Shown here piece by piece: positions 1 to 64,000 of a stretch of DNA of 64,000 bases (positions are counted from its first letter, which is position 1; every line of letters starts with the position of its first letter). This stretch comes from Methanofollis fontis (GTDB lineage Archaea; Halobacteriota; Methanomicrobia; Methanomicrobiales; Methanofollaceae): contig NZ_PGCL01000003.1 of NCBI RefSeq assembly GCF_004297185.1, positions 248,001-312,000 of the forward strand, given 5' to 3'. A model generated the notes under the pieces. The model had not been told where the DNA came from. It saw only the letters and a program-made list of their open reading frames with translations, and searched no databases. The position numbers were made by a program, and so were the translations under genes.

Positions 1-49
1 GACTGAACCGCCCCCGCCTGGCGCACACCCCCTCAAGCCTGACCTGCAC
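1..49 (-). CDS. possible start of next cistron of the biotin-uptake operon (partial)
   Basis: Three bases past the ECF ATPase stop on the minus strand a GTG codon opens a reading frame that stays open to the window edge (16 codons). It is preceded by a G-rich stretch that could serve as ribosome binding site. By position an EcfT/BioN transmembrane subunit would be expected next, but 16 residues are too few to identify it. The assignment rests on context alone. Confidence 0.2.
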   Translation of the reverse strand, partial: MQVRLEGVCARRGRFS

Positions 50-52
50 CCC

Positions 53-718
53 TCAGCCCCCCCATGATTCAGGATAAAAACAGGTCCCCTGCAGGGCGGA
101 AAACACCTCTTTCGGGCTGCCTGCATGGACGATTACCCCCTTCTCAAAATAGAGCAGCGTATCTGCCAGCGCCGCCGTCTCCATATCCTGCGTGCACCGG
201 ATCAGGTAACGGCACGGGCATCGTTCGAGGGCCTCCGCCACGATCTCCGCCGTCTCCCGGTCGAGATGCGAATCGAATTCATCGAGGACGAGCAGGTGCG
301 GATGGCGGGAGAGGGCGGTCGCAACCCCGACCAGCGCGCGTTCGCCGCCAGAGAGGGACCGGACCGTCCGGTCCAGGAGATCGACGATCCCGAGGCGGCG
401 TGCGGCATCATCGACCAGACGCCGGGTCTCATCGCACGGTGCCCCGGCAAACAGGGAGGGTCCGGCGATCTCGTCATAGACACGGCTGAACAGCAGGTTC
501 TGGTCAGGGAACTCCCCCACCCACCCCACCTCCGTCTCCCTCGGCGTCCGCCCGTCGATCCCGACCGACCCGGATTCAGGGAGGGCGAGGCCGGCACACA
601 GGCGGAGAAACGTGGATTTCCCGCTCCCGTTGGGGCCGGTGATCACCGTTGTCCCCGGAGCGAGGGAGAGGGACGGGATACGGACGATTGCCTGTGATAC
701 GCCTGAGAAGTCGATCAT
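53..718 (-). CDS. bioM: ECF transporter ATPase, biotin-type (BioM/CbiO-like)
   Basis: ATP-binding subunit of an energy-coupling-factor importer at the inner face of the membrane; here it probably powers biotin uptake with the BioY protein encoded just upstream. The 221 residues carry a Walker A loop (GPNGSGKST, residues 28-36), the ABC signature LSGGE near residue 122 and a Walker B region LLVLDEFD near 142-149. Its ATG overlaps the bioY stop (ATGA), so the two are translationally coupled. The family covers biotin, cobalt and nickel ECF systems; the biotin assignment comes from bioY and birA next door. Confidence 0.88.
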   Translation of the reverse strand: MIDFSGVSQAIVRIPSLSLAPGTTVITGPNGSGKSTFLRLCAGLALPESGSVGIDGRTPRETEVGWVGEFPDQNLLFSRVYDEIAGPSLFAGAPCDETRRLVDDAARRLGIVDLLDRTVRSLSGGERALVGVATALSRHPHLLVLDEFDSHLDRETAEIVAEALERCPCRYLIRCTQDMETAALADTLLYFEKGVIVHAGSPKEVFSALQGTCFYPESWGG

Positions 719-1239
719 GGTAGCCGTCTGCCGATCATATATACGGCCGCCGTTTTGATGATGTCGCCCGGGAGAAAGGGGAGCATGCCGATCGTCGCCG
801 CCGGCACAAGGCCCATCGGGTGCGAGAAGTCGGGCGTGGATATGGCCAGCCAGCCCACACCGAAGAGATAGATCAATAGCGTGGCCACCGCCAGACCGGC
901 GATCCGCCCCACCTCGGAGCGCTGTTCATAGACGATGCCTGCCGCCAGGGCCGCAGGGATGAAGCCAAGGATGAACCCGCCGGTCGGACCGAGCAGCACA
1001 CCCGGTCCGGCGGTGCCATTGTGAAACACCGGAAGACCGATCGCCCCGAGCACCAGATAGAGCACGGCCGGCACAACTGCTCGGCGCTTCATCACGACCC
1101 CTGAAAGCAGCACAAAAAAGGTCTGGAGGGTGAAGGGGATTGGCACAAAGGGGATGGACACCCAGGCACCGGCGGCGATCAGGGCGAGAAAGCCGGCGGA
1201 CTCTGCAATCAGCCGGGAGCGCCGCTCGTCACCATACAT
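715..1239 (-). CDS. bioY: biotin transporter BioY (ECF S component)
   Basis: Substrate-binding membrane subunit for biotin. The 174-residue protein is very hydrophobic with about six membrane segments, and has the BioY-typical N-terminal segment ending in a Pro-rich turn (SIPFVPIPFTLQTFFVLLSG) and the GPTGGFILGF motif, which the family conserves. It lies 8 bp downstream of birA and overlaps the ATPase gene by 4 bp. Together with birA and the ATPase it forms a biotin scavenging and attachment unit. In methanogens the main biotin user is pyruvate carboxylase (family knowledge); no biotin synthesis genes are in the window. Confidence 0.93.
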   Translation of the reverse strand: MYGDERRSRLIAESAGFLALIAAGAWVSIPFVPIPFTLQTFFVLLSGVVMKRRAVVPAVLYLVLGAIGLPVFHNGTAGPGVLLGPTGGFILGFIPAALAAGIVYEQRSEVGRIAGLAVATLLIYLFGVGWLAISTPDFSHPMGLVPAATIGMLPFLPGDIIKTAAVYMIGRRLP

Positions 1240-1247
1240 GCCGGTTC

Positions 1248-2228
1248 CTAGAGATGGGCGCAGTCGCCTGCGACAACCTTCTCAATCCGTCCGTTGTCTT
1301 TTCTGATGATCAGGGCGCCATGCTGGTCGATATCGATCGCCGTGCCCTCGAATGACCGCCGCACCGTCCGGATCGAGACGCGGTTGTCGAGGGTGAGGGA
1401 GAGACTCTTCCACTCCCTGAGGATCGGTTCGTACTCCCCGCTCTCCAGGATCATATATCTGCTCTCAAATTCCCTGAGGACCGAGGCGAGGAGGGAGGCA
1501 CGGTCGATCTCGTGCCCGAGTTCGGTCCGGATCGAGGTGACCTTCCTCTGGAGGTCGGGCGAGAGTTGTGAGACGTCGACATTTGCGTCGATCCCGATCC
1601 CGAGGAGGCAGTAATGGATATCGTCGCCGTCTGCCGAGAGTTCGAGCAGCAGCCCCGCCGCCTTCCGGTCACCGATATAGACGTCATTGGGCCATTTTAT
1701 CAGGGCGCCAAGATCATATTTCCGGCGGATTGCCCGGGCAACGGCAATAGAGGCGGCCATCATCAGCATGAAGAGCGAGTCCACCGGCAGTTTTGGCGTC
1801 AGGATCACGCTCGCCCAGATCCCGCCCTGCGGCGACGCCCAGGCCCGCCCGAGCCGACCGAATCCGCCGGTCTGCTCCTCGGCGACCACCACGGTACCGT
1901 TGAGCGATTGCGGGTCCCCTTCAAGGCAGAGTTTTTTGGCCGCCCAGTTCGTCGAACCGACACTCTCATAGTACCTGATGTCAGTTCCGATGAAGGTCGT
2001 CCTGAGCACCCGTGTGATGGCGTCCGGCGTTATGGGGCCGCTGCTCCTGATGAGCAGGTATCCGGATTCAAGTGACGATTCGATATCATGGCCGTTCTCA
2101 CGAAGCTCCTTGATATGACGGGAGATCATGGACCTCGGCATATCGAGTGTCCTGCTGATCTCCTCGACTGTCACCGGTCCTTCAGCCGATTCAAGCATGC
2201 TGAGGACCTTCTGTGTCACGTCGTTCAT
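1248..2228 (-). CDS. birA: bifunctional biotin-protein ligase / biotin operon repressor BirA
   Basis: Forms biotinyl-AMP and transfers biotin to the lysine of carboxylase carrier domains. The N-terminal 60 residues form a winged helix (SRTLDMPRSMISRHIKEL), so it can also act as a repressor. The ligase domain shows the ATP loop GGFGRLGRAW (121-130) and the KWPNDV motif (178-183) with the catalytic lysine. A C-terminal SH3-like domain follows, and 326 residues is the usual length of the bifunctional form. The gene sits directly upstream of bioY and the ECF ATPase, so it could regulate its own transport operon. No operator was identified. Confidence 0.93.
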   Translation of the reverse strand: MNDVTQKVLSMLESAEGPVTVEEISRTLDMPRSMISRHIKELRENGHDIESSLESGYLLIRSSGPITPDAITRVLRTTFIGTDIRYYESVGSTNWAAKKLCLEGDPQSLNGTVVVAEEQTGGFGRLGRAWASPQGGIWASVILTPKLPVDSLFMLMMAASIAVARAIRRKYDLGALIKWPNDVYIGDRKAAGLLLELSADGDDIHYCLLGIGIDANVDVSQLSPDLQRKVTSIRTELGHEIDRASLLASVLREFESRYMILESGEYEPILREWKSLSLTLDNRVSIRTVRRSFEGTAIDIDQHGALIIRKDNGRIEKVVAGDCAHL

Positions 2229-2233
2229 GGCAA

Positions 2234-2680
2234 TTACCTTTTCGCAGAGATGGACTCTGTCGGGAGCGGGCAGGGATCCTTTCCACAGACCTGCTGGAGA
2301 ATTGCGGACTGGTGCTCCATCAGTGTCGCAAGGTCGAAGATACCGGTGATATCGACGACACCGATGGCGGCGATTGCAACACCCTCATCATTCAGGACCG
2401 GGGAAACCACCACGGGAACACCCGCATAGGGGCCCGAAGGGGAGACCGTCTTCTGGAGGGAGGCTGTCTGTATTGCTGCCTCGAGCACGGGACCGGTATA
2501 CCGATCATCGATCACCCTCCCCTCCTCCACACGCACGCCGGGTCCGTCCCTGGACCGGGCTGTTACGGGAAGCCTGTTCAGCAGGCCATGGACCGCCATG
2601 ACCACCGGCACCAGATCGGCGGATGAGGAGGAGGCTGAAAGAATATACTGGTCCATATGATCACCTGTACACTCCATCAC
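2234..2680 (-). CDS. DUF2111 family protein (methanogen-specific)
   Basis: A 148-residue soluble protein with the features of DUF2111, a family found almost only in methanogens and of unknown function. A mixed alpha/beta core carries GVPVVVSPVLNDEGVAIAAI and a following VDITGIFDLATLMEHQ segment, resembling a PAS/GAF-like sensor fold (inference). It lies 5 bp before birA and 6 bp after the GATase-like gene, all on one strand, so it is very likely co-transcribed with the RNA ligase and biotin genes. The start could instead be the ATG nine codons in (DQYILSAS), which is closer to the conserved region. Confidence 0.75.
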   Translation of the reverse strand: MMECTGDHMDQYILSASSSSADLVPVVMAVHGLLNRLPVTARSRDGPGVRVEEGRVIDDRYTGPVLEAAIQTASLQKTVSPSGPYAGVPVVVSPVLNDEGVAIAAIGVVDITGIFDLATLMEHQSAILQQVCGKDPCPLPTESISAKR

Positions 2681-2686
2681 GTTTCA

Positions 2687-3268
2687 CTAAAATAAGGTTT
2701 CTCTTTCCGCAGTGCAGAATGCGCCCATAAATGGCACCGAGGGGTACTCGTGGGTGGCGGTAACGATCACCACACCATCGCCAACCGTGCGTGATATGAT
2801 CACCGCTTCGCCATCCGGGGTCTCTGCCACGACGTCGGCATCATAATCCCTGAAATAGCCGTCGGTCTCGACCGCCGAGGTGTCATAGCCGTCGATGAGG
2901 GAGGCATATCCGGATTCTTCGGGAAAGAGCAGCGGCCTCTGTTTGAACTCATGATGGTATTCCACCGCAAATGGAAGCCAGTCATAGGCGCCCGCACGAT
3001 AGTCCATCGCACCAAAAACCAGAAGTCTCCCTCCTTTCTCGACGAAGGATCGTATCCGCCGTGAAGAGGCACGCAGCCCCGGCAGGAGGCTCGAATAGGT
3101 GGAGTTGGCGAAACCGGTCGGAACGATCAGGGCGACGGTCCGTGCCCGGTAAAAGGGGGCGGCGATCATGTGATGGGTGGCATGGTCGCAGCAGACATTG
3201 CAGCACTCATTCACATAGCGGTTGAAGGTGCCCGGCTGGTCCCAGAGGATGGTGGCCTTCGTGATCAT
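2687..3268 (-). CDS. GATase-like domain protein, function unknown
   Basis: A 193-residue protein of an alpha/beta flavodoxin-like architecture resembling class I glutamine amidotransferase or ThuA-like domains: a strand ending in ALIVPTGFANS, then FVEKGGRLLVFGAMD and DGVVIVTATHEYPS. The N-terminal CCNVCCDH cluster (residues 22-29) is unusual and could bind metal. A canonical GATase nucleophile elbow is not evident, so amidotransferase activity should not be assumed. Its ATG overlaps the rtcB stop (ATGA), which suggests a role linked to the RNA ligase. I do not recognise a named family. Confidence 0.6.
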   Translation of the reverse strand: MITKATILWDQPGTFNRYVNECCNVCCDHATHHMIAAPFYRARTVALIVPTGFANSTYSSLLPGLRASSRRIRSFVEKGGRLLVFGAMDYRAGAYDWLPFAVEYHHEFKQRPLLFPEESGYASLIDGYDTSAVETDGYFRDYDADVVAETPDGEAVIISRTVGDGVVIVTATHEYPSVPFMGAFCTAERETLF

Positions 3269-4698
3269 CCCTTGATCACCCCCAGGGGGCGGAGGCGGAC
3301 GACCGGCAGGGAGAGTCCGGCACGCCTGACCACGTCCACGACCTTGTCGCTCTCCTTGTAGGCCTCCGGGGCCTCTTCGGCGATGGCGGCATCGCTCGTT
3401 GCACGGACCACGATCCCCTGCTCAAGCAGGTGTTTCCTGACTTCGCTTCCCGGCGTGGCCTTTTTCGCCTTTGTCCGGCTCATCACCCTCCCCGCCCCGT
3501 GGCAGGTGCTCCCGAAGGTCCGCTCCATTGCCGTCGCCGTGCCGTGGAGCACATAGGAATGGCTTCCCATGCTCCCTGGTATGATCACGGGCTGGCCGAC
3601 GGAACGGTAGGCCGCCGGCACCTCGGGCAGTCCGGGGCCAAAGGCCCGTGTCGCCCCCTTGCGGTGGACGCAGAAACGACGGCGCCCCCTTTCTGAACTG
3701 TGCTCCTCCATCTTGGCGACATTGTGCGCCACATCATAGACAAGGGGCATCTCCTCGTAGGCGATGCCGAACATCCGCTGCAGCACCTGCCTGACCTGGT
3801 GCGTGATCACCTGGCGGTTGACCCATGCATAATTGGCCGCTGCGGCCATGGCGCCGAAATAGGCCTCGCCCTCAGGAGAGGAGAGGGGCGCACAAGCAAG
3901 CTGCCGGTCAGGGATGGAGATGCCGTAGCGTTTGTGCGCCGATTCCAGCACACGGAGGTGATCGGTGCAGACCTGGTGGCCAAGGCCGCGCGAACCGCAG
4001 TGGACCATAAAACAGATCTGGCCCGGCGAGAGCCCGAATGCCTCTGCGGTCTCCGGATCAAAGACTGCATCCACCTCCTGGATCTCGAGAAAATGGTTGC
4101 CCGAACCGAGGGTTCCGGCCTGCGGCATGCCGCGCTGGAAGGCCTTCTTCGAGACCGGCGCCGTATCGGCCGCATCCAGTCTGCCCGACTCCTCGCAATG
4201 GGAGATATCGTTTTCAACGCCATACCCCGCCTCCACGGCCCACCGCACACCCTCGGTCATCATCGCCGCAAGGTCGTGGTGGGAAAGACGCAACGAACTC
4301 TCCGCACCGACGCCGGTCGGCACGGTCCTGAAGAGCTCCTCGATCAGCGCCCGCGGCTGGGTGATGTCGTCTGCCCGCAGGGGGGTGGCGATCAGGCGCA
4401 CCCCGCAGTTGATATCATACCCGACCCCTCCCGGCGAGATGACGCCGCTCTCCGCGTCAAAGGCGGCCACCCCGCCGATGGGAAATCCGTAGCCCGAATG
4501 GATATCCGGCATCGCAAGCGAATATCTCTCGATACCCGGCAGACAGGCCACATTTGCCAGTTGGTGGACGGCATCGGGCTCCAGCGTCTCTGCAAGATCG
4601 TCAGAGAGGAAAAATCTGCCCGGAACACGCATGCCGGGCACGTAGCCAACCGGAACCTCCCACTCCACCTCGTCAATCTGTTGTATCCCCGCAAGCAT
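3265..4698 (-). CDS. rtcB: RtcB tRNA-splicing/RNA-repair ligase
   Basis: GTP- and Mn-dependent ligase that joins a 2',3'-cyclic phosphate or 3'-phosphate end to a 5'-OH end, sealing tRNA exons after intron removal and repairing broken RNA. The 477 residues include the metal-binding GYDINCGV segment (Cys98), GSGNHFLEIQ, and TCHGAGR with the histidine that becomes guanylylated (His400, matching His404 of the Pyrococcus enzyme). The MGSHSYVLHG loop is also intact. There is no intein, although rtcB is a frequent intein host. The gene follows archease by 9 bp, its known activator. Confidence 0.97.
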   Translation of the reverse strand: MLAGIQQIDEVEWEVPVGYVPGMRVPGRFFLSDDLAETLEPDAVHQLANVACLPGIERYSLAMPDIHSGYGFPIGGVAAFDAESGVISPGGVGYDINCGVRLIATPLRADDITQPRALIEELFRTVPTGVGAESSLRLSHHDLAAMMTEGVRWAVEAGYGVENDISHCEESGRLDAADTAPVSKKAFQRGMPQAGTLGSGNHFLEIQEVDAVFDPETAEAFGLSPGQICFMVHCGSRGLGHQVCTDHLRVLESAHKRYGISIPDRQLACAPLSSPEGEAYFGAMAAAANYAWVNRQVITHQVRQVLQRMFGIAYEEMPLVYDVAHNVAKMEEHSSERGRRRFCVHRKGATRAFGPGLPEVPAAYRSVGQPVIIPGSMGSHSYVLHGTATAMERTFGSTCHGAGRVMSRTKAKKATPGSEVRKHLLEQGIVVRATSDAAIAEEAPEAYKESDKVVDVVRRAGLSLPVVRLRPLGVIKG

Positions 4699-4707
4699 CA
4701 GACCACC

Positions 4708-5115
4708 TCATACATCAAAGAGAATCTCACAGCAGAACAAATTTCCGTCACGGAATATCCTGAGGCCGGAGTAGGAGACGCCCTTGATCTCCATCCCGCC
4801 GCGATGTTTTGCCGGATCAAAGCGTTCACCCCGTGCAACGGCTTCAAGAGCGGTATCCGTGACGGTTACATCAAAGGAACTGAATACAAGCCGTTCCACC
4901 TCTGCAATAAAGAGCAGTTCTGAGAGGAAGTCGATCATCAGGCTGTGGCGGTCGGTTGAGGTGACGCTGACCCGGCGCTCGACCCCCCCCTCCTCACACC
5001 GGCAGTACATCAGGCAAAACATCGCCCGGGCCGTCTCTGAGAAGAGATGGCCGCAGGTATCCGCCTCAACATGAACCTTCACATCGGCCTGATGGGGAAC
5101 CTCAAAGAACGGCAT
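4708..5115 (-). CDS. archease, RtcB activator
   Basis: Small protein (135 residues) that speeds formation of the RtcB-GMP intermediate and helps turnover. It has the family pattern: a HQADVKVHVEAD N-terminus, a SLMIDFLSELLFIAEVE core helix, and a C-terminal GGMEIKGVSYSGL stretch with the conserved Lys; the terminal Asp (FDV end) is a metal ligand in the family. It stands between a small CxxC protein (1 bp gap) and rtcB (9 bp gap). This is the common archaeal archease-rtcB arrangement. Confidence 0.92.
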   Translation of the reverse strand: MPFFEVPHQADVKVHVEADTCGHLFSETARAMFCLMYCRCEEGGVERRVSVTSTDRHSLMIDFLSELLFIAEVERLVFSSFDVTVTDTALEAVARGERFDPAKHRGGMEIKGVSYSGLRIFRDGNLFCCEILFDV

Positions 5116-5116
5116 G

Positions 5117-5380
5117 TCACTCTATATCGTAGGACGGGATAAGCCTGAGATCAACGGCGTCAAGATAGGGCGCCTGATACATGGAAACATAGATCCGGTG
5201 CTGACCGGCCTGCAGCTGAATATCGGTATTTTTCGCCGGTTTCACCGACACCGGAAGCAGAATCGGACCTCCACAGGATGTGCACACCCTGAAGTCACAG
5301 GCCCGCTTCTCAACATATGAAACAACATCATCAGAAACCGGGATCCTCTCCGCAAAACGATCCCTCCGGGTCCGTATCAT
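5117..5380 (-). CDS. small CxxC protein upstream of archease, unknown function
   Basis: An 87-residue protein with one CTSCGGP element (residues 33-39) plus another cysteine at 29, suggesting a half zinc-ribbon or redox site. The rest is predicted beta-rich (ILLPVSVKPAKNTDIQLQ, HRIYVSMYQAPYLDAVDLR). Its stop codon is one base from the archease start, so it is the first gene of the archease/rtcB run. The upstream sequence has a GTATAAGGG element directly before the ATG. No named family is recognised, and a role with the ligase complex is inference from position only. Confidence 0.6.
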   Translation of the reverse strand: MIRTRRDRFAERIPVSDDVVSYVEKRACDFRVCTSCGGPILLPVSVKPAKNTDIQLQAGQHRIYVSMYQAPYLDAVDLRLIPSYDIE

Positions 5381-5429
5381 CCCTTATACGTGAACCGCCG
5401 AAAAGGTAAAACAGTTGTGATTGCCCGGG

Positions 5430-5744
5430 TCAACCGCACTTGAGCAGATGGGTGACCATGCCGATGTATTCGTCCTTGATCTGATAGACGGCGTTGGTCC
5501 CTTCCTGTTCCCTCCGCACGTGGAGGATGCCGATCCGTGCGGCGATGATCCCGACCATCGAGGCGATGGAATGATAACTGACCGAGAATGTTCGCGAGAC
5601 CTGTGCATGTATCTCAGGGATCGTCGTCGATCGGACTCTGACAAATAAAGAAAGAACCTCGTGACGGATTCCTGTATTGTCCCTGGAGAGATATTTTTTC
5701 AGGCGGGCCTCTATCTCCCTCTTTATATCGGCCGGGGACCGCAT
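5430..5744 (-). CDS. DUF2551 family, predicted winged-helix regulator
   Basis: A 104-residue protein matching DUF2551, a methanogen family. The sequence is mostly helical with a winged-helix-like centre (TIPEIHAQVSRTFSVSYHSI, then ASMVGIIAARIGIL) and a wing-like HVRREQEGTNAVYQIK. It is probably a DNA-binding regulator (inference). It is divergently oriented to secF, with a palindromic CCTATATATGG box near 5767-5777 between them that could drive transcription in this direction. The start ATG at 5744 fits the family length. Confidence 0.75.
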   Translation of the reverse strand: MRSPADIKREIEARLKKYLSRDNTGIRHEVLSLFVRVRSTTIPEIHAQVSRTFSVSYHSIASMVGIIAARIGILHVRREQEGTNAVYQIKDEYIGMVTHLLKCG

Positions 5745-5891
5745 ACCGGAATGTAGTTCAGAACACCATATATAGGTTTCGATTCTGCTTCAATTCATCC
5801 AGGGCATTGTACCTAAAATTGGTCTCTGACCAGAGGGGCCTGATCGGATCCCGGAGAAAAAGGCATGGAAAAAGATGCGGATACTGGAATA

Positions 5892-5929
5892 CAAATATTT
5901 AATCCCCTCTACGGCAGATTATGATAATA
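5892..5929 (+). promoter_or_regulatory. box A of secF and apparent leaderless start
   Basis: An AATATTTAAT element is centred near 5900, about 27-29 bases upstream of the ATG at 5929. This is the usual distance from an archaeal box A to the transcription start, so the mRNA would begin at or within a base or two of that ATG. It decides the secF start in favour of 5929 over the in-frame ATG at 5875, which lies upstream of the box. Confidence 0.55.
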
Positions 5930-6786
5930 TGGGTTTTGTCACCTATGATGTCAATAAATATCCCCCGAAGCAGATGGTGGCGGTGCCTCTCATTGTGCTT
6001 CTTCTGGCACTCGTGCTCCTCGCCGTGAACTGGGCGAGCACGGGGATGCCGGTGACGCCCGGGATAGATTTTGCGGGCGGGACGGCGGTGACGATCATCA
6101 CCACCGATACCACCGAAGAGATAACGGCATATTTCTCCGGATTCCCCCTTGAAAGTGTCGGCGAAGGACTGAGCGGCGGAAAATATATCAAATTCGGCCC
6201 GATGTCCGATGACCAGTACCATGACCTCACCGTCATGGTCGGCGACCGCTATCCTGAGGCGAAGATCGACCAGATAGGCGAGGCCTTCGGCGCCACCCTC
6301 CAGCAGCAGGCCCTGATCGCCCTGCTGTTCTCGTTTGTCGGTATGGCGATCGTCGTATTCATCGCCTTCAGGTCCTTTGTCCCCTCGGTGGCCGTCGTGC
6401 TCTCGGCCCTCTCCGACATCGCCATCACGGCGGCGATCATGGACATCGTCGGCATCCCCCTCACCCTGCCGACGACAGCCGCCCTCCTGATGCTCATCGG
6501 TTATTCGGTGGACAGCGACATCCTCCTCACCACCCGCCTCCTGAAACGGCAGGGGAAGACCGAGGAGAAACTGGCCGGCGCCTACCGCACCGGCATCATC
6601 ATGACGACGACGACCATCGCCGCCGTCGTGGCGATGTTCCTGGTGACCACCATCGGGCAGGTTGAGGTCATCGCACAGATCGCTGCCGTCCTCCTCATCG
6701 GACTGTTTGTGGACCTGATGAACACCTGGGTGCTCAATGCGGGCATCCTGAAGGGGTATCTCATGGGCAGGGGGCGGCGTGCATGA
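5929..6786 (+). CDS. secF: protein translocase subunit SecF
   Basis: RND-type membrane protein that works with SecD to use the ion gradient in late steps of protein export through SecYEG. The 285 residues show six membrane segments, a first external domain containing GIDFAGGTAVTII, and the TM4-6 signature with SALSDIAITAAIMDIVGIPL and GYSVDSDILLTTRLL, which matches SecF. The order secF before secD is the archaeal pattern. I chose ATG 5929 because it gives the typical archaeal N-terminus (MGFVTYDVNKYPPKQ) and fits a box A 27-29 bases upstream; an ATG at 5875 is in frame but unlikely. Confidence 0.93.
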   Translation: MGFVTYDVNKYPPKQMVAVPLIVLLLALVLLAVNWASTGMPVTPGIDFAGGTAVTIITTDTTEEITAYFSGFPLESVGEGLSGGKYIKFGPMSDDQYHDLTVMVGDRYPEAKIDQIGEAFGATLQQQALIALLFSFVGMAIVVFIAFRSFVPSVAVVLSALSDIAITAAIMDIVGIPLTLPTTAALLMLIGYSVDSDILLTTRLLKRQGKTEEKLAGAYRTGIIMTTTTIAAVVAMFLVTTIGQVEVIAQIAAVLLIGLFVDLMNTWVLNAGILKGYLMGRGRRA

Positions 6787-8234
6787 ACCGCGACACCCTG
6801 AAGAAAATGGTCTCCGACTGGCAGGTGCTGCTCCTGATCATCCTTGTGGCCGGATCGATCATTGCAATCGGACCGCACTTCGAGGACGGACAGTTCACCA
6901 CCAATCTCCAGTACGGCCTCGACCTGCAGGAGGGCTCGTGGCTCCAGATGGAGTTCCAGGCCGAGGTGCTCACCGTCCAGACCGATGTCCCCATCGATGA
7001 ACTGGCGGCGAACCTTGCTGAAGACCTGGATACCGAGGTGCTCGCCGTTGCAAGCGACCAGATTGAGATCAGAAAGGCCATCTCGCGTGAAGACCTCGAA
7101 CCGATCCTGGCAGAGGAAGGGGCGACGATCGTCACCTACAACCCGGGCGTCTCGAAGGAGACCGCCGAGGACGTGAAACGGATCCTGGAGGACAAGGTCA
7201 ACAGCCTGGGCACCAAGGACGCCCGCGTGAACATCCTGACCGGCCTGAACGGCATCACCCGCTATGTGCGTGTCGAGCTTGCCGGCGTGGACATGGCCAC
7301 GGCGAACGAGATCGTCGGCCAGCAGGGCAAGTTCGAGATCCGGGTGCAGACGACCGGAAACCAGACGGAGCATGTGCTCTTCGGCGACGCCATCACCAGC
7401 GTCAGTCTGCCTGAAAAGGATCCGCGGACCGGTCAGTGGGGCGTCGGCTTCACCCTCAGCGATGCCGGGGCGACTGCATTCAGGCAGGCGGCCATCTCCT
7501 CCAATGCCGTGAACGATCCGGAGAACCATGAACTCGTGATGCTCCTGGACAATGATACGGTGTATTCGGCCCCGCTCTCCCCGGACCTGGCGGCAAAGCT
7601 GAAGGTGGAGGAGGTCCGCCAGCTCAGCGCCTCCACCGGCACCGGTGAATCAGGGATGCAGGACGCCCTGAACCTCGAGATCCACCTGCGGGCAGGCGCC
7701 CTTCCGGTCGATGTGACCGTGGCGGGATCGGGATCGGTCTCGGCCACCCTCGGCGACTACTTCAAGATGCTCAGCTTCGCCGCTGCCCTCCTGGCACTGA
7801 TCGTCGTCGGGATTGTGGTGTATTACCGGTATCGCGAACCGAGCATCGTGCTGCCGATGGTTGCAATCAACCTCTCTGAGATCATCATCCTGCTCGGGAT
7901 CGCACGCTTCATCCAGCAGCTCGACCTGGCCTCGATCGCCGGTATCATCGCCGTCATGGGTACAGGGATCGACCAGCTGGTGGTGATCACCGACGAGGTG
8001 CTCCACGAGGGCCGCGTACCCTCGCCGAGCGTCTATCTCAAACGCCTCTCCCGTGCTCTCGGCATCATCGCCGTTGCGGCGTCCACCACCTTCATCGCCA
8101 TGCTCCCGCTGGCCGTGATGGACCTCTCGACCCTCCGGGGCTTTGCGATCATCACGATCCTCGGTGTGCTCGTGGGTGTGCTGGTGACCAGACCGGCATA
8201 CGGCAAGATCATCATGGCGATCCTCTCGAAATAG
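6783..8234 (+). CDS. secD: protein translocase subunit SecD
   Basis: Partner of SecF. The 483 residues have one N-terminal membrane helix, a large extracytoplasmic P1-type domain (about residues 40-320, with the GLDLQEGSWLQMEF motif at its start), and five C-terminal membrane helices including IAGIIAVMGTGIDQLVVITDEV, the SecD TM4 signature. Its ATG overlaps the secF stop (ATGA), so the pair is translationally coupled. A hairpin followed by T6 lies just past the stop. Confidence 0.95.
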   Translation: MNRDTLKKMVSDWQVLLLIILVAGSIIAIGPHFEDGQFTTNLQYGLDLQEGSWLQMEFQAEVLTVQTDVPIDELAANLAEDLDTEVLAVASDQIEIRKAISREDLEPILAEEGATIVTYNPGVSKETAEDVKRILEDKVNSLGTKDARVNILTGLNGITRYVRVELAGVDMATANEIVGQQGKFEIRVQTTGNQTEHVLFGDAITSVSLPEKDPRTGQWGVGFTLSDAGATAFRQAAISSNAVNDPENHELVMLLDNDTVYSAPLSPDLAAKLKVEEVRQLSASTGTGESGMQDALNLEIHLRAGALPVDVTVAGSGSVSATLGDYFKMLSFAAALLALIVVGIVVYYRYREPSIVLPMVAINLSEIIILLGIARFIQQLDLASIAGIIAVMGTGIDQLVVITDEVLHEGRVPSPSVYLKRLSRALGIIAVAASTTFIAMLPLAVMDLSTLRGFAIITILGVLVGVLVTRPAYGKIIMAILSK

Positions 8235-8260
8235 GGATCACTTTATCCCTCCCTTTTTTC
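8235..8260 (+). terminator. hairpin plus T-run after secFD
   Basis: GGGAT at 8235-8239 can pair with ATCCC at 8246-8250, and T6 follows at 8255-8260. A short stem and a T-run directly after the secD stop fits an intrinsic-type archaeal terminator. The stem is only 5 bp, so the T-run is probably the more important part. Confidence 0.45.
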
Positions 8261-8273
8261 GTATAATCTGCAT

Positions 8274-8555
8274 ATGGGACGGCTGGTGCTCATCGACTTC
8301 TACTCCGAGTGGTGCGAACCGTGCAGGCGCCAGACCGAGATCGTCAGAGAGGTCGCCGCCAGGATGGGCGATGCGGTGGAGATCAGGACGATCGATATCG
8401 GGGAACGCCGCGACCTGATCAGGGCATACCGCCTTGTGACCGTACCGACGATTGTGATCGAATCCGATGGATTGGAGGTCAAACGCTTCGAAACGGTCGT
8501 TGATGCCGGGACCCTCGAAACCATTTTAACTTCTCTGAGAGATGATCATGCATAA
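8274..8555 (+). CDS. small thioredoxin (CEPC active site)
   Basis: A 93-residue thioredoxin-fold protein: strand LVLIDFYSEW, active site CEPC (residues 15-18), and the cis-Pro loop VTVPTIVI. The middle residues of the CxxC differ from the classical CGPC, so redox potential and partners may differ. It begins 39 bp after secD. A second thioredoxin gene starts 13 bp downstream, and the two resemble each other along their length, suggesting tandem duplication with later specialisation. Confidence 0.85.
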   Translation: MGRLVLIDFYSEWCEPCRRQTEIVREVAARMGDAVEIRTIDIGERRDLIRAYRLVTVPTIVIESDGLEVKRFETVVDAGTLETILTSLRDDHA

Positions 8556-8568
8556 TCGAGGGAGAATA

Positions 8569-8844
8569 ATGAGCAAACCGGTATTAACTGATTTTTTTGC
8601 GACATGGTGCGGCCCCTGCAAGATGCAGACGCCGATCCTCGAGGAGCTCGGTAAGAAACTGGGCGATGCGATAGAGATCAGGAAGGTGGACGTCGACCAG
8701 AATATGGAGGCGGCAATGAAATACGGGATCAGGGTTGTCCCGACGCTGATCATCGAAAAAGACGGCATCGTGATGCAGAAACTCGAGGGGGTCACCCGTG
8801 CAGATACCCTCGAGTCGATCCTCAGGCCCCTGATCGACGAGTGA
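8569..8844 (+). CDS. thioredoxin (CGPC active site)
   Basis: A 91-residue thioredoxin with the classical WCGPC site (residues 14-18), VDVDQNMEAAMKYGI and the cis-Pro loop VVPTLII. It reduces protein disulfides in the cytoplasm. The start at 8569 has a clear ribosome binding site (GAGGGAGAATA before the ATG) and is preferred over an ATG at 8542 that lies inside the preceding gene. Its stop overlaps the GTG start of the DNA glycosylase. The likely electron donors are thioredoxin reductase or the FTR-type protein at 16.4 kb (inference). Confidence 0.9.
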   Translation: MSKPVLTDFFATWCGPCKMQTPILEELGKKLGDAIEIRKVDVDQNMEAAMKYGIRVVPTLIIEKDGIVMQKLEGVTRADTLESILRPLIDE

Positions 8845-9473
8845 GAGGAAAACACACAATATCAGCCCTCCTCGGGATCCTGGAGGAGCGTTACGGTCCC
8901 ATCAGATGGTGGGACGCCCCGCCTGAGGAGGTGATGATCGGTGCCATTCTCACACAGCAGACGCGGTGGGAGAATGTGGAGGCGGCCCTCTCCCGCCTCA
9001 GGGAGGCGGGTCTCTGTTCGCTTGAAGGGATCGACGCTGCCCCTGACAGGCAGATCGAAGACCTGATCCGTCCTGCCGGCTATTACCGGATCAAACGGGG
9101 GCGGCTGAAGGCGCTCTGCCGTGCCGTTCTCGATGCAGGGGGGATTCCGGCGCTCCAGAGGATGCCTGATCCCGACCTCCGGGATTTTCTCCTCTCTATC
9201 CATGGGGTGGGGGAGGAGACGGCCGACAGCATCCTCTGTTATGCCCTCGGGCGCCCCTCTTTTGTGGTGGATGCCTATACGAAACGCATCTGCGGGTGCA
9301 TGGGGATCACCGGGAGATACGGGGTTCTCAAGGCCCTCTTCGAGGAGGTGATCCCGACGGATACGGAGGCCAGAGCGCTGGCCCATGCATGGATCGTCGA
9401 ATATGCCAAGGAAATGTGCGGTAAAAAGAGGTGCAACGAATGCAGGATCGTGAGTTTGTCAGGATCGGACTGA
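8841..9473 (+). CDS. HhH-GPD DNA glycosylase, endonuclease III-related (MagIII-like)
   Basis: Base-excision repair glycosylase of the helix-hairpin-helix-GPD superfamily. In 210 residues it has the GAILTQQTRWENV substrate-pocket segment, the HhH motif IHGVGEETADS, and the catalytic aspartate in FVVDAYTKR. The position of endonuclease III's catalytic Lys is Glu here (GVGEETA), which argues for a monofunctional glycosylase such as an alkylpurine (MagIII) type. Near the C-terminus only three clustered cysteines remain (C-x4-C-x2-C), so the usual four-Cys iron-sulfur loop looks shortened. It starts with GTG overlapping the thioredoxin stop (GTGA). Confidence 0.85.
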   Translation: MRGKHTISALLGILEERYGPIRWWDAPPEEVMIGAILTQQTRWENVEAALSRLREAGLCSLEGIDAAPDRQIEDLIRPAGYYRIKRGRLKALCRAVLDAGGIPALQRMPDPDLRDFLLSIHGVGEETADSILCYALGRPSFVVDAYTKRICGCMGITGRYGVLKALFEEVIPTDTEARALAHAWIVEYAKEMCGKKRCNECRIVSLSGSD

Positions 9474-9985
9474 GACTGTTTCAGGAAGGGCTTGTGGGCG
9501 GCAACTTCGGCAATATGAGCATGCGGACAGAGAACGGGTTTGTGGTCACCGGCACGGGCACGTATCTGGACGACCCCGGCGAACTGGTCGAGGTGCCGCT
9601 CGAGGGCGAGGCGCCGGAGGGGGCCTCGAGCGAGTACAGGGTGCATCAGGCCGTGTATCGGACGAGCGGGCATGATGCGATCGTCCATGCCCACCCCCCG
9701 ATGGCGGTGGCCGCCTCCTGCGCCCTCTCCCTCATCAGACCGATTGATTCTGAGGGCGAGATGCTCTGCCCGGAGATCCGGGTCGTCGGCGGGGCGCCTG
9801 GGACACAGGAACTCGCCGACGCCGTCGCCGGTGCCCTCGTGGATGCACACCTGGTGATCGCCAGGGGCCATGGCACATTTGCGGCCGGAAAAACCCTGGA
9901 CGAGGCCTACCTCTACACCTCGCTTGCAGAGCACGCCTGCCGTGTGCTTGCCTATTCCGGTCTTTTCGGCGGCTGCAACCGCTGA
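9440..9985 (+). CDS. class II aldolase, L-fuculose-1-phosphate aldolase type
   Basis: Zinc-dependent class II aldolase/adducin family, 181 residues. It shows the zinc histidines in VHAHPPMAVA and ARGHGTFA and the GNFGNMSMR phosphate loop near the N-terminus. In Methanocaldococcus the homologue MJ1418 is a fuculose-1-phosphate aldolase that supplies lactaldehyde for coenzyme F420, a reasonable role here (family knowledge plus inference). ATG 9440 has GAGGTG six bases upstream and is preferred over GTG 9431. The gene overlaps the end of the glycosylase and, convergently, the 3' end of aglJ by 34 bp. Confidence 0.85.
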   Translation: MQDREFVRIGLRLFQEGLVGGNFGNMSMRTENGFVVTGTGTYLDDPGELVEVPLEGEAPEGASSEYRVHQAVYRTSGHDAIVHAHPPMAVAASCALSLIRPIDSEGEMLCPEIRVVGGAPGTQELADAVAGALVDAHLVIARGHGTFAAGKTLDEAYLYTSLAEHACRVLAYSGLFGGCNR

Positions 9986-10875
9986 ATCTCCCGGATCACC
10001 TCACGGTGAAAGGCCAGGAGCATATCGCTGATCACGCCGAACATGAAGATCTCGATGCCGACCACGATCAGCAGCACGGTGAGGATGGTCAGGGGGATGT
10101 GTTCGATGTGGTTGAGCCATTCGATGAGCACATAAACGGCGAGAACACCGCCGAGGAGGGCGAGTATCACCCCGATCAGCCCGAAATAGAAGAGGGGGTT
10201 GTTCACCCGCGCCAGACGGTAGATGGTGGAGACGATCCTGAAGCCGTCCTGGACGGGGTTGAGTTTCGTATCGGTTCCCGGGCGCTTCACATATTTCACC
10301 GGCACTACGGCCACCTGCTGATCGAATTTTACCGCCTGGACCGCCATCTCGGTCTCGATCTCAAACCCGGATTCCCGGAGATTCATCTCACGCAGCGAGC
10401 GGAGGCTGAAGGCCCGGTAGCCCGAGAGGATGTCATGGAGGTCGCGGCCATGGGCCACCTTGAAGAAATGGTTGATCAGGTAGTTCCCGGTCAGGTTCAG
10501 CCTGGTGAAGGCGCCTGAATCCGGGTAGGCGAGGCGGTCGCCGATCACATGGTCGCTGCCGGTGAAAAGCGGTCTGAGCATTTTATCTGCATCGTCCGGG
10601 AGATAGGTGCCGTCACCGTCGAGCATCAGCACATAGGGGAGGTCGATGATCTCCGCCGCCTCAATAATGGCGTTGCCCTTTCCCTTCCCGCTCTGCAGGC
10701 GGATATCGGCACCGGCACTCCGTGCCTGCTCTGCAGTCCCGTCGGTGCTGTTCCCGTCCATGACGAGGACATGGGGAAAACCCCGATCATGGAAATTCCT
10801 GACCAGATCGCCTATTGTCGGCGCCTCGTTCAGGGTCGGGATCAGGATGCAGACACGGTCCTTCTCGATCTCCAT
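9952..10875 (-). CDS. aglJ: family 2 glycosyltransferase, AglJ-like dolichyl-phosphate sugar transferase
   Basis: Probably adds the first sugar to dolichol phosphate for N-glycosylation of surface proteins. The GT-A domain (about 1-220) has CILIPTLNEAPTIGDLV, VMDGNSTDGT, and the DxD-type LMLDGDGTYLPDD; two or three membrane helices follow (about 225-285), ending in a cytoplasmic tail. The C-terminal membrane pair and the TLNEAPTIG/DGNSTDGT spacing match the AglJ group of archaea, rather than ordinary polyprenol-phosphate mannose synthases. It is divergent from the DUF99 gene across a 40-bp promoter gap. Confidence 0.8.
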   Translation of the reverse strand: MEIEKDRVCILIPTLNEAPTIGDLVRNFHDRGFPHVLVMDGNSTDGTAEQARSAGADIRLQSGKGKGNAIIEAAEIIDLPYVLMLDGDGTYLPDDADKMLRPLFTGSDHVIGDRLAYPDSGAFTRLNLTGNYLINHFFKVAHGRDLHDILSGYRAFSLRSLREMNLRESGFEIETEMAVQAVKFDQQVAVVPVKYVKRPGTDTKLNPVQDGFRIVSTIYRLARVNNPLFYFGLIGVILALLGGVLAVYVLIEWLNHIEHIPLTILTVLLIVVGIEIFMFGVISDMLLAFHREVIREIQRLQPPKRPE

Positions 10876-10915
10876 TTACATATTATTAAATTGGCCTTCA
10901 ATCATAAGTGCTTCC

Positions 10916-11485
10916 ATGCATACGGGGAAGACGGGACTGCGCACACTCGGTGTTGCCGAGAGTTTTGTCGGCGGCGGTCCTTCGGTTCTTGCCGGCGTTG
11001 TGATGCGAAAGGACCTGCTCATCGACGGCATCGCCTATTCTGAAGCGAGTGTTGGCGGCATGGATGCCACGGATGCCGTGATCGCACTCTATGAGTCCCT
11101 CGGGCGGCGGGACATCAACCTGATCATGCTCTCCGGGTGCGTGATCGCATGGTACAATATCATCGAACCGGCACGGGTCAGTCAGGCCACCGGGTGCCCG
11201 GTGATCGTCGTCACCTATGAGGATTCGGAGGGGCTTGAGGACGATATCAGCACCCATTTCCCTGACGACACCGAACGGCTGGCAGCCTACCGGCGCCTTG
11301 GCGAGAGAAGCGCTTTTACTCCGGGCACGGGTCACACGCTCTATTATCGGGCCGAGGGGATCGAGCATGAGGCGGCGTGCCAGATGATCGATGCCCTCAC
11401 CCTTGCCGGACGGGTGCCAGAACCCCTCCGTGTGGCGCGCCTTGCCGCACGGGCCGTCATGCGGTGGCGGTGTCTGCCGAAATAA
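10916..11485 (+). CDS. DUF99 family protein (predicted endonuclease V-like fold)
   Basis: A 189-residue protein of DUF99/UPF0215, widespread in archaea and without a firm function; comparative work places the fold near RNase H/endonuclease V. Typical blocks are TLGVAESF, GVVMRKDLLIDGIAYSE, GGMDATDAVIALYE and LSGCVIAWYNIID-like (here IIEPARV). ATG 10916 is the first start that gives the conserved N-terminus; the longer open frame from 10646 runs back into aglJ. The 3' end overlaps the pilin-like gene by 29 bp, convergently. Confidence 0.88.
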   Translation: MHTGKTGLRTLGVAESFVGGGPSVLAGVVMRKDLLIDGIAYSEASVGGMDATDAVIALYESLGRRDINLIMLSGCVIAWYNIIEPARVSQATGCPVIVVTYEDSEGLEDDISTHFPDDTERLAAYRRLGERSAFTPGTGHTLYYRAEGIEHEAACQMIDALTLAGRVPEPLRVARLAARAVMRWRCLPK

Positions 11486-12056
11486 CCCTTCCGGCGGATT
11501 TTGAGCGGACCTCCACCCGCACCACATCGCCGGGCCTGAAGGTGCCGTCCCTGAAATCAATGGTGATCTTGGCGTTCGGGCACCAGACACTGCCGGTACC
11601 GGTCATGTACTGGACGCCGTTGTGATGAGTCGGGATGAAGAGGTGGGCGTCGAGGGTGCCGATGACGGCATAGACCGGTTCGCCGTTGCAGTAGAACTGC
11701 GCCGTGAGATCGTCTTTTACATATTGTCTGGTCCGGTCCGGGTTATCTCTGGAATACCCGCAATAGACCGCAAGGAGGTCTGCAGGGTCGCCGATATCGA
11801 AGGTATCCGGCGAATCGTTGTACCAGAGGGTGAGGCGACTGTCATAATTCATGGTGACCCCGTCTTCACTGTAGTGACGGACTGCAGTGATCTCAAAGAT
11901 GCGGTCCGTCGTCTGCATGCCCGGATCGAACGGGAACCTGATGAAATGGGAAAGGGCGGCGAATAGGATTGCGACAAGAAGAACGGTGAGCAGGAGGAGG
12001 ACCATAATGGCCTGGACGTTCATGGCGCCGTTGTCGTCGGCGTCCGGGCGGATCAT
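11457..12056 (-). CDS. type IV pilin-like secreted protein
   Basis: A 199-residue protein with a short charged N-terminus (MIRPDADDNGAMN) followed by one long hydrophobic segment (VQAIMVLLLLTVLLVAILFA) and then a soluble, beta-rich domain. This is the layout of archaeal class III prepilins, with a possible prepilin-peptidase cut after the Gly of DDNGA (inference; the motif is not canonical). The C-terminal domain has FRPGDVVRVEVRSKSAGRVIS, resembling Ig-like pilin ectodomains. An ATTAATATATG box lies about 25-35 bases upstream of its start. Confidence 0.55.
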   Translation of the reverse strand: MIRPDADDNGAMNVQAIMVLLLLTVLLVAILFAALSHFIRFPFDPGMQTTDRIFEITAVRHYSEDGVTMNYDSRLTLWYNDSPDTFDIGDPADLLAVYCGYSRDNPDRTRQYVKDDLTAQFYCNGEPVYAVIGTLDAHLFIPTHHNGVQYMTGTGSVWCPNAKITIDFRDGTFRPGDVVRVEVRSKSAGRVISADTATA

Positions 12057-12169
12057 ATGGCGGATTGTATGATTTACGACATATATTAATTATTCAGTCC
12101 TGATCCGGATGGCCGAGGTCCTCAAAATGCCTGTACAGGATCGGGCATTGCCCGGAGACGATGCAAAAG

Positions 12170-12241
12170 TATATATAATAAAATCAAGAACCAAGCCCCT
12201 GGCTGTCCCAACCAGGAACAGCCTGTAATGTGGGGGGACAC
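12170..12241 (+). promoter_or_regulatory. box A and G-rich ribosome binding site of the first propeller gene
   Basis: A strong TATATAT box at 12170-12176 predicts transcription from about 12200, giving a leader of some 40 bases. The leader ends with GGGGGGAC at about 12233-12240 just before the ATG at 12242. An ATG at 12230 is also in frame but lies upstream of this ribosome binding site, so 12242 is the likely start. Confidence 0.55.
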
Positions 12242-13408
12242 ATGAACAGAATACACCTCTGTGCCGGAGTAGTGACAGCGATTTTTATATTATGCATCCC
12301 GGTCGGCGCCTGGGATATGAACGAGATGTGGTCAGAAGGGATCGGCGGCGAGATAAAATCGGTCTCCATCTCTCCAGAAGGATCGTATATTGCGGTCGGA
12401 ACAGCGAGTGTCGGGGGTCTGCACCTCTATTCCCGGGACGGAGAACATCTCTGGACCCATCCGACCGGATGCTCCGTCTTTGGTTCGGCGGTCTCTTCGG
12501 ATGGCGAATACATTGTCATGGGCTCCGAATATGTGCGGGTGTTCAACCTGGAGGGTGAGATCGAGTGGCAGTGGGATTCCGGCTATTTTGCCTACAGTGT
12601 TGCGATCACCCCTGATGGAGCATATATCGCCGTCGGGAGTGACGATAAGAGCGTCACCCTCCTCGAGTATGGCGAGGGCAAGATCTGGCGGTATGAACTC
12701 CCGGACGATCCGACCTGCGTGGACCTCTCCGCCGACGGGCAGTATGTGGTTGCAGGAACAGACGGACAGGTCTACCTCCTCGATGGTGACGGCGAGCTGG
12801 TGTGGGAGATCGATGTTGGAAAAGGGGTCCAGTCGGTTGCGATAGCACCGGACGGCACCTCCATTGCTGCCGGCACGCTCGATTACCGTTCTCACCTCAT
12901 ATCAAAGGAGGGAGAGATCCTGTGGAGGTATATGACCAACAACCGTGTGTTCGGGGTTGCACTATCAGAGAACGGGGATGTCGTCACCGGATCGCACGAC
13001 GATCATCTCTATATCATCAACGGTGACGGCGACCGGATCCTTGAAACAGAGACCTCCGGACATATCAATGATGTGGATGTTTCGTCCGATGGATCGGTTG
13101 TTGTAGCCGGCACCGGAAACGGGGACCAGCACCTCATCCTGTATGAGCGGGCCACACAGGAGATGACAGAACCGGAACCGACGGAACCGGAACCGACAGC
13201 GGTGATCGAGACCATTGAAAACATCGGAGAGAACGTCTCGGAGGAATTGACCGCTTCAACGATGCCGGCGGCAGCGGTAAAAGAGGAGTCCTATCTCTCA
13301 TTGAAGTTTACGGGGCTTACCGACACCGCATCGCCGCTCTATGCCCTTGCAGCGGGGATTGTTGTGATCGCATCGGCAGCATATCTCGGCCACCGGCGGA
13401 GGAGATGA
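12242..13408 (+). CDS. secreted, membrane-anchored beta-propeller (WD40/PQQ-like) protein
   Basis: A 388-residue surface protein. It has a signal peptide (about residues 1-22, ending at PVGAWD), then seven or so propeller blades of the form SVSISPEGSYIAVGT / VAITPDGAYIAVGS / DLSADGQYVVAG, a Pro-Thr-Glu spacer (TEPEPTEPEPT), and one C-terminal membrane helix (ALAAGIVVIASAAYL) followed by RRRR. This places the propeller outside the cell. A clear paralogue lies at 30547-31950. Such propellers are usually binding or scaffold modules; the ligand is unknown. Confidence 0.8.
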   Translation: MNRIHLCAGVVTAIFILCIPVGAWDMNEMWSEGIGGEIKSVSISPEGSYIAVGTASVGGLHLYSRDGEHLWTHPTGCSVFGSAVSSDGEYIVMGSEYVRVFNLEGEIEWQWDSGYFAYSVAITPDGAYIAVGSDDKSVTLLEYGEGKIWRYELPDDPTCVDLSADGQYVVAGTDGQVYLLDGDGELVWEIDVGKGVQSVAIAPDGTSIAAGTLDYRSHLISKEGEILWRYMTNNRVFGVALSENGDVVTGSHDDHLYIINGDGDRILETETSGHINDVDVSSDGSVVVAGTGNGDQHLILYERATQEMTEPEPTEPEPTAVIETIENIGENVSEELTASTMPAAAVKEESYLSLKFTGLTDTASPLYALAAGIVVIASAAYLGHRRRR

Positions 13409-13426
13409 TCCATCTATTGATCCTCT

Positions 13427-13453
13427 CGACCCGAATTTCGGGTCCAAAAAAAA
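13427..13453 (-). terminator. oligo-T and hairpin between convergent genes
   Basis: Directly after the stop of the M42 peptidase on the minus strand there is a run of eight T (13446-13453), a typical archaeal termination signal. Just beyond is a perfect inverted repeat GACCCGA/TCGGGTC (about 13427-13443) that could also stop transcripts arriving from the plus-strand propeller gene. Confidence 0.4.
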
Positions 13454-14491
13454 TTAAAATTCGGGCCGGGTCTTCAGGGCCTCAACGAGCAGGGCAACGC
13501 CGCCCTCGATATCCCTGAGGTCCACGACCTCCACGGGAGAGTGGATATATCTGGTCGGGATGCTGAGCGTGGTGCTCGGTATGCCTCCTCTCTCCAGATG
13601 GATCGAGGTGGCGTCCGTGGTCCCGCCCTTCCCGACCTCGAGCTGGACGCTGATATCGGTTGTGCGTGCGGCCTCGCGGAGCCAGGCGACCATGCGACGG
13701 TTTGCGATCAGGCCCCGTCCGTTGCTGTCCAGGATGGTGATCGCCGGGCCCGCCCCCATCAGGAGGGAGACGTCCTTGCGCTCCACACCTGGATGGTCGC
13801 CGGGGATGGTGGTGTCGGTTGCGATGGCGCAGTCGGGCTTCAGACGGTATGCAACCGTGCGGGCCCCCTTCAGCCCCACCTCCTCCTGCACCGTGAAGAC
13901 CCCGTAGATGGTGTGCGGGGACGAGACGGTCTGGAGCATCTTGATCAGCATGGCGCACCCGGCCCTGTTGTCGAAGGCCTTCCCGGTCACCCGGTGGCCG
14001 GAGAGCTCCCGAAACTCCCGGTCCAGGCTGATCGGTGTGCCGACCTCGATCCCCAGGGCTTCCGCCTCCTCGGCTGATTCCGCGCCGACATCGATGAACA
14101 TATCGTCCACCTTCAGCGGCTTTTTCCGCTCCTCCTCCTTCATCACATGGGGAGGTTTGCCGCCGATGACACCGTAGACCGGACCCTTTGCACCATGCAG
14201 AACAACGCGCTGGGCATACAGGGTCGGATCGAACCATCCGCCGACGGTCACGAACCTGACGAACCCCTTCTCATCGATGTATTTGGTCATCATCCCGATC
14301 TCGTCCATATGGGCGGCGAGCAGGACTGAGAAGTCGTCCCCCCGCTTCACGGCGATCAGGTTCCCCATCCGGTCTTCGGTGATCTCATCGACATAGGGCT
14401 CCACCTCGGCCCTGATCACTGCGGCGACGCTCCCCTCGCTCCCTGAGATGCCATGGGCATCCGAGAGTTTTTTCAGCAGTTCCTTCACCAT
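13454..14491 (-). CDS. M42 family metallo-aminopeptidase
   Basis: Cytoplasmic tetrahedral aminopeptidase (TET/glutamyl aminopeptidase group) that trims peptides released by the proteasome. All metal and catalytic residues are visible: LLAAHMDEIG (His, Asp), GKAFDNRAGCA (bridging Asp), VQEEVGLKGA (Glu-Glu), ATDTTIPGD (Asp) and HSPVEVVDL (His). The 345-residue length is normal, and the N-terminal ISGSEG motif is conserved in the family. It is followed by an oligo-T terminator. The preceding aminotransferase is on the same strand with a 27-bp gap. Confidence 0.94.
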   Translation of the reverse strand: MVKELLKKLSDAHGISGSEGSVAAVIRAEVEPYVDEITEDRMGNLIAVKRGDDFSVLLAAHMDEIGMMTKYIDEKGFVRFVTVGGWFDPTLYAQRVVLHGAKGPVYGVIGGKPPHVMKEEERKKPLKVDDMFIDVGAESAEEAEALGIEVGTPISLDREFRELSGHRVTGKAFDNRAGCAMLIKMLQTVSSPHTIYGVFTVQEEVGLKGARTVAYRLKPDCAIATDTTIPGDHPGVERKDVSLLMGAGPAITILDSNGRGLIANRRMVAWLREAARTTDISVQLEVGKGGTTDATSIHLERGGIPSTTLSIPTRYIHSPVEVVDLRDIEGGVALLVEALKTRPEF

Positions 14492-14518
14492 GGTATCTTC
14501 CGTTGTCCTTCTGATGCA

Positions 14519-15631
14519 TTAATTCTCGGCCACGGCGGCGGCGATCCGCTCCAGGGCCGTGCGCAGATCCTGTTGCGATGCCGCATAACTGATGCGGCCA
14601 TAGTCCGGAGCGCGGGATCCGAATGCCGAACCCGGCACGACCACCACACCGTTCTGGATAATGGCTTCAATGAGGGCGGATGTCATCGGGACAAATGCGT
14701 AGAACGCACCTTCAGGCATCGGGAAGGTGAAGCCGAGGTCTCGCAGCCCCCCGCAGAGCAGGTCGCGCCTCTGCCGGTATTCGTCCCGCATCGCCGCCAC
14801 CGGGGACTGGTCGCCGGTGAGGGCGGCGAGGGCGGCATACTGGGCGATGGACGTGGCGCAGGCCTGGCAGTACTGGTGCACCTTCAGGCACTCCTCGACG
14901 ATCTCTGTGCTGGCTGCAAGCCACCCGATGCGCCACCCGGTCATTGAATAGGTCTTTGAAACGGCGTTTATGGTCACGACGTTCTCACCGAAGCGGGCCG
15001 CACTCACATGCGGTTTCCCGTAGGTGAAATGCTCATAGACCTCGTCCGAGACCACCGTGACACCGGCGTCCTCGGCGCATTCGACGATCGCCCGGATGGA
15101 TTCCGGGCTCTCCACCATGCCGGTGGGGTTGGCCGGAGAGTTGAGCACCAGCAGGCGCGCCCCCGTCATCCGCTCCTGCGCGGCGTCGATGTCGATGTGC
15201 AGGCCATCGTCCAGCGGCATCCCTTCGGGCACCCCGCCGGCGAGGGTTGCAAGGGCGGCATAGGAGACGAATCCGGGGTCGGCAAGGAGCACCCGGTCGC
15301 CGGCATCCACCATCGCCTGCATCACGATGTGGAGGGCCTCGCTCGCCCCGGCCGTGGTGATCACCTGATCGTTCGAGTAGTTCAGGCCGTTTTCCCGCTC
15401 GAACTTTGAGACGATCGCCTCTCTCAGTTCTGGGATACCGGCGTTCGGTGTGTAGCCTGTTTTTCCTTCACGGATGGCCCGGACCGCCGCCTCGCCGATG
15501 TGCGAGGGGGTCGGAAAATCCGGCTGGCCGATGCCGAGATTGATGGCGTCCTTTCCTGCGCCCTCGAACATCCGGCGTATCCCCGATATCTCGATCCCGG
15601 TGACCCTCCGTGCAAACCTCTCCTCTGCCAT
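14519..15631 (-). CDS. PLP-dependent class I/II aminotransferase
   Basis: Aminotransferase of the AspC fold-type I group, 370 residues. The PLP lysine is in NAVSKTYSMTGWRIGWLA; other motifs are INLGIGQPDFPTP (substrate binding), ITTAGASEALH (PLP phosphate) and LLVLNSPANPTG. The aspartate or aromatic amino acid is the usual donor; the exact specificity cannot be read from the sequence. ATG 15631 follows the phosphohexuloisomerase stop by 8 bp with GAGTGAT as ribosome binding site, and is preferred over a longer frame from 15664 that would overlap the neighbour. Confidence 0.88.
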   Translation of the reverse strand: MAEERFARRVTGIEISGIRRMFEGAGKDAINLGIGQPDFPTPSHIGEAAVRAIREGKTGYTPNAGIPELREAIVSKFERENGLNYSNDQVITTAGASEALHIVMQAMVDAGDRVLLADPGFVSYAALATLAGGVPEGMPLDDGLHIDIDAAQERMTGARLLVLNSPANPTGMVESPESIRAIVECAEDAGVTVVSDEVYEHFTYGKPHVSAARFGENVVTINAVSKTYSMTGWRIGWLAASTEIVEECLKVHQYCQACATSIAQYAALAALTGDQSPVAAMRDEYRQRRDLLCGGLRDLGFTFPMPEGAFYAFVPMTSALIEAIIQNGVVVVPGSAFGSRAPDYGRISYAASQQDLRTALERIAAAVAEN

Positions 15632-15639
15632 AATCGCAA

Positions 15640-16239
15640 TCACTCGATATTGGCGTGCCTGCATTTCAGGTCTTCGACGTCGGTCTCGGTGATCTCCATG
15701 AGACGGGAGACGATCGCATCGATGAACACCATCGTCGTGGTCTCGAAGATCGTGCCGAGGGGGGCGAAGGACTTGTGTTCGCCCATCATCTGCCTGATCT
15801 CGAACTCCACCGATTCGTCCTTGACCTCATCGCGGTGAGACTCGATCTCGACGATGCAGTCGGCAATTTTGCCGATCCGTGAGTCAGGATTGGAGGTGAT
15901 CAGGCAGACCCTGCCTCCGATCTCCTTGGCGGTCTCGGCCAGTTCGGCGACGGTCTTTGTCTTGCCCGAACCCGAGAGCACCACCAGCACATCACCCTCG
16001 GCCATGGCCGGCGTGACCGTTTCCCCGACGACAAAGCACTGAAGCCCGAGATGCATCAACCGCATCGCAAACGCCTTTGCCACGAGGCCGGAGCGACCGG
16101 CGCCGAGGACATAGACCCGCTTTGCACAGAGGAGTTCGTGGAGAAAGAGCTCCACCTCGGAATTGGCGATTTTATCTGCAATTGAGGCGATTTTCGACGC
16201 CATCAACCGCATCATATCCTGCACTTCATGATTTTCCAT
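15640..16239 (-). CDS. hxlB: 6-phospho-3-hexuloisomerase
   Basis: SIS-domain isomerase (199 residues) that converts fructose-6-phosphate and hexulose-6-phosphate in the ribulose monophosphate route. Many archaea use this route in reverse to make ribulose-5-phosphate because they lack the oxidative pentose pathway. Signature regions are VLGAGRSGLVAKAFAMRLMHLG, VLVVLSGSGKTKTV and GRVCLITSNPDSRIGKIAD. The N-terminus MENHEVQDMM at 16239 matches the family; the longer open frame upstream is not protein-like. No hexulose-phosphate synthase is next to it. Confidence 0.93.
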   Translation of the reverse strand: MENHEVQDMMRLMASKIASIADKIANSEVELFLHELLCAKRVYVLGAGRSGLVAKAFAMRLMHLGLQCFVVGETVTPAMAEGDVLVVLSGSGKTKTVAELAETAKEIGGRVCLITSNPDSRIGKIADCIVEIESHRDEVKDESVEFEIRQMMGEHKSFAPLGTIFETTTMVFIDAIVSRLMEITETDVEDLKCRHANIE

Positions 16240-16357
16240 AATCAACAGGAAGGGTGGTCGTGCCAGATACATTAGAATATCGTACAACCAGAATGCCCGA
16301 ACATGACCGCCCGGTGCAGCAAAAATTCCCGGGGGGGAACGGGACCGGCACCTCAGA

Positions 16358-16852
16358 CTATATGAATCGTTCAAACCGGTCTTTTGCGGCCCGGCAGACC
16401 GGACAGACCTCTGGCGGCTGTTCACGAGCACAGAGATAGCCGCAGACGCGGCAACGCCATACCGGCAGCGGCAGGGCACCGATGCCGCTCGATGAGATTT
16501 CCCTCCGCTCCGGCCCTCCAGGCGGGCGGCGCTCCGGGACGGGCCTGACCGTCCGCTCCCCGGCAACCACGGCGCCAGAAACATACAGGGCACAATAACA
16601 GGCGCCATGCTCGGTGAGGTCGGGGTCGCGGTAGTCGCAGGGGCAGATGATATCCAGGTCCCTCTCCCGGTCTCCGGAGGCCAGACGGCACGGGCATGCC
16701 CGGTAGCCGTACCGCCCCTCATTCTCGAGCAGGCCGCGGACCAGTGTCGCCACGAACTCCCTGTCCGGGTTGAGGTGATAGCCGCCGGCTTCGGTCTCGG
16801 CCTCCAGGCGTTTCTGCTCCGTCTCGATGAGATCGTCGGTGATCTCCGGCAT
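16358..16852 (-). CDS. ferredoxin:disulfide reductase, FTR catalytic domain fused to rubredoxin-like domain
   Basis: A 164-residue redox protein. The N-terminal part is the ferredoxin-thioredoxin reductase catalytic chain with the characteristic CPC, CPC and CYC cysteine pairs (RACPCR, ICPCDY, ACYCAL) that hold the [4Fe-4S] cluster and active disulfide. After a Pro-rich linker (about 105-125) a rubredoxin-type domain follows (CRVCGYLC and CPVC). The same fusion is known from Methanosarcina as ferredoxin:disulfide reductase. It would pass electrons from ferredoxin to a disulfide carrier; the glutaredoxin-like gene directly upstream overlaps it by one base and is the obvious partner. Confidence 0.88.
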
Positions 16853-17130
16853 CAGGCAAGCGCCTCCCTGATCTCGTCCTCCTGAAAACCGACGATCACC
16901 GTACCGTTGATGACCAGCGTGGGGAACGAGCCGCTCGGGTTGTAACGCTGCATCATCTCGGCGTATACCTGCTCCATCTCATCACGCTCAAGCAGATCGA
17001 CATACACATAATCGAATGCGACGTCCAGGGACGTGAGGAGGTTCTTTGTCTTGCCGCACCACCCGCAGGTGCTCAGGGCATAGAGCACCACCTCTCCGCG
17101 GTCCTGGCCGTCTACATGAACCAGTTCCAT
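16852..17130 (-). CDS. glutaredoxin/NrdH-like redoxin paired with FTR
   Basis: A 92-residue thioredoxin-fold protein with a CGWC active site ([13 protein letters not shown], residues about 22-25), a SFPTLVI cis-Pro loop and [11 protein letters not shown] near the end, all typical of small archaeal glutaredoxins/NrdH proteins. The stop shares a base with the start of the FTR-rubredoxin gene (TGATG), so they are translated together and probably form an electron-transfer pair. The start at 17130 was chosen because the upstream extension has no redoxin-like sequence. Confidence 0.88.
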
Positions 17131-17221
17131 TGGATGAGCACGTGGCACTCCCTGTCCATAATGATTTCGGCCGCCTTCCGGGTGCCAGAAGGTTGATGCA
17201 CCCGAAGGATCATGTGGGTGT

Positions 17222-17542
17222 ATGCTCCTGGAGATATACGGGGTAGCGGCAGAGATATTCAGCCTGGCCGGTGCCATCGTGATCATCTACGGGGGGTTGC
17301 GTGCCGCCGTCATGACGGTCCAGAAGGAGGTGCTGAAAAAGGCGATCAGGTATACGCATATCAGGCTGGACTTTACCGGAAAAATTGTATTCGGCCTCGA
17401 ATTTTTTATTGCAGCCGACATTCTCTCGACACTCATCCAGCCGACTCAGGATGAATTGATACTCCTCGGGAGTGTCGTCGTCATCAGGACAATCCTGGGG
17501 TATTTCCTGAGTCGGGAGGCCGTGGACCTGACGCTCGACTGA
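17222..17542 (+). CDS. DUF1622 membrane protein
   Basis: A 106-residue integral membrane protein with three predicted helices (about 5-28, 48-70, 78-98) and the family pattern: EIFSLAGAIVIIYGGLRA, then basic KKAIRYTHIRLDFTGKI, then ADILSTLIQPTQDELILLG. This is DUF1622, of unknown function, common in bacteria and methanogens. It is divergent from the redoxin gene, with 91 bp between, and its stop is 1 bp from the convergent HAD gene. Confidence 0.85.
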   Translation: MLLEIYGVAAEIFSLAGAIVIIYGGLRAAVMTVQKEVLKKAIRYTHIRLDFTGKIVFGLEFFIAADILSTLIQPTQDELILLGSVVVIRTILGYFLSREAVDLTLD

Positions 17543-17543
17543 T

Positions 17544-18194
17544 TCAGGGGGTGAGAATGGCGATCAGGTCCCTGATATCGTCGAGCACATGGTCGGGCCT
17601 GCATATCGGGGCACCAGTCTCACTCCGGTCTCCGTAGAGGGCATAGGCCGTCCGCATACCAAGGGCATGGGCCGGTTCGATCTCCCTCCTGATGCTGTCG
17701 CCGACGACCATGGCGTCCCCGGGATGGGCAGGAAGGGTGCGCAGCGCATGAAGAAACGAGGCATGATCCGGTTTTCTCCCGCCTGAGATGTCCGGGGTGA
17801 CGATGCAGGCGAAATGCTCGATGATGCCGGCCTTCGAGAGGCGCGCCCGCGCCTGTGATGAGTGGGCGTCCGTGACCACGGCCAGCGATAGGCCGGCAGA
17901 GACCAGGGTTTCAAGGGTCTCGTCCACGCCCGGATAGAGGTGGATCGAGGCGAGTTTTACCTGTTCATAGACCCTGCAGCACGGCATGACACAGGAGCCG
18001 TTGGCGCCGATGTCAAGCAGGTACTCGATCACATTGCCGGGGTCCTCGAATCCGACGCCCGGACGACCAAAATAAGAGAAGAGTTCATCGGCGTCGCCTT
18101 TTCCCGCATGCTCCACCACCGCCCGGCACGCCTCCCTCTTGGCCGCCACAAAGTCCCAGAGGGTGTTGTCCATGTCAAAGAGCACGGCCTTCAC
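17544..18194 (-). CDS. HAD-superfamily phosphatase
   Basis: A 216-residue HAD hydrolase of the cap-1 type (pyrimidine nucleotidase/phosphoglycolate phosphatase-like). Motif I is LFDMDNTLWDF, motif II VVTDAHS, motif III lysine in GGRKPDHASF, and motif IV VVGDSIRREI, all intact. Substrate unknown. The likely start is GTG 18194, which overlaps the stop of the PIN-domain gene (GTGA); an ATG at 18227 inside that gene is less likely. The overlap makes it the third member of a coupled CARF-like/PIN/HAD trio, and a phosphatase or nucleotide-cleaving role there is inference. Confidence 0.85.
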   Translation of the reverse strand: MKAVLFDMDNTLWDFVAAKREACRAVVEHAGKGDADELFSYFGRPGVGFEDPGNVIEYLLDIGANGSCVMPCCRVYEQVKLASIHLYPGVDETLETLVSAGLSLAVVTDAHSSQARARLSKAGIIEHFACIVTPDISGGRKPDHASFLHALRTLPAHPGDAMVVGDSIRREIEPAHALGMRTAYALYGDRSETGAPICRPDHVLDDIRDLIAILTP

Positions 18195-19201
18195 CGCTCG
18201 ATCCCCAGTGCAAGAAGTTTCCTGCATACCTCGACGTCCCTCGCAAACTCTGTATGCCGGTCCTCGTCAATGAACGTTAGCCTGAAGGCATCCGCCTCGT
18301 TGCCCTTGCCGCCGTATTCGCTGAAGACCAGCACCGAATCGATCGAGATCACCCCGAAGACAACTGATAGGGTGGTGATCAGCCTGAACAGCGTCCAGGG
18401 AGAGAGGTGGTGCGGCCTGACCCTGAAGGGTGCCCTGAAGAGATAATATTCCACGCCTTCGGCATCGCAGAGATCCGCCATTGCCGCATCGGCCGTCAGG
18501 AGAACAGGAAGTTCGGACCGCTCCTCCTCGAAGTGGCGGAGTGCACGGACGATCAGGTCGTCGTTCTCATGCGTCGCATGGGCCGCATGCCCGTCGGTGT
18601 CCAGGAGGAGGGCGCGGTCCCGGAGGGCGCGGTATTCGGCCATCGCAAGGTGGGCTGCTTTCCGGGATTTTTTCTTCTTTCTGTTCTCGAACTCCGCGAT
18701 GATCCCCGCTCCATCCGGTGCGGCCCGGCTGAGATGCCCGATCAGGCGGCCCGAATACTTGTGGTTCAGGGCGAACTCGATCTCCTGCTTGACGATGTCC
18801 AGGAGTATCACTTCTTCGGGTCGGACGGCGCCGGTGACCGTGGCAAAACGATGATAGAGGAGGTTGGTGTCCAGCCCGAACCTGACGTCTTTTTTCAGGC
18901 CATGGTAGAGTTCCCCCTGCTGGAGGAAGGCGTCGAGGTTCTCGTAAGTCGTGGCGCCGGAAGCGAGGAGACATTCCTCAAAGTCCCCGTATGTCGGCAT
19001 TTCAAAGCCATATTCGCCGAATATTCCCATTCCGGATGAGAAATCCGCCTCGGTCGCCGGAAACTCAACCCGGTATCCATTGCTGTCGGTATCGACCCTG
19101 AGGAGTTCGATGTCGTATATCGGGTAGGAGAGCGTAAATTGTCCTTCAAACAGGTTTGCAAGGATGCACAATTCACTGCTCCGGACCTCTGTCTGCGTCA
19201 T
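18191..19201 (-). CDS. PIN-domain ribonuclease-like protein
   Basis: A 336-residue protein with a PIN nuclease domain at about residues 105-245. It has RFGLDTNLLYHRF (first acidic residue), an acidic EIEFAL helix, ENDDLIVRALRHF and LLTADAAMADLC (last acidic residue), so the acidic active site appears complete. The N-terminal 100 residues are a separate beta-rich domain, and the C-terminal part has a hydrophobic segment near LFRLITTLSVVFGVISI. It is much longer than VapC toxins. ATG 19201 has GGAGGG upstream and overlaps the CARF-like stop (ATGA). Probable substrate is RNA (family knowledge); the biological role is unknown. Confidence 0.7.
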   Translation of the reverse strand: MTQTEVRSSELCILANLFEGQFTLSYPIYDIELLRVDTDSNGYRVEFPATEADFSSGMGIFGEYGFEMPTYGDFEECLLASGATTYENLDAFLQQGELYHGLKKDVRFGLDTNLLYHRFATVTGAVRPEEVILLDIVKQEIEFALNHKYSGRLIGHLSRAAPDGAGIIAEFENRKKKKSRKAAHLAMAEYRALRDRALLLDTDGHAAHATHENDDLIVRALRHFEEERSELPVLLTADAAMADLCDAEGVEYYLFRAPFRVRPHHLSPWTLFRLITTLSVVFGVISIDSVLVFSEYGGKGNEADAFRLTFIDEDRHTEFARDVEVCRKLLALGIER

Positions 19202-19692
19202 TCCCATCCCTCCGCCAGATCATGGAGGGCCTGCAGGTGGAGAGGGATCATCGGATAGGGGCGGGCGATCCCCTCCCCTTTCTTCAGGCCGAGATAATAG
19301 AGGTGATCGGGCATGATCCCCTCCCGTGCAAGGGCGAAGGATATGGCGGCGATGGTGGCCTTTCTGCCGGCGGTGATCCCGATGCCGATGGTATACCCTT
19401 CTGCGATCAGGTCACGGACCAGGGAGAGAACGAGCATCCCGGCGCCCCTGTGGTCGTCGGGGGCCGTTTCATGGATGGTGACCGGGGCATCGATCCCGTA
19501 GCGCCCTGATATCAGTTCAAAGCCCATGATGAGCGGCACCGCATCGGCACACAGGGGGTCGGCAAGGATATGGACCTGGCGTGGCCGGAAGGCCGTGCCC
19601 TTCAGGACCGCGTGGTAGGTGTTCAGCATGGCCCATCCGGAACGGCCTGCACAGGTGATATACGCCGCCGGCGAGTCATCTCCTCCGGGCAT
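19198..19692 (-). CDS. CARF-like (CRISPR-associated Rossmann fold) stand-alone protein
   Basis: A 164-residue protein with the plan of CARF/ring-nuclease domains: first strand and loop AAYITCAGRSGWAML, a second unit RPRQVHILADPL, and late strand and helix IGIGITAGRKATIAAISFAL that resembles the CARF ligand-binding motif (ITGGxKxM type), followed by DHLYYLGL. CARF domains bind or cleave cyclic oligoadenylates. There is no effector domain on the same chain; the PIN gene directly downstream overlaps its stop. No CRISPR array or cas gene is in the window. The long frame upstream of 19692 overlaps the ABC ATPase and is not real. The CARF call is by motif inspection only. Confidence 0.55.
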   Translation of the reverse strand: MPGGDDSPAAYITCAGRSGWAMLNTYHAVLKGTAFRPRQVHILADPLCADAVPLIMGFELISGRYGIDAPVTIHETAPDDHRGAGMLVLSLVRDLIAEGYTIGIGITAGRKATIAAISFALAREGIMPDHLYYLGLKKGEGIARPYPMIPLHLQALHDLAEGWE

Positions 19693-19730
19693 GGCTGGAG
19701 GTATTCCCGGCAGGCAAAAAGAGGTTGCGA

Positions 19731-20486
19731 TCAGATCGCCGGGATGACCAGGGGATAGCCCCGGTGGGTCTCGACATCGACCGGCACGCCATAGACCTCG
19801 GAGATCACATCGGGCGTCACGATCTCCCGGCCCCCGGCGGCCAGGATCGTCCGGTCCTTGAGGAATACGAACCGGTCTGAGTAGCGCAGAGCGGTGTTCA
19901 GGTCGTGCATGGTGATCACGGCGGCGACATTGTGGGAATGGACGGCCTCGCGCACCGTGGACATGATCTCGATCTGGTTTTTCAGGTCCAGGCTGCTGGT
20001 CGGTTCGTCGAGGAGGAGCACCTGCGGTTCCTGGACGAGGGCACGCGCAATGCTCACCTTCTGGAGTTCGCCGCCGCTCATCTCGTCGATGAACCGGAGC
20101 GAGAGGTCGCCGAGATTGAGTTTCTTGATCGCCGCATCCACGATCCTGAGGTCCTTCTCGTCCACCCTCCACCTGATGTACGGCCTTCGCCCGAGCAGAA
20201 TGGCATCGAACGCCGTCAGCCGCCCGGTCTCGCACCGCTGCGGCACATAGCCGATCCGTTTTGCGATCTCGATCTGGTCGAGGGAGAGCACGTCCTCCTC
20301 ACCCACCATCACCGTTCCGGCACGCGGCCGGAGGATGGCGTTCATGCACTTCAGCAGCGTCGTCTTGCCGACGCCGTTCGGCCCCATGATCGAGACCACC
20401 TGACCGCGGTCGACGGCAAACGCCACATCCCTGAGGATGGGGATCGATCGGTACTCGAAACCGACCCCGGAAACCTGTATCATCAT
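19731..20486 (-). CDS. iron-complex/cobalamin ABC transporter ATPase
   Basis: ATP-binding subunit of a FecCD-type importer, 251 residues. It has Walker A GPNGVGKTTLL (residues 35-45), signature MSGGELQKVSIARAL, Walker B VLLLDEPTSSLD and the switch histidine in VITMHD. It belongs to the FepC/BtuD group. Its ATG overlaps the permease stop (ATGA). With the permease and the lipoprotein it forms a complete importer for an iron chelate, heme or corrinoid; the sequence does not separate these. Confidence 0.9.
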   Translation of the reverse strand: MMIQVSGVGFEYRSIPILRDVAFAVDRGQVVSIMGPNGVGKTTLLKCMNAILRPRAGTVMVGEEDVLSLDQIEIAKRIGYVPQRCETGRLTAFDAILLGRRPYIRWRVDEKDLRIVDAAIKKLNLGDLSLRFIDEMSGGELQKVSIARALVQEPQVLLLDEPTSSLDLKNQIEIMSTVREAVHSHNVAAVITMHDLNTALRYSDRFVFLKDRTILAAGGREIVTPDVISEVYGVPVDVETHRGYPLVIPAI

Positions 20487-21589
20487 CTGGTATACCCCCG
20501 GATCAGAAGATAGAGAAAGACCGGCGCACCCATGAAGGCCGTCAGGATCGAGACCGGCAGGATATGCGGCGCCAGCATCAGGCGGGCGGCGGTATCCGAG
20601 GCGATCAGGAGCACGGCGCCGGCGATGCAGGTGGCCGGGATCAGGAAACGGTGATCGTCGCCCACGATCCTCCGCATGATATGCGGGCAGATCAGCCCGA
20701 CGAACCCGATCACGCCGAGGAAGGCGACGATCACCGCCGTCAGCAGGGAGGAAACGAGCATGCCGGCGAGGCGGAGCCGTTCAACCCCCACGCCCAGTCC
20801 CTTTGCGGTCTCGTCGCCCGCATCGATGGCATTGTAGTTCCAGCTGTTGGCATAGAAGTAGACGGCCCCGAGCAGGGCGACCGCCCCCATGATCCAGATC
20901 TCGCTCCAGCTCGCCCGACCGAGGTCGCCGAAGGTCCAGAAGACCATGGCGGCAAGCTGGGTGTCGTCGGCAAAGAACTGCAGGAACATCGTGCCGGCGG
21001 TGAAGAGCGAACTGAGGGCGACGCCGGCGAGCACCATCACCTCGGGCGAGGCGCGCCTGATACGCGAGATGCCCAGGATGACAAAGGTCGCCAGCATCGA
21101 GAAGACGAAGGCGACCGTCGTGGTGATATAGGGGTTCGATATCGTCACAGCCGTCGCCCCGGTACTCTGCATCGTCCCGGCGCCCAGGACCATCACGGCG
21201 AATGCGGCACCAAACGCCGCCGCATTGGCAATGCCGAGGGTCGAGGGAGAACCAAGCGGATTTCTCAGGATCGACTGCATGGCCACGCCGGCAACGGCGA
21301 GACCGAGACCGGCGATCACACCGGCAAGCGCCTGCGGCAGCCTGATCTCCCAGATGATCCGGTCATACATGGCGGGAGCGGAGGCAGCGAGGGCGGGAAG
21401 ACCCAGACGTTCCAGCATTCCCGAGACCAGGACCGAGACCACGTCGGCGGGCGGGATGCCGACGGCGCCCACGGCGATGGAGTAGATGAAGACCAGGAGG
21501 AGGAGGACGAAACCGCCGCAGATCACTGCAACCTTCCGTCCGGTATACCGGAGATATTCTTCGGGTATTTCACCGTGTGCCAGGTGCAT
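20483..21589 (-). CDS. iron-complex/cobalamin ABC transporter permease (FecCD family)
   Basis: A 368-residue permease with about ten membrane helices, matching FecCD/BtuC. Visible family motifs are IRLPQALAGVIAGLGLAVAG, MQSILRNPLGSPSTLGIANAAAFGA (the coupling region) and FLGVIGFVGLICPHIMRRIVGDDHR. It forms a homodimeric channel in the family. The gene is 23 bp after the binding protein and overlaps the ATPase gene, so the three are one operon. Confidence 0.92.
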   Translation of the reverse strand: MHLAHGEIPEEYLRYTGRKVAVICGGFVLLLLVFIYSIAVGAVGIPPADVVSVLVSGMLERLGLPALAASAPAMYDRIIWEIRLPQALAGVIAGLGLAVAGVAMQSILRNPLGSPSTLGIANAAAFGAAFAVMVLGAGTMQSTGATAVTISNPYITTTVAFVFSMLATFVILGISRIRRASPEVMVLAGVALSSLFTAGTMFLQFFADDTQLAAMVFWTFGDLGRASWSEIWIMGAVALLGAVYFYANSWNYNAIDAGDETAKGLGVGVERLRLAGMLVSSLLTAVIVAFLGVIGFVGLICPHIMRRIVGDDHRFLIPATCIAGAVLLIASDTAARLMLAPHILPVSILTAFMGAPVFLYLLIRGYTR

Positions 21590-21612
21590 AGTTACTCCGT
21601 GCTGAGTCTCGT

Positions 21613-22758
21613 TTACTGGAGGGAGAGGCGGGTGAAGGCCATGCCCCCGAATTCGCTGTTCATCTCAGAGAAGACCGGTTCTTCGACCAGGAACGAGTAG
21701 ATCTCGTCCGCCTTCACTGCCGGGTCCACGTCGGAGAAGCGGTCCGGGTAGAGGGTCTTGCCGATGAAATAGGCATCGGCCAGAATGGATCCCTGGTTCT
21801 GGCTGTACCAGCTGTAGGGAAGAACGCCATACACTTCGCCGCTCTCTCTGACCGAGAGGCCTGCATATGCGGGATCGTTTTTGAGTTCGTCGATGGCGTT
21901 CGAACCGTCGGTGAGCTGCAGGGTGGCGAGATCGATGAAGACCACGTCAGGGTCCCATTCCAGGATCTTTTCCTTTGCGACCGGGGTGGCCCCGGTGATC
22001 TGCCCGTCCACTCCCTTCGATGCGTCATATGCGACGTTTTCCGTATTGATGAACAGGAACGGCGGATAGGCGGCTTCGGTGGACTGAAGGCCGTGCGCAC
22101 CCTTGTAGGCGATGCCGCCCACATACACGGCGGTGGTGCCGTCGGCGGCGTCGGATGTGCGGTTGTCGAGGTCGGCGATGGCCGCATCGAAGAACGCGAT
22201 CACCTCGTCGGCGCGTTCATCGCGCCCGAGCACCGCGCCCATCGTCCTGAGCGAGGTGTAGAAATCGTCCCGGTGAAGGCCGATATCGCCGTAATTGAGT
22301 GTTACGACCGGGATGCCGGTTTTTTCCTGCAGTTCAACCGGATTATAGCCCATCTCAGGATAGGTCTTGAAGATCACATCGGGCTGGAGGGCGAGGATCT
22401 TCTCCGGGTCGTCCAGTCCCCTGTACTCGCCGATGAGGGGATAGTCCCTGAACTGCGGGTTGGCCATGAAATAGGGGCGTGCGTCCATCGGTTCAACGCG
22501 ATGCTCGATGTCGTCCACGCCGACGATCAGGTCCTCAGCCCCGAGATAGGTGAGATAGCGCAGACATCCCGACCCCGAACAGACGACGCTGTCGATCTCT
22601 GCCGGCACCTCCACCGATCGCCCCATGGCATCGGTGATGGTGACGGTCGGGGATGCCCCGTCGGTAACAGTCGTCGAACCTCCGGTGCAGCCCGAGATCA
22701 GGATACATCCCGCAAGCAGGCAGGCACAGATAATCCCGCAATATAAATTCCTGTTCAT
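21613..22758 (-). CDS. iron-complex/cobalamin ABC transporter substrate-binding lipoprotein
   Basis: A 381-residue extracellular binding protein of the TroA/periplasmic-binding type III fold. The N-terminus is a lipoprotein signal with lipobox LISGC (Cys24). The mature part begins with the family motif VTITDAMGRSVEVPAEIDSVV and later has YGVLPYSWYSQNQGSILADA, typical of archaeal iron-type binding proteins. It leads the operon with the permease and ATPase. A 10-bp palindrome lies about 60 bases upstream of the start, near a probable box A, so transcription may be regulated by metal. Confidence 0.88.
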   Translation of the reverse strand: MNRNLYCGIICACLLAGCILISGCTGGSTTVTDGASPTVTITDAMGRSVEVPAEIDSVVCSGSGCLRYLTYLGAEDLIVGVDDIEHRVEPMDARPYFMANPQFRDYPLIGEYRGLDDPEKILALQPDVIFKTYPEMGYNPVELQEKTGIPVVTLNYGDIGLHRDDFYTSLRTMGAVLGRDERADEVIAFFDAAIADLDNRTSDAADGTTAVYVGGIAYKGAHGLQSTEAAYPPFLFINTENVAYDASKGVDGQITGATPVAKEKILEWDPDVVFIDLATLQLTDGSNAIDELKNDPAYAGLSVRESGEVYGVLPYSWYSQNQGSILADAYFIGKTLYPDRFSDVDPAVKADEIYSFLVEEPVFSEMNSEFGGMAFTRLSLQ

Positions 22759-22799
22759 GCGACATCACGTATGGCTATAGTCAATTCTGTTGCGTTCTC

Positions 22800-22829
22800 C
22801 ACATTTAATATTACCCATTCGAAATTTCG
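22800..22829 (-). promoter_or_regulatory. palindrome and box A upstream of the iron/cobalamin transporter operon
   Basis: A perfect palindrome CGAAATTTCG lies at 22820-22829. On the minus strand it is followed about ten bases later by a TAATATTAAATG stretch that can serve as box A (about 22801-22812). Transcription would start near 22785. The palindrome sits where a repressor or activator would touch the BRE/box A, which fits metal-dependent control (inference). Confidence 0.35.
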
Positions 22830-22903
22830 TATGATCATGAAATACCATGTCGCCATCGAGTGGGAAGAAAAAAATACAAAATGAGAATTGGTGTTACAGG
22901 GGT

Positions 22904-23206
22904 TCAGATCCGCTCGATGGCAACAACCCTCACAGGGGTCCCCCATTGCTGGATGGTGGCGACATCTGCCTTTTCAAGGGAATATCTGACCCGGAGCCCG
23001 TCCTGCTGGAATGCAGGGTCCAGGTCCAGGGGCAGGTAGTCCGCACCATCGTCGCCGACAATCCCGTAAAATCCTCCCTCAAGGTCGATATATCGGACCG
23101 TGCCGGTACCGCTGATCGTCGTCCCTTCATCGGTTGTTACGCACCCAACGGCCAGAACCGCCCCGATGATAATGAGAATCCATCGGATCGGATATTGACC
23201 CCTCAT
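22904..23206 (-). CDS. small lipoprotein, unknown function
   Basis: A 100-residue protein with a membrane-lipoprotein signal (ILIIIGAVLAVGC, lipobox AVGC) and a short beta-rich domain: GTGTVRYIDLEGGFYGIVGDDG, then DYLPLDLD and LRVRYSLEK. This looks like a small OB-like barrel exposed at the cell surface (inference). ATG 23206 gives a proper signal peptide; the open frame extends upstream but lacks signal features. No named family recognised. It is divergent from the MBL-rhodanese gene. Confidence 0.6.
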   Translation of the reverse strand: MRGQYPIRWILIIIGAVLAVGCVTTDEGTTISGTGTVRYIDLEGGFYGIVGDDGADYLPLDLDPAFQQDGLRVRYSLEKADVATIQQWGTPVRVVAIERI

Positions 23207-23365
23207 GACGCCATGCATGCTTCCGGCATTGGGGGCTTGTGCCATAGAGATTGCGATCGGTTCTAAAAATTTCGTCCATATCAACGGGTGGAGGGGTACC
23301 GGCGCAGTATTATATGCCGCACCGCCGAGATGGGGACACATGCCTGCCGCATGGCGGGAGCGGTG

Positions 23366-24739
23366 ATGCCGATGATGATTGAGAGGATTGTATCAGAGGG
23401 ACTGTCGCACAACTCATACCTGATCGGTGACGGCAGCGCTGCGGCGGTGATCGACCCGCGGCGGGATATCGGGATCTATTGTGAGATCGCAGAAAAAAAT
23501 GGGTTGACCATCACCCACATCTTCGAGACGCACAGAAATGAGGACTACTGTGTGGGTTCGATCGACCTGTCCCGCAGGACGGGGGCCTGGATCTTTCATG
23601 GGGCGCACCTCCCGTTTGCCTATGGCAATCCGGCCTATGACGGCGACGAATTCGCCATCGGATCGCTCAGGATAGGGGTAAAGGAGACACCAGGCCACAC
23701 CGACGAGAGCATCTCGCTCGTGGTGATCGATTCGGCCGTTTCGTCCGAACCCCTCTGTGTCTTCACCGGGGATGCGTTGTTTGCCGGGGATGTCGGGAGG
23801 ACCGACTTTTTCAAGGACAGGCTCGAAGAGATGGCGGGCAAACTCTACGATTCCATTGTAACGAAGATCCTGCCCCTCGGCGACGGCGTGATTGTCTATC
23901 CCGCACACGGCGCCGGTTCGGTCTGCGGCGGCGATATCAGCGATCATCCGTTCACGACAGTCGGGTACGAGAGAAAGACAAACCCTCTGCTCCAGAACGG
24001 AAGGGATGAGTTTGTCGGGCGGAAAATCGCAGAGCACCATTATATCCCCCCCTATTTCAGGATGATGGAGCACTACAACCAGAACGGTGCGCCCTCACTC
24101 TCAGAACGGCGGTGCATGGACGCCCTCTCCCCGGAACAGGTCAATGGTGTCATATCGGCAGGGGCGCTGGCCATCGATCTCAGGGGGCCGGCAGGATTTG
24201 CAGGCGGGCATATTCCCGGGAGTCTGAACATCTGGAAAAATGGGCTGTCGGCGTTTCTTGGCTACTTCGCCGCATATGACCGGCCAATCCTGTTCATCGA
24301 CGACTTCAATGAAAATCTGCCGTCGGCGGAGGTCCAGGCCCTCAGGCTTGGTTACGACAGTGTGGCGGGTTACCTGCACGGCGGGATCGGGTCATGGTAC
24401 CGGGCTGGCGGTGCGGTCGGGCGGTGCGGCACCTGTTCGGTCACGGACGTGGACCCAGGCGACCCGGAGCAGTTCATTCTGGACGTGAGGGACATCAACA
24501 ACCGCCGCTCGATGGGCGCCATTCCGGGCTCCCATCATGTATATACGGGCCATATTGAGATGCACCTCGCCGAGATCCCGGCCGATCGCCCGGTCCTGGT
24601 CTACTGCGACGCCGGGTTCAAGGGGAGTCTTGCCGCCTCGGTGCTGCTCAGACACGGCTACAGCGACGTCACCAACCTGCTCGGCGGAATGGCCGCCTGG
24701 AAACAGGCGGGTCTCCCGGTCGAGGACGGTGCCGCCTGA
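23366..24739 (+). CDS. metallo-beta-lactamase fold / double rhodanese fusion (persulfide dioxygenase-like)
   Basis: A 457-residue sulfur-metabolism-type protein: N-terminal MBL domain (about 1-235) and two rhodanese domains (about 260-345 and 365-455). The first rhodanese lacks a catalytic Cys; the second has VLVYCDAGFKGSLA with an active-site Cys. The first metal motif reads THRNEDY instead of THxHxDH, while later ligands TPGHTDESI and FTGDALFAGDVGRTD are present, as in persulfide dioxygenase relatives. It may convert persulfides or thiosulfate. The start is chosen at ATG 23366 after GGGAG; ATG 23372 is also possible. Confidence 0.8.
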   Translation: MPMMIERIVSEGLSHNSYLIGDGSAAAVIDPRRDIGIYCEIAEKNGLTITHIFETHRNEDYCVGSIDLSRRTGAWIFHGAHLPFAYGNPAYDGDEFAIGSLRIGVKETPGHTDESISLVVIDSAVSSEPLCVFTGDALFAGDVGRTDFFKDRLEEMAGKLYDSIVTKILPLGDGVIVYPAHGAGSVCGGDISDHPFTTVGYERKTNPLLQNGRDEFVGRKIAEHHYIPPYFRMMEHYNQNGAPSLSERRCMDALSPEQVNGVISAGALAIDLRGPAGFAGGHIPGSLNIWKNGLSAFLGYFAAYDRPILFIDDFNENLPSAEVQALRLGYDSVAGYLHGGIGSWYRAGGAVGRCGTCSVTDVDPGDPEQFILDVRDINNRRSMGAIPGSHHVYTGHIEMHLAEIPADRPVLVYCDAGFKGSLAASVLLRHGYSDVTNLLGGMAAWKQAGLPVEDGAA

Positions 24740-26821
24740 TCAGGACTCTCTCCCGGCGCATTGCCCCAGGAGACGGAGGAGATCTGCAGGATCGCTCACC
24801 GGCAGTTCACAGGCGCTGCCATGGCAGAGGCAGGCGGAACCCCCCTTCGCCGGCACCTCGATTGCCGCCGTATGGGGTGCGAGCGTATCGAGGCGTCCGG
24901 CGCTCTCCGGGGATTTGAGCAGGACCGTTGCGCCGGGAAGATAGAGCGACCGGAATGCGGCGATCAGGTCTTCTGTCACCCTATCTCCGGACCGTCCGGC
25001 CACGACCAGGTCGCAGGTGGGGTGGCGCTCCTCCAGCAGGGCGGTCATCAACCAGGCATATGCCGAGGGGTGCTCCCCGGCCTCGTCGGAAAACACACGG
25101 AGTGCCTCGTGCGCCGCCTGCCGGTAGCGCACCGACCCGGTCAGTCTGGCCAGGATCAGCAGGGCGTGGACCGCAACCGAATTTGCCGAGGGCATCGCCC
25201 CGTCATAGAGGTCTTTTTCCCTGAGGATCAACTCCTCTCCGTCGGCCGCAACGGTATAGAACCCCCCGCCCTGTGGATCGGCGAACCGTTCAAGGATTTC
25301 GTCGGCATACCTGACGGCGTTCTGGAGATGGTCGGGATTGAAGTCGGTCTGGTAGAGTTCGGCGAGCGCCCAGACAAGGGCGGCATGGTCGGCGAGCATG
25401 CCGTTGATGGCGGCCTCGCCGTCCGCATACCGGTGGAGCAGACGCCCGTCGCCGTGGCGGAGAGAGGAGAGGATGAATCGGACCGCCCGGTTCGCCGCCT
25501 CAGAATACTCGTCTTTCGAAAAGATCCGCGCCGCACGGGCGAGGGCGACGACCATCAGGGCGTTCCAGTCCAGAAGCACCTTCTCGTCACGGTGCGGGCG
25601 CACCCGGTTTTCCCGCACAGAAAAGAGTTTCTGTCGTGTCGCCTCCAGCCGCTCCGCGATGTCCCCCCCTTCAGGGGTCGTGCCGGAGCGGAAGGGAATG
25701 TTCGCACCGGCACGGGGTTCGTCTCTCCCGCCGCCTGACAGCGAATACGCCATCGCATAGAGATCACCCTCCTCTGTTCCGGCGATTGTTCTGACCTCGT
25801 CGGCATCCCAGAGATAGAACCGCCCCTCGATACCCTCGCTCTCCGCATCCTCTGCCGTATAAAAGGCACCGTCCGGCGAGGCGAGATCCCTGAGCACATA
25901 TTCGATGATCTCTTCAGCACAGCGGCGGTAGAGGTGATCGCCGGTGGCGGCATGGGCCTCTGTATAGGCGCAGGCGAGCAGGGCCTGGTCATAGAGCATC
26001 TTCTCGAAATGCGGGGTGCGCCATTCGCGGTCGGTTGCATAGCGGTGAACGCCATAGCCGACCTGGTCAAAGATGCCGCCGGTGCGGATCCGGCGGAGCG
26101 TCTGTTCGGCCATCTCGAGGGCGCCTGCATCTCCGGTCAGCCCGTGGTACCTGAGAAGAAACAGTAGCATATGGGGGGACGGGAACTTCGGCGTACGGTC
26201 GAAACCGCCGTATTCGGGATCATAACGCCGTTCCATCTCAGAGAGGGTGCGGCGGATCAGCACCTCTTCGTCGGCTGGAGCGCCTCCCCCGGCCGAAACG
26301 GATCGGAGCCGATTGGTGATATCACGGGCGGTTGCTGTCAATTCTTCCTTCTGCGACGCCCAGAGGTCCCCCACCTCGGGGATCACCTGGAGCAGCCCCT
26401 TCATTCCGAACCCGCTCCTTTTCGGAACATAGGTTGCGGCAAAAAAGGGGTGGTGATCAGGGGTCATGATGATCGTGAGGGGCCATCCCCCGCTGCCGGT
26501 GAGGGCCAGGCAGATCCGCATATAGACGGCATCGATATCAGGCCGCTCCTCCCGGTCCACCTTGACCGGAACAAAGGTCCGGTTGATGAGTGCCGCCACC
26601 TCCGGGTCTTCGAACGATTCTCGGGCCATGACATGACACCAGTGGCAGGTGGAGTAGCCAATCGAGAGAAATATCGGTTTGTTCTCGCGTCGCGCCCGCT
26701 CGAACGCCTCTTCGCCCCAGGGATACCAGTCCACCGGATTGTGGGCGTGCTGCAGCAGATACGGGCTTTTTTCATGGATGAGGCGGTTTGTCGTCCCCCC
26801 CTTCGATCCTGCACCGCTCAT
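24740..26821 (-). CDS. YyaL/DUF255 thioredoxin-domain protein (spermatogenesis-associated protein 20 family)
   Basis: A protein of 693 residues with an N-terminal thioredoxin-like domain ([20 protein letters not shown], then STCHWCHVM with a CxxC) and a long alpha/alpha-barrel region resembling glycoside hydrolase/N-acyl-glucosamine epimerase folds ([32 protein letters not shown]). The family is widespread and its reaction is not established. The stop lies back to back with the preceding plus-strand gene (TGATCA). The start is uncertain between ATGs at 26821 and 26827. Confidence 0.88.
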
Positions 26822-26916
26822 GGTCATCAGGCTATCAGCACCGCCGCGCCATATCAATCTGTGGGCCGAACCGGTTCGTCCTTGTTTTCCTCTCCTTCTA
26901 CACTACCGGCATCTCT

Positions 26917-27381
26917 TTATCGCCCATAGACCACATAGGTCTCGCCGTACTGGACCACGTGGCCGTGGATCGCATCGAGAAGGTCTTTTTTCGAGGACCC
27001 GGCGGGCAGGTCGAGTGCGGTGTCCAGCCCATAGACCCTGAAATCGTAACGGTGCTCCTCACCATGGGGCGGGCACGGCCCACTGTAGCCGACTCTCCCG
27101 AAGGAATTGGTGCCCTGCCGTGCGCTGAAGGGAAAGGCGATCTCCGGGTCCTTCGGGATCGATTCCGGTATGATCCGGACGGGTTCGATGTTCCATATCA
27201 GCCAGTGGGTGAAGTCTCCGCCGCCAGGGGCGTCGGGGTCGTTGACGATCACTGCAAGGCTTTCTGTCACCGCGGGATCGACCCCGCCGAGGGTGATGGC
27301 AGGCGAGCGGTCCGCTCCGTCGCAGGTATAGTCGTACGGGAGTTTCAGGACGGCGATCTCCACTGAGATTTTCGAGGTCAT
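26917..27381 (-). CDS. YbhB/YbcL family PEBP-like protein
   Basis: A 154-residue protein of the phosphatidylethanolamine-binding/Raf-kinase-inhibitor fold. The ligand-site motifs are present: TCDGADRSPAITL, VNDPDAPGG, FTHWLIWNI and EEHRYDFRVYGLD. In prokaryotes its function is not settled. The ATG at 27381 has a very strong ribosome binding site (GGAGGGGGGCAT), which decides the start over an upstream ATG at 27426. It is divergent from the MFS transporter gene. Confidence 0.9.
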   Translation of the reverse strand: MTSKISVEIAVLKLPYDYTCDGADRSPAITLGGVDPAVTESLAVIVNDPDAPGGGDFTHWLIWNIEPVRIIPESIPKDPEIAFPFSARQGTNSFGRVGYSGPCPPHGEEHRYDFRVYGLDTALDLPAGSSKKDLLDAIHGHVVQYGETYVVYGR

Positions 27382-27484
27382 ATGCCCCCCTCCGGAGGGA
27401 GAGGTTATCAAAGTTTTGCGGGTCACTCCAGCAAGGCTGATGCCCCTCCACGACAGAATAGATCAGGAAAGGAAAGGAAGTGCC

Positions 27485-28885
27485 GTGAAGCCCCTCATTC
27501 ACCTCCAGGAGCGTGCATACTGCCGGAGTGTGCTTGCCATCCTGAGCATTGCCGTAGCGCTGGTGATGTTCACCGAGGCGATGCTGACGCCCGCCCTCCC
27601 CCTCATCCAGGTGGAATTCGCCACACCCGCGGTCTGGAATGCCTGGATACTCGCGATGGTGCTGCTGGTCGGTGCCATTATCACGCCGATCATCGGGACA
27701 TGCGGGGATATCTATGGCAAAAAACGGGTGCTGACGGTCTGCATGATCATCTATATCCTCGGCATCGTCGGCGGCGGATGGGCCCCGTCTCTCCCTGCCC
27801 TCCTGCTGTTCAGGGCCATGCAGGGCTTTGGCATGGGAATATTCCCGCTCGGATATGCCCTGATCAGGGAACAGTTCCCTGAAGATCGGGTCGCCGTCTC
27901 GATCGGGACCATCGCCGCCATGTTCGGGGCGGGGACCCTGCTTGGCATATTTGCAGGGTCCTGGATCGTCGAGCACTGGGGGTGGAGGATGACCTTCCAG
28001 AGCGTGATGCCGGCGGTTATCGTATTGATCCTGCTGATTGCGCTGGTCGTCGTCCCATCACCGCGCAGAGCGGCGTCTCTCGACCTGCCGGGGATGGCGG
28101 CGTTCACCGCAACCCTGTTGGCGCTGGTGCTGATGCTCACCCTCGGCGGTCAGATGGGGTGGACCGACCCAATCGTGATCCTGCTCGCCCTCATGGTGCC
28201 GGTCTGTGCGCTGGTCCTCAGGGAGGTCGAACGACGGGCGGCGCAGCCCATGCTCAACCTCTCGATGGTGCGGAGGCGGTCGGTGTTCATCGCCCTGGCC
28301 CTCGGGATCATCATCGTCATGGCCACCTTCATGGTCATCCAGACCATGCCCTTCCTGATCGAGAGCCCGACCGGGCTCGGGCTTTCGAGTGTTGCAGTCG
28401 GCCTCATCCTGATACCGGGGTCATTCGCCGACATGATCGCCGGTCCGCTCGCGGGTATTCTGGCGGCCCGAAAGGGGATCAGGATAACGATGATAATCGG
28501 GTCGGCGGTCCTGCTCGCAGGCGCGGTCGGGTATGTCCTGGCCGGACGTTCGGTCCCCGGCCTTATTCTTGCAGGGATCCTCTTCAATGCCGGAATGTCG
28601 GCAACCCTCACCGGAAACACGATCATCATCGTTCGGGAGGCGGTCGCCGCCGAGACCGCCACCTGGACCGCCGTCTATCATACCGCCCAGAACATGGGGG
28701 GGATGAGCGGACCGGTGATCGCCGGTGCGATCCTGGGCATGCACTCTGTGGAGGTGCCCGGGTGGGACGTCCCGCTCCCCGCGGCCGAAGGCTTTCTCCA
28801 GATCTTTCAGGCGGTGCTCCTGCTCTCCCTCCTCTCCCTGCTGATCGCCCTCTGCCTGAGGTCGGACAGGGGCGCCCCCACCTGA
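27485..28885 (+). CDS. MFS transporter, DHA2-type multidrug exporter
   Basis: About 466 residues with 13-14 membrane helices, which fits the 14-helix DHA2 (EmrB/QacA) group. The first cytoplasmic loop has GDIYGKKRVL (MFS motif A), and helix 5 shows GTLLGIFAGSWIVEHWGWRM with the motif C-like Gly pattern of exporters. It probably exports small hydrophobic molecules using the ion gradient. I prefer GTG 27485, preceded by AGGAAAGGAAGTGCC; ATG 27440 and TTG 27416 are alternatives. Confidence 0.85.
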   Translation: MKPLIHLQERAYCRSVLAILSIAVALVMFTEAMLTPALPLIQVEFATPAVWNAWILAMVLLVGAIITPIIGTCGDIYGKKRVLTVCMIIYILGIVGGGWAPSLPALLLFRAMQGFGMGIFPLGYALIREQFPEDRVAVSIGTIAAMFGAGTLLGIFAGSWIVEHWGWRMTFQSVMPAVIVLILLIALVVVPSPRRAASLDLPGMAAFTATLLALVLMLTLGGQMGWTDPIVILLALMVPVCALVLREVERRAAQPMLNLSMVRRRSVFIALALGIIIVMATFMVIQTMPFLIESPTGLGLSSVAVGLILIPGSFADMIAGPLAGILAARKGIRITMIIGSAVLLAGAVGYVLAGRSVPGLILAGILFNAGMSATLTGNTIIIVREAVAAETATWTAVYHTAQNMGGMSGPVIAGAILGMHSVEVPGWDVPLPAAEGFLQIFQAVLLLSLLSLLIALCLRSDRGAPT

Positions 28886-29056
28886 TTGACAATTGGGTGG
28901 AGTGATAGAGACGGCCCCTCCGGATATGCCGGGGTCGCCCGGTGCTCTGGAAAACATGACCGCCCGTGGAAGGAGCGCCCCATATCCGGTACGGTCTGCC
29001 CTATGACAGCATCAGGCCTGAAACGAAAATTCGACCCCGAACGCAGTCGGACCGGT

Positions 29057-29096
29057 AAAAAAAGGGTGGGACCCTGCCCGACCACACCGGCAGGGT
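29057..29096 (-). terminator. intrinsic-type terminator after ferritin-like gene
   Basis: On the minus strand, directly after the ferritin-like stop, ACCCTGCC (29096-29089) pairs perfectly with GGCAGGGT (29078-29071). Seven T follow after a short G/C stretch (29063-29057). The stem is 8 bp with a 10-base loop, the clearest terminator of the window. Confidence 0.6.
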
Positions 29097-29097
29097 G

Positions 29098-29553
29098 TTA
29101 CCAGACCTCGGGAAACGCCATCCCGGTATAGAGATCTTCCAGCCGCGCCTTGTGACCCCGCTCCATATTCGCCAGTTCGGTGAACACTTTTTTCTGGTCG
29201 GCGTCCATGCTGAGATCCGCGAACTGCTCGTACATCTCCATGGCGTCCTCCTCGCGCTTGATGGCCATTTCAATCCCCTCGATGGGTTTCATGTCCACCG
29301 TCGGATTTGGGCGCTCGATGGTCTGTGAGATCTTGTAGTCCCGTGACTCATCGAACCGCAGCGCCTCCGCACCGCCCGAGAGGTAGCCCTCCAGGATCTG
29401 TCTGTGCTCCTTCTCCTCATCCGCGAGTTCGGAAAAAATCTTCTTGAGGTTCTCGTCCTTCACCTTCTCATAGACCGACCGATAAAAGACAAAGGCCTCG
29501 ACCTCCTTGTCGATCGCCTGCGCAATTATCTTCCTGTACTCTTCCATCTTCAT
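29098..29553 (-). CDS. ferritin-like diiron protein (rubrerythrin-type, no rubredoxin domain)
   Basis: A 151-residue four-helix-bundle protein. Each half carries carboxylate/His diiron ligands: KEVEAFVFYRSVYEK with later EEKEHRQIL, then IKREEDAMEMYEQFAD with MERGHKARLE, the rubrerythrin arrangement. The C-terminal rubredoxin domain of classical rubrerythrin is absent. A peroxide-reducing or iron-storing role in oxidative defence is likely (inference). ATG 29553 has GGGGGGAACAGCAG upstream and is preferred over the longer frame from 29628. A clear terminator follows. Confidence 0.85.
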   Translation of the reverse strand: MKMEEYRKIIAQAIDKEVEAFVFYRSVYEKVKDENLKKIFSELADEEKEHRQILEGYLSGGAEALRFDESRDYKISQTIERPNPTVDMKPIEGIEMAIKREEDAMEMYEQFADLSMDADQKKVFTELANMERGHKARLEDLYTGMAFPEVW

Positions 29554-29615
29554 CTGCTGTTCCCCCCGTTCGGGAATGGGAATAGTATCATCCTCTATAA
29601 ATATATGCGGCGAGT

Positions 29616-30554
29616 GTGACCACCTCAAAGTATTTCTCAGGAGGGCCCCCCCGATCTACGGTGAAAGCAGAGAAACAGCCCTTTCACGAGGAGCATGCCA
29701 CCCGGATCCGGAGGTTCCAGGAGGTTTTTGCGGATTCCGGACGGTCTGCAGCTGCATGCATCGCACTGCGAGAGGTTATCTGCCATTTTTTCCGGCATCA
29801 GGGCCGGGAGATGGCATGGAGAGAGACGACCGACCCCTACCGGATCTTCGTCTCGGAAGTGATGCTCCAGCAGACACAGGTGGAACGGGTAAAATCGAAA
29901 TATCCCGGGTTTATCAGCCGTTTCCCCGACTTTGCATCGCTGGCCGCTGCGGAGACAGCCGATATCCTTGATGAATGGCAGGGCCTGGGCTACAATCGGA
30001 GGGCCCTCGCCCTCCGGGGTGCGGCGCAGGAGGTGATGGAGCGTTTTTCCGGACAACTCCCCGGGGAGGTCAGGGACCTCGAGAGTCTTCCCGGGATCGG
30101 GCATGCCACCGCCTCGTCGATCGCCGCCTTCGCCTTCAACAGACCCACGGTCTTCATTGAAACGAATATCAGGCGGGTGTTCATCCACTTTTTTTTCAGG
30201 GATGAGGACGGGATCAGCGATGCCGAAATCCTGCCGCTCGTGGAGATGACCGTCGACCGGAAGCACCCGCGGGAGTTCTACTGGGGGATCATGGACTATG
30301 GGACCATGCTGAAGAAACGCTACCCGAACCCGAACCGAAGGAGCGCCTCCTACTCCCGACAGTCACGGTTCGAGGGTTCGGACCGGCAGGTCCGGGGCAG
30401 AATACTCCGCATCCTCCTTGAAACGGGGGTGTCTGAACCCGGAGCCCTCTATGCCGGCGCCGGCGTCGATCCCGAAAAAGGGAAACAAATTCTCGAAAGA
30501 CTGAAAAAAGAGGGTTTTGTCAGGGAAGAGGGCGGAAACTACCGGATCACGTAG
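29616..30554 (+). CDS. MutY-like A/G mismatch DNA glycosylase without iron-sulfur cluster
   Basis: HhH-GPD glycosylase, up to 312 residues. It has the MutY core MAWRETTDPYRIFVSEVMLQQTQVERV (with the catalytic Glu), ILDEWQGLGYNRRALAL and the hairpin LPGIGHATASSIAAF. The catalytic-Asp segment reads FIETNIRRVF, with Glu in place of Asp. The four-Cys iron-sulfur loop after it is missing; instead MLKKRYPNPNRRSASYSRQSRFEGSDR appears in two parts. Cluster-free MutY homologues are known. A helix-turn-helix-like tail (ILRILLETGVSEPGAL) ends the protein. The start is GTG 29616 or GTG 29661. Confidence 0.82.
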   Translation: MTTSKYFSGGPPRSTVKAEKQPFHEEHATRIRRFQEVFADSGRSAAACIALREVICHFFRHQGREMAWRETTDPYRIFVSEVMLQQTQVERVKSKYPGFISRFPDFASLAAAETADILDEWQGLGYNRRALALRGAAQEVMERFSGQLPGEVRDLESLPGIGHATASSIAAFAFNRPTVFIETNIRRVFIHFFFRDEDGISDAEILPLVEMTVDRKHPREFYWGIMDYGTMLKKRYPNPNRRSASYSRQSRFEGSDRQVRGRILRILLETGVSEPGALYAGAGVDPEKGKQILERLKKEGFVREEGGNYRIT

Positions 30555-31950
30555 CGCCTGCCAGTCCCGGGAGACGGGGAAGGGCCGGAAGAGGACCGGC
30601 ACTGTTCTCCGCACGATACCACTCGGGCACAGCGATCACCCCATAGGCGGTCGGGCCAAACGGAAGGTGGCCTTCAAACACCATCCGCCCCTCCGGATCA
30701 TAGCCGATGAACCGGGTTTCGACGATCTCCGCATGAGCGGGGACCTGATGCACCCCTTCAGGCGTGGCCGCAACGATCGTTACATTATCCGCACCGCCAT
30801 GGTCCTCGACCCATGCCCCGTCCACGCTCATCCGCACGCTGGCCGGAGATGACGGATCGGGCGTTTCCAGCAGCACACTGATGACCGAGACGCCGTTGAA
30901 GATATGGGCGATCTCGGGCACCTCTCCGGTCGGTTCCAGCACGAACGCCTTCAGGAGATCAGAACTGCCCTCATTCCCCATGGCGACCGCCGGGTTCTCC
31001 GCTGTCCCATCATCGGACTCTTCGGCAACAGGCGCCCCGATATGCTCGAAGACCAGCACCCTCGGCGATCCGCCGCCGATGCCGGCGGCAACATACCTTC
31101 CGTCAGGGGTGATCGCCACGCTCTCAGCAATGCCGGAGGCAGGGAACTCCCCGGTCACCTCGCCCTGGGCGTTGAGCAGCACGACCTGTTTTCCATATGC
31201 TGCCGCAACATATTCGCCTTCAGCGGAGACATCGACACCCAGCACCCGGGATCCCGCAACATGCCTCCAGAGAAGGGTCCCGTTGCGATCGAAGAAATAC
31301 AACACCTTGTCATATGAACCAGCGGCCACATAGTCTCCTTCTGGCGATATGGACACACTGCAGACGGTGTTTCCGGTCTCATACGACCAGAGAAGGGTTC
31401 CCTGCCCGTTATAGAGGTGAACCTTCTCGTCCTTTGAACCGACCGCAAGCAGAGAACCGTCTGATGAGAGCGACAGACTGACGGCGTCGTCTTCAAGACT
31501 CCGGGTCCACCGGCGCTGACCGCCAGCTGTCATGAGACTGAGCGTGGAATCGTCATACCCACCGGCGATATACTCGCCATCGGCAGAGAGGGCCGTGCTG
31601 AACGCAAAATAATCTGATTCAAACTGCTGGAGCAGGTCGCCGTTCCGCCCGAATATACGGAGTTTATCTGAGGCCACCGCAATGCTCTGCCCGTCTCCTG
31701 AAACGGCAACCTGATAGACCGGACACCCTGTGGGATATTCCCAGAGGAGCGAACCATTCTCCGAGAGTATGGAGACGCCGCCCTTTCCTTGCGTACCGGC
31801 AGCAATGACCGTGGCGTCATCGTTGAACGAGGTTGTGACCACCCGTCCCCCGAGGCCGACATTCACCAGAGATCCGTTTCTGTCTTCAATCGCCGCCGCC
31901 GGGACCGTGATCAGGAGTGCGAACGCTAGAACTATCAGTATCTGTTTCAT
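30547..31950 (-). CDS. secreted beta-propeller (WD40/PQQ-like) protein, paralogue of the 12.2 kb gene
   Basis: A 467-residue exported protein: signal peptide (about 1-20, ending AAAIEDRN), then a propeller of about seven blades (VSISPEGDYVAAGSYD, VDVSAEGEYVAAAYG, VAITPDGRYVAAGIGG) to roughly residue 290. A different C-terminal domain with PEGVHQVPAHAEIVETRF and FEGHLPFGPTAYGVIAVPEW follows, ending without a membrane helix. Blades share phrases with the gene at 12242 (PTGCxV, YFAFS/YFAYS). The start ATG 31950 has GGGGGACGGTAC upstream. It overlaps the MutY-like 3' end by 8 bp. Function unknown. Confidence 0.78.
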   Translation of the reverse strand: MKQILIVLAFALLITVPAAAIEDRNGSLVNVGLGGRVVTTSFNDDATVIAAGTQGKGGVSILSENGSLLWEYPTGCPVYQVAVSGDGQSIAVASDKLRIFGRNGDLLQQFESDYFAFSTALSADGEYIAGGYDDSTLSLMTAGGQRRWTRSLEDDAVSLSLSSDGSLLAVGSKDEKVHLYNGQGTLLWSYETGNTVCSVSISPEGDYVAAGSYDKVLYFFDRNGTLLWRHVAGSRVLGVDVSAEGEYVAAAYGKQVVLLNAQGEVTGEFPASGIAESVAITPDGRYVAAGIGGGSPRVLVFEHIGAPVAEESDDGTAENPAVAMGNEGSSDLLKAFVLEPTGEVPEIAHIFNGVSVISVLLETPDPSSPASVRMSVDGAWVEDHGGADNVTIVAATPEGVHQVPAHAEIVETRFIGYDPEGRMVFEGHLPFGPTAYGVIAVPEWYRAENSAGPLPALPRLPGLAGAT

Positions 31951-32070
31951 GTACCGTCCCCCGCACATCCGGTGCACCGCACCTGATGAACATCTGCAAT
32001 CATCTCTGTTGGGCGAGGGCATTAACGCTTGTGATGGGGATAAAAAAAGGACATCTGGAGAGCGACACCT

Positions 32071-32697
32071 TCAGAGCGCCGCAATACCACCGTAATCAAT
32101 CATGTTGCTGAAAACGGTCAGAATATCCTTTTTACCATTTGCGACATCGATATAAACGATAAATCGGTCATCGATGCCCACGTACAGAATATATTCTTCA
32201 TCGATCTTGTCGGTGAACTCCCATGCAGGATATCCCTCGACTGATGTTGACTTCCATGAAAACTCAGGTGTTTCGACCATGGTGGCCGTGTCCCAGATCG
32301 CCCAGTAGCCCTCCTTCATACCTGCGGTGTCCTGGATGATCACCGTCACCTCGACATCCGGATTTGTGGTCTGGGTATAGGTGGCCTCAGCCCAGCTCCA
32401 TTGCTGACCACCCGACGCCATCATCATGCCGGTCTTCTCTCCTTCCACCCAGTTTGCGGTTGCAGAAGGCAGGAACGCCATCAGTTCGGTGTAGTGAACG
32501 GCAGACACCGACGATGGAGCAGTCTCCCCATCACCACCATTTTCTGTCTCCTGCGGGGCGGTGGTCGTGGTCGGGACCGCATCTGATTCTGAAGAGTCAG
32601 AACACCCTGCAACCATGGACATGCAGAGGATCAACACCACCAGAAGCCCCGTCACAAGAACTGCAGATGAACGAGACATATTTTTCACCATTGACAT
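32071..32697 (-). CDS. predicted surface lipoprotein, unknown function
   Basis: A 208-residue lipoprotein with lipobox SMVAGC (about residue 31), a Thr/Glu-rich linker (TTTTAPQETENGGDGE) and a compact C-terminal domain (LMAFLPSATANWVEGEK, GYPAWEFTDKIDEEYILYVGI). The domain pattern, measuring a change in a 'test' of mass-like beta strands, resembles archaeal DUF families attached to the surface but I cannot name it. ATG 32697 is preceded by GAGGGGTGGTG. A TTATAATATAAATCC box lies about 20-35 bases upstream. It may be transcribed with the propeller gene 120 bp downstream. Confidence 0.6.
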   Translation of the reverse strand: MSMVKNMSRSSAVLVTGLLVVLILCMSMVAGCSDSSESDAVPTTTTAPQETENGGDGETAPSSVSAVHYTELMAFLPSATANWVEGEKTGMMMASGGQQWSWAEATYTQTTNPDVEVTVIIQDTAGMKEGYWAIWDTATMVETPEFSWKSTSVEGYPAWEFTDKIDEEYILYVGIDDRFIVYIDVANGKKDILTVFSNMIDYGGIAAL

Positions 32698-32872
32698 CAC
32701 CACCCCTCACTTGGATTTATATTATAAAATAGTATCGCAATTATTTATCTATCGATTTGTTATTTCCAATATCGAGGTATAATGCTATCGCACCTCCGGC
32801 ACCAGAATGGGACATTCTGGTGTGGAGGAAAACCTTATATTTTGGTGCGTCAAGCGGACGTGCGGGGAGAGG

Positions 32873-33157
32873 ATGCTGAAAGCAGAATGGAAGGGGACAA
32901 TTCTCGCAGAAAGCAGTGAGGTCCGGATGATCGAAGGAAATGTCTATTTTCCTCCGGAATCCGTCCATCATGAGTACCTGCGGGAGTCGTCCACATGCAC
33001 CACCTGCCCGTGGAAGGGAGAGGCACACTTTTATTCGGTTGTGGTGAAGGGGGACGAGAACAGGGACGCCGCATGGTACTATCCTGAACCAAAACCTGCC
33101 GCAGAACAGATTCGCAATTATATCGCCTTCTGGAAAGGGGTAAAATTTAAAGAGTAA
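32873..33157 (+). CDS. DUF427 family protein
   Basis: A 94-residue protein of DUF427, a small beta-barrel-like fold of unknown function. Visible family motifs are GNVYFPPESVHHEYL, STCTTCPWKGEAHFYSV (with the conserved Cys-Pro-Trp-Lys-Gly), and DAAWYYPEPKPAAEQIRNYIAFW. ATG 32873 has GGGGAGAGG directly before it. A CCTTATATTTTGG box near 32832 fits its promoter. Confidence 0.93.
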   Translation: MLKAEWKGTILAESSEVRMIEGNVYFPPESVHHEYLRESSTCTTCPWKGEAHFYSVVVKGDENRDAAWYYPEPKPAAEQIRNYIAFWKGVKFKE

Positions 33158-33217
33158 CAGGTTCAAATCGCAAAATATTTTATTAAGAATAAGAAAAAGG
33201 CAGATGGGAGGTAATTC

Positions 33218-33694
33218 ATGGAGATTGTAAAGATTCCAAGAATGGAGAAGGAAGAATACGATTCACTCATTGCGGAGGGATATATCGCTCGCATTGCGTT
33301 CCAGGGGGACAAATATCCCTATATTGCTCCGTTTCTGTATGTATTTGATGGAAAATTCCTGTATTTCCTCTCCACAAAATACGGCAGAAAGAACGATCTC
33401 TTCAGGCAGAGTCCGCATGTCTCGGTGGAGGTGGAGAAGTACACCCAGGACCTCTCCTGCTACACCTTCGTGACCATGCAGGGATATCTCCAGCAGGAGG
33501 AGGACGCCATCCAGAAGAAGATCATCAGGGAACGTTTTGTGAATATGATCAAGGAGCGCAAACTCTCCAGGAACATCCTTGCCGCCCTCGGGCATAAGCC
33601 TGAGGACCCCGTTGAGTCAATCGCCTCTGAAGAGCGTTCCAACATCTGGAAACTGACCGGCGTCGTCGATATCGTGGCGCTGAAAAACCTCTGA
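33218..33694 (+). CDS. pyridoxamine 5'-phosphate oxidase-like FMN-binding protein
   Basis: A 158-residue split-barrel flavoprotein: GYIARIAFQGDKYPYIAPFLYVFDGKFLYFLST is the FMN/substrate barrel motif (listed here in parts), followed by GRKNDLFRQSPHVSVEVE and YTFVTMQGYLQ. The family binds FMN, F420 or heme; relatives in methanogens often have nitroreductase-like or flavin-shuttle roles. ATG 33218 has a GGGAGG ribosome binding site with 6-base spacing. A run of nine T follows the stop. Confidence 0.85.
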   Translation: MEIVKIPRMEKEEYDSLIAEGYIARIAFQGDKYPYIAPFLYVFDGKFLYFLSTKYGRKNDLFRQSPHVSVEVEKYTQDLSCYTFVTMQGYLQQEEDAIQKKIIRERFVNMIKERKLSRNILAALGHKPEDPVESIASEERSNIWKLTGVVDIVALKNL

Positions 33695-33697
33695 CTT

Positions 33698-33706
33698 TTT
33701 TTTTAC
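33698..33706 (+). terminator. oligo-T terminator after the flavoprotein gene
   Basis: An uninterrupted T run starts four bases after the stop of the FMN-binding protein. Oligo-T stretches are sufficient for termination in archaea. It overlaps the 3' end of the convergent osmoprotectant permease gene. Confidence 0.4.
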
Positions 33707-34302
33707 TTCTGTATCCGGGCCTCGACCTCTCCAAGGGCCCGGTCGACACAGACGGCGATCAGGATCGCCGGCACCGCACCGGAGAGCAGCGTTGCGATGT
33801 TGCTCCCTGATATCCCCTCGAAGATCAGGGTGCCGAGTCCGCCGCTCCCGATGATGGCGGTGAGTACGGCCACGCTGTTTGTCAGGATGGCGGCAAACCT
33901 GATCCCGGCAAACATCGCCGGGTAGGCGTGGGGGAACCGGATATACCGGGTGATCTGTCCGTTGGTCAGGCCGATGCCCCGGGCCGCCTCTACCGAGGTC
34001 GGATCCGTGGTCGAGAGCCCGATCCAGGTGTTCTTGACGATCGGGAGAAACGCCCTGAAGACGAGCACGATGATAGCGGGATAAAACCCGATCCCGAGGA
34101 GGGGGACGACGAATGCGACGACTGCAAGACTCGGAATCGCCTGCACGAGGTTTGCGGCGGTCATCACCACCGACGCCACCGGGCGCGAGGAGAGGGAGAG
34201 CACCGCGAGGGGGACGGCGATCGCAATCGAGATGACCAGGGCTGCATAGGCAAGCACGATATGCTGGGCGGTGGCGCCGAGCAGCACCTCGACAGCTACC
34301 AT
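33703..34302 (-). CDS. osmoprotectant ABC transporter permease (OpuCD/ProW-like)
   Basis: Second permease of a betaine/choline/carnitine-type importer, 199 residues with five or six membrane helices. The EAA cytoplasmic loop reads SVEAARGIGLTNGQITRYIRFP, and the conserved NTWIGL and IGSGGLGTLIFEG elements match OpuCB/OpuCD. ATG 34302 overlaps the end of the first permease by 7 bp; a longer frame to 34380 lies inside that gene. Confidence 0.88.
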   Translation of the reverse strand: MVAVEVLLGATAQHIVLAYAALVISIAIAVPLAVLSLSSRPVASVVMTAANLVQAIPSLAVVAFVVPLLGIGFYPAIIVLVFRAFLPIVKNTWIGLSTTDPTSVEAARGIGLTNGQITRYIRFPHAYPAMFAGIRFAAILTNSVAVLTAIIGSGGLGTLIFEGISGSNIATLLSGAVPAILIAVCVDRALGEVEARIQK

Positions 34303-34937
34303 TCGCCGTACCTCCTCTGGAAGCGTTTCTCGATGAGGCCTGCAACACCGTCCAGGATGACGGCGAGCAGACCGACCCATGCCCCGGCGAGCAGGATGAT
34401 CTCGGGGATATTGTTGAAGATGCCCGTCTGGAGCGGCACACCCAGTCCGCCGGCACCGATGAGACCGCCGAGCGTGACGATGCCCATCGTGAACACCACG
34501 GCGATCCGGATCCCCCCGGCCACAAGGGGCAGGGCAAGCGGGATACGGATCTGCGTCAGCACCTCATGTTCAGTCAGTCCGATCGCCGTTGCAACCTCGA
34601 TCTGCTCCCGGCCGACACTGATCAGCCCGGTATAGGCATTGCGGGCGATTGGCAGGATCGAGTAGAGGATGGAGGCGATGACGGTCGGCATGGCTCCGAT
34701 GCCGACAAACGGGATCAGGAGGGCAAGGAGTGCAAGGTCGGGGAAGGTCTCAAGCACATTGAGCAGTGCGAACACGCTCCCCGAATACCGCTGCCGCCGG
34801 TAGAGGAGGATGCCGAGTCCGATCCCGATGACGACAGAGACGCTCAGGGCGGCGGCGAACATGCTCAGGTGCTCGACGGTCCGGGCGGTCATCTGGTAGG
34901 TCTGCCAGAGTGTGACCGTTTCGGCGATCAGGTCCAT
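34296..34937 (-). CDS. osmoprotectant ABC transporter permease (OpuCB-like)
   Basis: First permease of the same importer, 213 residues. Landmarks are LETFPDLALLALLIPFVGIG, the EAA loop QIEVATAIGLTEHEVLTQIRIP, and TLGGLIGAGGLGVPL. The start ATG shares a base with the ATPase stop (TGATG). Two different permeases plus one ATPase and one binding protein is the standard OpuC architecture. Confidence 0.9.
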   Translation of the reverse strand: MDLIAETVTLWQTYQMTARTVEHLSMFAAALSVSVVIGIGLGILLYRRQRYSGSVFALLNVLETFPDLALLALLIPFVGIGAMPTVIASILYSILPIARNAYTGLISVGREQIEVATAIGLTEHEVLTQIRIPLALPLVAGGIRIAVVFTMGIVTLGGLIGAGGLGVPLQTGIFNNIPEIILLAGAWVGLLAVILDGVAGLIEKRFQRRYGEW

Positions 34938-36064
34938 CAGATCAGCCTTCTCAGGACCTCATCGCAGAGAAAAAGTCCTGCGGGTTTTTCTCCGTCCATC
35001 ACCAGTGCAAAGGAACCTCCTGACTCCTTCAGGACCTGAAGCGCCTCCGAGGCGGGAGTGTCGAGGGCGAAGACCGGCGGGAGCGCGGCGATATCACCCA
35101 TCGTCAGGGCTTCATGACGGCGTGTAAACGCCTCGCGACGCCTGACGGTGCCGAGCACCTGTTCGCCCTCCTTGACGATCGCCACCCCCGTATCCTCGTC
35201 CATCATCGTGCACAACCCCTCCTGCACGCCGGCAGAGGCGGAAAAAAAGTAGCGTCTGAGAACCGGCGTCATCAGGTCACGGACGCTCAATGTCTCAAGG
35301 TGCCGGAATTTTCGGTCGGCATCGACCATATTGGCCACGATCCCGGAAACCGGGTGCAGGATCAGGTCTTCCGGTGTCCCGACCTGTACCAGGCGGGCGT
35401 CATGCATGATGGCGATCCGGTCGCCGAGCCTGAAGGCTTCGTCGATGTCATGGGTGACGAAGACGATCGTCCTGCCCAGTTCCTCCTTGATCCGGCAGAA
35501 CTCGTCCTGCAACTGTTTTCTGAGGATCGGATCCAGGGCGCCGAAGGGTTCGTCCATCAGCAGCAACGGCGGGTCCATTGCAAGGGCGCGGGCCAGACCG
35601 ACCCGTTGCTGCTGCCCGCCGGAGAGTTCCCTCGGGTAGCGGTCATAATAGGTCTCGGGTGGGAGGTCGACGAGTTCCAGCAGGTACTGGACCCGCTCCC
35701 TGATGCGTTCGCCCGTCCATCCCTCGATCCGCGGCACCAGACCCACATTCTCCCCCACGCTCATATGGGGAAAGAGCCCGATCTGCTGGATGACATACCC
35801 GATGTTCCGCCGCAGTGCAACCGGATCGACCGATGCGATGGCGGTGTTGTTGATCCGGATCTCGCCGCTGTCCGGTTCGATCAACCGGTTGATCATCCGG
35901 AGGGTCGTCGTCTTCCCGGATCCGCTGGCGCCGATCAGGATCAGCAGTTCGCCCCCTTCGACACTGAGGTCGAGATCCTCGACCGCCGCCCGACCGTCGT
36001 AACGTTTGGTGACCCCGGTGAGAGCGATCCGGTCGATCCGTTCGAATAGGCGTTGTTCGCTCAT
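34937..36064 (-). CDS. osmoprotectant ABC transporter ATPase with CBS domains (OpuCA/ProV-like)
   Basis: A 375-residue ATPase: Walker A GASGSGKTTTL (about 38-48), Q-loop region GYVIQQIGLFPHMSVGENV, signature [15 protein letters not shown], Walker B LLLMDEPFGALD, then a tandem CBS pair (about 250-370). In OpuA-type systems the CBS pair senses ionic strength and switches transport on. GLFPHMSVGENV and GALDPILRKQLQDE are typical of betaine importers. It follows the binding protein by 21 bp. Confidence 0.93.
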   Translation of the reverse strand: MSEQRLFERIDRIALTGVTKRYDGRAAVEDLDLSVEGGELLILIGASGSGKTTTLRMINRLIEPDSGEIRINNTAIASVDPVALRRNIGYVIQQIGLFPHMSVGENVGLVPRIEGWTGERIRERVQYLLELVDLPPETYYDRYPRELSGGQQQRVGLARALAMDPPLLLMDEPFGALDPILRKQLQDEFCRIKEELGRTIVFVTHDIDEAFRLGDRIAIMHDARLVQVGTPEDLILHPVSGIVANMVDADRKFRHLETLSVRDLMTPVLRRYFFSASAGVQEGLCTMMDEDTGVAIVKEGEQVLGTVRRREAFTRRHEALTMGDIAALPPVFALDTPASEALQVLKESGGSFALVMDGEKPAGLFLCDEVLRRLI

Positions 36065-36085
36065 GGACAGGAAAAAAAGGGGGAT

Positions 36086-36982
36086 TTATCCCTGGATCAG
36101 TCCTTCGGAAACGAGATATTCCTGTGCGATTTCTCTCGCCTCACGTTTTTCCAGGTCGAACTCGGCGTTCAGCTCCCGCATCCGGTCGGTATCGATCCGG
36201 TCGGAGAGGAGGTCCAGGGTCTCGACCGCCTTCTGGTCACCGGCGATCCGGTCGTTCACCAGCATGATCGCATGATAGGGCGGGAAGGCCGAGCGTTCGT
36301 CCTCCAGTATGCGGAGGTCGTAGAGGTCCACCCGCGTATCGGTGGTGTAGGGAGTGATCGCATCCACCTCCCCGCTCCTGATGGCGTCGTACATCAGGGT
36401 GGGGGACATCTGACGGGAGTCGGCGAAGGTGAAGTTATAGACCCGCTGCAGCTGCGGCAGACCGTCCTCGCGGTTCGGGAAGACATAATCGGTGCCGAGC
36501 GTCATGTCGCCGATATATGGGGCGAGATCGGTGATCGTCGTCACATTGCGCTCAACCGCCCATGCTTCAGGCACGGCGATGGTGTAATCGTCCCTGAAGC
36601 CGATCCTGGAGAGCACGGTGATCCCCTCTCCCGCCAGCCCCTCCTTCACCTGTTCATAGACCGCATCCGGTTCCCAGACATCCATCGGCGGCAGTTTGAG
36701 GAGCTGTGAATAGGCCGTGCCGGTGTACTCCACATAGACATCGATCTGCCCCTTTTTCATGCCCTCAAACAGGGTGGCGTCGTTGAGGTTCGTCTTTACC
36801 TCGGTGTCATAGCCCCGGTCCTCAAGGAGAAGGGCGATCATCTCCGCCAGAATATATTGTTCGTTAAAGGTCTTTCCACCGACGACCACGGTCGCCCCGC
36901 TCTCCCCGGATGTCGCCGTGCATCCTGCCGCACAGATGCATCCCAGGACGAGGACAATCACACAGACTGCTTCAGCTCTCAT
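36086..36982 (-). CDS. osmoprotectant-binding lipoprotein (OpuCC-like)
   Basis: A 298-residue binding protein for glycine betaine, choline or related solutes. The lipobox is CAAGC (Cys21). The mature protein starts with VVVGGKTFNEQYILAEMIALLL, the family signature, and has DVYVEYTGTAY and the SPTLMYDAIRSGEVDAITPY segment. Aromatic residues expected for a cation box are present but were not mapped. First gene of the operon; a TATTTATAATTAA stretch near 37022-37035 is its likely box A. Confidence 0.92.
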   Translation of the reverse strand: MRAEAVCVIVLVLGCICAAGCTATSGESGATVVVGGKTFNEQYILAEMIALLLEDRGYDTEVKTNLNDATLFEGMKKGQIDVYVEYTGTAYSQLLKLPPMDVWEPDAVYEQVKEGLAGEGITVLSRIGFRDDYTIAVPEAWAVERNVTTITDLAPYIGDMTLGTDYVFPNREDGLPQLQRVYNFTFADSRQMSPTLMYDAIRSGEVDAITPYTTDTRVDLYDLRILEDERSAFPPYHAIMLVNDRIAGDQKAVETLDLLSDRIDTDRMRELNAEFDLEKREAREIAQEYLVSEGLIQG

Positions 36983-37223
36983 GCTCTCTCCCTTTCAGGT
37001 GGGAAAAAACAGGCCGCGATATTTATAATTAACTACGAATAGATCTGGCGGCGGCGATCAGTGAGGTGATGGAGGCCTCTTCCGTGCCGGTTTCGGACAG
37101 CATCCGGTTCACACCGGCATGGGTGGTCAGGACTATGGTCCTGCCGATCACAATCGTGCTGCGCCTTCAACCGGCCCCCTCCGTTCGCTGTTCGATGGGA
37201 CCATTGCCCGAAGCGTCGATAAA

Positions 37224-37267
37224 CTATAAATCCTACAGCGTAGGAGAGGAAACATGAGGTGACTAAA
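37224..37267 (+). promoter_or_regulatory. box A and ribosome binding site of the small ferritin-like gene
   Basis: CTATAAAT at 37224-37231 predicts transcription from about 37254. The short leader holds GAGGTGA five bases before ATG 37268, which is preferred over the in-frame GTG at 37259 inside that ribosome binding site. Confidence 0.5.
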
Positions 37268-37573
37268 ATGCCCGAATTCACCAATCCCTTTGCAGGAAAC
37301 GCCAACAGCAGAAAGCTGACCGATATCGAGCTTGTACGTGCGATCAGGTTCCAGATTGCTGCCGAATATGAGGCAGTGCAGCTCTACCAGCAGCTCGCCG
37401 AGTCCACCGATAACGACCTTGCAAAGGCCGTGCTCTATGACATCGCCGAGGAGGAGATCGTCCATGCCGGCGAGTTTCTCAGGCTGCTGAAGGAGCTCGC
37501 TCCTGACGAAGCGGGCTACTACGAGAAAGGCGCCCGTGAAGTCGAGGAGATGATCGAGGACCTCAAGAAATAG
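37268..37573 (+). CDS. small ferritin-like protein (encapsulated-ferritin/rubrerythrin type)
   Basis: A 101-residue protein of two main helices: IRFQIAAEYEAVQLYQQLAE and VLYDIAEEEIVHAGEFLRLL carry Glu, Glu, Glu-x-x-His diiron ligands. One chain supplies half a four-helix bundle, so a dimer is expected. Length and ligand spacing resemble the encapsulin-associated ferritin-like domain (as in Pyrococcus encapsulin fusions), but no encapsulin gene is nearby. Probable role is iron handling or peroxide defence. Confidence 0.8.
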   Translation: MPEFTNPFAGNANSRKLTDIELVRAIRFQIAAEYEAVQLYQQLAESTDNDLAKAVLYDIAEEEIVHAGEFLRLLKELAPDEAGYYEKGAREVEEMIEDLKK

Positions 37574-39104
37574 GTCCGCCCTCTTTTTTTCCCCGCGTGT
37601 AGTGCTCGATCTCGCCGTAGGCCGAGAGCCTGCCGTTTTCCAGCACCGAAACCGCCCCGTGGCCGCCGCAGACCAGACAGCGGCGGGATGAGGGGGCGAG
37701 CGCCCGGTCCACATCTGCCGCAATCTCGAGCAGCGCCCGCCGTTCCGTCCTGGCCACGTCCGAATTCACATTGACCGATGTGACCAGGAAATCTGCCAGG
37801 GAACTGTAGCGTCTCCGCGCCTCCGTGAGGCTCCCGAAGTTGATCACGGTGTCGCTCGTGAGCAGTATCCCCGCCTCCGGGCAAAAGAGATAGACCAGGC
37901 CATGGAGGTGACCGCCCAGGCTTTCGAGCACCTCGAACTCCATCCCCGCGAAGGTGAAGCGATCGAGCACCGGAAAGATCCCGCGCATCTCGCCATCGGG
38001 TTCCGGGAAGAGGGTGTAGTCCTCAGGCGGGGTGAACCGGGAGAAGAGGTTGATGATCGTCGTATATACCGATTCAAGGATGGAGGACTCGACCGGCGAA
38101 CCGGTGGCGCGGTTCTGGCTCTGGATGATCGCCTCGGTGCCGCGGTGCAGGAAGGCAGGTGCCTGGTAGAAGCCGCCGGCCCCGCAGTGGTCGGCGTCGG
38201 CATGGGTGATGACAACCCGGCGGAGTTTTGTGCCGTCGGCCACCCCGTAATGGCGGAACATCTCGATCACGTCCGGATAATAGATGCCGTAACCGGTATC
38301 CACCATCATCGCCTCGTCTGCCGTCTCGAACACATAGATGTTCCCGCCGCCCGGCAGCTGGAAGCAGATCAGCGTCATCCCGGCGCCGACGTCGATACGC
38401 TGGACGTCGGCATAAAATTCCTCTCCTGACGTCCTTTTCAGGGTCTCGCCGGTCTCGGTGATGCTCGCAAACACCTGCAGGGGGTCTTCACCGCGGTTCG
38501 TGAGCTCCTGGACGATATGGTTGATCTCCTGGAGGAGGTGGAGCAGGAAGGGGTCCTCCGCCGATCCGATCAGCGTTCTGAGGCGCTGGGCAAAGCAGAC
38601 ATAGAAGACCGTGTCGTCCAGCCTCTCGCCGGTGGTGTCATAGTCCAGGATCTCAAGGGGATAGCGGGACTTCAGGGCGTTCAGGAGGGCATCGACGTTC
38701 TCGCTCTCCTCGAGACTGAGGCTCACCGTCAAACGGTCCGGGTGCTTCCCGGAGTCGTCGAAATCGACATGCGCGATATTTGCCCCGGCATCGGTGGTCA
38801 TCTCGAGGAAATCGGCGAGGGCGCCGGGGTGGTGGGGGAGCTGGACATTGAAGCGGAGAAAACTGATCGCCGGAAGGCGACGCTGGAGGTAGCCAATGGC
38901 GGCGAGTTCGTCCTGTATCGAGAGGTAATCGGGAAAGGATGCCGTCACCTCGAAGAAGACCGTGGAGGGATCGATGCATCTGCTGTACTGAATCCGGTTG
39001 ATATTGCCCCCATAGCGCTTGATGATCGCTGCCGCACGCTGGAGAGAGCCCGGACTGTCGGGCATACGGGCAATAAAGGAGAATTTCTCGTCCTGCGCCA
39101 CCAT
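37563..39104 (-). CDS. double-ACT-domain / metallo-beta-lactamase fusion protein
   Basis: About 513 residues. Two N-terminal ACT domains (about 1-75 and 80-155; FSFIARMPDSPGSLQRAAAI and VQLPHHPGALADFLEMTTDAGA) would sense an amino acid. A helical middle section (FYVCFAQRLRTLIGSAEDPF, about 160-225) precedes an MBL domain with the metal motif THADADHCG, GGHLHGLVYLF and LLTSDTVINFG. The HxDxDH form lacks the second His of the classic motif. It may be a ligand-controlled hydrolase; no such activity is established. The start is uncertain: ATG 39104 (possibly leaderless) or ATG 39143. Confidence 0.75.
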   Translation of the reverse strand: MVAQDEKFSFIARMPDSPGSLQRAAAIIKRYGGNINRIQYSRCIDPSTVFFEVTASFPDYLSIQDELAAIGYLQRRLPAISFLRFNVQLPHHPGALADFLEMTTDAGANIAHVDFDDSGKHPDRLTVSLSLEESENVDALLNALKSRYPLEILDYDTTGERLDDTVFYVCFAQRLRTLIGSAEDPFLLHLLQEINHIVQELTNRGEDPLQVFASITETGETLKRTSGEEFYADVQRIDVGAGMTLICFQLPGGGNIYVFETADEAMMVDTGYGIYYPDVIEMFRHYGVADGTKLRRVVITHADADHCGAGGFYQAPAFLHRGTEAIIQSQNRATGSPVESSILESVYTTIINLFSRFTPPEDYTLFPEPDGEMRGIFPVLDRFTFAGMEFEVLESLGGHLHGLVYLFCPEAGILLTSDTVINFGSLTEARRRYSSLADFLVTSVNVNSDVARTERRALLEIAADVDRALAPSSRRCLVCGGHGAVSVLENGRLSAYGEIEHYTRGKKEGGPIS

Positions 39105-39139
39105 ATCAGAAATAAGGTTTGATCGGAGCCGACATAAAT

Positions 39140-39883
39140 TCATGGTGCAGGAGAGGCCGGCACGAGCACAAAGAGGGCAAATCCCATATATTCCCGACCA
39201 TATCCGGCATATTCGTCCTGGATGCGGTGGAGGTAGTCCCTGACCCCGGGCAGGGCGGGATCGTCCGGGTTTTCCGCCATCCATGCCAGGAGTCCGCCCC
39301 AGTTCCCGGACTCGTAGGCGTCCCAGTCGTCTGCCGTCGCCCTCAGAACGCCCCTCACCTCATATCCGGCCTCACCCGCCGCCGAGAGGATCTCGTATTC
39401 GGTGAGCACGTCGCCCCATTCTCGGCTGAACTCGGGTGGGACCGATGCCCGCTCCCAGTAGCGCTCCCCGATCACGATCCTGCCGGCATCGCCGATCCAT
39501 TCCCCCATCGCCTCCAGCGCCCCGCAGAACCCGCCCCAGATATGCGAGGACCCGATGCAGGCGGCGCAGGTATAGGAAGCGTCGGGCATCTCCTCAAGGA
39601 CGTCGCCGCGGGTGATGGCGATCCTGTCAGAAAGTCCGCCACTCGCAATTGTTTCTGCCGCCCTGCGGCATGCCTCCTCCCTGAGGTCGATGCCCCGACC
39701 ACTGATACCGAAACGCTCCCCCCAGAGGGAGAGGATCGTCCCGTAGCCGCACCCGAACTCGATCACCCGGTCCCCCGCGGTGAGGGCAGCCATCTCGCCG
39801 GCCCGGACCACCTTTTCGGGCGTGGTCGGGTTCATGATCGCCATGAACCGGGTGGAGATGGTGATGAGGTCGTAATAATCCAT
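39140..39883 (-). CDS. SAM-dependent methyltransferase
   Basis: A 247-residue class I methyltransferase. Motif I is VIEFGCGYGTIL (about 40-51), acidic motif II is GRGIDLREEA, and ITRGDVLEEMPD follows. A longer C-terminal half (YWERASVPPEFSREWGDVLTE, GLLAWMAENPDDPALPGV) resembles the archaeal/bacterial small-molecule methyltransferases acting near SAM-dependent lipids or cofactors, but the substrate cannot be named. It precedes the ACT-MBL gene on the same strand by 35 bp. Confidence 0.83.
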   Translation of the reverse strand: MDYYDLITISTRFMAIMNPTTPEKVVRAGEMAALTAGDRVIEFGCGYGTILSLWGERFGISGRGIDLREEACRRAAETIASGGLSDRIAITRGDVLEEMPDASYTCAACIGSSHIWGGFCGALEAMGEWIGDAGRIVIGERYWERASVPPEFSREWGDVLTEYEILSAAGEAGYEVRGVLRATADDWDAYESGNWGGLLAWMAENPDDPALPGVRDYLHRIQDEYAGYGREYMGFALFVLVPASPAP

Positions 39884-39984
39884 GAACAGAAGGGGAGGTG
39901 CGGAGGTAAATATTCAGCAGACAAAAAATGAGAGAGGTCCTGGTTCCCTCTGGTTGATTGGACGGGAAAGCGGGTTTATCGCCT

Positions 39985-40089
39985 TCACAGCCTGCTGGAC
40001 TTCGTGCTCTTCTTTTCCTTTGCGTTTACCTTCTCGGCTCCGGCTTCCTTTCCCTTTGCCGGGGTGCGCTTCTGGTTTTCGTATGGCAT
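39985..40089 (-). CDS. small basic protein of 34 residues
   Basis: A short reading frame starting at ATG 40089 and ending in TGA at 39987-39985. It encodes a Lys/Arg/Glu/Ala-rich, glycine-poor, probably disordered peptide beginning MPYENQKRTPAKGKEAGAEK. The ribosome binding site GGAGGTGATT, eight bases before the ATG, is the strongest perfect match to the archaeal consensus in this region. A GATAGATTTATG box lies farther upstream (about 40137-40149). The high positive charge suggests nucleic-acid or ribosome binding (inference). No gene has been assigned to this gap otherwise. Confidence 0.6.
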   Translation of the reverse strand: MPYENQKRTPAKGKEAGAEKVNAKEKKSTKSSRL

Positions 40090-40245
40090 GAGATGAATCA
40101 CCTCCGTATCTGTATGATCCGGAGATTCTCCCGGCCGCTCATAAATCTATCTCCTGCTTGCAGGATGATATGGCGCCGGTTGCCAGATCCGGGCGGATAT
40201 GTGCGGCTCCGCCGGGGGCACCACGCGGGCGCGCACCGGGAGGTA

Positions 40246-41007
40246 TTAGAGGTCGATCTCGATGCCGATGGGGCAGTGGTCAGACCCCGTCACCTCAGGC
40301 AGGATGAAGGCGTCCTTCACCCGCCCGGCGAGGTCCGAACTCACGAAGAAGTAATCGATCCGCCATCCGACATTCCGGTCCCGCGCCCGGCTTTTCAGGT
40401 CCCAGTAGGTGTAGTGGCCCCCGCCGGACTCGAAGAGCCTGAAGGTGTCCACAAGCCCGCGGTCGATCCAGCGGTCGAGGGCGGCGCATTCCTCAGGGAG
40501 AAATCCGGAGACCTTGCGGTTTGGGGCGGGCCGCGCCAGGTCGATGGCGCGGTGGGCGGTGTTTACGTCGCCGCAGACGATGACGCCGCGCCCGGTCTCC
40601 ATACAGGCTCCGACAGATTCGAGAAAGGCGTCATAGAAGTGCATCTTATAGGCAAGACGCTCCTGGGACATCTTGCCGTTCGGGAAATAGATGTCGAAGA
40701 GCACGAACCCGGGGTATTCGGCGATGATGATCCGCCCCTCCTCGCCGAAGCGTCCGTCGAAATCACGGCGGTAGGAGAGCGGCTTTTCCCGGGTGTAGAG
40801 GGCGACGCCGCTGTAGCCGCGGCGTTCGGCAGAGGAGAAGAGGGCATGATACCCGGGAGGGGAGAGCAGGTCATCCGGGACCTGCTCTTCCTGCGCCTTC
40901 GTCTCCTGAATACAGAGAATATCGAATGTTTCGTCCCTGAACCATTCGCAGAACCCTTTCTTATGGACCGAACGGATGCCGTTCACGTTCCATGACAGAA
41001 GCCTCAT
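40246..41007 (-). CDS. xthA: exodeoxyribonuclease III / AP endonuclease
   Basis: A 253-residue enzyme of the EEP fold that cuts the backbone at abasic sites in base-excision repair. It has MRLLSWNVNGIRS, CIQETKAQ (metal Glu), AHRAIDLARPAPN, GDVNTAH (Asp, Asn) and the final GSDHCPIG with the catalytic His. Length and motifs fit ExoIII/ExoA. The window also holds two HhH glycosylases and MutSL, so a good part of the repair set is here. Confidence 0.95.
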   Translation of the reverse strand: MRLLSWNVNGIRSVHKKGFCEWFRDETFDILCIQETKAQEEQVPDDLLSPPGYHALFSSAERRGYSGVALYTREKPLSYRRDFDGRFGEEGRIIIAEYPGFVLFDIYFPNGKMSQERLAYKMHFYDAFLESVGACMETGRGVIVCGDVNTAHRAIDLARPAPNRKVSGFLPEECAALDRWIDRGLVDTFRLFESGGGHYTYWDLKSRARDRNVGWRIDYFFVSSDLAGRVKDAFILPEVTGSDHCPIGIEIDL

Positions 41008-41047
41008 CAGATCGAAAATGGAAGAGCGGGGAGATAAAGGGTGGGCA

Positions 41048-41416
41048 TCAGTGCCTGACGCCGCGTTTCCTGAGCTCTTCGGATTTTTTCTGCGAGCACT
41101 CCTCGCACCGGAATTCGGGTTCGTTGTCGTCGGTCTTGTCGTAGTTGTCGGTTTTTACCAGGCGGTAACCCCGGCAGATCCGTCCGCAGTCCACGCACCT
41201 GATGTTCTCGCGCACCTCCCACTGGGCGTCGAGCGCCTTTGAGGTGAAGATGAAGCGGTCCACCCAGAAGAAGATGAGACCGCCGATGAGGTTGGCGATG
41301 ATGGTGGCATACAGGGGGTCCATGGAGGAGAGGACGATCAGCACCCCGGCAAGGATGGGGGTGGAGAGCTGCCAGCGGATCAGGTAGAGGCCGTAGCGCT
41401 TGAAGTTGACATCCAT
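41048..41416 (-). CDS. two-helix membrane protein with cytosolic zinc-finger-like tail
   Basis: A 122-residue protein: two membrane helices (about 18-35 and 39-58; LSTPILAGVLIVLSS, ATIIANLIGGLIFFWVDRFIF), then a polar tail with CVDCGRICRGY and CEECSQKKSEEL, four cysteines that could bind one zinc. The order helix-helix-zinc tail is conserved in methanogen hypothetical proteins (recollection, not checked). ATG 41416 gives a normal N-terminus; the upstream frame to 41533 is not protein-like. Function unknown. Confidence 0.72.
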   Translation of the reverse strand: MDVNFKRYGLYLIRWQLSTPILAGVLIVLSSMDPLYATIIANLIGGLIFFWVDRFIFTSKALDAQWEVRENIRCVDCGRICRGYRLVKTDNYDKTDDNEPEFRCEECSQKKSEELRKRGVRH

Positions 41417-41589
41417 AGCTCTGGAGTACTCTCTCGTCGGCGGGTTCATAAGGGCATGGATGGGGGACATCCGGGCAGGCCCACCAGCATCACAAAGGAG
41501 GCGGAGAGGGATGCGAATTATTCTCAATTCCAATCATCCCTGCCGATCGGCAGGGGGCGCGAACAGATGCCCAATTTAAAAAAAAAGGT

Positions 41590-42063
41590 TTATTCGACCG
41601 CTTCGGCCGAGAGGATCCTGACCTCCTTGACCGGGCGGTCCCTGGGAGTGGTGCGGGTCTTTCCGATGGCGTCGACGACGTCCATCCCCTCGATCACCTT
41701 CCCGAAGACCGGGTGGTTGCGGTCGAGATAGGTGTTGTCCACCAGGTTGATGAAGAACTGCGAACCGCCGGTGTTCGGGCCCGCATTCGCCATCGAGATC
41801 GTCCCCCTCAGGTTGTTGTTGGCAGCGGTGAACTCGTCCGGGATGTGGTATCCCGGTCCGCCGGTGCCGTCGCCGGAGGGGTCGCCGCCCTGGATCATGA
41901 AGCCGTCGATGACGCGGTGGAAGATCACGCCGTTGTAGAAGCCTTCCCTGACGAGTTTCTCAAAGTTGCCAGCGGTGATCGGCATATCGCCATAGAGCTG
42001 GATGGTGATGTCGCCCGCCGTGGTGTGGAGGACGATCCCGGTTCCTGCAGGATGGTCTGTCAT
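41590..42063 (-). CDS. cyclophilin-type peptidyl-prolyl cis-trans isomerase
   Basis: A 157-residue cyclophilin that speeds proline isomerisation during folding. Active-site blocks: GVIFHRVIDGFMIQGGDPSGDGTGGPGY (Arg/Phe/Met/Gln, given here as the family core), ISMANAGPNTGGSQFFI and HPVFGKVIEGMDVV. No signal peptide, so cytoplasmic. ATG 42063 is used; an ATG at 42072 is three codons longer. The two are not distinguished by a ribosome binding site. Confidence 0.96.
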   Translation of the reverse strand: MTDHPAGTGIVLHTTAGDITIQLYGDMPITAGNFEKLVREGFYNGVIFHRVIDGFMIQGGDPSGDGTGGPGYHIPDEFTAANNNLRGTISMANAGPNTGGSQFFINLVDNTYLDRNHPVFGKVIEGMDVVDAIGKTRTTPRDRPVKEVRILSAEAVE

Positions 42064-42149
42064 AAAAATCATCTCTTCATCGATGGATGAAGGGATAGTT
42101 CTTCTGCACAACCATCATCATCTGCCGGCACCGTATGCGTCCCTGTGCC

Positions 42150-42479
42150 ATGACGACTGATGACGACCTGCGCAAACAGCAGCACGAGATGATGCTCGCG
42201 GAGTTCCTCGCCCGACTCTCCCACGAACGCCCGGAATACCGCTGGGGTGCGGCGGACGCCCTCGGCAGACTCCGGGACGCCCGTGCGGTGGACCCGCTGA
42301 TCGCCGCCATGGATGACCCCGACCCACGGGTGCGCAAGAAGGCGGCATGGGCGCTCGGGCAGATCGGCGATGCACGGGGGCAGCGGGCACTGCTCGCGGC
42401 ATTCAGGGATCCGGACGAGAATGTGCGTGAGATCGCCGGCGAGGCATATGAGATCCTGAAGGAGAAGATGTTCCGTTGA
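42150..42479 (+). CDS. small HEAT-repeat protein
   Basis: A 109-residue protein with two PBS-lyase-type HEAT repeats ([27 protein letters not shown] in parts, then [28 protein letters not shown]). After these a third partial helix pair ([17 protein letters not shown]) ends the protein. Such repeats mediate protein-protein contacts; no enzymatic role is suggested. The start is ATG 42150, or 42135 five codons earlier. It is divergent from the cyclophilin gene with 86 bp between. Confidence 0.82.
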
Positions 42480-42705
42480 TACTGTGAGGGGGGTCCGGAA
42501 TGAGGATTCCTGGGGTCGGGAGAGAAAGCGGGGCGGCAGAGGGAGACATCGAGGATCTGTCTGCTCCGACATTGCGACTGTGCAGACCTCTTCTCCCGCC
42601 GGCAGAAATCATACCTCTCCAGGTCTCCATTAGCCACACCCTGATCCGCATTTCCGTGCTGTTTGGTGACATTCCCGATCTCCTGACCGGGCAGGAAACA
42701 ACTGG

Positions 42706-42735
42706 TTTATACCCGGGCAGCGGATTTCATACTGG
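42706..42735 (+). promoter_or_regulatory. box A of mutS placing transcription start at the ATG
   Basis: TTTATACC at 42706-42713 is centred 26 bases before the mutS ATG. This is the standard distance from an archaeal box A to the transcription start, so the mutSL mRNA is probably leaderless. Confidence 0.5.
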
Positions 42736-45363
42736 ATGACCGGGAAGATGACACCCGCCATGCGGCAGTTCTATACGATGAAGGAGAAGCATCCGGACTG
42801 CATCATTTTTTTCCGCATGGGAGACTTTTACGAGACATTCGGTCATGACGCCGAGGTGGTGGCCCGGGACCTCGACATCGTGCTGACCGCCCGGGGCAAG
42901 GACCGGGAGGGGAACCGGATGCCCCTTGCCGGCGTGCCCTACCATGCGGCCGAGACCTATATCTCCCGCCTCGTCTCGAAGGGGCACCGGGTAGCGGTCT
43001 GCGAGCAGATCGAGGACCCGAAGAAGGTGAAGGGGATCGTGAAGCGGGACGTGGTGCGGGTGATCACGCCCGGCACCGTCATCGACGAATCGATGATCGG
43101 ATCGGCGCATGCACGCTACCTGATGGCGCTCTGCCAGGATGGTGGGCGGCGGCGGGTCGGCATGGCATTCCTGGACATCTCCACCGGGGAATTTTTTGTG
43201 GAGGAGCGGGACGCCGACGGGGAGGATATGGGCGTCGTGCTCTCCGAGGTGGAGCGCTACCGCCCGCAGGAGTGCATTGCCGTATCCGTCCCCCCTGCCC
43301 TGGAGCGGCGCCTTTCAGAGGAGGGCGTGGTGGTCACCACCTTCAGGGAGGAGGCGTTTGAGCCTGCACGGGCCCGCACCGCCCTCCTCGAGCATTTCGG
43401 CACCCATTCCCTCGAGGGGTTCGGGTGCGAGGAGGGCATGGACACCGCCGTCCGCGCCGCCGGTGCGGCGCTGATCTATGCCACCGAGACGCAGTTCACC
43501 GCCCTCTCCCATATCACCGGCCTCTCGGTCCGCCTGCCGGCAGAACAGATGGCGCTTGATGCGATCACCCTCAAAAACCTGGAGGTCACGGCGACCATCC
43601 GCGGCGAGGGAAAGGAGGGCACCCTTCTGCATGTGCTCGACCGCACAAAAACGGCGATGGGAAGCCGGACCCTCAGGGACCGCCTCGTCAACCCCCTTCT
43701 CTCGGTCGCCGGGATCAACCGCCGTCTCGATGCCGTCGAATATTTCTGCGGCAACACCGCCGTCCGCACGGGTCTTCGCGATCTCCTTCGCGGATGCGCC
43801 GATATCGAACGGATTGCCGGGCGGATCGCCTACGGCAATGCCACGCCCAGGGACCTGATCAACCTGATGACCTCGCTCGATGCCGTCTCCGGGATCCGCA
43901 CCTTTCTCCCGGACGACGTCCCGCCCGAGATCGCCGACGCCTGTGGCGCCCTCGGCGATTTTTCCGATGTGATCGACCTGATCGGGAGGGCCATCGTCGA
44001 TGAGCCCCCGGCAAACCTCAAGAACGGCGGGGTGATCAGGGGGGGATACAGCCCCGACCTCGACGAACTGCGTGGCCTCTCCGGTTCCGGGCGTTCATGG
44101 ATCGCCGAATTCCAGCAGTCGGAACGGGAGCGGACCGGCATCAAGTCCCTGAAGGTGAAGTACAACCGGGTCTTCGGCTACTCCATCGAGGTGACAAAAC
44201 CCAACCTCCACCTCGTCCCGCCGGAGTACGAGCGGCGGCAGACGACCGCAAACGGCGAACGCTTCACCACGCCCGCCCTGCGGGAGAAGGAGACGATCAT
44301 CACCAATGCCGACGAACGCCTCCTCTCCCTGGAGGCCGAACTCTTTGCCGGACTGATCCAGACCCTTGCCGGATACACCGGCGGCTTCCAGGAGACCGGG
44401 CGGGCCGTCGGCGTGCTCGACGTCCATGCGGCGCTCGCCGGGGTGGCCCTTCACAACGCCTATTCCCGCCCTGAGATCACCGACAACACAAAGACCATCA
44501 TCAGGGACGGGCGCCACCCGGTCGTCGAGGAGATGACGCCCGGCGCCTTCGTCCCGAACGACACCCTCATCGACGGGGGAGGCGACCAGGTGCTGATCAT
44601 CACCGGGGCCAACATGGCCGGAAAATCCACCTACATGCGGGCCGTCGCCCTGATCACCATCATGGCGCAGATCGGGAGTTTCGTGCCCGCCTCCTACGCC
44701 TCGATCGGTCTCGTGGACCGGGTGTTCACGCGGGTCGGCGCCTCCGACGACCTTGCGAGCGGTCGGAGCACCTTCATGGTCGAGATGCAGGAGTGCGCCA
44801 ACATCCTGAACAATGTGACCGACCGGAGTCTTGTCGTCCTGGACGAGATCGGGCGGGGCACGAGCACCATCGACGGGTATGCGATCGCCAGGGCCGTGCT
44901 CGAGTACCTGCACGGGAGCGGGCGGCAGGGGCCCCGCACCCTCTTCGCCACCCACTTCCACCAGCTCATAGAGGTGGAGGGGAGCCTGAAGAGGGTGAGA
45001 AATTTCCATTTCGCCGTCAAGGAGACGGGATCTGAGGTGATATTCCTCAGGAAGATCATCCCCGGCGCCACCGACAAGAGTTATGGCGTCCATGTCGCCC
45101 GTCTTGCCGGCGTGCCGGCGAAGGTGACGAAGCGTGCCGAAGGGATCATCCGTGATATCGGGAACGGCGCCGCCTCCTCGGGCAAGGGGGGGCCGAAATA
45201 CACGCAGATGCTCCTGATATCCGACAATCCGGCGCCCCCGGTGCACAATCCGGCGGTCGAGGCATTGCGCCGGATCGATCCCGACACCCTGAGCCCGCGC
45301 CAGGCGCTCGAGAAGATCTATGAACTGCGCAAACTCGCCGGAAACGAGGAGGGATCAGAATGA
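42736..45363 (+). CDS. mutS: DNA mismatch repair protein MutS (MutS1 type)
   Basis: Recognises base mismatches and small loops. The 875 residues include the N-terminal mismatch-reading GDFYETF (Phe-x-Glu) motif near residue 30, connector and lever domains, and the ATPase with Walker A TGANMAGKSTYMRA (about 625-638), GASDDLASGRSTFMVEM, LVVLDEIGRGTSTIDG and TLFATHFHQL. The Phe-x-Glu motif marks the true MutS1 type. A functional MutS-MutL pair is rare in archaea and in Methanomicrobiales is thought to come from bacteria. The stop overlaps the mutL start (ATGA). Confidence 0.97.
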   Translation: MTGKMTPAMRQFYTMKEKHPDCIIFFRMGDFYETFGHDAEVVARDLDIVLTARGKDREGNRMPLAGVPYHAAETYISRLVSKGHRVAVCEQIEDPKKVKGIVKRDVVRVITPGTVIDESMIGSAHARYLMALCQDGGRRRVGMAFLDISTGEFFVEERDADGEDMGVVLSEVERYRPQECIAVSVPPALERRLSEEGVVVTTFREEAFEPARARTALLEHFGTHSLEGFGCEEGMDTAVRAAGAALIYATETQFTALSHITGLSVRLPAEQMALDAITLKNLEVTATIRGEGKEGTLLHVLDRTKTAMGSRTLRDRLVNPLLSVAGINRRLDAVEYFCGNTAVRTGLRDLLRGCADIERIAGRIAYGNATPRDLINLMTSLDAVSGIRTFLPDDVPPEIADACGALGDFSDVIDLIGRAIVDEPPANLKNGGVIRGGYSPDLDELRGLSGSGRSWIAEFQQSERERTGIKSLKVKYNRVFGYSIEVTKPNLHLVPPEYERRQTTANGERFTTPALREKETIITNADERLLSLEAELFAGLIQTLAGYTGGFQETGRAVGVLDVHAALAGVALHNAYSRPEITDNTKTIIRDGRHPVVEEMTPGAFVPNDTLIDGGGDQVLIITGANMAGKSTYMRAVALITIMAQIGSFVPASYASIGLVDRVFTRVGASDDLASGRSTFMVEMQECANILNNVTDRSLVVLDEIGRGTSTIDGYAIARAVLEYLHGSGRQGPRTLFATHFHQLIEVEGSLKRVRNFHFAVKETGSEVIFLRKIIPGATDKSYGVHVARLAGVPAKVTKRAEGIIRDIGNGAASSGKGGPKYTQMLLISDNPAPPVHNPAVEALRRIDPDTLSPRQALEKIYELRKLAGNEEGSE

Positions 45364-47120
45364 ACGGGGACGACGGGGCCATCCACGTGCTGGACACCCG
45401 GACGATCAACCAGATCGCCGCCGGTGAGGTGGTCGAACGACCGGCATCGGTGGTCAAGGAACTCGTCGAGAACGCCATCGACGCCGGGGCGCACCTGATC
45501 CGGGTGGAGGTGAACAGCGACCGCCGGCACATCACCGGCATCAGGGTGACCGACGACGGTATCGGCATGGGAAGGGGGGATGCCGTCCTCGCCTTTAAGG
45601 AGCATGCGACCAGCAAGATCCGGGCGATCGACGACCTCGACAGCGTCCTCAGCCTCGGTTTCCGCGGCGAGGCATTGCCGAGCATCGCATCGGTCGCCGA
45701 GGTCGCCCTGGTCACGCGGCCGCGGGGCGGAGACGTCATCGCCGGGACGCGGGTGAGGATCCGGGGCGGTGCGGCGCCCGAGGTCTCAGAGACCGGTGCA
45801 CCTGAGGGCACGAGCGTGGAGGTGCACGACCTCTTCTATAACACCCCGGCCCGAAGTAAGTTCCTGAAGTCCCTGCACACCGAACTTGCCCATATCAGCG
45901 GCGTGATCGAACGCACCGCTCTTTCCCGGCCGGATATCGCATTCCGCCTCATCCATAACGGTCGAGAACGGATCGCAACCCATCCCGCAACCGACCTGAA
46001 GGAGACGGTCACCGAACTCTTCGGGGCGTCAACGGCCGAAAAACTTGTCCCGGTCTCGGCGTCCTCACCGGCCGTTCGGATCGGCGGCTACGTCTCCGGC
46101 CCGGCCCTCTCGCGTGCCGACCCCTACCAGATCTTCCTCTCGGTCAACGGGCGTCCGATCTCGTCCTTCCCGATCGTGCGGGCGATCCGCGACGGTTACG
46201 GCACCCTCCTCCCGAAAGACCGTTTCCCGGTCGCATTTCTCCACCTGCAGATCGACGGCGGCCGCATCGACGTCAACGTCCACCCCACAAAAAAGCAGGT
46301 CCGGTTCAGCAACGAGGCCGAGATCTGTGATATTGTGCGGGAGGGGGTGCAAACGGCCCTGAACAATGGCGGGCAGAGCGGAGCGGCGCCCTTCCATGGC
46401 GGACCTGCGACCACGGCGATCTCCCACTTCATAGAGAAAAAGCGGGAGATCCCCGGTTTCCGGGAACCAGCCGCCCCGTTCGTGCTCAACGACCGGCGAC
46501 TCAGGCAGAGCGAACTCCCCCTCGCCGGTGCAGAGCGCAACCGTCTTCCCGAGATCACCGTGATCGGACAGGTCGACCGGACCTATATCATCGGGGAGGC
46601 CGAAAACCGCTCCCTGGTGATCATCGACCAGCACGCCGCCCACGAGCGGATTGTGTATGAGCAGGTGAGCGAGCGCGACAGCGGGGGAGGGCGGTCGCAG
46701 GAACTGATCATCCCGGTGCTCATCACCGTCTCCCCGCAGGAGGACGAACTGATGCGCGAGGCCCTCCCGGCGCTGTCCGACGAAGGATTCGCGGTCGAGG
46801 AGTTCGGGCCCGTCACCTATGCCGTCAACGCCATCCCGGTCATCCTCGGAAAACTCGAGGAGGCCGAGGTGATCCGTGACCTGGTCTCGGCGCTCGTGCG
46901 GGAGGGACCGGCCGACCCGGTCGGGAAGAGGGAGGAGATCCGGCGGAGGGTCGCCTGCAGGGCGGCGATCAAGGCCGGCGAAGACCTCTCGATGGAACAG
47001 ATGCGCCGCCTCATACAGCAGCTCTCCTATACAAAACAGCCCTATACCTGCCCGCACGGCAGACCGACGATCATCACCTATTCAACCGACGAACTGGCCG
47101 GAATGTTCAGGCGCACCTGA
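45360..47120 (+). CDS. mutL: DNA mismatch repair protein MutL with endonuclease motif
   Basis: A 586-residue GHKL ATPase that follows MutS. The N-terminal motifs are IAAGEVVERPASVVKELVENAIDAGA, DDGIGM, TSKI and GFRGEALPSI. The C-terminal half has DQHAAHERIVYE (about 422-433), which fits DQHA-x2-E-x4-E, and also ACRAAIKAG and CPHGRPT (about 563). These mark the nicking form of MutL, as in bacteria that lack MutH. Translation is coupled to mutS by the ATGA overlap. Confidence 0.97.
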   Translation: MNGDDGAIHVLDTRTINQIAAGEVVERPASVVKELVENAIDAGAHLIRVEVNSDRRHITGIRVTDDGIGMGRGDAVLAFKEHATSKIRAIDDLDSVLSLGFRGEALPSIASVAEVALVTRPRGGDVIAGTRVRIRGGAAPEVSETGAPEGTSVEVHDLFYNTPARSKFLKSLHTELAHISGVIERTALSRPDIAFRLIHNGRERIATHPATDLKETVTELFGASTAEKLVPVSASSPAVRIGGYVSGPALSRADPYQIFLSVNGRPISSFPIVRAIRDGYGTLLPKDRFPVAFLHLQIDGGRIDVNVHPTKKQVRFSNEAEICDIVREGVQTALNNGGQSGAAPFHGGPATTAISHFIEKKREIPGFREPAAPFVLNDRRLRQSELPLAGAERNRLPEITVIGQVDRTYIIGEAENRSLVIIDQHAAHERIVYEQVSERDSGGGRSQELIIPVLITVSPQEDELMREALPALSDEGFAVEEFGPVTYAVNAIPVILGKLEEAEVIRDLVSALVREGPADPVGKREEIRRRVACRAAIKAGEDLSMEQMRRLIQQLSYTKQPYTCPHGRPTIITYSTDELAGMFRRT

Positions 47121-47130
47121 AATAAAGAGA

Positions 47131-48084
47131 TCAGGAGAGGGTGAGGGTGCCGGCGATCCTGAGCGCTCCCCCCTCCAGGTAGGTGACCACCGCCGTCGTG
47201 CCCGGCAGGTAGACCAGGTCCTTCTCCATCTCGATGGTGAGCGTGCTCCCCTCCACCGAGAGGACGCGGGAGGGCTGGTACTGCATCCAGTATCCGATAT
47301 GGAGCACCATCCCTTCGGTGATCGGGGCCTTCCAGAAGGGCACCAGGTCGAGTCTGCCCGTGATCGCCGTTCCGCTGGCGATGGCCGGGTCGTTGGTGAG
47401 CACATATCCCCGGTCGAGGTCCTCGTAATCCACGTTTTTCAGGGCGAGTCCGACGCGGTCGCCGGCATATGCATCGTCCACATCGTCGTCGTGCTTCTGG
47501 ATGGAGCGCACCAGGGCCGTCTTCCCGATCGGCTGGATCGTCAGCGAATCATGTTTCTTCAGGCGACCCGCGGCCACCGATCCCAGGATCACCGTTCCGA
47601 TGCCGCGGACATTGAAGAAGTGGTCGATCGGGACGATGCAGGTCTTCCCGTCGGCAGGGGGGGCCTGGTCCATCTGCTCCACAGCCCCGAGCAGTTCCTC
47701 CCTGAGGGCGATTGCGTCGTCCTCGATAAAGGCGTAGCCTTCGAGGGCGGTGCCCTTCAGCAGCGGTTTCACCTGATCCGGGCTCAGGTAATTCCGCAGC
47801 ACCAGATAGCCCTTCGTGATGCCGGCTGCCCCGAGCATCAGGAGGCATTCGCCGAATGCGGCGTTCAGTTCATCCACTACGACAATTGCAGCGTCAGCGA
47901 GCGACACCGAAAAGAACAGGGGTGCAAGGCGCTCGGGATACCGCGTGGGTTCGATGATCGTCACCGTATTGTGCCCTTTTTTCAGGTTATAGAAGGTGAT
48001 ATCGGTGCTCGTCCCTTTCTTGCCAAGGTCCTTTGCATACCCTGCGGGGCCGATTACCGCCACAGTGAGGTTTGCCATGATCAT
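47131..48084 (-). CDS. elongation factor Tu-like protein with degenerate GTPase domain
   Basis: A 317-residue protein related to EF-Tu/SelB-type factors. The C-terminal two thirds show domain 2 (HFFNVRGIGTVILGSVAAGRLKKHDSL) and domain 3-like strands. The N-terminal domain keeps the fold (VAVIGPAGYAKDLGKKGTSTDI) but lacks the GxxxxGK[ST] P-loop, the DxxG switch, and an NKxD motif, so GTP binding is unlikely. Similar proteins occur in methanogens as apparent pseudo-factors. It could bind a tRNA or ribosome without GTP hydrolysis (inference). ATG 48078 is an alternative start. Confidence 0.78.
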   Translation of the reverse strand: MIMANLTVAVIGPAGYAKDLGKKGTSTDITFYNLKKGHNTVTIIEPTRYPERLAPLFFSVSLADAAIVVVDELNAAFGECLLMLGAAGITKGYLVLRNYLSPDQVKPLLKGTALEGYAFIEDDAIALREELLGAVEQMDQAPPADGKTCIVPIDHFFNVRGIGTVILGSVAAGRLKKHDSLTIQPIGKTALVRSIQKHDDDVDDAYAGDRVGLALKNVDYEDLDRGYVLTNDPAIASGTAITGRLDLVPFWKAPITEGMVLHIGYWMQYQPSRVLSVEGSTLTIEMEKDLVYLPGTTAVVTYLEGGALRIAGTLTLS

Positions 48085-48185
48085 CAGTTGTCCGGCAGCG
48101 GGATAATGGTTCGGGGAGAAGCGGAAATCCGGGCGCTCTGCGATAGGTGTTTATAGCCGGAAACCTGAAATCCTGCTGTGATGCG

Positions 48186-50243
48186 ATGATGTCCCGGCGG
48201 CTTTCCGAGGCGGAGGGGTATGCTCTTCTGGAAAAATATGGGATACGTGTCCCGAAATACAAAATAGCCGGAGATCGTGGGGAAGCAGGACAGATAGCAA
48301 CAGAAATCGGGTTTCCGGTGGTGATGAAGATCGTATCCACCGACATCATCCACAAGTCGGACGCCGGCGGGGTGCGGACCGGGATCGCCGACATCAGAGA
48401 GGCCGAAGAGGCGTACGACGCCATCGTCGCCTCGGTCCGCTCCGCCCATCCGGGGGCGGCGGTCGAGGGCGTGATCGTCGAGGAGCACCTCCCGCCCGGA
48501 CGGGAGTTCATCGTCGGCGGCACCACCGATCCCGCATTCGGTCGGGTGCTCGCATTCGGGAGCGGGGGCGTGCTCGTGGAGCTGCTCGACGACACCATTT
48601 TCACGGTGCTGCCCGCCGATGAGGAGGAGATCAGGGGGATGGTCAGGCGGATCCGGGGGTATCCGCTCATCCGCGGCTACCGCAATCTGCCGCCCCTCGA
48701 CGAGGAGGCGCTCATCCAAACCCTCCGTGCCGCCGCCGCCCTGTTTGAGAATGAGGAAATCTCCGAATTCGACATCAACCCCCTCATCCTCTATCCAGAC
48801 GGTCTCTGCGCCGTCGACGCCCGGTTCGTGGCGGCCCGGCCGCAGCAGCCGCGTCCGCCTGAGCGCCCACCCTTCCGCTTCCCCGAGATTACCTCCGTCG
48901 CCGTCATCGGTGCATCCGCCGATCCGACGAAGGTCGGATACTCCGTCCTCCGCAACCTCCTCTCGTTCAACGGTGCGGTCTATCCGGTGAACCCGAAGCG
49001 GGGGAGGATCCTGGGGCTGCAGGCATACCCCTCGGTCCTCTCCATTGGCAGTGCAATCGACTGCGCCGTCATCGCCGTCCCCGCTCCAATCGTTCCGGCC
49101 GTCCTTGAGGAATGCGGTCGGGCGGGGATCGGTTTTGCCGTCATCGTCTCGGCTGGTTTCCGGGAGAGCGGCGCCGACGGGGAAAAACTGGAGGCGGAGG
49201 TGCTGGAGGTCGCACACCGTCACGGGATCCGCATCCTGGGCCCGAACTGTCTGGGCATCATGCTCCCCGGGCACCGCATCAACGCCACCTTCGACACGAT
49301 CACGCCCCTGAAGGGCCATATCGGATTTCTCTCCCAGAGCGGTGCGGTGATCACCACGGCCGTTGACTGGGCGGCCGGCACCGGGATCGGTTTTTCGGCC
49401 GTGGTGAGTGTCGGCAACAGCAGCGATCTCGGTTTTGCCGACCTGCTCCCTGCCGTGGCGGATGTGCCGGGAACACGGGCGGTGATCCTCTACATCGAGG
49501 AGATCCGGGACGGCGAACGTTTTCTGGCGGCGGCACGGGAGATCGGGTGGCGGGTGCCGGTGATCGCCGTCAAGTCCGGGGTATCAGAACGGGGCAAACA
49601 GGCGGCGGCCTCGCACACCGGGTCTCTTGCAGGCTCTGCCGCCATATATGCGGCCGCATTCGAGGGGGCCGGGATCATCGGGGCCGGGTCCATGGAGGAG
49701 GCCTTCCAGATCGGCGAACTCCTGGCATCCGAGGGGTATCCGGCAGGAGAACGGGCTGTGGTGGTCTCCGGCGCCGGCGGCTACGCCGTCCTCGCATCCG
49801 ATTACGCCGAAAAATATGGTGTCTCGCTGATCCCACTCCCTGAGGGGATGCGTGCCGACCTCGACCTGGTGCTGCCGCCCATCTGGAACCATGCCAATCC
49901 GATGGACATCATCGGCGACGGCGGGGCGGGGCGGTATGCACGCGTCTTCGACATCCTGATCGACCGTCAGGACGAATGGGACGTGGCCTTCGTGGTCACC
50001 GTCCCCTCCGCCCTCCTCAATCCCGTGGAACTCGCCCATGAGATCGTGAGGTTCTCCGGAAAGACCGGAAAGATGATCGTCTCCTGCATGCTCGGCGGCG
50101 AGAGCATGGCGGCGGCGGTGAAGATCCTGAAGGCACGCGCCATCCCGAACTTCCCGGAGATCGAGGACGCCTTCAGGGCGGTGGGGCACGCACTGGCGGC
50201 GAAAGAGCACCGGCACTCAGGGGCGGGGGATGAGGGCCGATGA
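48186..50243 (+). CDS. ADP-forming acyl-CoA synthetase (acetate-CoA ligase), fused beta-alpha
   Basis: Makes ATP from acyl-CoA plus ADP and phosphate or works in reverse. In the 685 residues the ATP-grasp (beta) part comes first (SEAEGYALLEKYGIRVP, GFPVVMKIVSTDIIHKSDAGGV, FDINPLILYPDG), then the CoA-binding part (SVAVIGASADPTKVGYSVL, GPNCLGIM) and the ligase part with the phosphorylated His in ASHTGSLAGS (about residue 477). The order beta then alpha differs from the alpha-then-beta fusion seen in several other archaea. ATG 48186 agrees with a GTTTATAGCC box about 30 bases upstream. Confidence 0.9.
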   Translation: MMSRRLSEAEGYALLEKYGIRVPKYKIAGDRGEAGQIATEIGFPVVMKIVSTDIIHKSDAGGVRTGIADIREAEEAYDAIVASVRSAHPGAAVEGVIVEEHLPPGREFIVGGTTDPAFGRVLAFGSGGVLVELLDDTIFTVLPADEEEIRGMVRRIRGYPLIRGYRNLPPLDEEALIQTLRAAAALFENEEISEFDINPLILYPDGLCAVDARFVAARPQQPRPPERPPFRFPEITSVAVIGASADPTKVGYSVLRNLLSFNGAVYPVNPKRGRILGLQAYPSVLSIGSAIDCAVIAVPAPIVPAVLEECGRAGIGFAVIVSAGFRESGADGEKLEAEVLEVAHRHGIRILGPNCLGIMLPGHRINATFDTITPLKGHIGFLSQSGAVITTAVDWAAGTGIGFSAVVSVGNSSDLGFADLLPAVADVPGTRAVILYIEEIRDGERFLAAAREIGWRVPVIAVKSGVSERGKQAAASHTGSLAGSAAIYAAAFEGAGIIGAGSMEEAFQIGELLASEGYPAGERAVVVSGAGGYAVLASDYAEKYGVSLIPLPEGMRADLDLVLPPIWNHANPMDIIGDGGAGRYARVFDILIDRQDEWDVAFVVTVPSALLNPVELAHEIVRFSGKTGKMIVSCMLGGESMAAAVKILKARAIPNFPEIEDAFRAVGHALAAKEHRHSGAGDEGR

Positions 50244-51301
50244 ACCGGCATTTTTCACGGCGATCCGATAAGGCCGGGATGCCACCCGGTTCCCTGGTGT
50301 ATGTCGGCGACGTCACCGCCGAACGGACCGTCGTCGACCTCATCGACTACACCTGGGAGAGCGTGGAAGAGCGGACGATATCTGATCCGACCGCCCTTGA
50401 GGAATACCGGGACCGGGACTCGATCACCTGGATCAATGTGACCGGGCTGCACGAGACCGCGGTCATCGAACGGATCGGCGGCATCTTCGGCATCCACCCC
50501 CTGGTGCTCGAAGACATCCTGAACACCGAGCAGCGCCCGAAACTCGAGGACTATGACGAAACGATCTTTGCCATCCTGCGGATGGTCAGATATGACGGGG
50601 CGGGGGACCTGGTGGATGAGCAGGTGAGTCTGGTGCTCGGGGAGAACTATGTGCTCTCTTTTCAGGAGCAGCCCGGCGACCTCTTCGACCCGGTGAGGGA
50701 GCGGATCCGGCAGCCGAAATGGCGGGCACGCAGACTGAACGCCGATTACCTCGCCTACGCCCTGATCGATGCCCTGGTCGACGGCTATTTTGTGGTGATC
50801 GAGGCCTTCGGCGAGCGGATCGAGGAGATCGACGACCGTATCCTGGACGAAAGCGATCCACAGGTGCTCGGGCTGATCCGCTCCATCAGGCGCGACCTCA
50901 TCGCCCTGCGCAAGCATGCGTGGCCGATGCGGGAGATGGCCTCGGCCCTCGAGCGCTCCGAACACTCCCTGATCCAGCCGCAGACCCGCCTCTATCTCCG
51001 CGACGTCTACGACCACACCGTCCAGGTGATCGACACCCTGGAGACCTACCGCGATATGGCCGCCGGGATGCTGGACATCTACCTCTCCTCCACGAGCAAC
51101 CGGATGAACGAGGTGATGAAGGTGCTCACGATCATCGCCACCATCTTCATCCCGCTCAGTTTTATTGCGGGCGTCTTCGGCATGAACTTCCGGCATATGC
51201 CCGAACTCGAATGGGGCTACGGCTACTACGGTTCCCTGCTCCTGATGGCGGCGGTCGCCGCCGGCATGCTCGTCTATTTCAGGCGGAGGGGATGGCTCTG
51301 A
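50240..51301 (+). CDS. corA: CorA-type magnesium/cobalt transporter
   Basis: A 353-residue ion channel: cytoplasmic funnel (ITWINVTGLHETAVIERIG, LEDILNTEQRPKLEDYDET), two C-terminal membrane helices and the GMNFRHMPE signature that forms the selectivity mouth. No extra domains. The start overlaps the acyl-CoA synthetase stop (ATGA), a pairing that probably reflects transcription convenience rather than function (inference). Confidence 0.95.
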   Translation: MNRHFSRRSDKAGMPPGSLVYVGDVTAERTVVDLIDYTWESVEERTISDPTALEEYRDRDSITWINVTGLHETAVIERIGGIFGIHPLVLEDILNTEQRPKLEDYDETIFAILRMVRYDGAGDLVDEQVSLVLGENYVLSFQEQPGDLFDPVRERIRQPKWRARRLNADYLAYALIDALVDGYFVVIEAFGERIEEIDDRILDESDPQVLGLIRSIRRDLIALRKHAWPMREMASALERSEHSLIQPQTRLYLRDVYDHTVQVIDTLETYRDMAAGMLDIYLSSTSNRMNEVMKVLTIIATIFIPLSFIAGVFGMNFRHMPELEWGYGYYGSLLLMAAVAAGMLVYFRRRGWL

Positions 51302-51323
51302 GAGAGGAGAAGGAGAGAGAGCG

Positions 51324-52304
51324 ATGAAGAAAGTACTGATCAATGCGCGGAAGGACGATTACGAACGGCTTGCGCCGGTGCTCGAAGAGGTCTATCATGT
51401 GGTCGTCCACGAGGACACGATCTACCAGATCAAACTCTTCCTCCCTGACAATGACCTGGACCCCTTTATCGATCAGATCCGTTCGGTGATCGACCTCCGC
51501 TACCGGGACAACCTCATCGAGGTCTCCTCCCCTGACTTCGTGATCTCCCCCTACCTCAAACGCGTCGAACAGAAGACCGAAACACCGGAAAAAACACCGA
51601 TAGAAGAGCTTCTGGACAGCACAAAGCCCTACCAGCGCCTGGACACCGGTAAGATCATCCTGACCTCGATTGCCGGGATCATCGCCCTGACGGGGCTGTT
51701 TCTGAACAATGTGGCGATCATCATCGGGGCGATGCTCCTCTCCCCCATCCTGGGACCGATCTACGGTTTTGCGATCAATATCGCCATCGGGAAGGTAAAA
51801 GAGGCCATACAGAGCATTGGAGTGCTCGCAACACTGCTGTTCTGCGTATTCCTCCTCTCGGCACTCAGCACCTTCCTGTTCAGCCTGTTTGCAGACCTTG
51901 TGATCACACCGGAGATCCTCTCACGCACGGTGGTCAGCCCGATCTACATCATCATGGCGATCCTCCTGGGGTTTGCATCGGTGCTCGCCCTGGCCCGCGG
52001 GATGTCTGACCTCATCGCCGGCGTCGCCATCGCCGCCGCCCTCCTTCCCCCGACGGCCGTGATGGGCATCGCCCTTGTCATGATGCAGGAGTTCCTCCTC
52101 CCCTCGACGGTGCTGGTGCTGGAGAACGTCATCGGCATGGTGGCCGGAGCGCTGATCGCCACCCTCACCCTTCAGATCGGGCCCAGGGAGTACTATGAGC
52201 AGGTGGCGGCCCGGCGCTTCATCATCAGGACGGCGCTGCTCGTGATCGTGCTCATCGCCATCCTGCTCGTGCTCAGCATATTCCTTGCCGTTCCGGCGGG
52301 ATAG
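51324..52304 (+). CDS. TIGR00341/DUF389 family membrane protein
   Basis: A 326-residue integral membrane protein with a soluble N-terminal domain (about 1-85; YHVVVHEDTIYQIKLFLPD) and about six helices. Family motifs are NNVAIIIGAMLLSPILGPIYG, LARGMSDLIAGVAIAAALLPPTAVMGIAL and ENVIGMVAGALIATL. Function unknown. ATG 51324 has a GGAGAAGGAGAGAGAGCG ribosome binding region, 22 bp after corA. Confidence 0.93.
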   Translation: MKKVLINARKDDYERLAPVLEEVYHVVVHEDTIYQIKLFLPDNDLDPFIDQIRSVIDLRYRDNLIEVSSPDFVISPYLKRVEQKTETPEKTPIEELLDSTKPYQRLDTGKIILTSIAGIIALTGLFLNNVAIIIGAMLLSPILGPIYGFAINIAIGKVKEAIQSIGVLATLLFCVFLLSALSTFLFSLFADLVITPEILSRTVVSPIYIIMAILLGFASVLALARGMSDLIAGVAIAAALLPPTAVMGIALVMMQEFLLPSTVLVLENVIGMVAGALIATLTLQIGPREYYEQVAARRFIIRTALLVIVLIAILLVLSIFLAVPAG

Positions 52305-52343
52305 TTGTCAGAGACCTGAGTTCAAAAAAGGGAGGGCAAAGCC

Positions 52344-52991
52344 TCAGCTGATCTCCACCCGCTCACCGGTGACCATATAGTGGATCCGTTCGGCCATAGT
52401 GCAGCAGTGGTCGCCGCACCGTTCCAGGTAGCGGGCGACCATCACGTAGTCCATGCAGCGGTTGATGTTTCTCGGGTCCTCCATCATGTAGGTGACGCCC
52501 TCCCTGAAGGCCGAGTAGCGCATATCGTCGACACAGTCGTCCCTGGTCGAAAAATCGTCGAGGCGTGCGACATCCCCGCTCTCATAGGCGGCAATCACGT
52601 CATCGATCATTGAAAACACCATTTCGGCCATATGGGGCAGGTTGAGCATCCGCCCGAGATGCCCGGAGGCGAAGTCGGGCACGAGGATGGCGACGTCCTT
52701 TCCATAACGCCCGATCCGGTAGAAGCCCACGTTCATTTTGAGGGTGCAGACGATCGTCCGCAGGTCGTGCGCCATCGGCTGATAGAGGGCAATGAGGGTG
52801 AGCAGACGCTCGTCGAAGTGATCGGAGAGGTCGGAGAGTCTGCGCTTGCGTGCGTTGACGTCGGCGGCGAGATTGCTATCGGCGTCCTGGAGCGCCCTCA
52901 TGGCGTCCTTCAGCATATCTGCCGCAAATTTGCTGTAATCGGTGAATTCTCGCCGTAGTAGTTTGAGTTCTTCGTGGAATTTATCGCTCAT
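52344..52991 (-). CDS. phoU: phosphate transport regulator PhoU
   Basis: A 215-residue helical protein with two PhoU repeats (LRREFTDYSKFAADMLKDAM, later YMMEDPRNINRCMDYVMVARYLERCGDHCCTMAERI). PhoU usually damps the Pst transporter and phosphate response. The acidic/His metal cluster of PhoU is present. It is the last gene of the pst operon, 11 bp after pstB. The start is ATG 52991. Confidence 0.94.
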   Translation of the reverse strand: MSDKFHEELKLLRREFTDYSKFAADMLKDAMRALQDADSNLAADVNARKRRLSDLSDHFDERLLTLIALYQPMAHDLRTIVCTLKMNVGFYRIGRYGKDVAILVPDFASGHLGRMLNLPHMAEMVFSMIDDVIAAYESGDVARLDDFSTRDDCVDDMRYSAFREGVTYMMEDPRNINRCMDYVMVARYLERCGDHCCTMAERIHYMVTGERVEIS

Positions 52992-53002
52992 GCTTTCTGC
53001 AC

Positions 53003-53764
53003 CTATCCGAATCTTCCCGTCACGTAGTTCTCTGTCAGTTCTTCCCGCGGTGCCTCGAAGATCCCGGTGGTCTCCCCGAACTCGATGAGTTTTCCGAGGT
53101 ACATAAACCCGGTATAATCGCTCACCCGCGCCGCCTGCTGCATGTTATGGGTGACCATGATCACGGTATAGGTCTTCTTCAGTTCCTCGACCAGGTTCTC
53201 GATCTTTGCGGTTGCGATCGGGTCCAGGGCCGAGCAGGGTTCGTCCATCAGGATCACCTCGGGCCCGACGGCAAGGGTGCGGGCGATGCAGAGGCGCTGC
53301 TGCTGACCGCCCGAAAGACCGAGGGCCGAGGCATGGAGTCGGTCGCTGACCTCATCCCAGAGAGCGGCATCGCGGAGACTCTGCTCCACGATCCCGTCAA
53401 GGATTTTTTTATCCTTTATCCCATGTATTCTCGGTCCATATGCGATATTTTCATAGATGGACTTTGGAAAGGGATTCGGTTTCTGGAAGACCATGCCGAC
53501 CTTTTTCCTGAGGCTGACCACATCGGTCTGCGGGGTATTGATGTTCGCCCCTTCGAAGAGGATCTCGCCCTCGATACGAACATTGTCCACAAGGTCGTTC
53601 ATCCGGTTGAGGCAGCGGATGAGGGTGGATTTGCCGCACCCGGACGGACCGATGAGTGCGGTCACCCGGTTGCGTGCGAAGGAGATATCGACGTCCTGCA
53701 GGGCATGATGCTCGCCGTAATACAGGTTCAGGTTTCGTGTGCTGATGACTGCTGTTTCGGTCAT
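53003..53764 (-). CDS. pstB: phosphate ABC transporter ATPase PstB
   Basis: A 253-residue ATPase. Walker A is [12 protein letters not shown] (about 37-48), the PstB-typical [20 protein letters not shown] follows, then [23 protein letters not shown], signature [15 protein letters not shown] and Walker [14 protein letters not shown]. It is 7 bp after the fused permease gene. The NPFPKS phrase and ENIAYGPR distinguish PstB from other ABC ATPases. Confidence 0.97.
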
Positions 53765-53771
53765 TGGAAAA

Positions 53772-55718
53772 TCACCACCTCATATTTTTCTGATAGCGAC
53801 TCCTGACGCCGATGGCGATCGCATAGATGGCCACCACCAGGATCAGGAGGACGAGGGCCGTGCCGTACTGGTTCTGCTGCGCTCCCGGCACATTGGTCGA
53901 GAGGATGAACAGGTGATAGGGCAGGGCCATCACCGGTTCAAACACCGATGTCGGCAGGAAGCGTTTTGAGAAGACCACGGCGGTGAAGAGGATCGGAGCG
54001 GTCTCGCCCGCCGCCCTGCCGATGGAGAGGATCGTGCCGGTGAGGATGCCGGGCAGGGCGGGCGGGAGCACCACACGCCGGATCGTCTGCCATTTCGTCG
54101 CCCCGAGGGCCAGGCTTCCCTCACGGATCGATCCGGGCACGTTCTTGAGGGCCTCCTCTGTGGTCCTGATCACCGTCGGGAGGATCATCAGCCCCAGGGT
54201 GATCATGCCTGCCAGCAGCGAGACGCCGAAGTTCAGGAAGAGCACCAGGAAGGCGAACCCGAAGAGACCAAAGACGATCGAGGGCATGCCGTTCAGGAGG
54301 TCGATGCCGGTCCTGATGATCCCGGTGATCCGGCCCTCGCGGGTATATTCGGAGAGATAGATCGCAGCCCCGATGCCGATGGGAAGGGCGAAGGCGATCG
54401 CACCGGCGACCAGATAGAGCGTGCCGACGATCGCCGGGAAGATGCCGCCTGACCGCCCGAGGTCACGCGGGGGCTGGGTCAAAAATTCCCAGGAGATGGC
54501 CGGCAGACCGTTGACGATGATATAGGAGAGTATGATCACAAGGGCGCAGAGCACCAGCCCGATCGAGAGCACGATCAGGGCGAATGCAACCGACTGTGAA
54601 TGTTTTGCCGGGAGGCGGTCCCGGACGAAGTATATCCCGGCAAGCAGGACGATAACGGCAGCTGCGACCGCCGGCGGCAGGAGCAGGAAGACGAACAGCA
54701 CGGCGGCAATCACCAGGACTGCCCGGAACGCCAGGCGCACGTTCTCGGAATCCATGACCGATTTCTTCTTTGCCCGGCTCACCGCCTGCTGGCGAGACCT
54801 GATATGCTTCATGATTGCGACGGCGGCCAGATTGACGATGAGGGTGATCACGAGGAGCACGACGGCCACGCCGAAGAGTGCATGATAGTGCATGCTCCCG
54901 ACGGCCACCTCACCAATCTCGATACCCAGGGTGCCGGTGAGTGTACGCACGGGCGAGAGCACATTGGTGATCGGGTCGGGGATGATCGCCGCATTGCCGC
55001 AGACCATGATCACGGCCATCGTCTCGCCGATGGCGCGTCCCATCCCCAGGATGATCGAGGCGGTGATCCCGGAGAGCGCCGTCGGCACGAGCACACGGCT
55101 GATCGTCTGCCAGTGGGTGGCGCCGAGCGCCAGAGAGCCCTCCTTGAAGGCCGCCGGCACCATCGAAAGGGCATCCTCGGATACCGAGATGATCGTCGGC
55201 AGCGCCATGACGCCCAGAAGGATCGAACCTGCAAGCCAGCTCTCGCCCGATGGGGTATCAAAGGAGATGCGGAGCCAGTTGGTCAGGACGATCAGGCCAA
55301 AAAAACCATAGACCACAGAAGGAATGCCGGCCAGAAGTTCAATCGCCGGTTTAGCGATCAAACGCAACCGGTAGGGCGCAAGTTCTGCGATGAATAGTGC
55401 ACTCCCGATGCCGAGCGGCACCGCCACCACCATTGCCCCGATGGTGACCAGTACCGTGCCGACGATCAGGGGATACACACCATATGCGGGTTCGGCACCG
55501 GTCGGATTCCAGGTGCTCCCGCTGATGAAGTTCCATATCCCGATCGACTCAAATGCCGGCACCGCATCCCGCAGAAGGAAGAAGATGATGAAAAACACAG
55601 CAAGCACGGCAAATGAAGCTGTAAAAAACCATATCGAACGGATAATGGTCTCCTTCATCCCCCCGTTCCTGAAGGTCGGCACAAGGGAGCGGGATATGTT
55701 CTGATAATCGTCTGTCAT
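53772..55718 (-). CDS. phosphate ABC transporter permease, PstC-PstA fusion
   Basis: A 648-residue chain holding two permeases that are separate in most genomes. The PstC half is about 1-305 ([23 protein letters not shown]-like [23 protein letters not shown]); the PstA half is about 335-648 ([43 protein letters not shown]). A basic linker with [13 protein letters not shown] joins them. The linker and an added set of helices ([21 protein letters not shown]) keep both halves in the right orientation. The fusion forces 1:1 assembly. The start is ATG 55718. Confidence 0.94.
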
Positions 55719-55806
55719 ATACCGTTCACCAGCACAAGAAAAATAATGGGTGTCATTGGACCAGAACCCGTCCGGCCCCTGAAATGTTCTGCCATAGACA
55801 GGAGAC

Positions 55807-56661
55807 CTATTTTACCGGCACAAAGCCCTCATCAGCGACGATCGCCTGTCCCCCGGCGCTCATGATGGAGTCCAGGTAGTCCTGTGCAAGCCCGGTGGGC
55901 TGGCCCTTCGTGAACATGTTCAGGGAGCGGGCGATCGGGTATTCGCCGGCGACAACGGTCTCGACGGAGGGGGTGACCTGCGTGCCGTCGACATCGATCT
56001 TCACGGCCTTGATGGTGTCGTCGATGTAGCCGAGACCGACATAGCCGATGGCGCCGGGGGTCTGGGCAATGGTCTGCTGGATTGCGCCGTTCGAGTTCTT
56101 CTCGAGCTGGTTGGGCGTGAAGTCTTCCCTGTCCATGACACTCTCGTGGAAGAATTCGCGGGTGCCCGAGGCGCTGTCACGCCCGACGACAACGATTGCC
56201 TGGTCGGATCCGCCGACCGCATTCCAGCGGGTGATATCGCCGAGGTAGATGGACTTCACCTGGTCCTCGGTGAGGACATCGACGGAGTTGGAGGGGTGGA
56301 CGATGATTGCAATACCGTCACGGGCGACGATGTGCTGAACAAGGTCGGGGTACTTCTCCTTCTCAGAGTCCTTCAGGTCGCGGGAGGCCATACCGATATC
56401 GGCGGTGCCTTCACCGACGGCCTGGACACCGACGCTCGAACCGCCGCCGCTCACCTGGATGTCGGCGTAGGTGTTGGCGTCCATGAATGCCTCGGCGGCC
56501 ATCTGGGCGATCGGGAGGACGGTGGTCGAACCGGTGACCGAGATACTCTGAGTCGTCGGTGTCGTGTCACCGCCGTTTCCAACGCAACCGGTAAAGAAAA
56601 TGGCTACAATTACCAGTGCAAGTATTGGCAATGCAAGGAATCCGGGGTTTCTACTCTCCAC
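55807..56661 (-). CDS. pstS: phosphate-binding protein PstS
   Basis: A 284-residue lipoprotein (lipobox FFTGC, about Cys26) that captures phosphate outside the cell. Core motifs: ISVTGSTTVLPIAQMAAEAF, VSGGGSSVGVQAVGEG, GMASRDLKDSE, and the phosphate loop RDSASGTREFF. Translation starts at GTG 56661; GGTGA is placed six bases before it. An ATG ten bases further up would lead to a stop, so GTG is certain to be the start of this frame. It opens the pst operon at a palindromic control region. Confidence 0.95.
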   Translation of the reverse strand: MESRNPGFLALPILALVIVAIFFTGCVGNGGDTTPTTQSISVTGSTTVLPIAQMAAEAFMDANTYADIQVSGGGSSVGVQAVGEGTADIGMASRDLKDSEKEKYPDLVQHIVARDGIAIIVHPSNSVDVLTEDQVKSIYLGDITRWNAVGGSDQAIVVVGRDSASGTREFFHESVMDREDFTPNQLEKNSNGAIQQTIAQTPGAIGYVGLGYIDDTIKAVKIDVDGTQVTPSVETVVAGEYPIARSLNMFTKGQPTGLAQDYLDSIMSAGGQAIVADEGFVPVK

Positions 56662-56693
56662 GGTTTTTCACCATGTAAAAATCGGGCGGAGAC

Positions 56694-56718
56694 AGTATAA
56701 TTCAAACCGAATTATACT
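56694..56718. promoter_or_regulatory. perfect inverted repeat in the pst divergent promoter
   Basis: AGTATAATTC (56694-56703) and its exact reverse complement GAATTATACT (56709-56718) flank a 5-base spacer. Each arm contains a TATA-like element, and its position about 35-55 bases upstream of the pstS start overlaps the pstS box A region. Binding of a dimeric protein here would block pstS transcription. The AbrB-PhoU protein encoded divergently is the natural candidate (inference). Confidence 0.6.
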
Positions 56719-56726
56719 ATGTTTCG

Positions 56727-56783
56727 GAATATATTCGATAGAAAGTATTGATTCGTATATAGTTTTTGAATAGGTATATATCT
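56727..56783 (+). promoter_or_regulatory. second palindrome and box A of the AbrB-PhoU gene
   Basis: A perfect palindrome GAATATATTC lies at 56727-56736, sharing the GAAT/ATTC core with the arms of the larger repeat. A TATATAT box at 56775-56781 stands about 29 bases before ATG 56807, so this gene has a leader of at most a few bases. Repeated GAAT/ATTC half-sites across the 145-bp gap suggest cooperative binding. Confidence 0.45.
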
Positions 56784-56806
56784 CGGCACCACACCATTGA
56801 GTAGTA

Positions 56807-57823
56807 ATGGAAATCCGCAAGGTTCAGATCACGGGCGGTTCATCATATATTGTTTCTCTCCCCAAGGAATGGATAAAATCCTCGAAGATTGCGAAGAACG
56901 ATCCGGTCGGACTGATCGTCCAGCAGGACGGGACACTCCTGGTCACCCCCAAAATCGATGTAGAAGCCGTACAACGCGAAAAGACGTTTCAGGTGAATGC
57001 AACCACCGACCAGATATTCATTCTGCGATGCCTGATCAGCGCATACATCGCGGGCTATACGGTGATCACCCTGACGGCACAGGGGCGGTTGCCCCCAAAA
57101 ATCCGGATGCGTGTGCGCGATTTCACCCAGATGGCAATTGGACAGGAGGTCGTGGAGGAGACCGAGACCTCGATCCGGATCAAGGACCTGCTCAACCCCT
57201 CTGAGATGCCCTTCCAGAACACCATACGCAGGATGGCGGTACTGGCGAGAGGGATGCACCAGGACAGCGTGGAGGCATTGAAGTCCGGCAATACGGCGCT
57301 TGCCGAGGATGTGATCGCGCGCGACAATGATGTCGACCGCCTCCAGTGGTTGATTGCGCGGCAGGCGAACCTGGTGCTGAACGACGCCAACCTCTCACGG
57401 CGCATGAACGTCAGTCCGCAGATGGCACTGACATATTTTTTGATTGCACGGATCATCGAGCGGATCGGCGATCACGGCACCCGCATCGCACGCAGTTCCA
57501 TCGGACTTACGATGACAGACCAGAAATGTGATATCATCACAATGATCGACGATGCAAGCACCACTGCATCCTCCATATTTGACCGGGCCATCGAATCGCT
57601 TTTCTCACAGGATATCAAGACGGCAAACGCAACCATCCAGCATGTCGAAGACCTCGAAGAACAGGCGCGGGCGATCAACACCCATGCACTCGACTATGAT
57701 GCCGCCACGGCGACGGCGCTGGTCTCGATATCCGACAGCATACGCAGGATAGGGGAATATTCGGGAGATATCTGCGAGAGTATCATCAATCATCTCATTC
57801 ACGAAGAGACACCGATACACTAA
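56807..57823 (+). CDS. AbrB/SpoVT-PhoU fusion regulator of phosphate uptake
   Basis: A 338-residue protein with an N-terminal AbrB/MazE-type swapped-hairpin DNA-binding domain (about 1-50; VQITGGSSYIVSLPKEWIKSS) and two PhoU domains (about 115-335; RRMAVLARGMHQDSVEAL, YFLIARIIERIGDHGTRIAR, SISDSIRRIGEYSGDI). The composition is common in archaea and replaces the bacterial PhoB response regulator. Its position beside the pst operon and the palindromic gap points to direct control of pst transcription. ATG 56807 fits a box A 29 bases away. Confidence 0.92.
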   Translation: MEIRKVQITGGSSYIVSLPKEWIKSSKIAKNDPVGLIVQQDGTLLVTPKIDVEAVQREKTFQVNATTDQIFILRCLISAYIAGYTVITLTAQGRLPPKIRMRVRDFTQMAIGQEVVEETETSIRIKDLLNPSEMPFQNTIRRMAVLARGMHQDSVEALKSGNTALAEDVIARDNDVDRLQWLIARQANLVLNDANLSRRMNVSPQMALTYFLIARIIERIGDHGTRIARSSIGLTMTDQKCDIITMIDDASTTASSIFDRAIESLFSQDIKTANATIQHVEDLEEQARAINTHALDYDAATATALVSISDSIRRIGEYSGDICESIINHLIHEETPIH

Positions 57824-57855
57824 AATTATTCGGCGCACTGTATTTTTCGATCCCA

Positions 57856-58251
57856 ATGGATGAGACGACGATTGTAGAAGACCTCACAGACAGCACATGG
57901 GAGACACGGATCGAGAGGGGTGAACTCCCCTCGATTGTGATGTTTCACAGCCCGACATGCCCGTTCTGCAAACAGATTGAACCCTACTTCCGCGATTTTT
58001 CCGGAGAATATGCGGGACGCATTCTTTTTGCCAGACTGGACGTATCCACCAATCCCTGGACAGTCGAACGCTATGCCGTCCGTCAGACACCGACGTTCAA
58101 ATTTTTCTGTTCAGGAAAACCGGTTCAGGAACTTGTGGGAGCGGCATTTCCGGCACTCCTCAAGAAAAACATCGATGAGTTCCTCAAACATGGCGAGGGA
58201 TGCGCACGGAGCAGCAGTGAAATTGACTATGAGATTACGGGGTATGCATAA
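57856..58251 (+). CDS. thioredoxin-family protein (CPFC)
   Basis: A 131-residue thioredoxin-fold protein with the active site CPFC (residues 34-37, in FHSPTCPFCKQIEPYF), the strand FARLDVSTNPW and the cis-Pro loop RQTPTFKFF. The C-terminus (about 105-131) is an added helical tail with one Cys (GEGCARSSS). The N-terminus has about 22 residues before the fold. It is 32 bp after the AbrB-PhoU gene and may be co-transcribed. Partner unknown. Confidence 0.83.
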   Translation: MDETTIVEDLTDSTWETRIERGELPSIVMFHSPTCPFCKQIEPYFRDFSGEYAGRILFARLDVSTNPWTVERYAVRQTPTFKFFCSGKPVQELVGAAFPALLKKNIDEFLKHGEGCARSSSEIDYEITGYA

Positions 58252-58371
58252 TCCTGTAGAAGAACTGCAGGAGAAAGAAAATAACATATTCATCATTTTA
58301 GTAACTAATTTTTCTGAAAACCGATTATAGGTGGAATTATTATTTTAAACCATCCATGCCAAACCCAAATC
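58252..58371. other. AT-rich intergenic segment, no gene seen
   Basis: This is the first part of the 465-bp gap before rmlA. Both strands have only short open frames without ribosome binding sites. It supplies upstream sequence (CCCAAAT) for the box A at 58372. Confidence 0.5.
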
Positions 58372-58379
58372 TTTATATT
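58372..58379 (+). promoter_or_regulatory. box A of the predicted small RNA
   Basis: TTTATATT at 58372-58379, preceded by A-rich CCCAAAT as a possible BRE, is centred about 26 bases before the first base of the predicted RNA stem at 58401. No reading frame with a ribosome binding site starts in the following 300 bases, so the transcript is likely non-coding. Confidence 0.55.
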
Positions 58380-58400
58380 TCAGTATATGCAACTGATAGT

Positions 58401-58480
58401 AAGGAGGAAAAAGGAGTCTCAGCGACACGTCCCCCCCGTAAACATGTGTCTTTTTTCTGAGACTGACTTGCCTCCTTTTT
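58401..58480 (+). ncRNA. predicted small structured RNA with C-rich loop
   Basis: About 80 nt form a long interrupted hairpin. AAGGAGG (58401-58407) pairs with CCTCCTT (58471-58477); AGTCTCAG (58415-58422) with CTGAGACT (58457-58464); GACAC (58424-58428) with GTGTC (58446-58450). The 17-base apical loop contains seven consecutive C. A T-run (58476-58481) ends it. The lower strand also carries GGAGG. The loop GTCCCCCC is complementary to GGGGGGAC-like ribosome binding sites, including those of rmlA and both propeller genes. Alternative: a long terminator-like structure at the end of the thioredoxin mRNA. Confidence 0.5.
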
Positions 58481-58676
58481 TGAACTTCCGCTTTCAAGGA
58501 TCGCTATTATTTTAGTCACACTCATCCCTGGTCAATTGATTTCAGGGTGAGGGATTCAGAGCACCCGGTGCATCCGGGTATAAAAAAACCATCCAGGGAC
58601 GATATCTATAGAGTCTGTCTATTTTCAAAAAAATTCGGTTGAAACAGACTTTCAAAACCGGCCACCATTAGATAAC
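58481..58676. other. AT-rich intergenic segment with short inverted repeats
   Basis: Second part of the gap. A hairpin ACCCGG/CCGGGT lies at 58563-58579 and a wider repeat AGTCTGT/ACAGACT at 58612-58618 and 58644-58650. Neither is followed by T in the direction of transcription, so they are not simple terminators. No coding frame is visible. Confidence 0.4.
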
Positions 58677-58677
58677 A

Positions 58678-58716
58678 TTATATATAAGATGGATCTGTAT
58701 TGGCAGTGGGGGACGC
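58678..58716 (+). promoter_or_regulatory. box A and ribosome binding site of rmlA
   Basis: TTATATATA at 58678-58686 predicts transcription at about 58708, so the leader would be only about nine bases and consists of GGGGGACGC, which acts as ribosome binding site directly before ATG 58717. Confidence 0.5.
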
Positions 58717-59793
58717 ATGAAAGGCCTGATTCTTGCAGGCGGCCATGGTGTTAGACTCCGGCCGCTGACCTATTCGCAGCAGAAACAACTGATTCCGATA
58801 GCAAACAAGCCGATCCTGTTCTACTGCATCCAGGATCTCATTGATGCCGGAATTCATTCCATCGGCATCGTTGTCGGCCCGAACAAGGAGCAGATCCAGC
58901 ATGAGGTGAATAACCATGGCTTTGAAGCGGATATCGAGTTTATCGAACAGGATTCACCGAGGGGACTTGCACACGCGGTGAAGATCGCACAACCGTTCAT
59001 CGGCGATGACCGTTTTATCATGTATCTCGGAGACAACATTCTCCGGGGAGGGATACAGGGATTTGTCGATGATTTCAGGACATCCCCGGCAGAGGCCAGT
59101 CTGCTGCTCACAAAGCTCCACAACCCTGAACATTATGGGGTTGCTCTGGTGGATGAACAGAAGAAGGTGATCCTCAAGCTTCTCGAGAAGCCGAAAAACC
59201 CCCCTTCAAATCTCTGTATTGTCGGGATTTATGGGTTGTCTCCGAGAATATTCGAGGCATCTGACAATATCGCCCCCTCATGGCGGGGGGAACTGGAGAT
59301 CACCGATGCCCTCCACTGGCTGATCCTGCAGGGACACAGGGTCACCTATGATCTTGTGGAGGGGTGGTGGAAGGATACCGGAAAACCGGAAGACCTTATC
59401 GATGCAAACCGCCTTGTCCTCGATACCCTTGGATCGATGAACGGAAACGGATCCTCTCCCGGCACCGTGGAGAACAGCACCATCTCAGGCCGATGCAAGA
59501 TCGGGCGAAACACCGTGATTAAAGACAACTCCGTCATTAAAGGGCCGGTGATTATCGGAGACGACTGTATCATCTCAAACGCATACCTTGGCCCCTATAC
59601 CAGCATCGGCAACGGCTCAATTCTCTCGAATACCGAGATCGAGGACTCAATCGTGATGGAGGGATCGGTAATCAGGAATGCCGACCGGATCGTTGAGAGC
59701 CTGATCGGCAAGAATGTGACCATCGAGAGGGATGGAAGGCTTCCTGGTGGACGACGGTTCGTTATCGGCGACAATTCAAATGTGATAATCTGA
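58717..59793 (+). CDS. rmlA: glucose-1-phosphate thymidylyltransferase, long form
   Basis: Makes dTDP-glucose (or another NDP-sugar) for surface glycans. The 358 residues start with LILAGGHGVRLRPLTYSQQKQLIPI, the nucleotidyltransferase signature, with YLGDNILRGG and WWKDTGKPEDL farther on. The C-terminal 110 residues are a left-handed beta-helix (ISGRCKIGRNTVIKDNSVIKG, then IEDSIVMEG), typical for the archaeal long form. rmlB follows 11 bp downstream, so dTDP-4-keto-6-deoxyglucose is the likely product of the pair. Confidence 0.93.
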   Translation: MKGLILAGGHGVRLRPLTYSQQKQLIPIANKPILFYCIQDLIDAGIHSIGIVVGPNKEQIQHEVNNHGFEADIEFIEQDSPRGLAHAVKIAQPFIGDDRFIMYLGDNILRGGIQGFVDDFRTSPAEASLLLTKLHNPEHYGVALVDEQKKVILKLLEKPKNPPSNLCIVGIYGLSPRIFEASDNIAPSWRGELEITDALHWLILQGHRVTYDLVEGWWKDTGKPEDLIDANRLVLDTLGSMNGNGSSPGTVENSTISGRCKIGRNTVIKDNSVIKGPVIIGDDCIISNAYLGPYTSIGNGSILSNTEIEDSIVMEGSVIRNADRIVESLIGKNVTIERDGRLPGGRRFVIGDNSNVII

Positions 59794-59804
59794 TTCAGGA
59801 GACA

Positions 59805-60764
59805 ATGACCATGAAAATAGTTATTACCGGTGGCGCCGGCTTCATTGGCTGTAATTTTGTCCGGAAAATGCTTGACACCCGTCCGGACAGCGAGATCGTG
59901 GTGCTGGACAAGCTGACCTATGCCGGGAGAAAAGAGAATCTTGCAGACGTAAGTGACCGGATCTCCTTTATTAAAGGCGATATCTGTTCAAAGGAGGATG
60001 TGGCCCGGATCGGGGACTGCGATCTCCTCTTCAACTTTGCTGCCGAGACGCACGTGGACCGTTCCATCACCGATGCCGGGGTGTTCGTCAGGACCGATGT
60101 CATCGGCACCCATACCCTCCTCGAACATGCACAGAACCATGAGGTGTCAAGGTTTGTGCAGGTGAGCACCGATGAGGTCTACGGCAGCATCAGGATCGGG
60201 TTTTCTCGAGAGGGTGACCCGATGAGTCCCTCCTCCCCCTATTCGGCCAGCAAGTCGGGGGCGGAGATGCTGGTCCAGGCATATCATACCACCTATGGGC
60301 TGGACACCATCATTACCCGGAGCTCCAACAATTTCGGGCCATATCAGTACCCGGAAAAACTCATACCGGTGCTGATCCTCCGGGCAATGCAGAATCAATC
60401 CCTGCCGATCTACGGGAATGGCCTCAATGTCCGGGACTGGATCTATGTCATGGACAATTGCGACGGTATTGCCTGTGCGGCTGAAAAGGGGAAAAACGGC
60501 GGCATATACAATATTGGGGGCGGCAACGAACGTACAAACCTCGAGATCGCGCGGACGATCCTCCAGATACTGGGAAAACCGGAAACACTCATCAGGTTTG
60601 TAGAGGACAGGCCCGGTCACGATCTCAGATATGCCCTCGACTGCTCCAGGATGAGGGAGCTGGGCTGGAAACCGCACTACCCGTTCATGGATGCCATAAA
60701 ACAGACCTGCGCATGGTATGCAAAGAACAGGGAGTGGTACTCACCACTCCTTGCAGCGGTATAA
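59805..60764 (+). CDS. rmlB: dTDP-glucose 4,6-dehydratase
   Basis: A 319-residue short-chain dehydrogenase: NAD loop ITGGAGFIGCNF, NFAAETHVDRSI, catalytic YSASKSGAE (Tyr-x3-Lys) and QVSTDEVYGSI (Thr, Asp, Glu), and the FGPYQYPEKLIP substrate segment. Converts dTDP-glucose to the 4-keto-6-deoxy sugar. Starts at ATG 59805 or 59811; the second gives the family N-terminus MKIVITGG and a better distance to GGAG. rmlC and rmlD are not in the window, so the final sugar is open. Confidence 0.94.
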   Translation: MTMKIVITGGAGFIGCNFVRKMLDTRPDSEIVVLDKLTYAGRKENLADVSDRISFIKGDICSKEDVARIGDCDLLFNFAAETHVDRSITDAGVFVRTDVIGTHTLLEHAQNHEVSRFVQVSTDEVYGSIRIGFSREGDPMSPSSPYSASKSGAEMLVQAYHTTYGLDTIITRSSNNFGPYQYPEKLIPVLILRAMQNQSLPIYGNGLNVRDWIYVMDNCDGIACAAEKGKNGGIYNIGGGNERTNLEIARTILQILGKPETLIRFVEDRPGHDLRYALDCSRMRELGWKPHYPFMDAIKQTCAWYAKNREWYSPLLAAV

Positions 60765-60774
60765 GAGTCCTTAT

Positions 60775-61764
60775 TCACACTTTTTTCTGTCCGACCGGTG
60801 ATTTCTGGATGAAGTGATGACTGATATAATTCAGAGTCACCCCTGAAATCAGCAGCATCAGCCCGGTGACCATACACAGTCCACAGAACACCGACGGCAC
60901 AACCGGGATTGCGTCCAGTGCCACGTACGAGGACAATGCAATCACGCCTGAGAACAGACCGGCAACCACAAGCAGGGCTCCGGCAATTCCAAACGAAAAT
61001 AGTGGCCTCTGATACCCGATATCACACACAATTTTTTTGAATACGCCGAGTCCATGCGTCAAAGGATTTTTTTTATGCTTGTTCGGGACGTCATATTTTA
61101 CCGATATCGGGATCTCCCGGATTGATAGCCCCTGACCGGTAATTGAGGCAATCATATCTGATTCAATATTATATCCATCTGAGTCGGCGTCCCAGAGAGA
61201 GATTGCATTCTTTCCAAGTGCCCTGAAACCTGACTGTGAATCAGTAATTGTCGAATTAGAATTCACATTCGTCATCATAGTGAGAATACTCTGTCCAAAT
61301 CTCCGATACACTGGAATATCGTTCTTTGTATCGAGGAAACGAGACCCTATGACCACATCTGCCTGCCCGCATTTCAATGGTGCCAGGAGGTCAGGGATCT
61401 CTTCAGGGTTGTGCTGACCGTCACCATCGAGAAGGATCAGATAATCGTAGCCCTCAATCCGTGCATATTCAAGTGCTGAACGGACAGCATCCCCTTTTCC
61501 AGAATTATTCAGATGACGGATCACAAGAGCACCTGCATCACGGGCGATATTCTGGGTATCGTCGGTTGAACCATCATCGATAACCAGGACATCATCAACA
61601 TACCGTCGGGCCTTGATCACCAGCGTACCGATTGTGATGGATTCGTTGAAACACGGGATGGCAGCAAGAGAACGACCTCCGTTGCAGATCGCCGCCCGGT
61701 TCAGTAAGATACGTGAATGTGTCCGTGAGTCTGGATTGCGGTAGAGAACCGCTTCTGACTTCAT
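60775..61764 (-). CDS. family 2 glycosyltransferase with two C-terminal membrane helices
   Basis: A 329-residue polyprenol-phosphate-type sugar transferase. GT-A motifs: LAAIPCFNESITIGTLV, VIDDGSTDDT, NSGKGDAVRSALEYA, LLDGDGQHNPEE (DxD) and SGFRALGKNAISL. Two helices near 260-285 and 295-318 anchor it. The N-terminal 35 residues are extra and may be unstructured. ATG 61764 has GGGGGGGAAATACTATC upstream; a longer frame from 61821 starts outside that signal. It is convergent with rmlB (10-bp gap) and is likely part of the same surface-glycan locus. Confidence 0.88.
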   Translation of the reverse strand: MKSEAVLYRNPDSRTHSRILLNRAAICNGGRSLAAIPCFNESITIGTLVIKARRYVDDVLVIDDGSTDDTQNIARDAGALVIRHLNNSGKGDAVRSALEYARIEGYDYLILLDGDGQHNPEEIPDLLAPLKCGQADVVIGSRFLDTKNDIPVYRRFGQSILTMMTNVNSNSTITDSQSGFRALGKNAISLWDADSDGYNIESDMIASITGQGLSIREIPISVKYDVPNKHKKNPLTHGLGVFKKIVCDIGYQRPLFSFGIAGALLVVAGLFSGVIALSSYVALDAIPVVPSVFCGLCMVTGLMLLISGVTLNYISHHFIQKSPVGQKKV

Positions 61765-61909
61765 GATAGTATTTCCCCCCCAATAAACCGGATTTATGGA
61801 AACTCGTACCAGTACGCACACCCAATGGAGGATAACCCCATTTCACCGCATTTGTGCAGAGACCGTCTCTCCCCCCCGGGTCATGCAGACAACTACAGGA
61901 TGTCCTAAA

Positions 61910-61936
61910 TGATTATCCAGTATATATATTTTTCCT
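61910..61936 (+). promoter_or_regulatory. strong TATA-rich box in the 61.8-62.2 kb gap
   Basis: CAGTATATATATTTTT near 61918-61933 is a nearly palindromic TATA stretch and would direct transcription from about 61950 toward the YkgJ-type gene. No other promoter signal was seen between it and 62196. Confidence 0.4.
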
Positions 61937-61971
61937 GCTTGCGGCCCGGAGAACATACCTGAAAATAGAAG

Positions 61972-62232
61972 ATGGATAACGTATCTGCTGAGTTGATAAA
62001 GGAATATGGCTCTCTTCAGGCACTGAAGAAAAACGGTTACCTTTCTGCCGGGAAGCGAGTCAGAATGCTCCAACATACTTCTCCGCTTCACGATCATCCA
62101 CCGGGTCAATACGGCGGAGCGGGATCATCCCCGGTGTGGTCCGGAGAGATGACCATAGGCATACAAATACGTGATCCAAAACACAAGAACAATGGATGGT
62201 TGTGCGGCAGGCCGACAGGATCACCTCTCTGA
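61972..62232 (+). CDS. uncertain small ORF upstream of the YkgJ-type gene
   Basis: An 86-residue frame beginning MDNVSAELIKEYGSLQALKK just after a strong TATA box. The first 35 residues look like a genuine amphipathic helical protein; the rest (HTSPLHDHPPGQYGGAGSS) does not, and it overlaps the start of the next gene. It may be a decayed gene, or a short peptide whose frame was lost. No family recognised. Confidence 0.25.
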   Translation: MDNVSAELIKEYGSLQALKKNGYLSAGKRVRMLQHTSPLHDHPPGQYGGAGSSPVWSGEMTIGIQIRDPKHKNNGWLCGRPTGSPL

Positions 62233-62942
62233 TCGCATCCTATACCTCTGAACTCCAGGAGCTTGAAGCCTACCCTGAGGAAGAACTCATTGCCATTATA
62301 ATGGATGTCGGATTCTCCTGCACCTGTTGCGGCAGGTGCTGCACCCGTGAATTCAATGATCACGTCTTTCTCCTTGATGATGATGCAGAGAGGGTGCTGG
62401 CAATTGATGAGGGGGCACTGGTACCTGCACCGGATTTCGAGTTCTGCGATCAGAATGGTCGGTTTTACGCTCCGGGTTATGCTCTCAGGACCCGGGATGA
62501 TGGTGGATGTGTTTTTTTACAGCACAACCGCTGCACCATCTATGAGAGGCGGATGAAGATCTGCAGGATCTATCCCTATATGCTCCACCGGGAGGCAGAT
62601 GAAGAGGGGAACGTGGACTGGAGACAGATCAGCGGTCTGAACCTCCACGGAGAATATGAAAGAGAGATCGATGTCAGCGAGGCACGAACGATTGCCGACG
62701 ACGTGATTGAATACGAAAAGGCATTTCTCGGTCAGGAGATCGCATTTCTTGAGAGACTCCGGTCATATTTCTCGGAGAACAATCTCAGGCATGTTCAGAA
62801 GATATACGACCGGCAGAACCTGCGCTTTGGCAGGGGAGAGGAGGTCGAGGTGCAGGTGTATTATAAGGGCGGGTTCCACCCGATGACGGTCAGGTGCACG
62901 GAATATGGGACTGTTCCGGCAGGTCGGGGGAAAAAGCGGTGA
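62196..62942 (+). CDS. YkgJ-type cysteine-cluster protein
   Basis: A 248-residue protein of the YkgJ (zinc- or iron-chelating) family. The hallmark is FSCTCCGRCCTREFNDHVFL (Cys-x-Cys-Cys-x2-Cys-Cys, about 43-50), then GGCVFLQHNRCTIYERRMKICRIYP in the middle, with further cysteines. These are thought to bind an Fe-S or zinc cluster; the function is not known. A charged C-terminal tail (GRGEEVEVQVYYKGGF) follows. Start ATG 62196 has another ATG four bases upstream in a different frame. Confidence 0.85.
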   Translation: MVVRQADRITSLIASYTSELQELEAYPEEELIAIIMDVGFSCTCCGRCCTREFNDHVFLLDDDAERVLAIDEGALVPAPDFEFCDQNGRFYAPGYALRTRDDGGCVFLQHNRCTIYERRMKICRIYPYMLHREADEEGNVDWRQISGLNLHGEYEREIDVSEARTIADDVIEYEKAFLGQEIAFLERLRSYFSENNLRHVQKIYDRQNLRFGRGEEVEVQVYYKGGFHPMTVRCTEYGTVPAGRGKKR

Positions 62943-63038
62943 GGATTCTGGCGCCCATCCTTCCCGGCGGGTGTCGCAGAAGAAGAACACCATCGCCATA
63001 TTTTTTATGAGAAACAACCAACAGAGTGATGCAATCGC

Positions 63039-63110
63039 GCCCCAGTGGCTTAGAGGCATAGCGGCTGACTTGTAATCAGCAGGTCGCGAGTTCAAATCTC
63101 GCCTGGGGCT
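63039..63110 (+). tRNA. tRNA-Thr (anticodon TGT)
   Basis: A 72-nt cloverleaf. The acceptor stem is GCCCCAG/CTGGGGC with discriminator T, the anticodon stem GCTGA/TCAGC encloses the loop CTTGTAA (anticodon TGT, reading ACA), and the T arm is CGCGAGTTCAAATCTCGC-like with the GTTCAAATC loop. No intron and no encoded CCA. Discriminator U fits archaeal tRNA-Thr. The AT-rich segment begins directly after it. Confidence 0.95.
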
Positions 63111-63411
63111 TAAAGAACCCTATTATTTAACCTATTTTTGAAAGTAAGTCCGAAAATGCGAGATATCCATACCCGCACGGTACCGATAACCTTCACAGAT
63201 TCGATTTGCGGCACTTTCTAAGAAAACTTATGGGAATATCGACAAAAAGGTGATCCTGCCTTAAATCGAATCTTCATGGCTTTCGTGAACAGTGGGGCGA
63301 TGGTAATCCACGGACGACAAGCCGTGGGCACACCACCTGCCCGGCACGGGATAGAGGATGTCCGAATTCCACTCTTTGTAAAACATATTCGAGTTCATGC
63401 TGAGTAGGGAT
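63111..63411. other. AT-rich segment after tRNA-Thr, no clear gene, one hairpin
   Basis: No frame here looks like a preserved protein on either strand. A 70-residue minus-strand frame (63261-63473) overlaps the next small gene in another frame and has no ribosome binding site. The inverted repeat CCACGG/CCGTGG at 63308-63327 resembles the hairpins found at the ends of IS200/IS605 elements, so this may be a remnant (weak). Confidence 0.3.
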
Positions 63412-63672
63412 TCAACATCCCTTATGCAAAAACTGCTGAAAAATTGGAACGATTTTCTTGTAGTTTTCCACATTCACAGACGCATTTTGATCGCCAATCG
63501 GTTTGGAAGACTCTGAAAGATAATAGACAGTTTGAAGATCTGAATTCCCTGAATCTGTAAGATTTACACTGTTCTCTTCGACGGAGGGACTGTCCAAAAG
63601 AAAGCCAAAAACACTCAAACCCATCACAATTATTGCTAGAGCATATCCCAAAAGTGAGTGCTGGGGTCTCAT
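63412..63672 (-). CDS. small membrane-anchored protein, unknown function
   Basis: An 86-residue protein: MRPQHSLLGYALAIIVMGLS begins an N-terminal membrane helix (about 7-27), followed by an acidic, Asn/Ser-rich exterior part and ending in FQQFLHKGC. No family recognised. The composition is AT-rich and unlike the main part of the window. An in-frame ATG at 63690 is possible, but a TTTATAAT box lies between the two. It may belong to an acquired segment between the tRNA and the insertion sequence. Confidence 0.35.
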   Translation of the reverse strand: MRPQHSLLGYALAIIVMGLSVFGFLLDSPSVEENSVNLTDSGNSDLQTVYYLSESSKPIGDQNASVNVENYKKIVPIFQQFLHKGC

Positions 63673-63711
63673 TCTATAATTATAAAACATTTACAATGAA
63701 ACCTTTGTGTC

Positions 63712-64000
63712 GTGGCATTCAGCGAGATCGATGACGACCTCTGGGCGATCATCAGCAACCATCTGCCGCCTCAGAAACCTCATACCGGACGACCGCGATC
63801 CGATCTTCGTCAATTAATGAATGGAATTTTGTTTGTCCTTACAACAGGATGTACATGGAGCGATGTTCCGAAAAAATATGGAACAAAGTCCACGGTACAC
63901 AGATTTCATCACTATCTTAGCGAAAATGGGATCTACCAGGATATATTTCTAGAGCTCCTCCAAAAAGGATACGACCTAAGAAAAGTTGATCTCTCTCATT
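63712..64000 (+). CDS. IS5-family transposase, N-terminal part cut by the window edge
   Basis: From GTG 63712 the frame stays open for 96 codons to the window end. It encodes the DUF4096 helix-turn-helix-like domain of IS5-family transposases (IS1031/IS402 group): LWAIISNHLPPQKPHTGRPR, then LMNGILFVLTTGCTWSDVP, KYGTKSTVHRFHHYL and GIYQDIF. The DDE catalytic part would lie beyond 64000. A terminal inverted repeat could not be located with confidence. The stop codon just upstream in frame (63697-63699) means the gene cannot begin much earlier. Confidence 0.85.
   Translation, partial: MAFSEIDDDLWAIISNHLPPQKPHTGRPRSDLRQLMNGILFVLTTGCTWSDVPKKYGTKSTVHRFHHYLSENGIYQDIFLELLQKGYDLRKVDLSH

What the first reader, a model, noticed from the sequence alone, without database searches (positions are those of the whole stretch)
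58372..58480. Probable small RNA with a C7 loop matching G-rich ribosome binding sites
A box A is centred 26 bases before an 80-nt sequence that folds into three nested stems, with no coding frame. The loop GTCCCCCC is complementary to GGGGGGAC at the ribosome binding site of the 12242 propeller gene, to GGGGGAC before its paralogue at 31950, and to GGGGGAC before rmlA 230 bp downstream. C-rich loops of archaeal and bacterial small RNAs often mask ribosome binding sites (established). Here it could co-regulate surface proteins and sugar synthesis (inference).
Basis: partly seen in the sequence, partly recalled or inferred. Interest (0 to 1): 0.65.

Follow-up and report, generated by a model that had tools for sequence, protein, structure and literature searches.

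The report
Conserved archaeal small RNA, C7 loop
A short RNA gene found only in the methane-making archaeal genus Methanofollis folds into a hairpin whose invariant loop of seven C's matches the translation start of a surface-type protein and of sugar-building enzymes in every close relative that has them, so it probably switches their translation.

Summary
Window 58401-58480 (+) is a single-copy RNA gene present in 11 of 12 Methanofollis genomes, absent from the other Methanomicrobiales and Halobacteriota genomes searched, and not in Rfam. The outer helix covaries: 96% of cells paired, 6 pairs changed on both sides, no slid control close. The C7 apical loop, the inner stem and a U6 internal loop are invariant. 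A TATA box lies about 26 nt upstream, and conservation stops at a U-run, so it is an independent transcription unit. It is not a leader of rmlA: four genomes keep the RNA without rmlA. The target idea is partly supported. GGGGGAC counts in the window equal chance, and the site before the 31950 paralogue is not conserved. But the RBS of the 12242 propeller gene is GGGGGAC in 9/9 orthologues (proteins only 42-46% identical) and that of rmlA in 7/7. A third family that I found, mannose-1-phosphate guanylyltransferase, has it in 4/4. Neighbouring genes share a 7-mer RBS in only 37 of 189 between-clade comparisons. Best reading: a trans-acting sRNA masking G-rich RBSs of envelope and nucleotide-sugar genes. 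It works like sX13/6C and M. mazei sRNA154/sRNA41 but is a new family. Transcription, direction and trigger are unshown.

The parts
58372..58379 (+). Box A (TATA) promoter element TTTATATT
   Evidence: Sequence; a TATA-like box at the same distance from the RNA in all 11 genomes, while surrounding intergenic DNA is about 30-45% identical
58401..58480 (+). small RNA gene; 5' end inferred from the box A distance, 3' end from the U-run
   Evidence: Fold z -3.6; 11 homologues; covariation
58401..58407 (+). outer stem, 5' arm (pairs with 58471-58477)
58415..58422 (+). middle stem, 5' arm (pairs with 58457-58464); compensatory changes among relatives
58424..58430 (+). inner stem GACACGU, 5' arm (pairs with 58444-58450); invariant in 11 genomes
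58431..58437 (+). invariant C7 of the apical loop, proposed seed; unpaired probability 0.98-0.99 in all 11 homologues
58451..58456 (+). invariant U6 one-sided internal loop; possible Lsm-binding site (inference)
58457..58464 (+). middle stem, 3' arm
58471..58481 (+). outer stem 3' arm CCUCC and terminal U-run (terminator-like)
   Evidence: TTTT to T7 at this place in most homologues, TTT in three
12232..12239 (+). proposed target site GGGGGGAC at the RBS of the WD40/PQQ-type propeller gene 12242-13408
   Evidence: GGGGGAC kept in 9/9 orthologues; duplex energy in the best 1-3% of gene starts
58708..58714 (+). proposed target site GGGGGAC at the RBS of rmlA 58717-59793
   Evidence: GGGGGAC kept in 7/7 orthologues
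31956..31962 (-). GGGGGAC before the propeller paralogue 30547-31950; weak target candidate, not conserved
   Evidence: Orthologues carry GGGGGGAAT, GGGGGCGGT, GCGGGGTGG or GGAGGCGGT instead
58677..58688 (+). separate TATA-like box of rmlA (ATTATATATAAG), suggesting that rmlA has its own promoter
   Evidence: Sequence; equivalents in the other rmlA-bearing genomes

Best explanation
A stand-alone gene makes an ~80-nt non-coding RNA. It is one long hairpin: a covarying outer helix, an invariant U6 internal loop, an invariant 7-bp inner stem, and a 12-13-nt apical loop that presents seven unpaired C's. Shown here: the gene, the structure, its genus-wide conservation and its independence from rmlA. 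Inferred: the loop base-pairs in trans with GGGGGAC-type ribosome binding sites and blocks 30S binding. The best targets are an exported propeller protein and the nucleotide-sugar pyrophosphorylases rmlA and (in some species) mannose-1-phosphate guanylyltransferase, so it tunes cell-envelope and glycan synthesis. The U6 loop may recruit the archaeal Lsm protein.
For: Homologues in 11/12 Methanofollis genomes, core invariant, box A kept. Covariation: 96.4% of cells paired, 6 pairs with double changes (0 or 1 when partners are slid), covariation score 0.224 against 0.137 shuffled, 0/500. C7 unpaired at 0.98-0.99 in every homologue. GGGGGAC at the RBS in 9/9 propeller orthologues (42-46% protein identity to the window's) and 7/7 rmlA orthologues. 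A 7-mer in the RBS region is shared in 24/24 and 14/14 between-clade pairs for these two genes, against 37/189 for eight neighbouring genes. GGGGGAC is not the usual RBS: 1 of about 29 GGGGG occurrences upstream of 306 sampled genes. Loop:propeller duplexes lie in the best 1-3% of gene starts, -19 to -25 kcal/mol for the loop against -8 to -10 for the anti-SD at the target sites tested. Mannose-1-phosphate guanylyltransferase: GGGGGAC in 4/4 close orthologues. GGGGGGAC-N1-7-ATG: 176 sites vs 51 for the reversed control in ten RNA-bearing genomes, 423 vs 234 in 51 genomes without it.
Against: No expression data. G-rich RBSs are themselves complementary to the anti-SD (with one G-U), so their conservation could serve translation alone. 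rmlA pairing is only in the best 3-13% of gene starts, and other genes score as well. The paralogue site at 31950 is not conserved. One genome without the RNA (G123) has even more GGGGGGAC-ATG sites, 33 vs 3. The RNA is kept in four genomes that lack rmlA, and in two (G004, G011) where no close propeller orthologue was found, so no single target explains its conservation. The loop never varies, so co-variation between loop and target cannot be tested.
Confidence: 0.6

Rival explanations
1. The RNA is real, but the C7 loop and U6 internal loop are protein-binding sites (Lsm or another RNA-binding protein). It acts as a scaffold, sponge or RNP component, and the G-rich RBS matches are incidental.
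For: The whole inner stem (7 bp), the loop and U6 are invariant in sequence, more than a seed alone requires. Targets differ between clades while the RNA does not.
Against: RBS conservation at rmlA and the propeller exceeds that of neighbouring genes, and GGGGGAC is not the general RBS.
Confidence: 0.17
2. A trans-acting sRNA with the same pairing but a positive effect: it protects or opens G-rich leaders, as M. mazei sRNA154 does for nifH.
For: Both modes are reported for a single archaeal sRNA (PMC5867862).
Against: The pairing sites cover the RBS 2-6 nt before the start codon, where pairing is expected to block initiation.
Confidence: 0.1
3. G-rich RBSs are conserved only because they serve the ribosome; the RNA acts on other, unidentified targets.
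For: Similar enrichment occurs in at least one genome without the RNA (G123); other genes also share RBS cores between clades.
Against: GGGGGAC pairs more weakly with the anti-SD than a strong site such as that of PstB (-8 to -10 vs -15 kcal/mol), yet it is kept across proteins of 42-46% identity.
Confidence: 0.1
4. A cis-acting leader (riboswitch or attenuator) of rmlA, or the transcription terminator of the upstream thioredoxin-like gene.
For: It lies between the two genes on the same strand in the window and ends in a U-run.
Against: Four genomes keep the RNA without rmlA; rmlA has its own TATA-like box; a TATA box precedes the RNA; an invariant loop is not needed for a terminator.
Confidence: 0.02
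5. A small protein gene starting at the AUG inside the hairpin (MCLFS...).
For: The AUG and the first five codons are identical in 11 genomes.
Against: No Shine-Dalgarno sequence before it, no shared stop, the AUG is buried in the invariant stem, and the changes that occur keep base pairs rather than amino acids.
Confidence: 0.01

Closest known systems
sX13 of Xanthomonas (PMC3771888)
   Same: C-rich apical loops on stable stems; represses mRNAs with G-rich motifs near the start codon; reported Hfq-independent
   Different: Three hairpins and 4C/5C loops, bacterial; here one long hairpin with a single C7 loop, archaeal, no sequence relation tested or seen
6C RNA / B11 of mycobacteria (PMC10470900)
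   Same: Loops with a run of C's pairing with G-runs in mRNA leaders (B11 and the eccB4 leader)
   Different: Two C-rich loops; bacterial; no Rfam family matches this RNA even at relaxed thresholds
Methanosarcina mazei sRNA154 and sRNA41 (PMC5867862)
   Same: Intergenic methanogen sRNAs; sRNA154 loop 2 masks the glnA2 RBS and sRNA41 masks RBSs
   Different: Tied to nitrogen; sRNA154 has two loops; no homologue of the present RNA in the Halobacteriota genomes sampled
Haloferax volcanii sRNA132 (PMC6560208)
   Same: Intergenic archaeal sRNA with kept neighbours within its genus and a regulon that includes envelope genes
   Different: Targets phosphate transporters via the 3' UTR; the present RNA lies near a pst/phoU cluster but its loop has no G-run partner at the pst starts examined

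Membership tests
trans-acting (base-pairing) intergenic sRNA | own promoter, and free-standing between genes | tested here: met
   TATA box at fixed distance in 11 genomes; the flanking gene rmlA is absent in four
trans-acting (base-pairing) intergenic sRNA | conserved structure with accessible seed | tested here: met
   covariation and C7 unpaired at 0.98-0.99
trans-acting (base-pairing) intergenic sRNA | conserved complementarity to target mRNAs encoded elsewhere | tested here: met
   propeller gene 46 kb away, 9/9 orthologues; not met for the 31950 paralogue
trans-acting (base-pairing) intergenic sRNA | expressed as a discrete transcript and changes target expression | not testable with these tools
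   no RNA data held
6C RNA and other Rfam families | match to an Rfam covariance model | tested here: not met
   no match at gathering threshold; relaxed searches gave only hits far below the gathering scores
sX13-type C-rich-loop regulators | several hairpins, each with a 4C/5C loop | tested here: not met
   a single long hairpin with one C7 loop
rmlA riboswitch or leader | always upstream of and co-transcribed with rmlA | tested here: not met
   G002, G005, G008, G010 have the RNA and no rmlA
C/D or H/ACA guide RNA | match to known C/D or H/ACA families | tested here: inconclusive
   No Rfam match near gathering score; by eye the conserved CUGA lies inside a helix and no C box is placed as in C/D RNAs; no dedicated guide-RNA search was run

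The most novel reading that the evidence does not exclude
A genus-specific archaeal master sRNA that uses one homopolymeric C7 loop to control a whole class of G-run ribosome binding sites, coupling nucleotide-sugar synthesis (rmlA, mannose-1-phosphate guanylyltransferase, UDP-sugar dehydrogenase) with exported propeller, fasciclin and beta-helix proteins. It would be an archaeal counterpart of sX13/6C that arose independently.
Probability: 0.35. Interest if true: 0.7.

Novelty: new member of a known kind. Interest (0 to 1): 0.52.

Why it matters
Few archaeal sRNAs have worked-out targets, and my limited paper search found no Methanofollis sRNA study. This one comes with a defined structure, an invariant seed and testable, conserved targets. 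If confirmed it would show that C-rich loops reading G-rich ribosome binding sites also occur in archaea, probably by independent origin, and that envelope and glycan genes of a methanogen are under RNA control. The alignment and model could seed a new Rfam family.

Tried and rejected
Rfam at gathering and relaxed thresholds: no family. Wider distribution: R1 in 232 order and 393 phylum genomes gave only Methanofollis plus one E=0.088 match (L040) lacking the C-rich loop. Degenerate pattern scans: only Methanofollis in genome contigs, nothing in IMG/VR. Diverged copies beside the thioredoxin gene of 20 other Methanomicrobiales: none; two C-run candidates inspected and dismissed. Cis-regulation of rmlA: rejected by synteny. 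Small-peptide reading: rejected. Window-wide enrichment of GGGGGAC: none. The 31950 paralogue as a conserved target: rejected.

Full report
Setting. The window is G000:C3:248001-312000. Its close relatives G001-G011 form one genus. Two of them correspond to public Methanofollis records: the pattern scan returned contigs of 8519 and 20807 bases titled Methanofollis, the sizes of G010:C93 and G007:C249. The candidate lies on the + strand between a thioredoxin-like gene (57856-58251) and rmlA (58717-59793), beside a pst/phoU cluster.

Observation. The sequence AAGGAGGAAAAAGGAGUCUCAGCGACACGUCCCCCCCGUAAACAUGUGUCUUUUUUCUGAGACUGACUUGCCUCCUUUUU folds as three nested stems at -27.1 kcal/mol, z -3.6. 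The apical loop has seven C's. A TATA-like box (58372-58379) is centred 25.5 nt before 58401. The only other match in the own genome is a chance 14-mer, so it is single copy.

Conservation. A DNA search of the genus finds it in 11 of 12 genomes; the exception, G009, is 88% complete. The stretch CUCAG...GACACGUCCCCCCCGUA...AUGUGUCUUUUUUCUG is invariant apart from one inserted G in two genomes and one C/U position just before the inner stem, and the outer stems vary. In an alignment of 480 bp around the core, identity to the window falls from 0.9-1.0 in the core to about 0.3-0.5 outside the RNA, with a modest rise at the promoter box. On the 11-sequence alignment, 96.4% of cells are paired. Six pairs change on both sides, against 0 or 1 when partners are slid. 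The covariation score is 0.224 against 0.137 for shuffles, 0/500 as high. The covariation is all in the outer and middle helix; the inner stem never varies, so it rests on thermodynamics alone. Individual homologues fold at z -3.1 to -4.6. C7 is unpaired at probability 0.98-0.99 and U6 at 0.85-1.0 in all 11.

Distribution. A covariance model (R1) finds the 11 Methanofollis copies and nothing credible elsewhere among 232 Methanomicrobiales and 393 Halobacteriota genomes; these scans used strict filters and can miss weak relatives. A filters-off search of the thioredoxin neighbourhood in 20 other genomes found none. No Rfam family matches.

Not a cis element and not a peptide. rmlA follows the RNA by about 240-300 bp in seven genomes but is absent from G002, G005, G008 and G010, which keep the RNA with an identical C7 loop and a glycosyltransferase on the opposite strand. 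rmlA has its own TATA-like box about 35-45 nt before its start. The AUG inside the hairpin gives MCLFS in all species, but the stop is not shared and other frames are broken by indels.

Targets. GGGGGAC is no more frequent in the window than chance. Cross-genome evidence is better. All seven rmlA orthologues have GGGGGAC two or three nt before ATG. All nine orthologues of the 12242 propeller gene, at only 42-46% protein identity to the window's, have GGGGGAC at the RBS. In G002, G005, G008 and G010 it reads GGGGGACGUG, a 10-nt complement of CACGUCCCCC in the RNA, although five of those ten RNA bases lie in the inner stem. The paralogue at 31950 has GGGGGAC only in the window's genome. Between clades, a shared 7-mer in the RBS region is found in 24/24 propeller and 14/14 rmlA comparisons but in 37/189 for eight neighbouring genes. 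That background is small and the comparisons are not independent. In 306 genes sampled from G001, GGGGG occurs in 20 upstream regions and is followed by AC once, so the motif is not the standard RBS. The loop pairs with the propeller leaders in the best 1-3% of gene starts, and with rmlA leaders in the best 3-13%.

Further candidates came from genome pattern searches and hit-centred stretches. Mannose-1-phosphate guanylyltransferase has GGGGGAC in 4/4 close orthologues, but not in the more distant copies of clade IV. A small protein of unknown family, present in the same 11 genomes as the RNA, has a G-rich RBS in all of them and the exact motif GGGGGAC in six. Others are a PD40 propeller and a fasciclin lipoprotein (G001 and G006), a UDP-sugar dehydrogenase (G004) and a beta-helix/GDSL exported protein (G000). 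Several are envelope or sugar-nucleotide genes, but the lists also include a TusA-like protein, CO-dehydrogenase-like and other metabolic genes, and I did not test the functional bias statistically. GGGGGGAC-N1-7-ATG exceeds its reversed control more in the ten RNA-bearing genomes searched (176 vs 51) than in 51 others (423 vs 234). These genomes are related, and G123 without the RNA shows 33 vs 3.

Mechanism. Most likely (0.6) the loop masks G-rich RBSs in trans. Shown: gene, structure, conservation, independence, and conserved complementarity at two of the three named targets. Inferred: transcription, pairing in vivo, repression rather than activation, and Lsm binding at U6. The same principle is documented for sX13 (PMC3771888) and B11 (PMC10470900), and RBS masking by methanogen sRNAs is described for sRNA154 and sRNA41 (PMC5867862). 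By structure and distribution this RNA is none of these, so I call it a new member of a known kind. My search for papers on Methanofollis sRNAs found none, within an open-access library only.

Noticed in passing
L236:1285-1503 (-), L189, L219, L312-L322: A small protein of about 50-75 aa (motif GLSLRAPRFHRR...HSMEVI) with no Pfam match occurs in the same 11 Methanofollis genomes as the RNA, has a G-rich RBS (up to G7), and in several genomes follows the end of a gene whose C-terminus reads like an ABC permease (PAWKA-RLDPIEALRYE).
   Followed up: partly
G123: A Methanomicrobiales genome without this RNA has 33 GGGGGGAC-N1-7-ATG sites against 3 in the control, the strongest excess seen; it may have its own C-rich regulator or a G-rich RBS habit.
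   Followed up: no
L326, L323-L325: Mannose-1-phosphate guanylyltransferase genes of G000, G001, G003 and G006 share GGGGGAC at the RBS, while the more distant copies in G002, G005, G008 and G010 have no G-run at the start.
   Followed up: partly
window 52344-57823: The RNA gene lies beside a pst/phoU phosphate-uptake cluster in most species; whether its expression follows phosphate is unknown.
   Followed up: no
window 63039-63110: tRNA-Thr (TGT), the only Rfam gathering-level match in the window.
   Followed up: no
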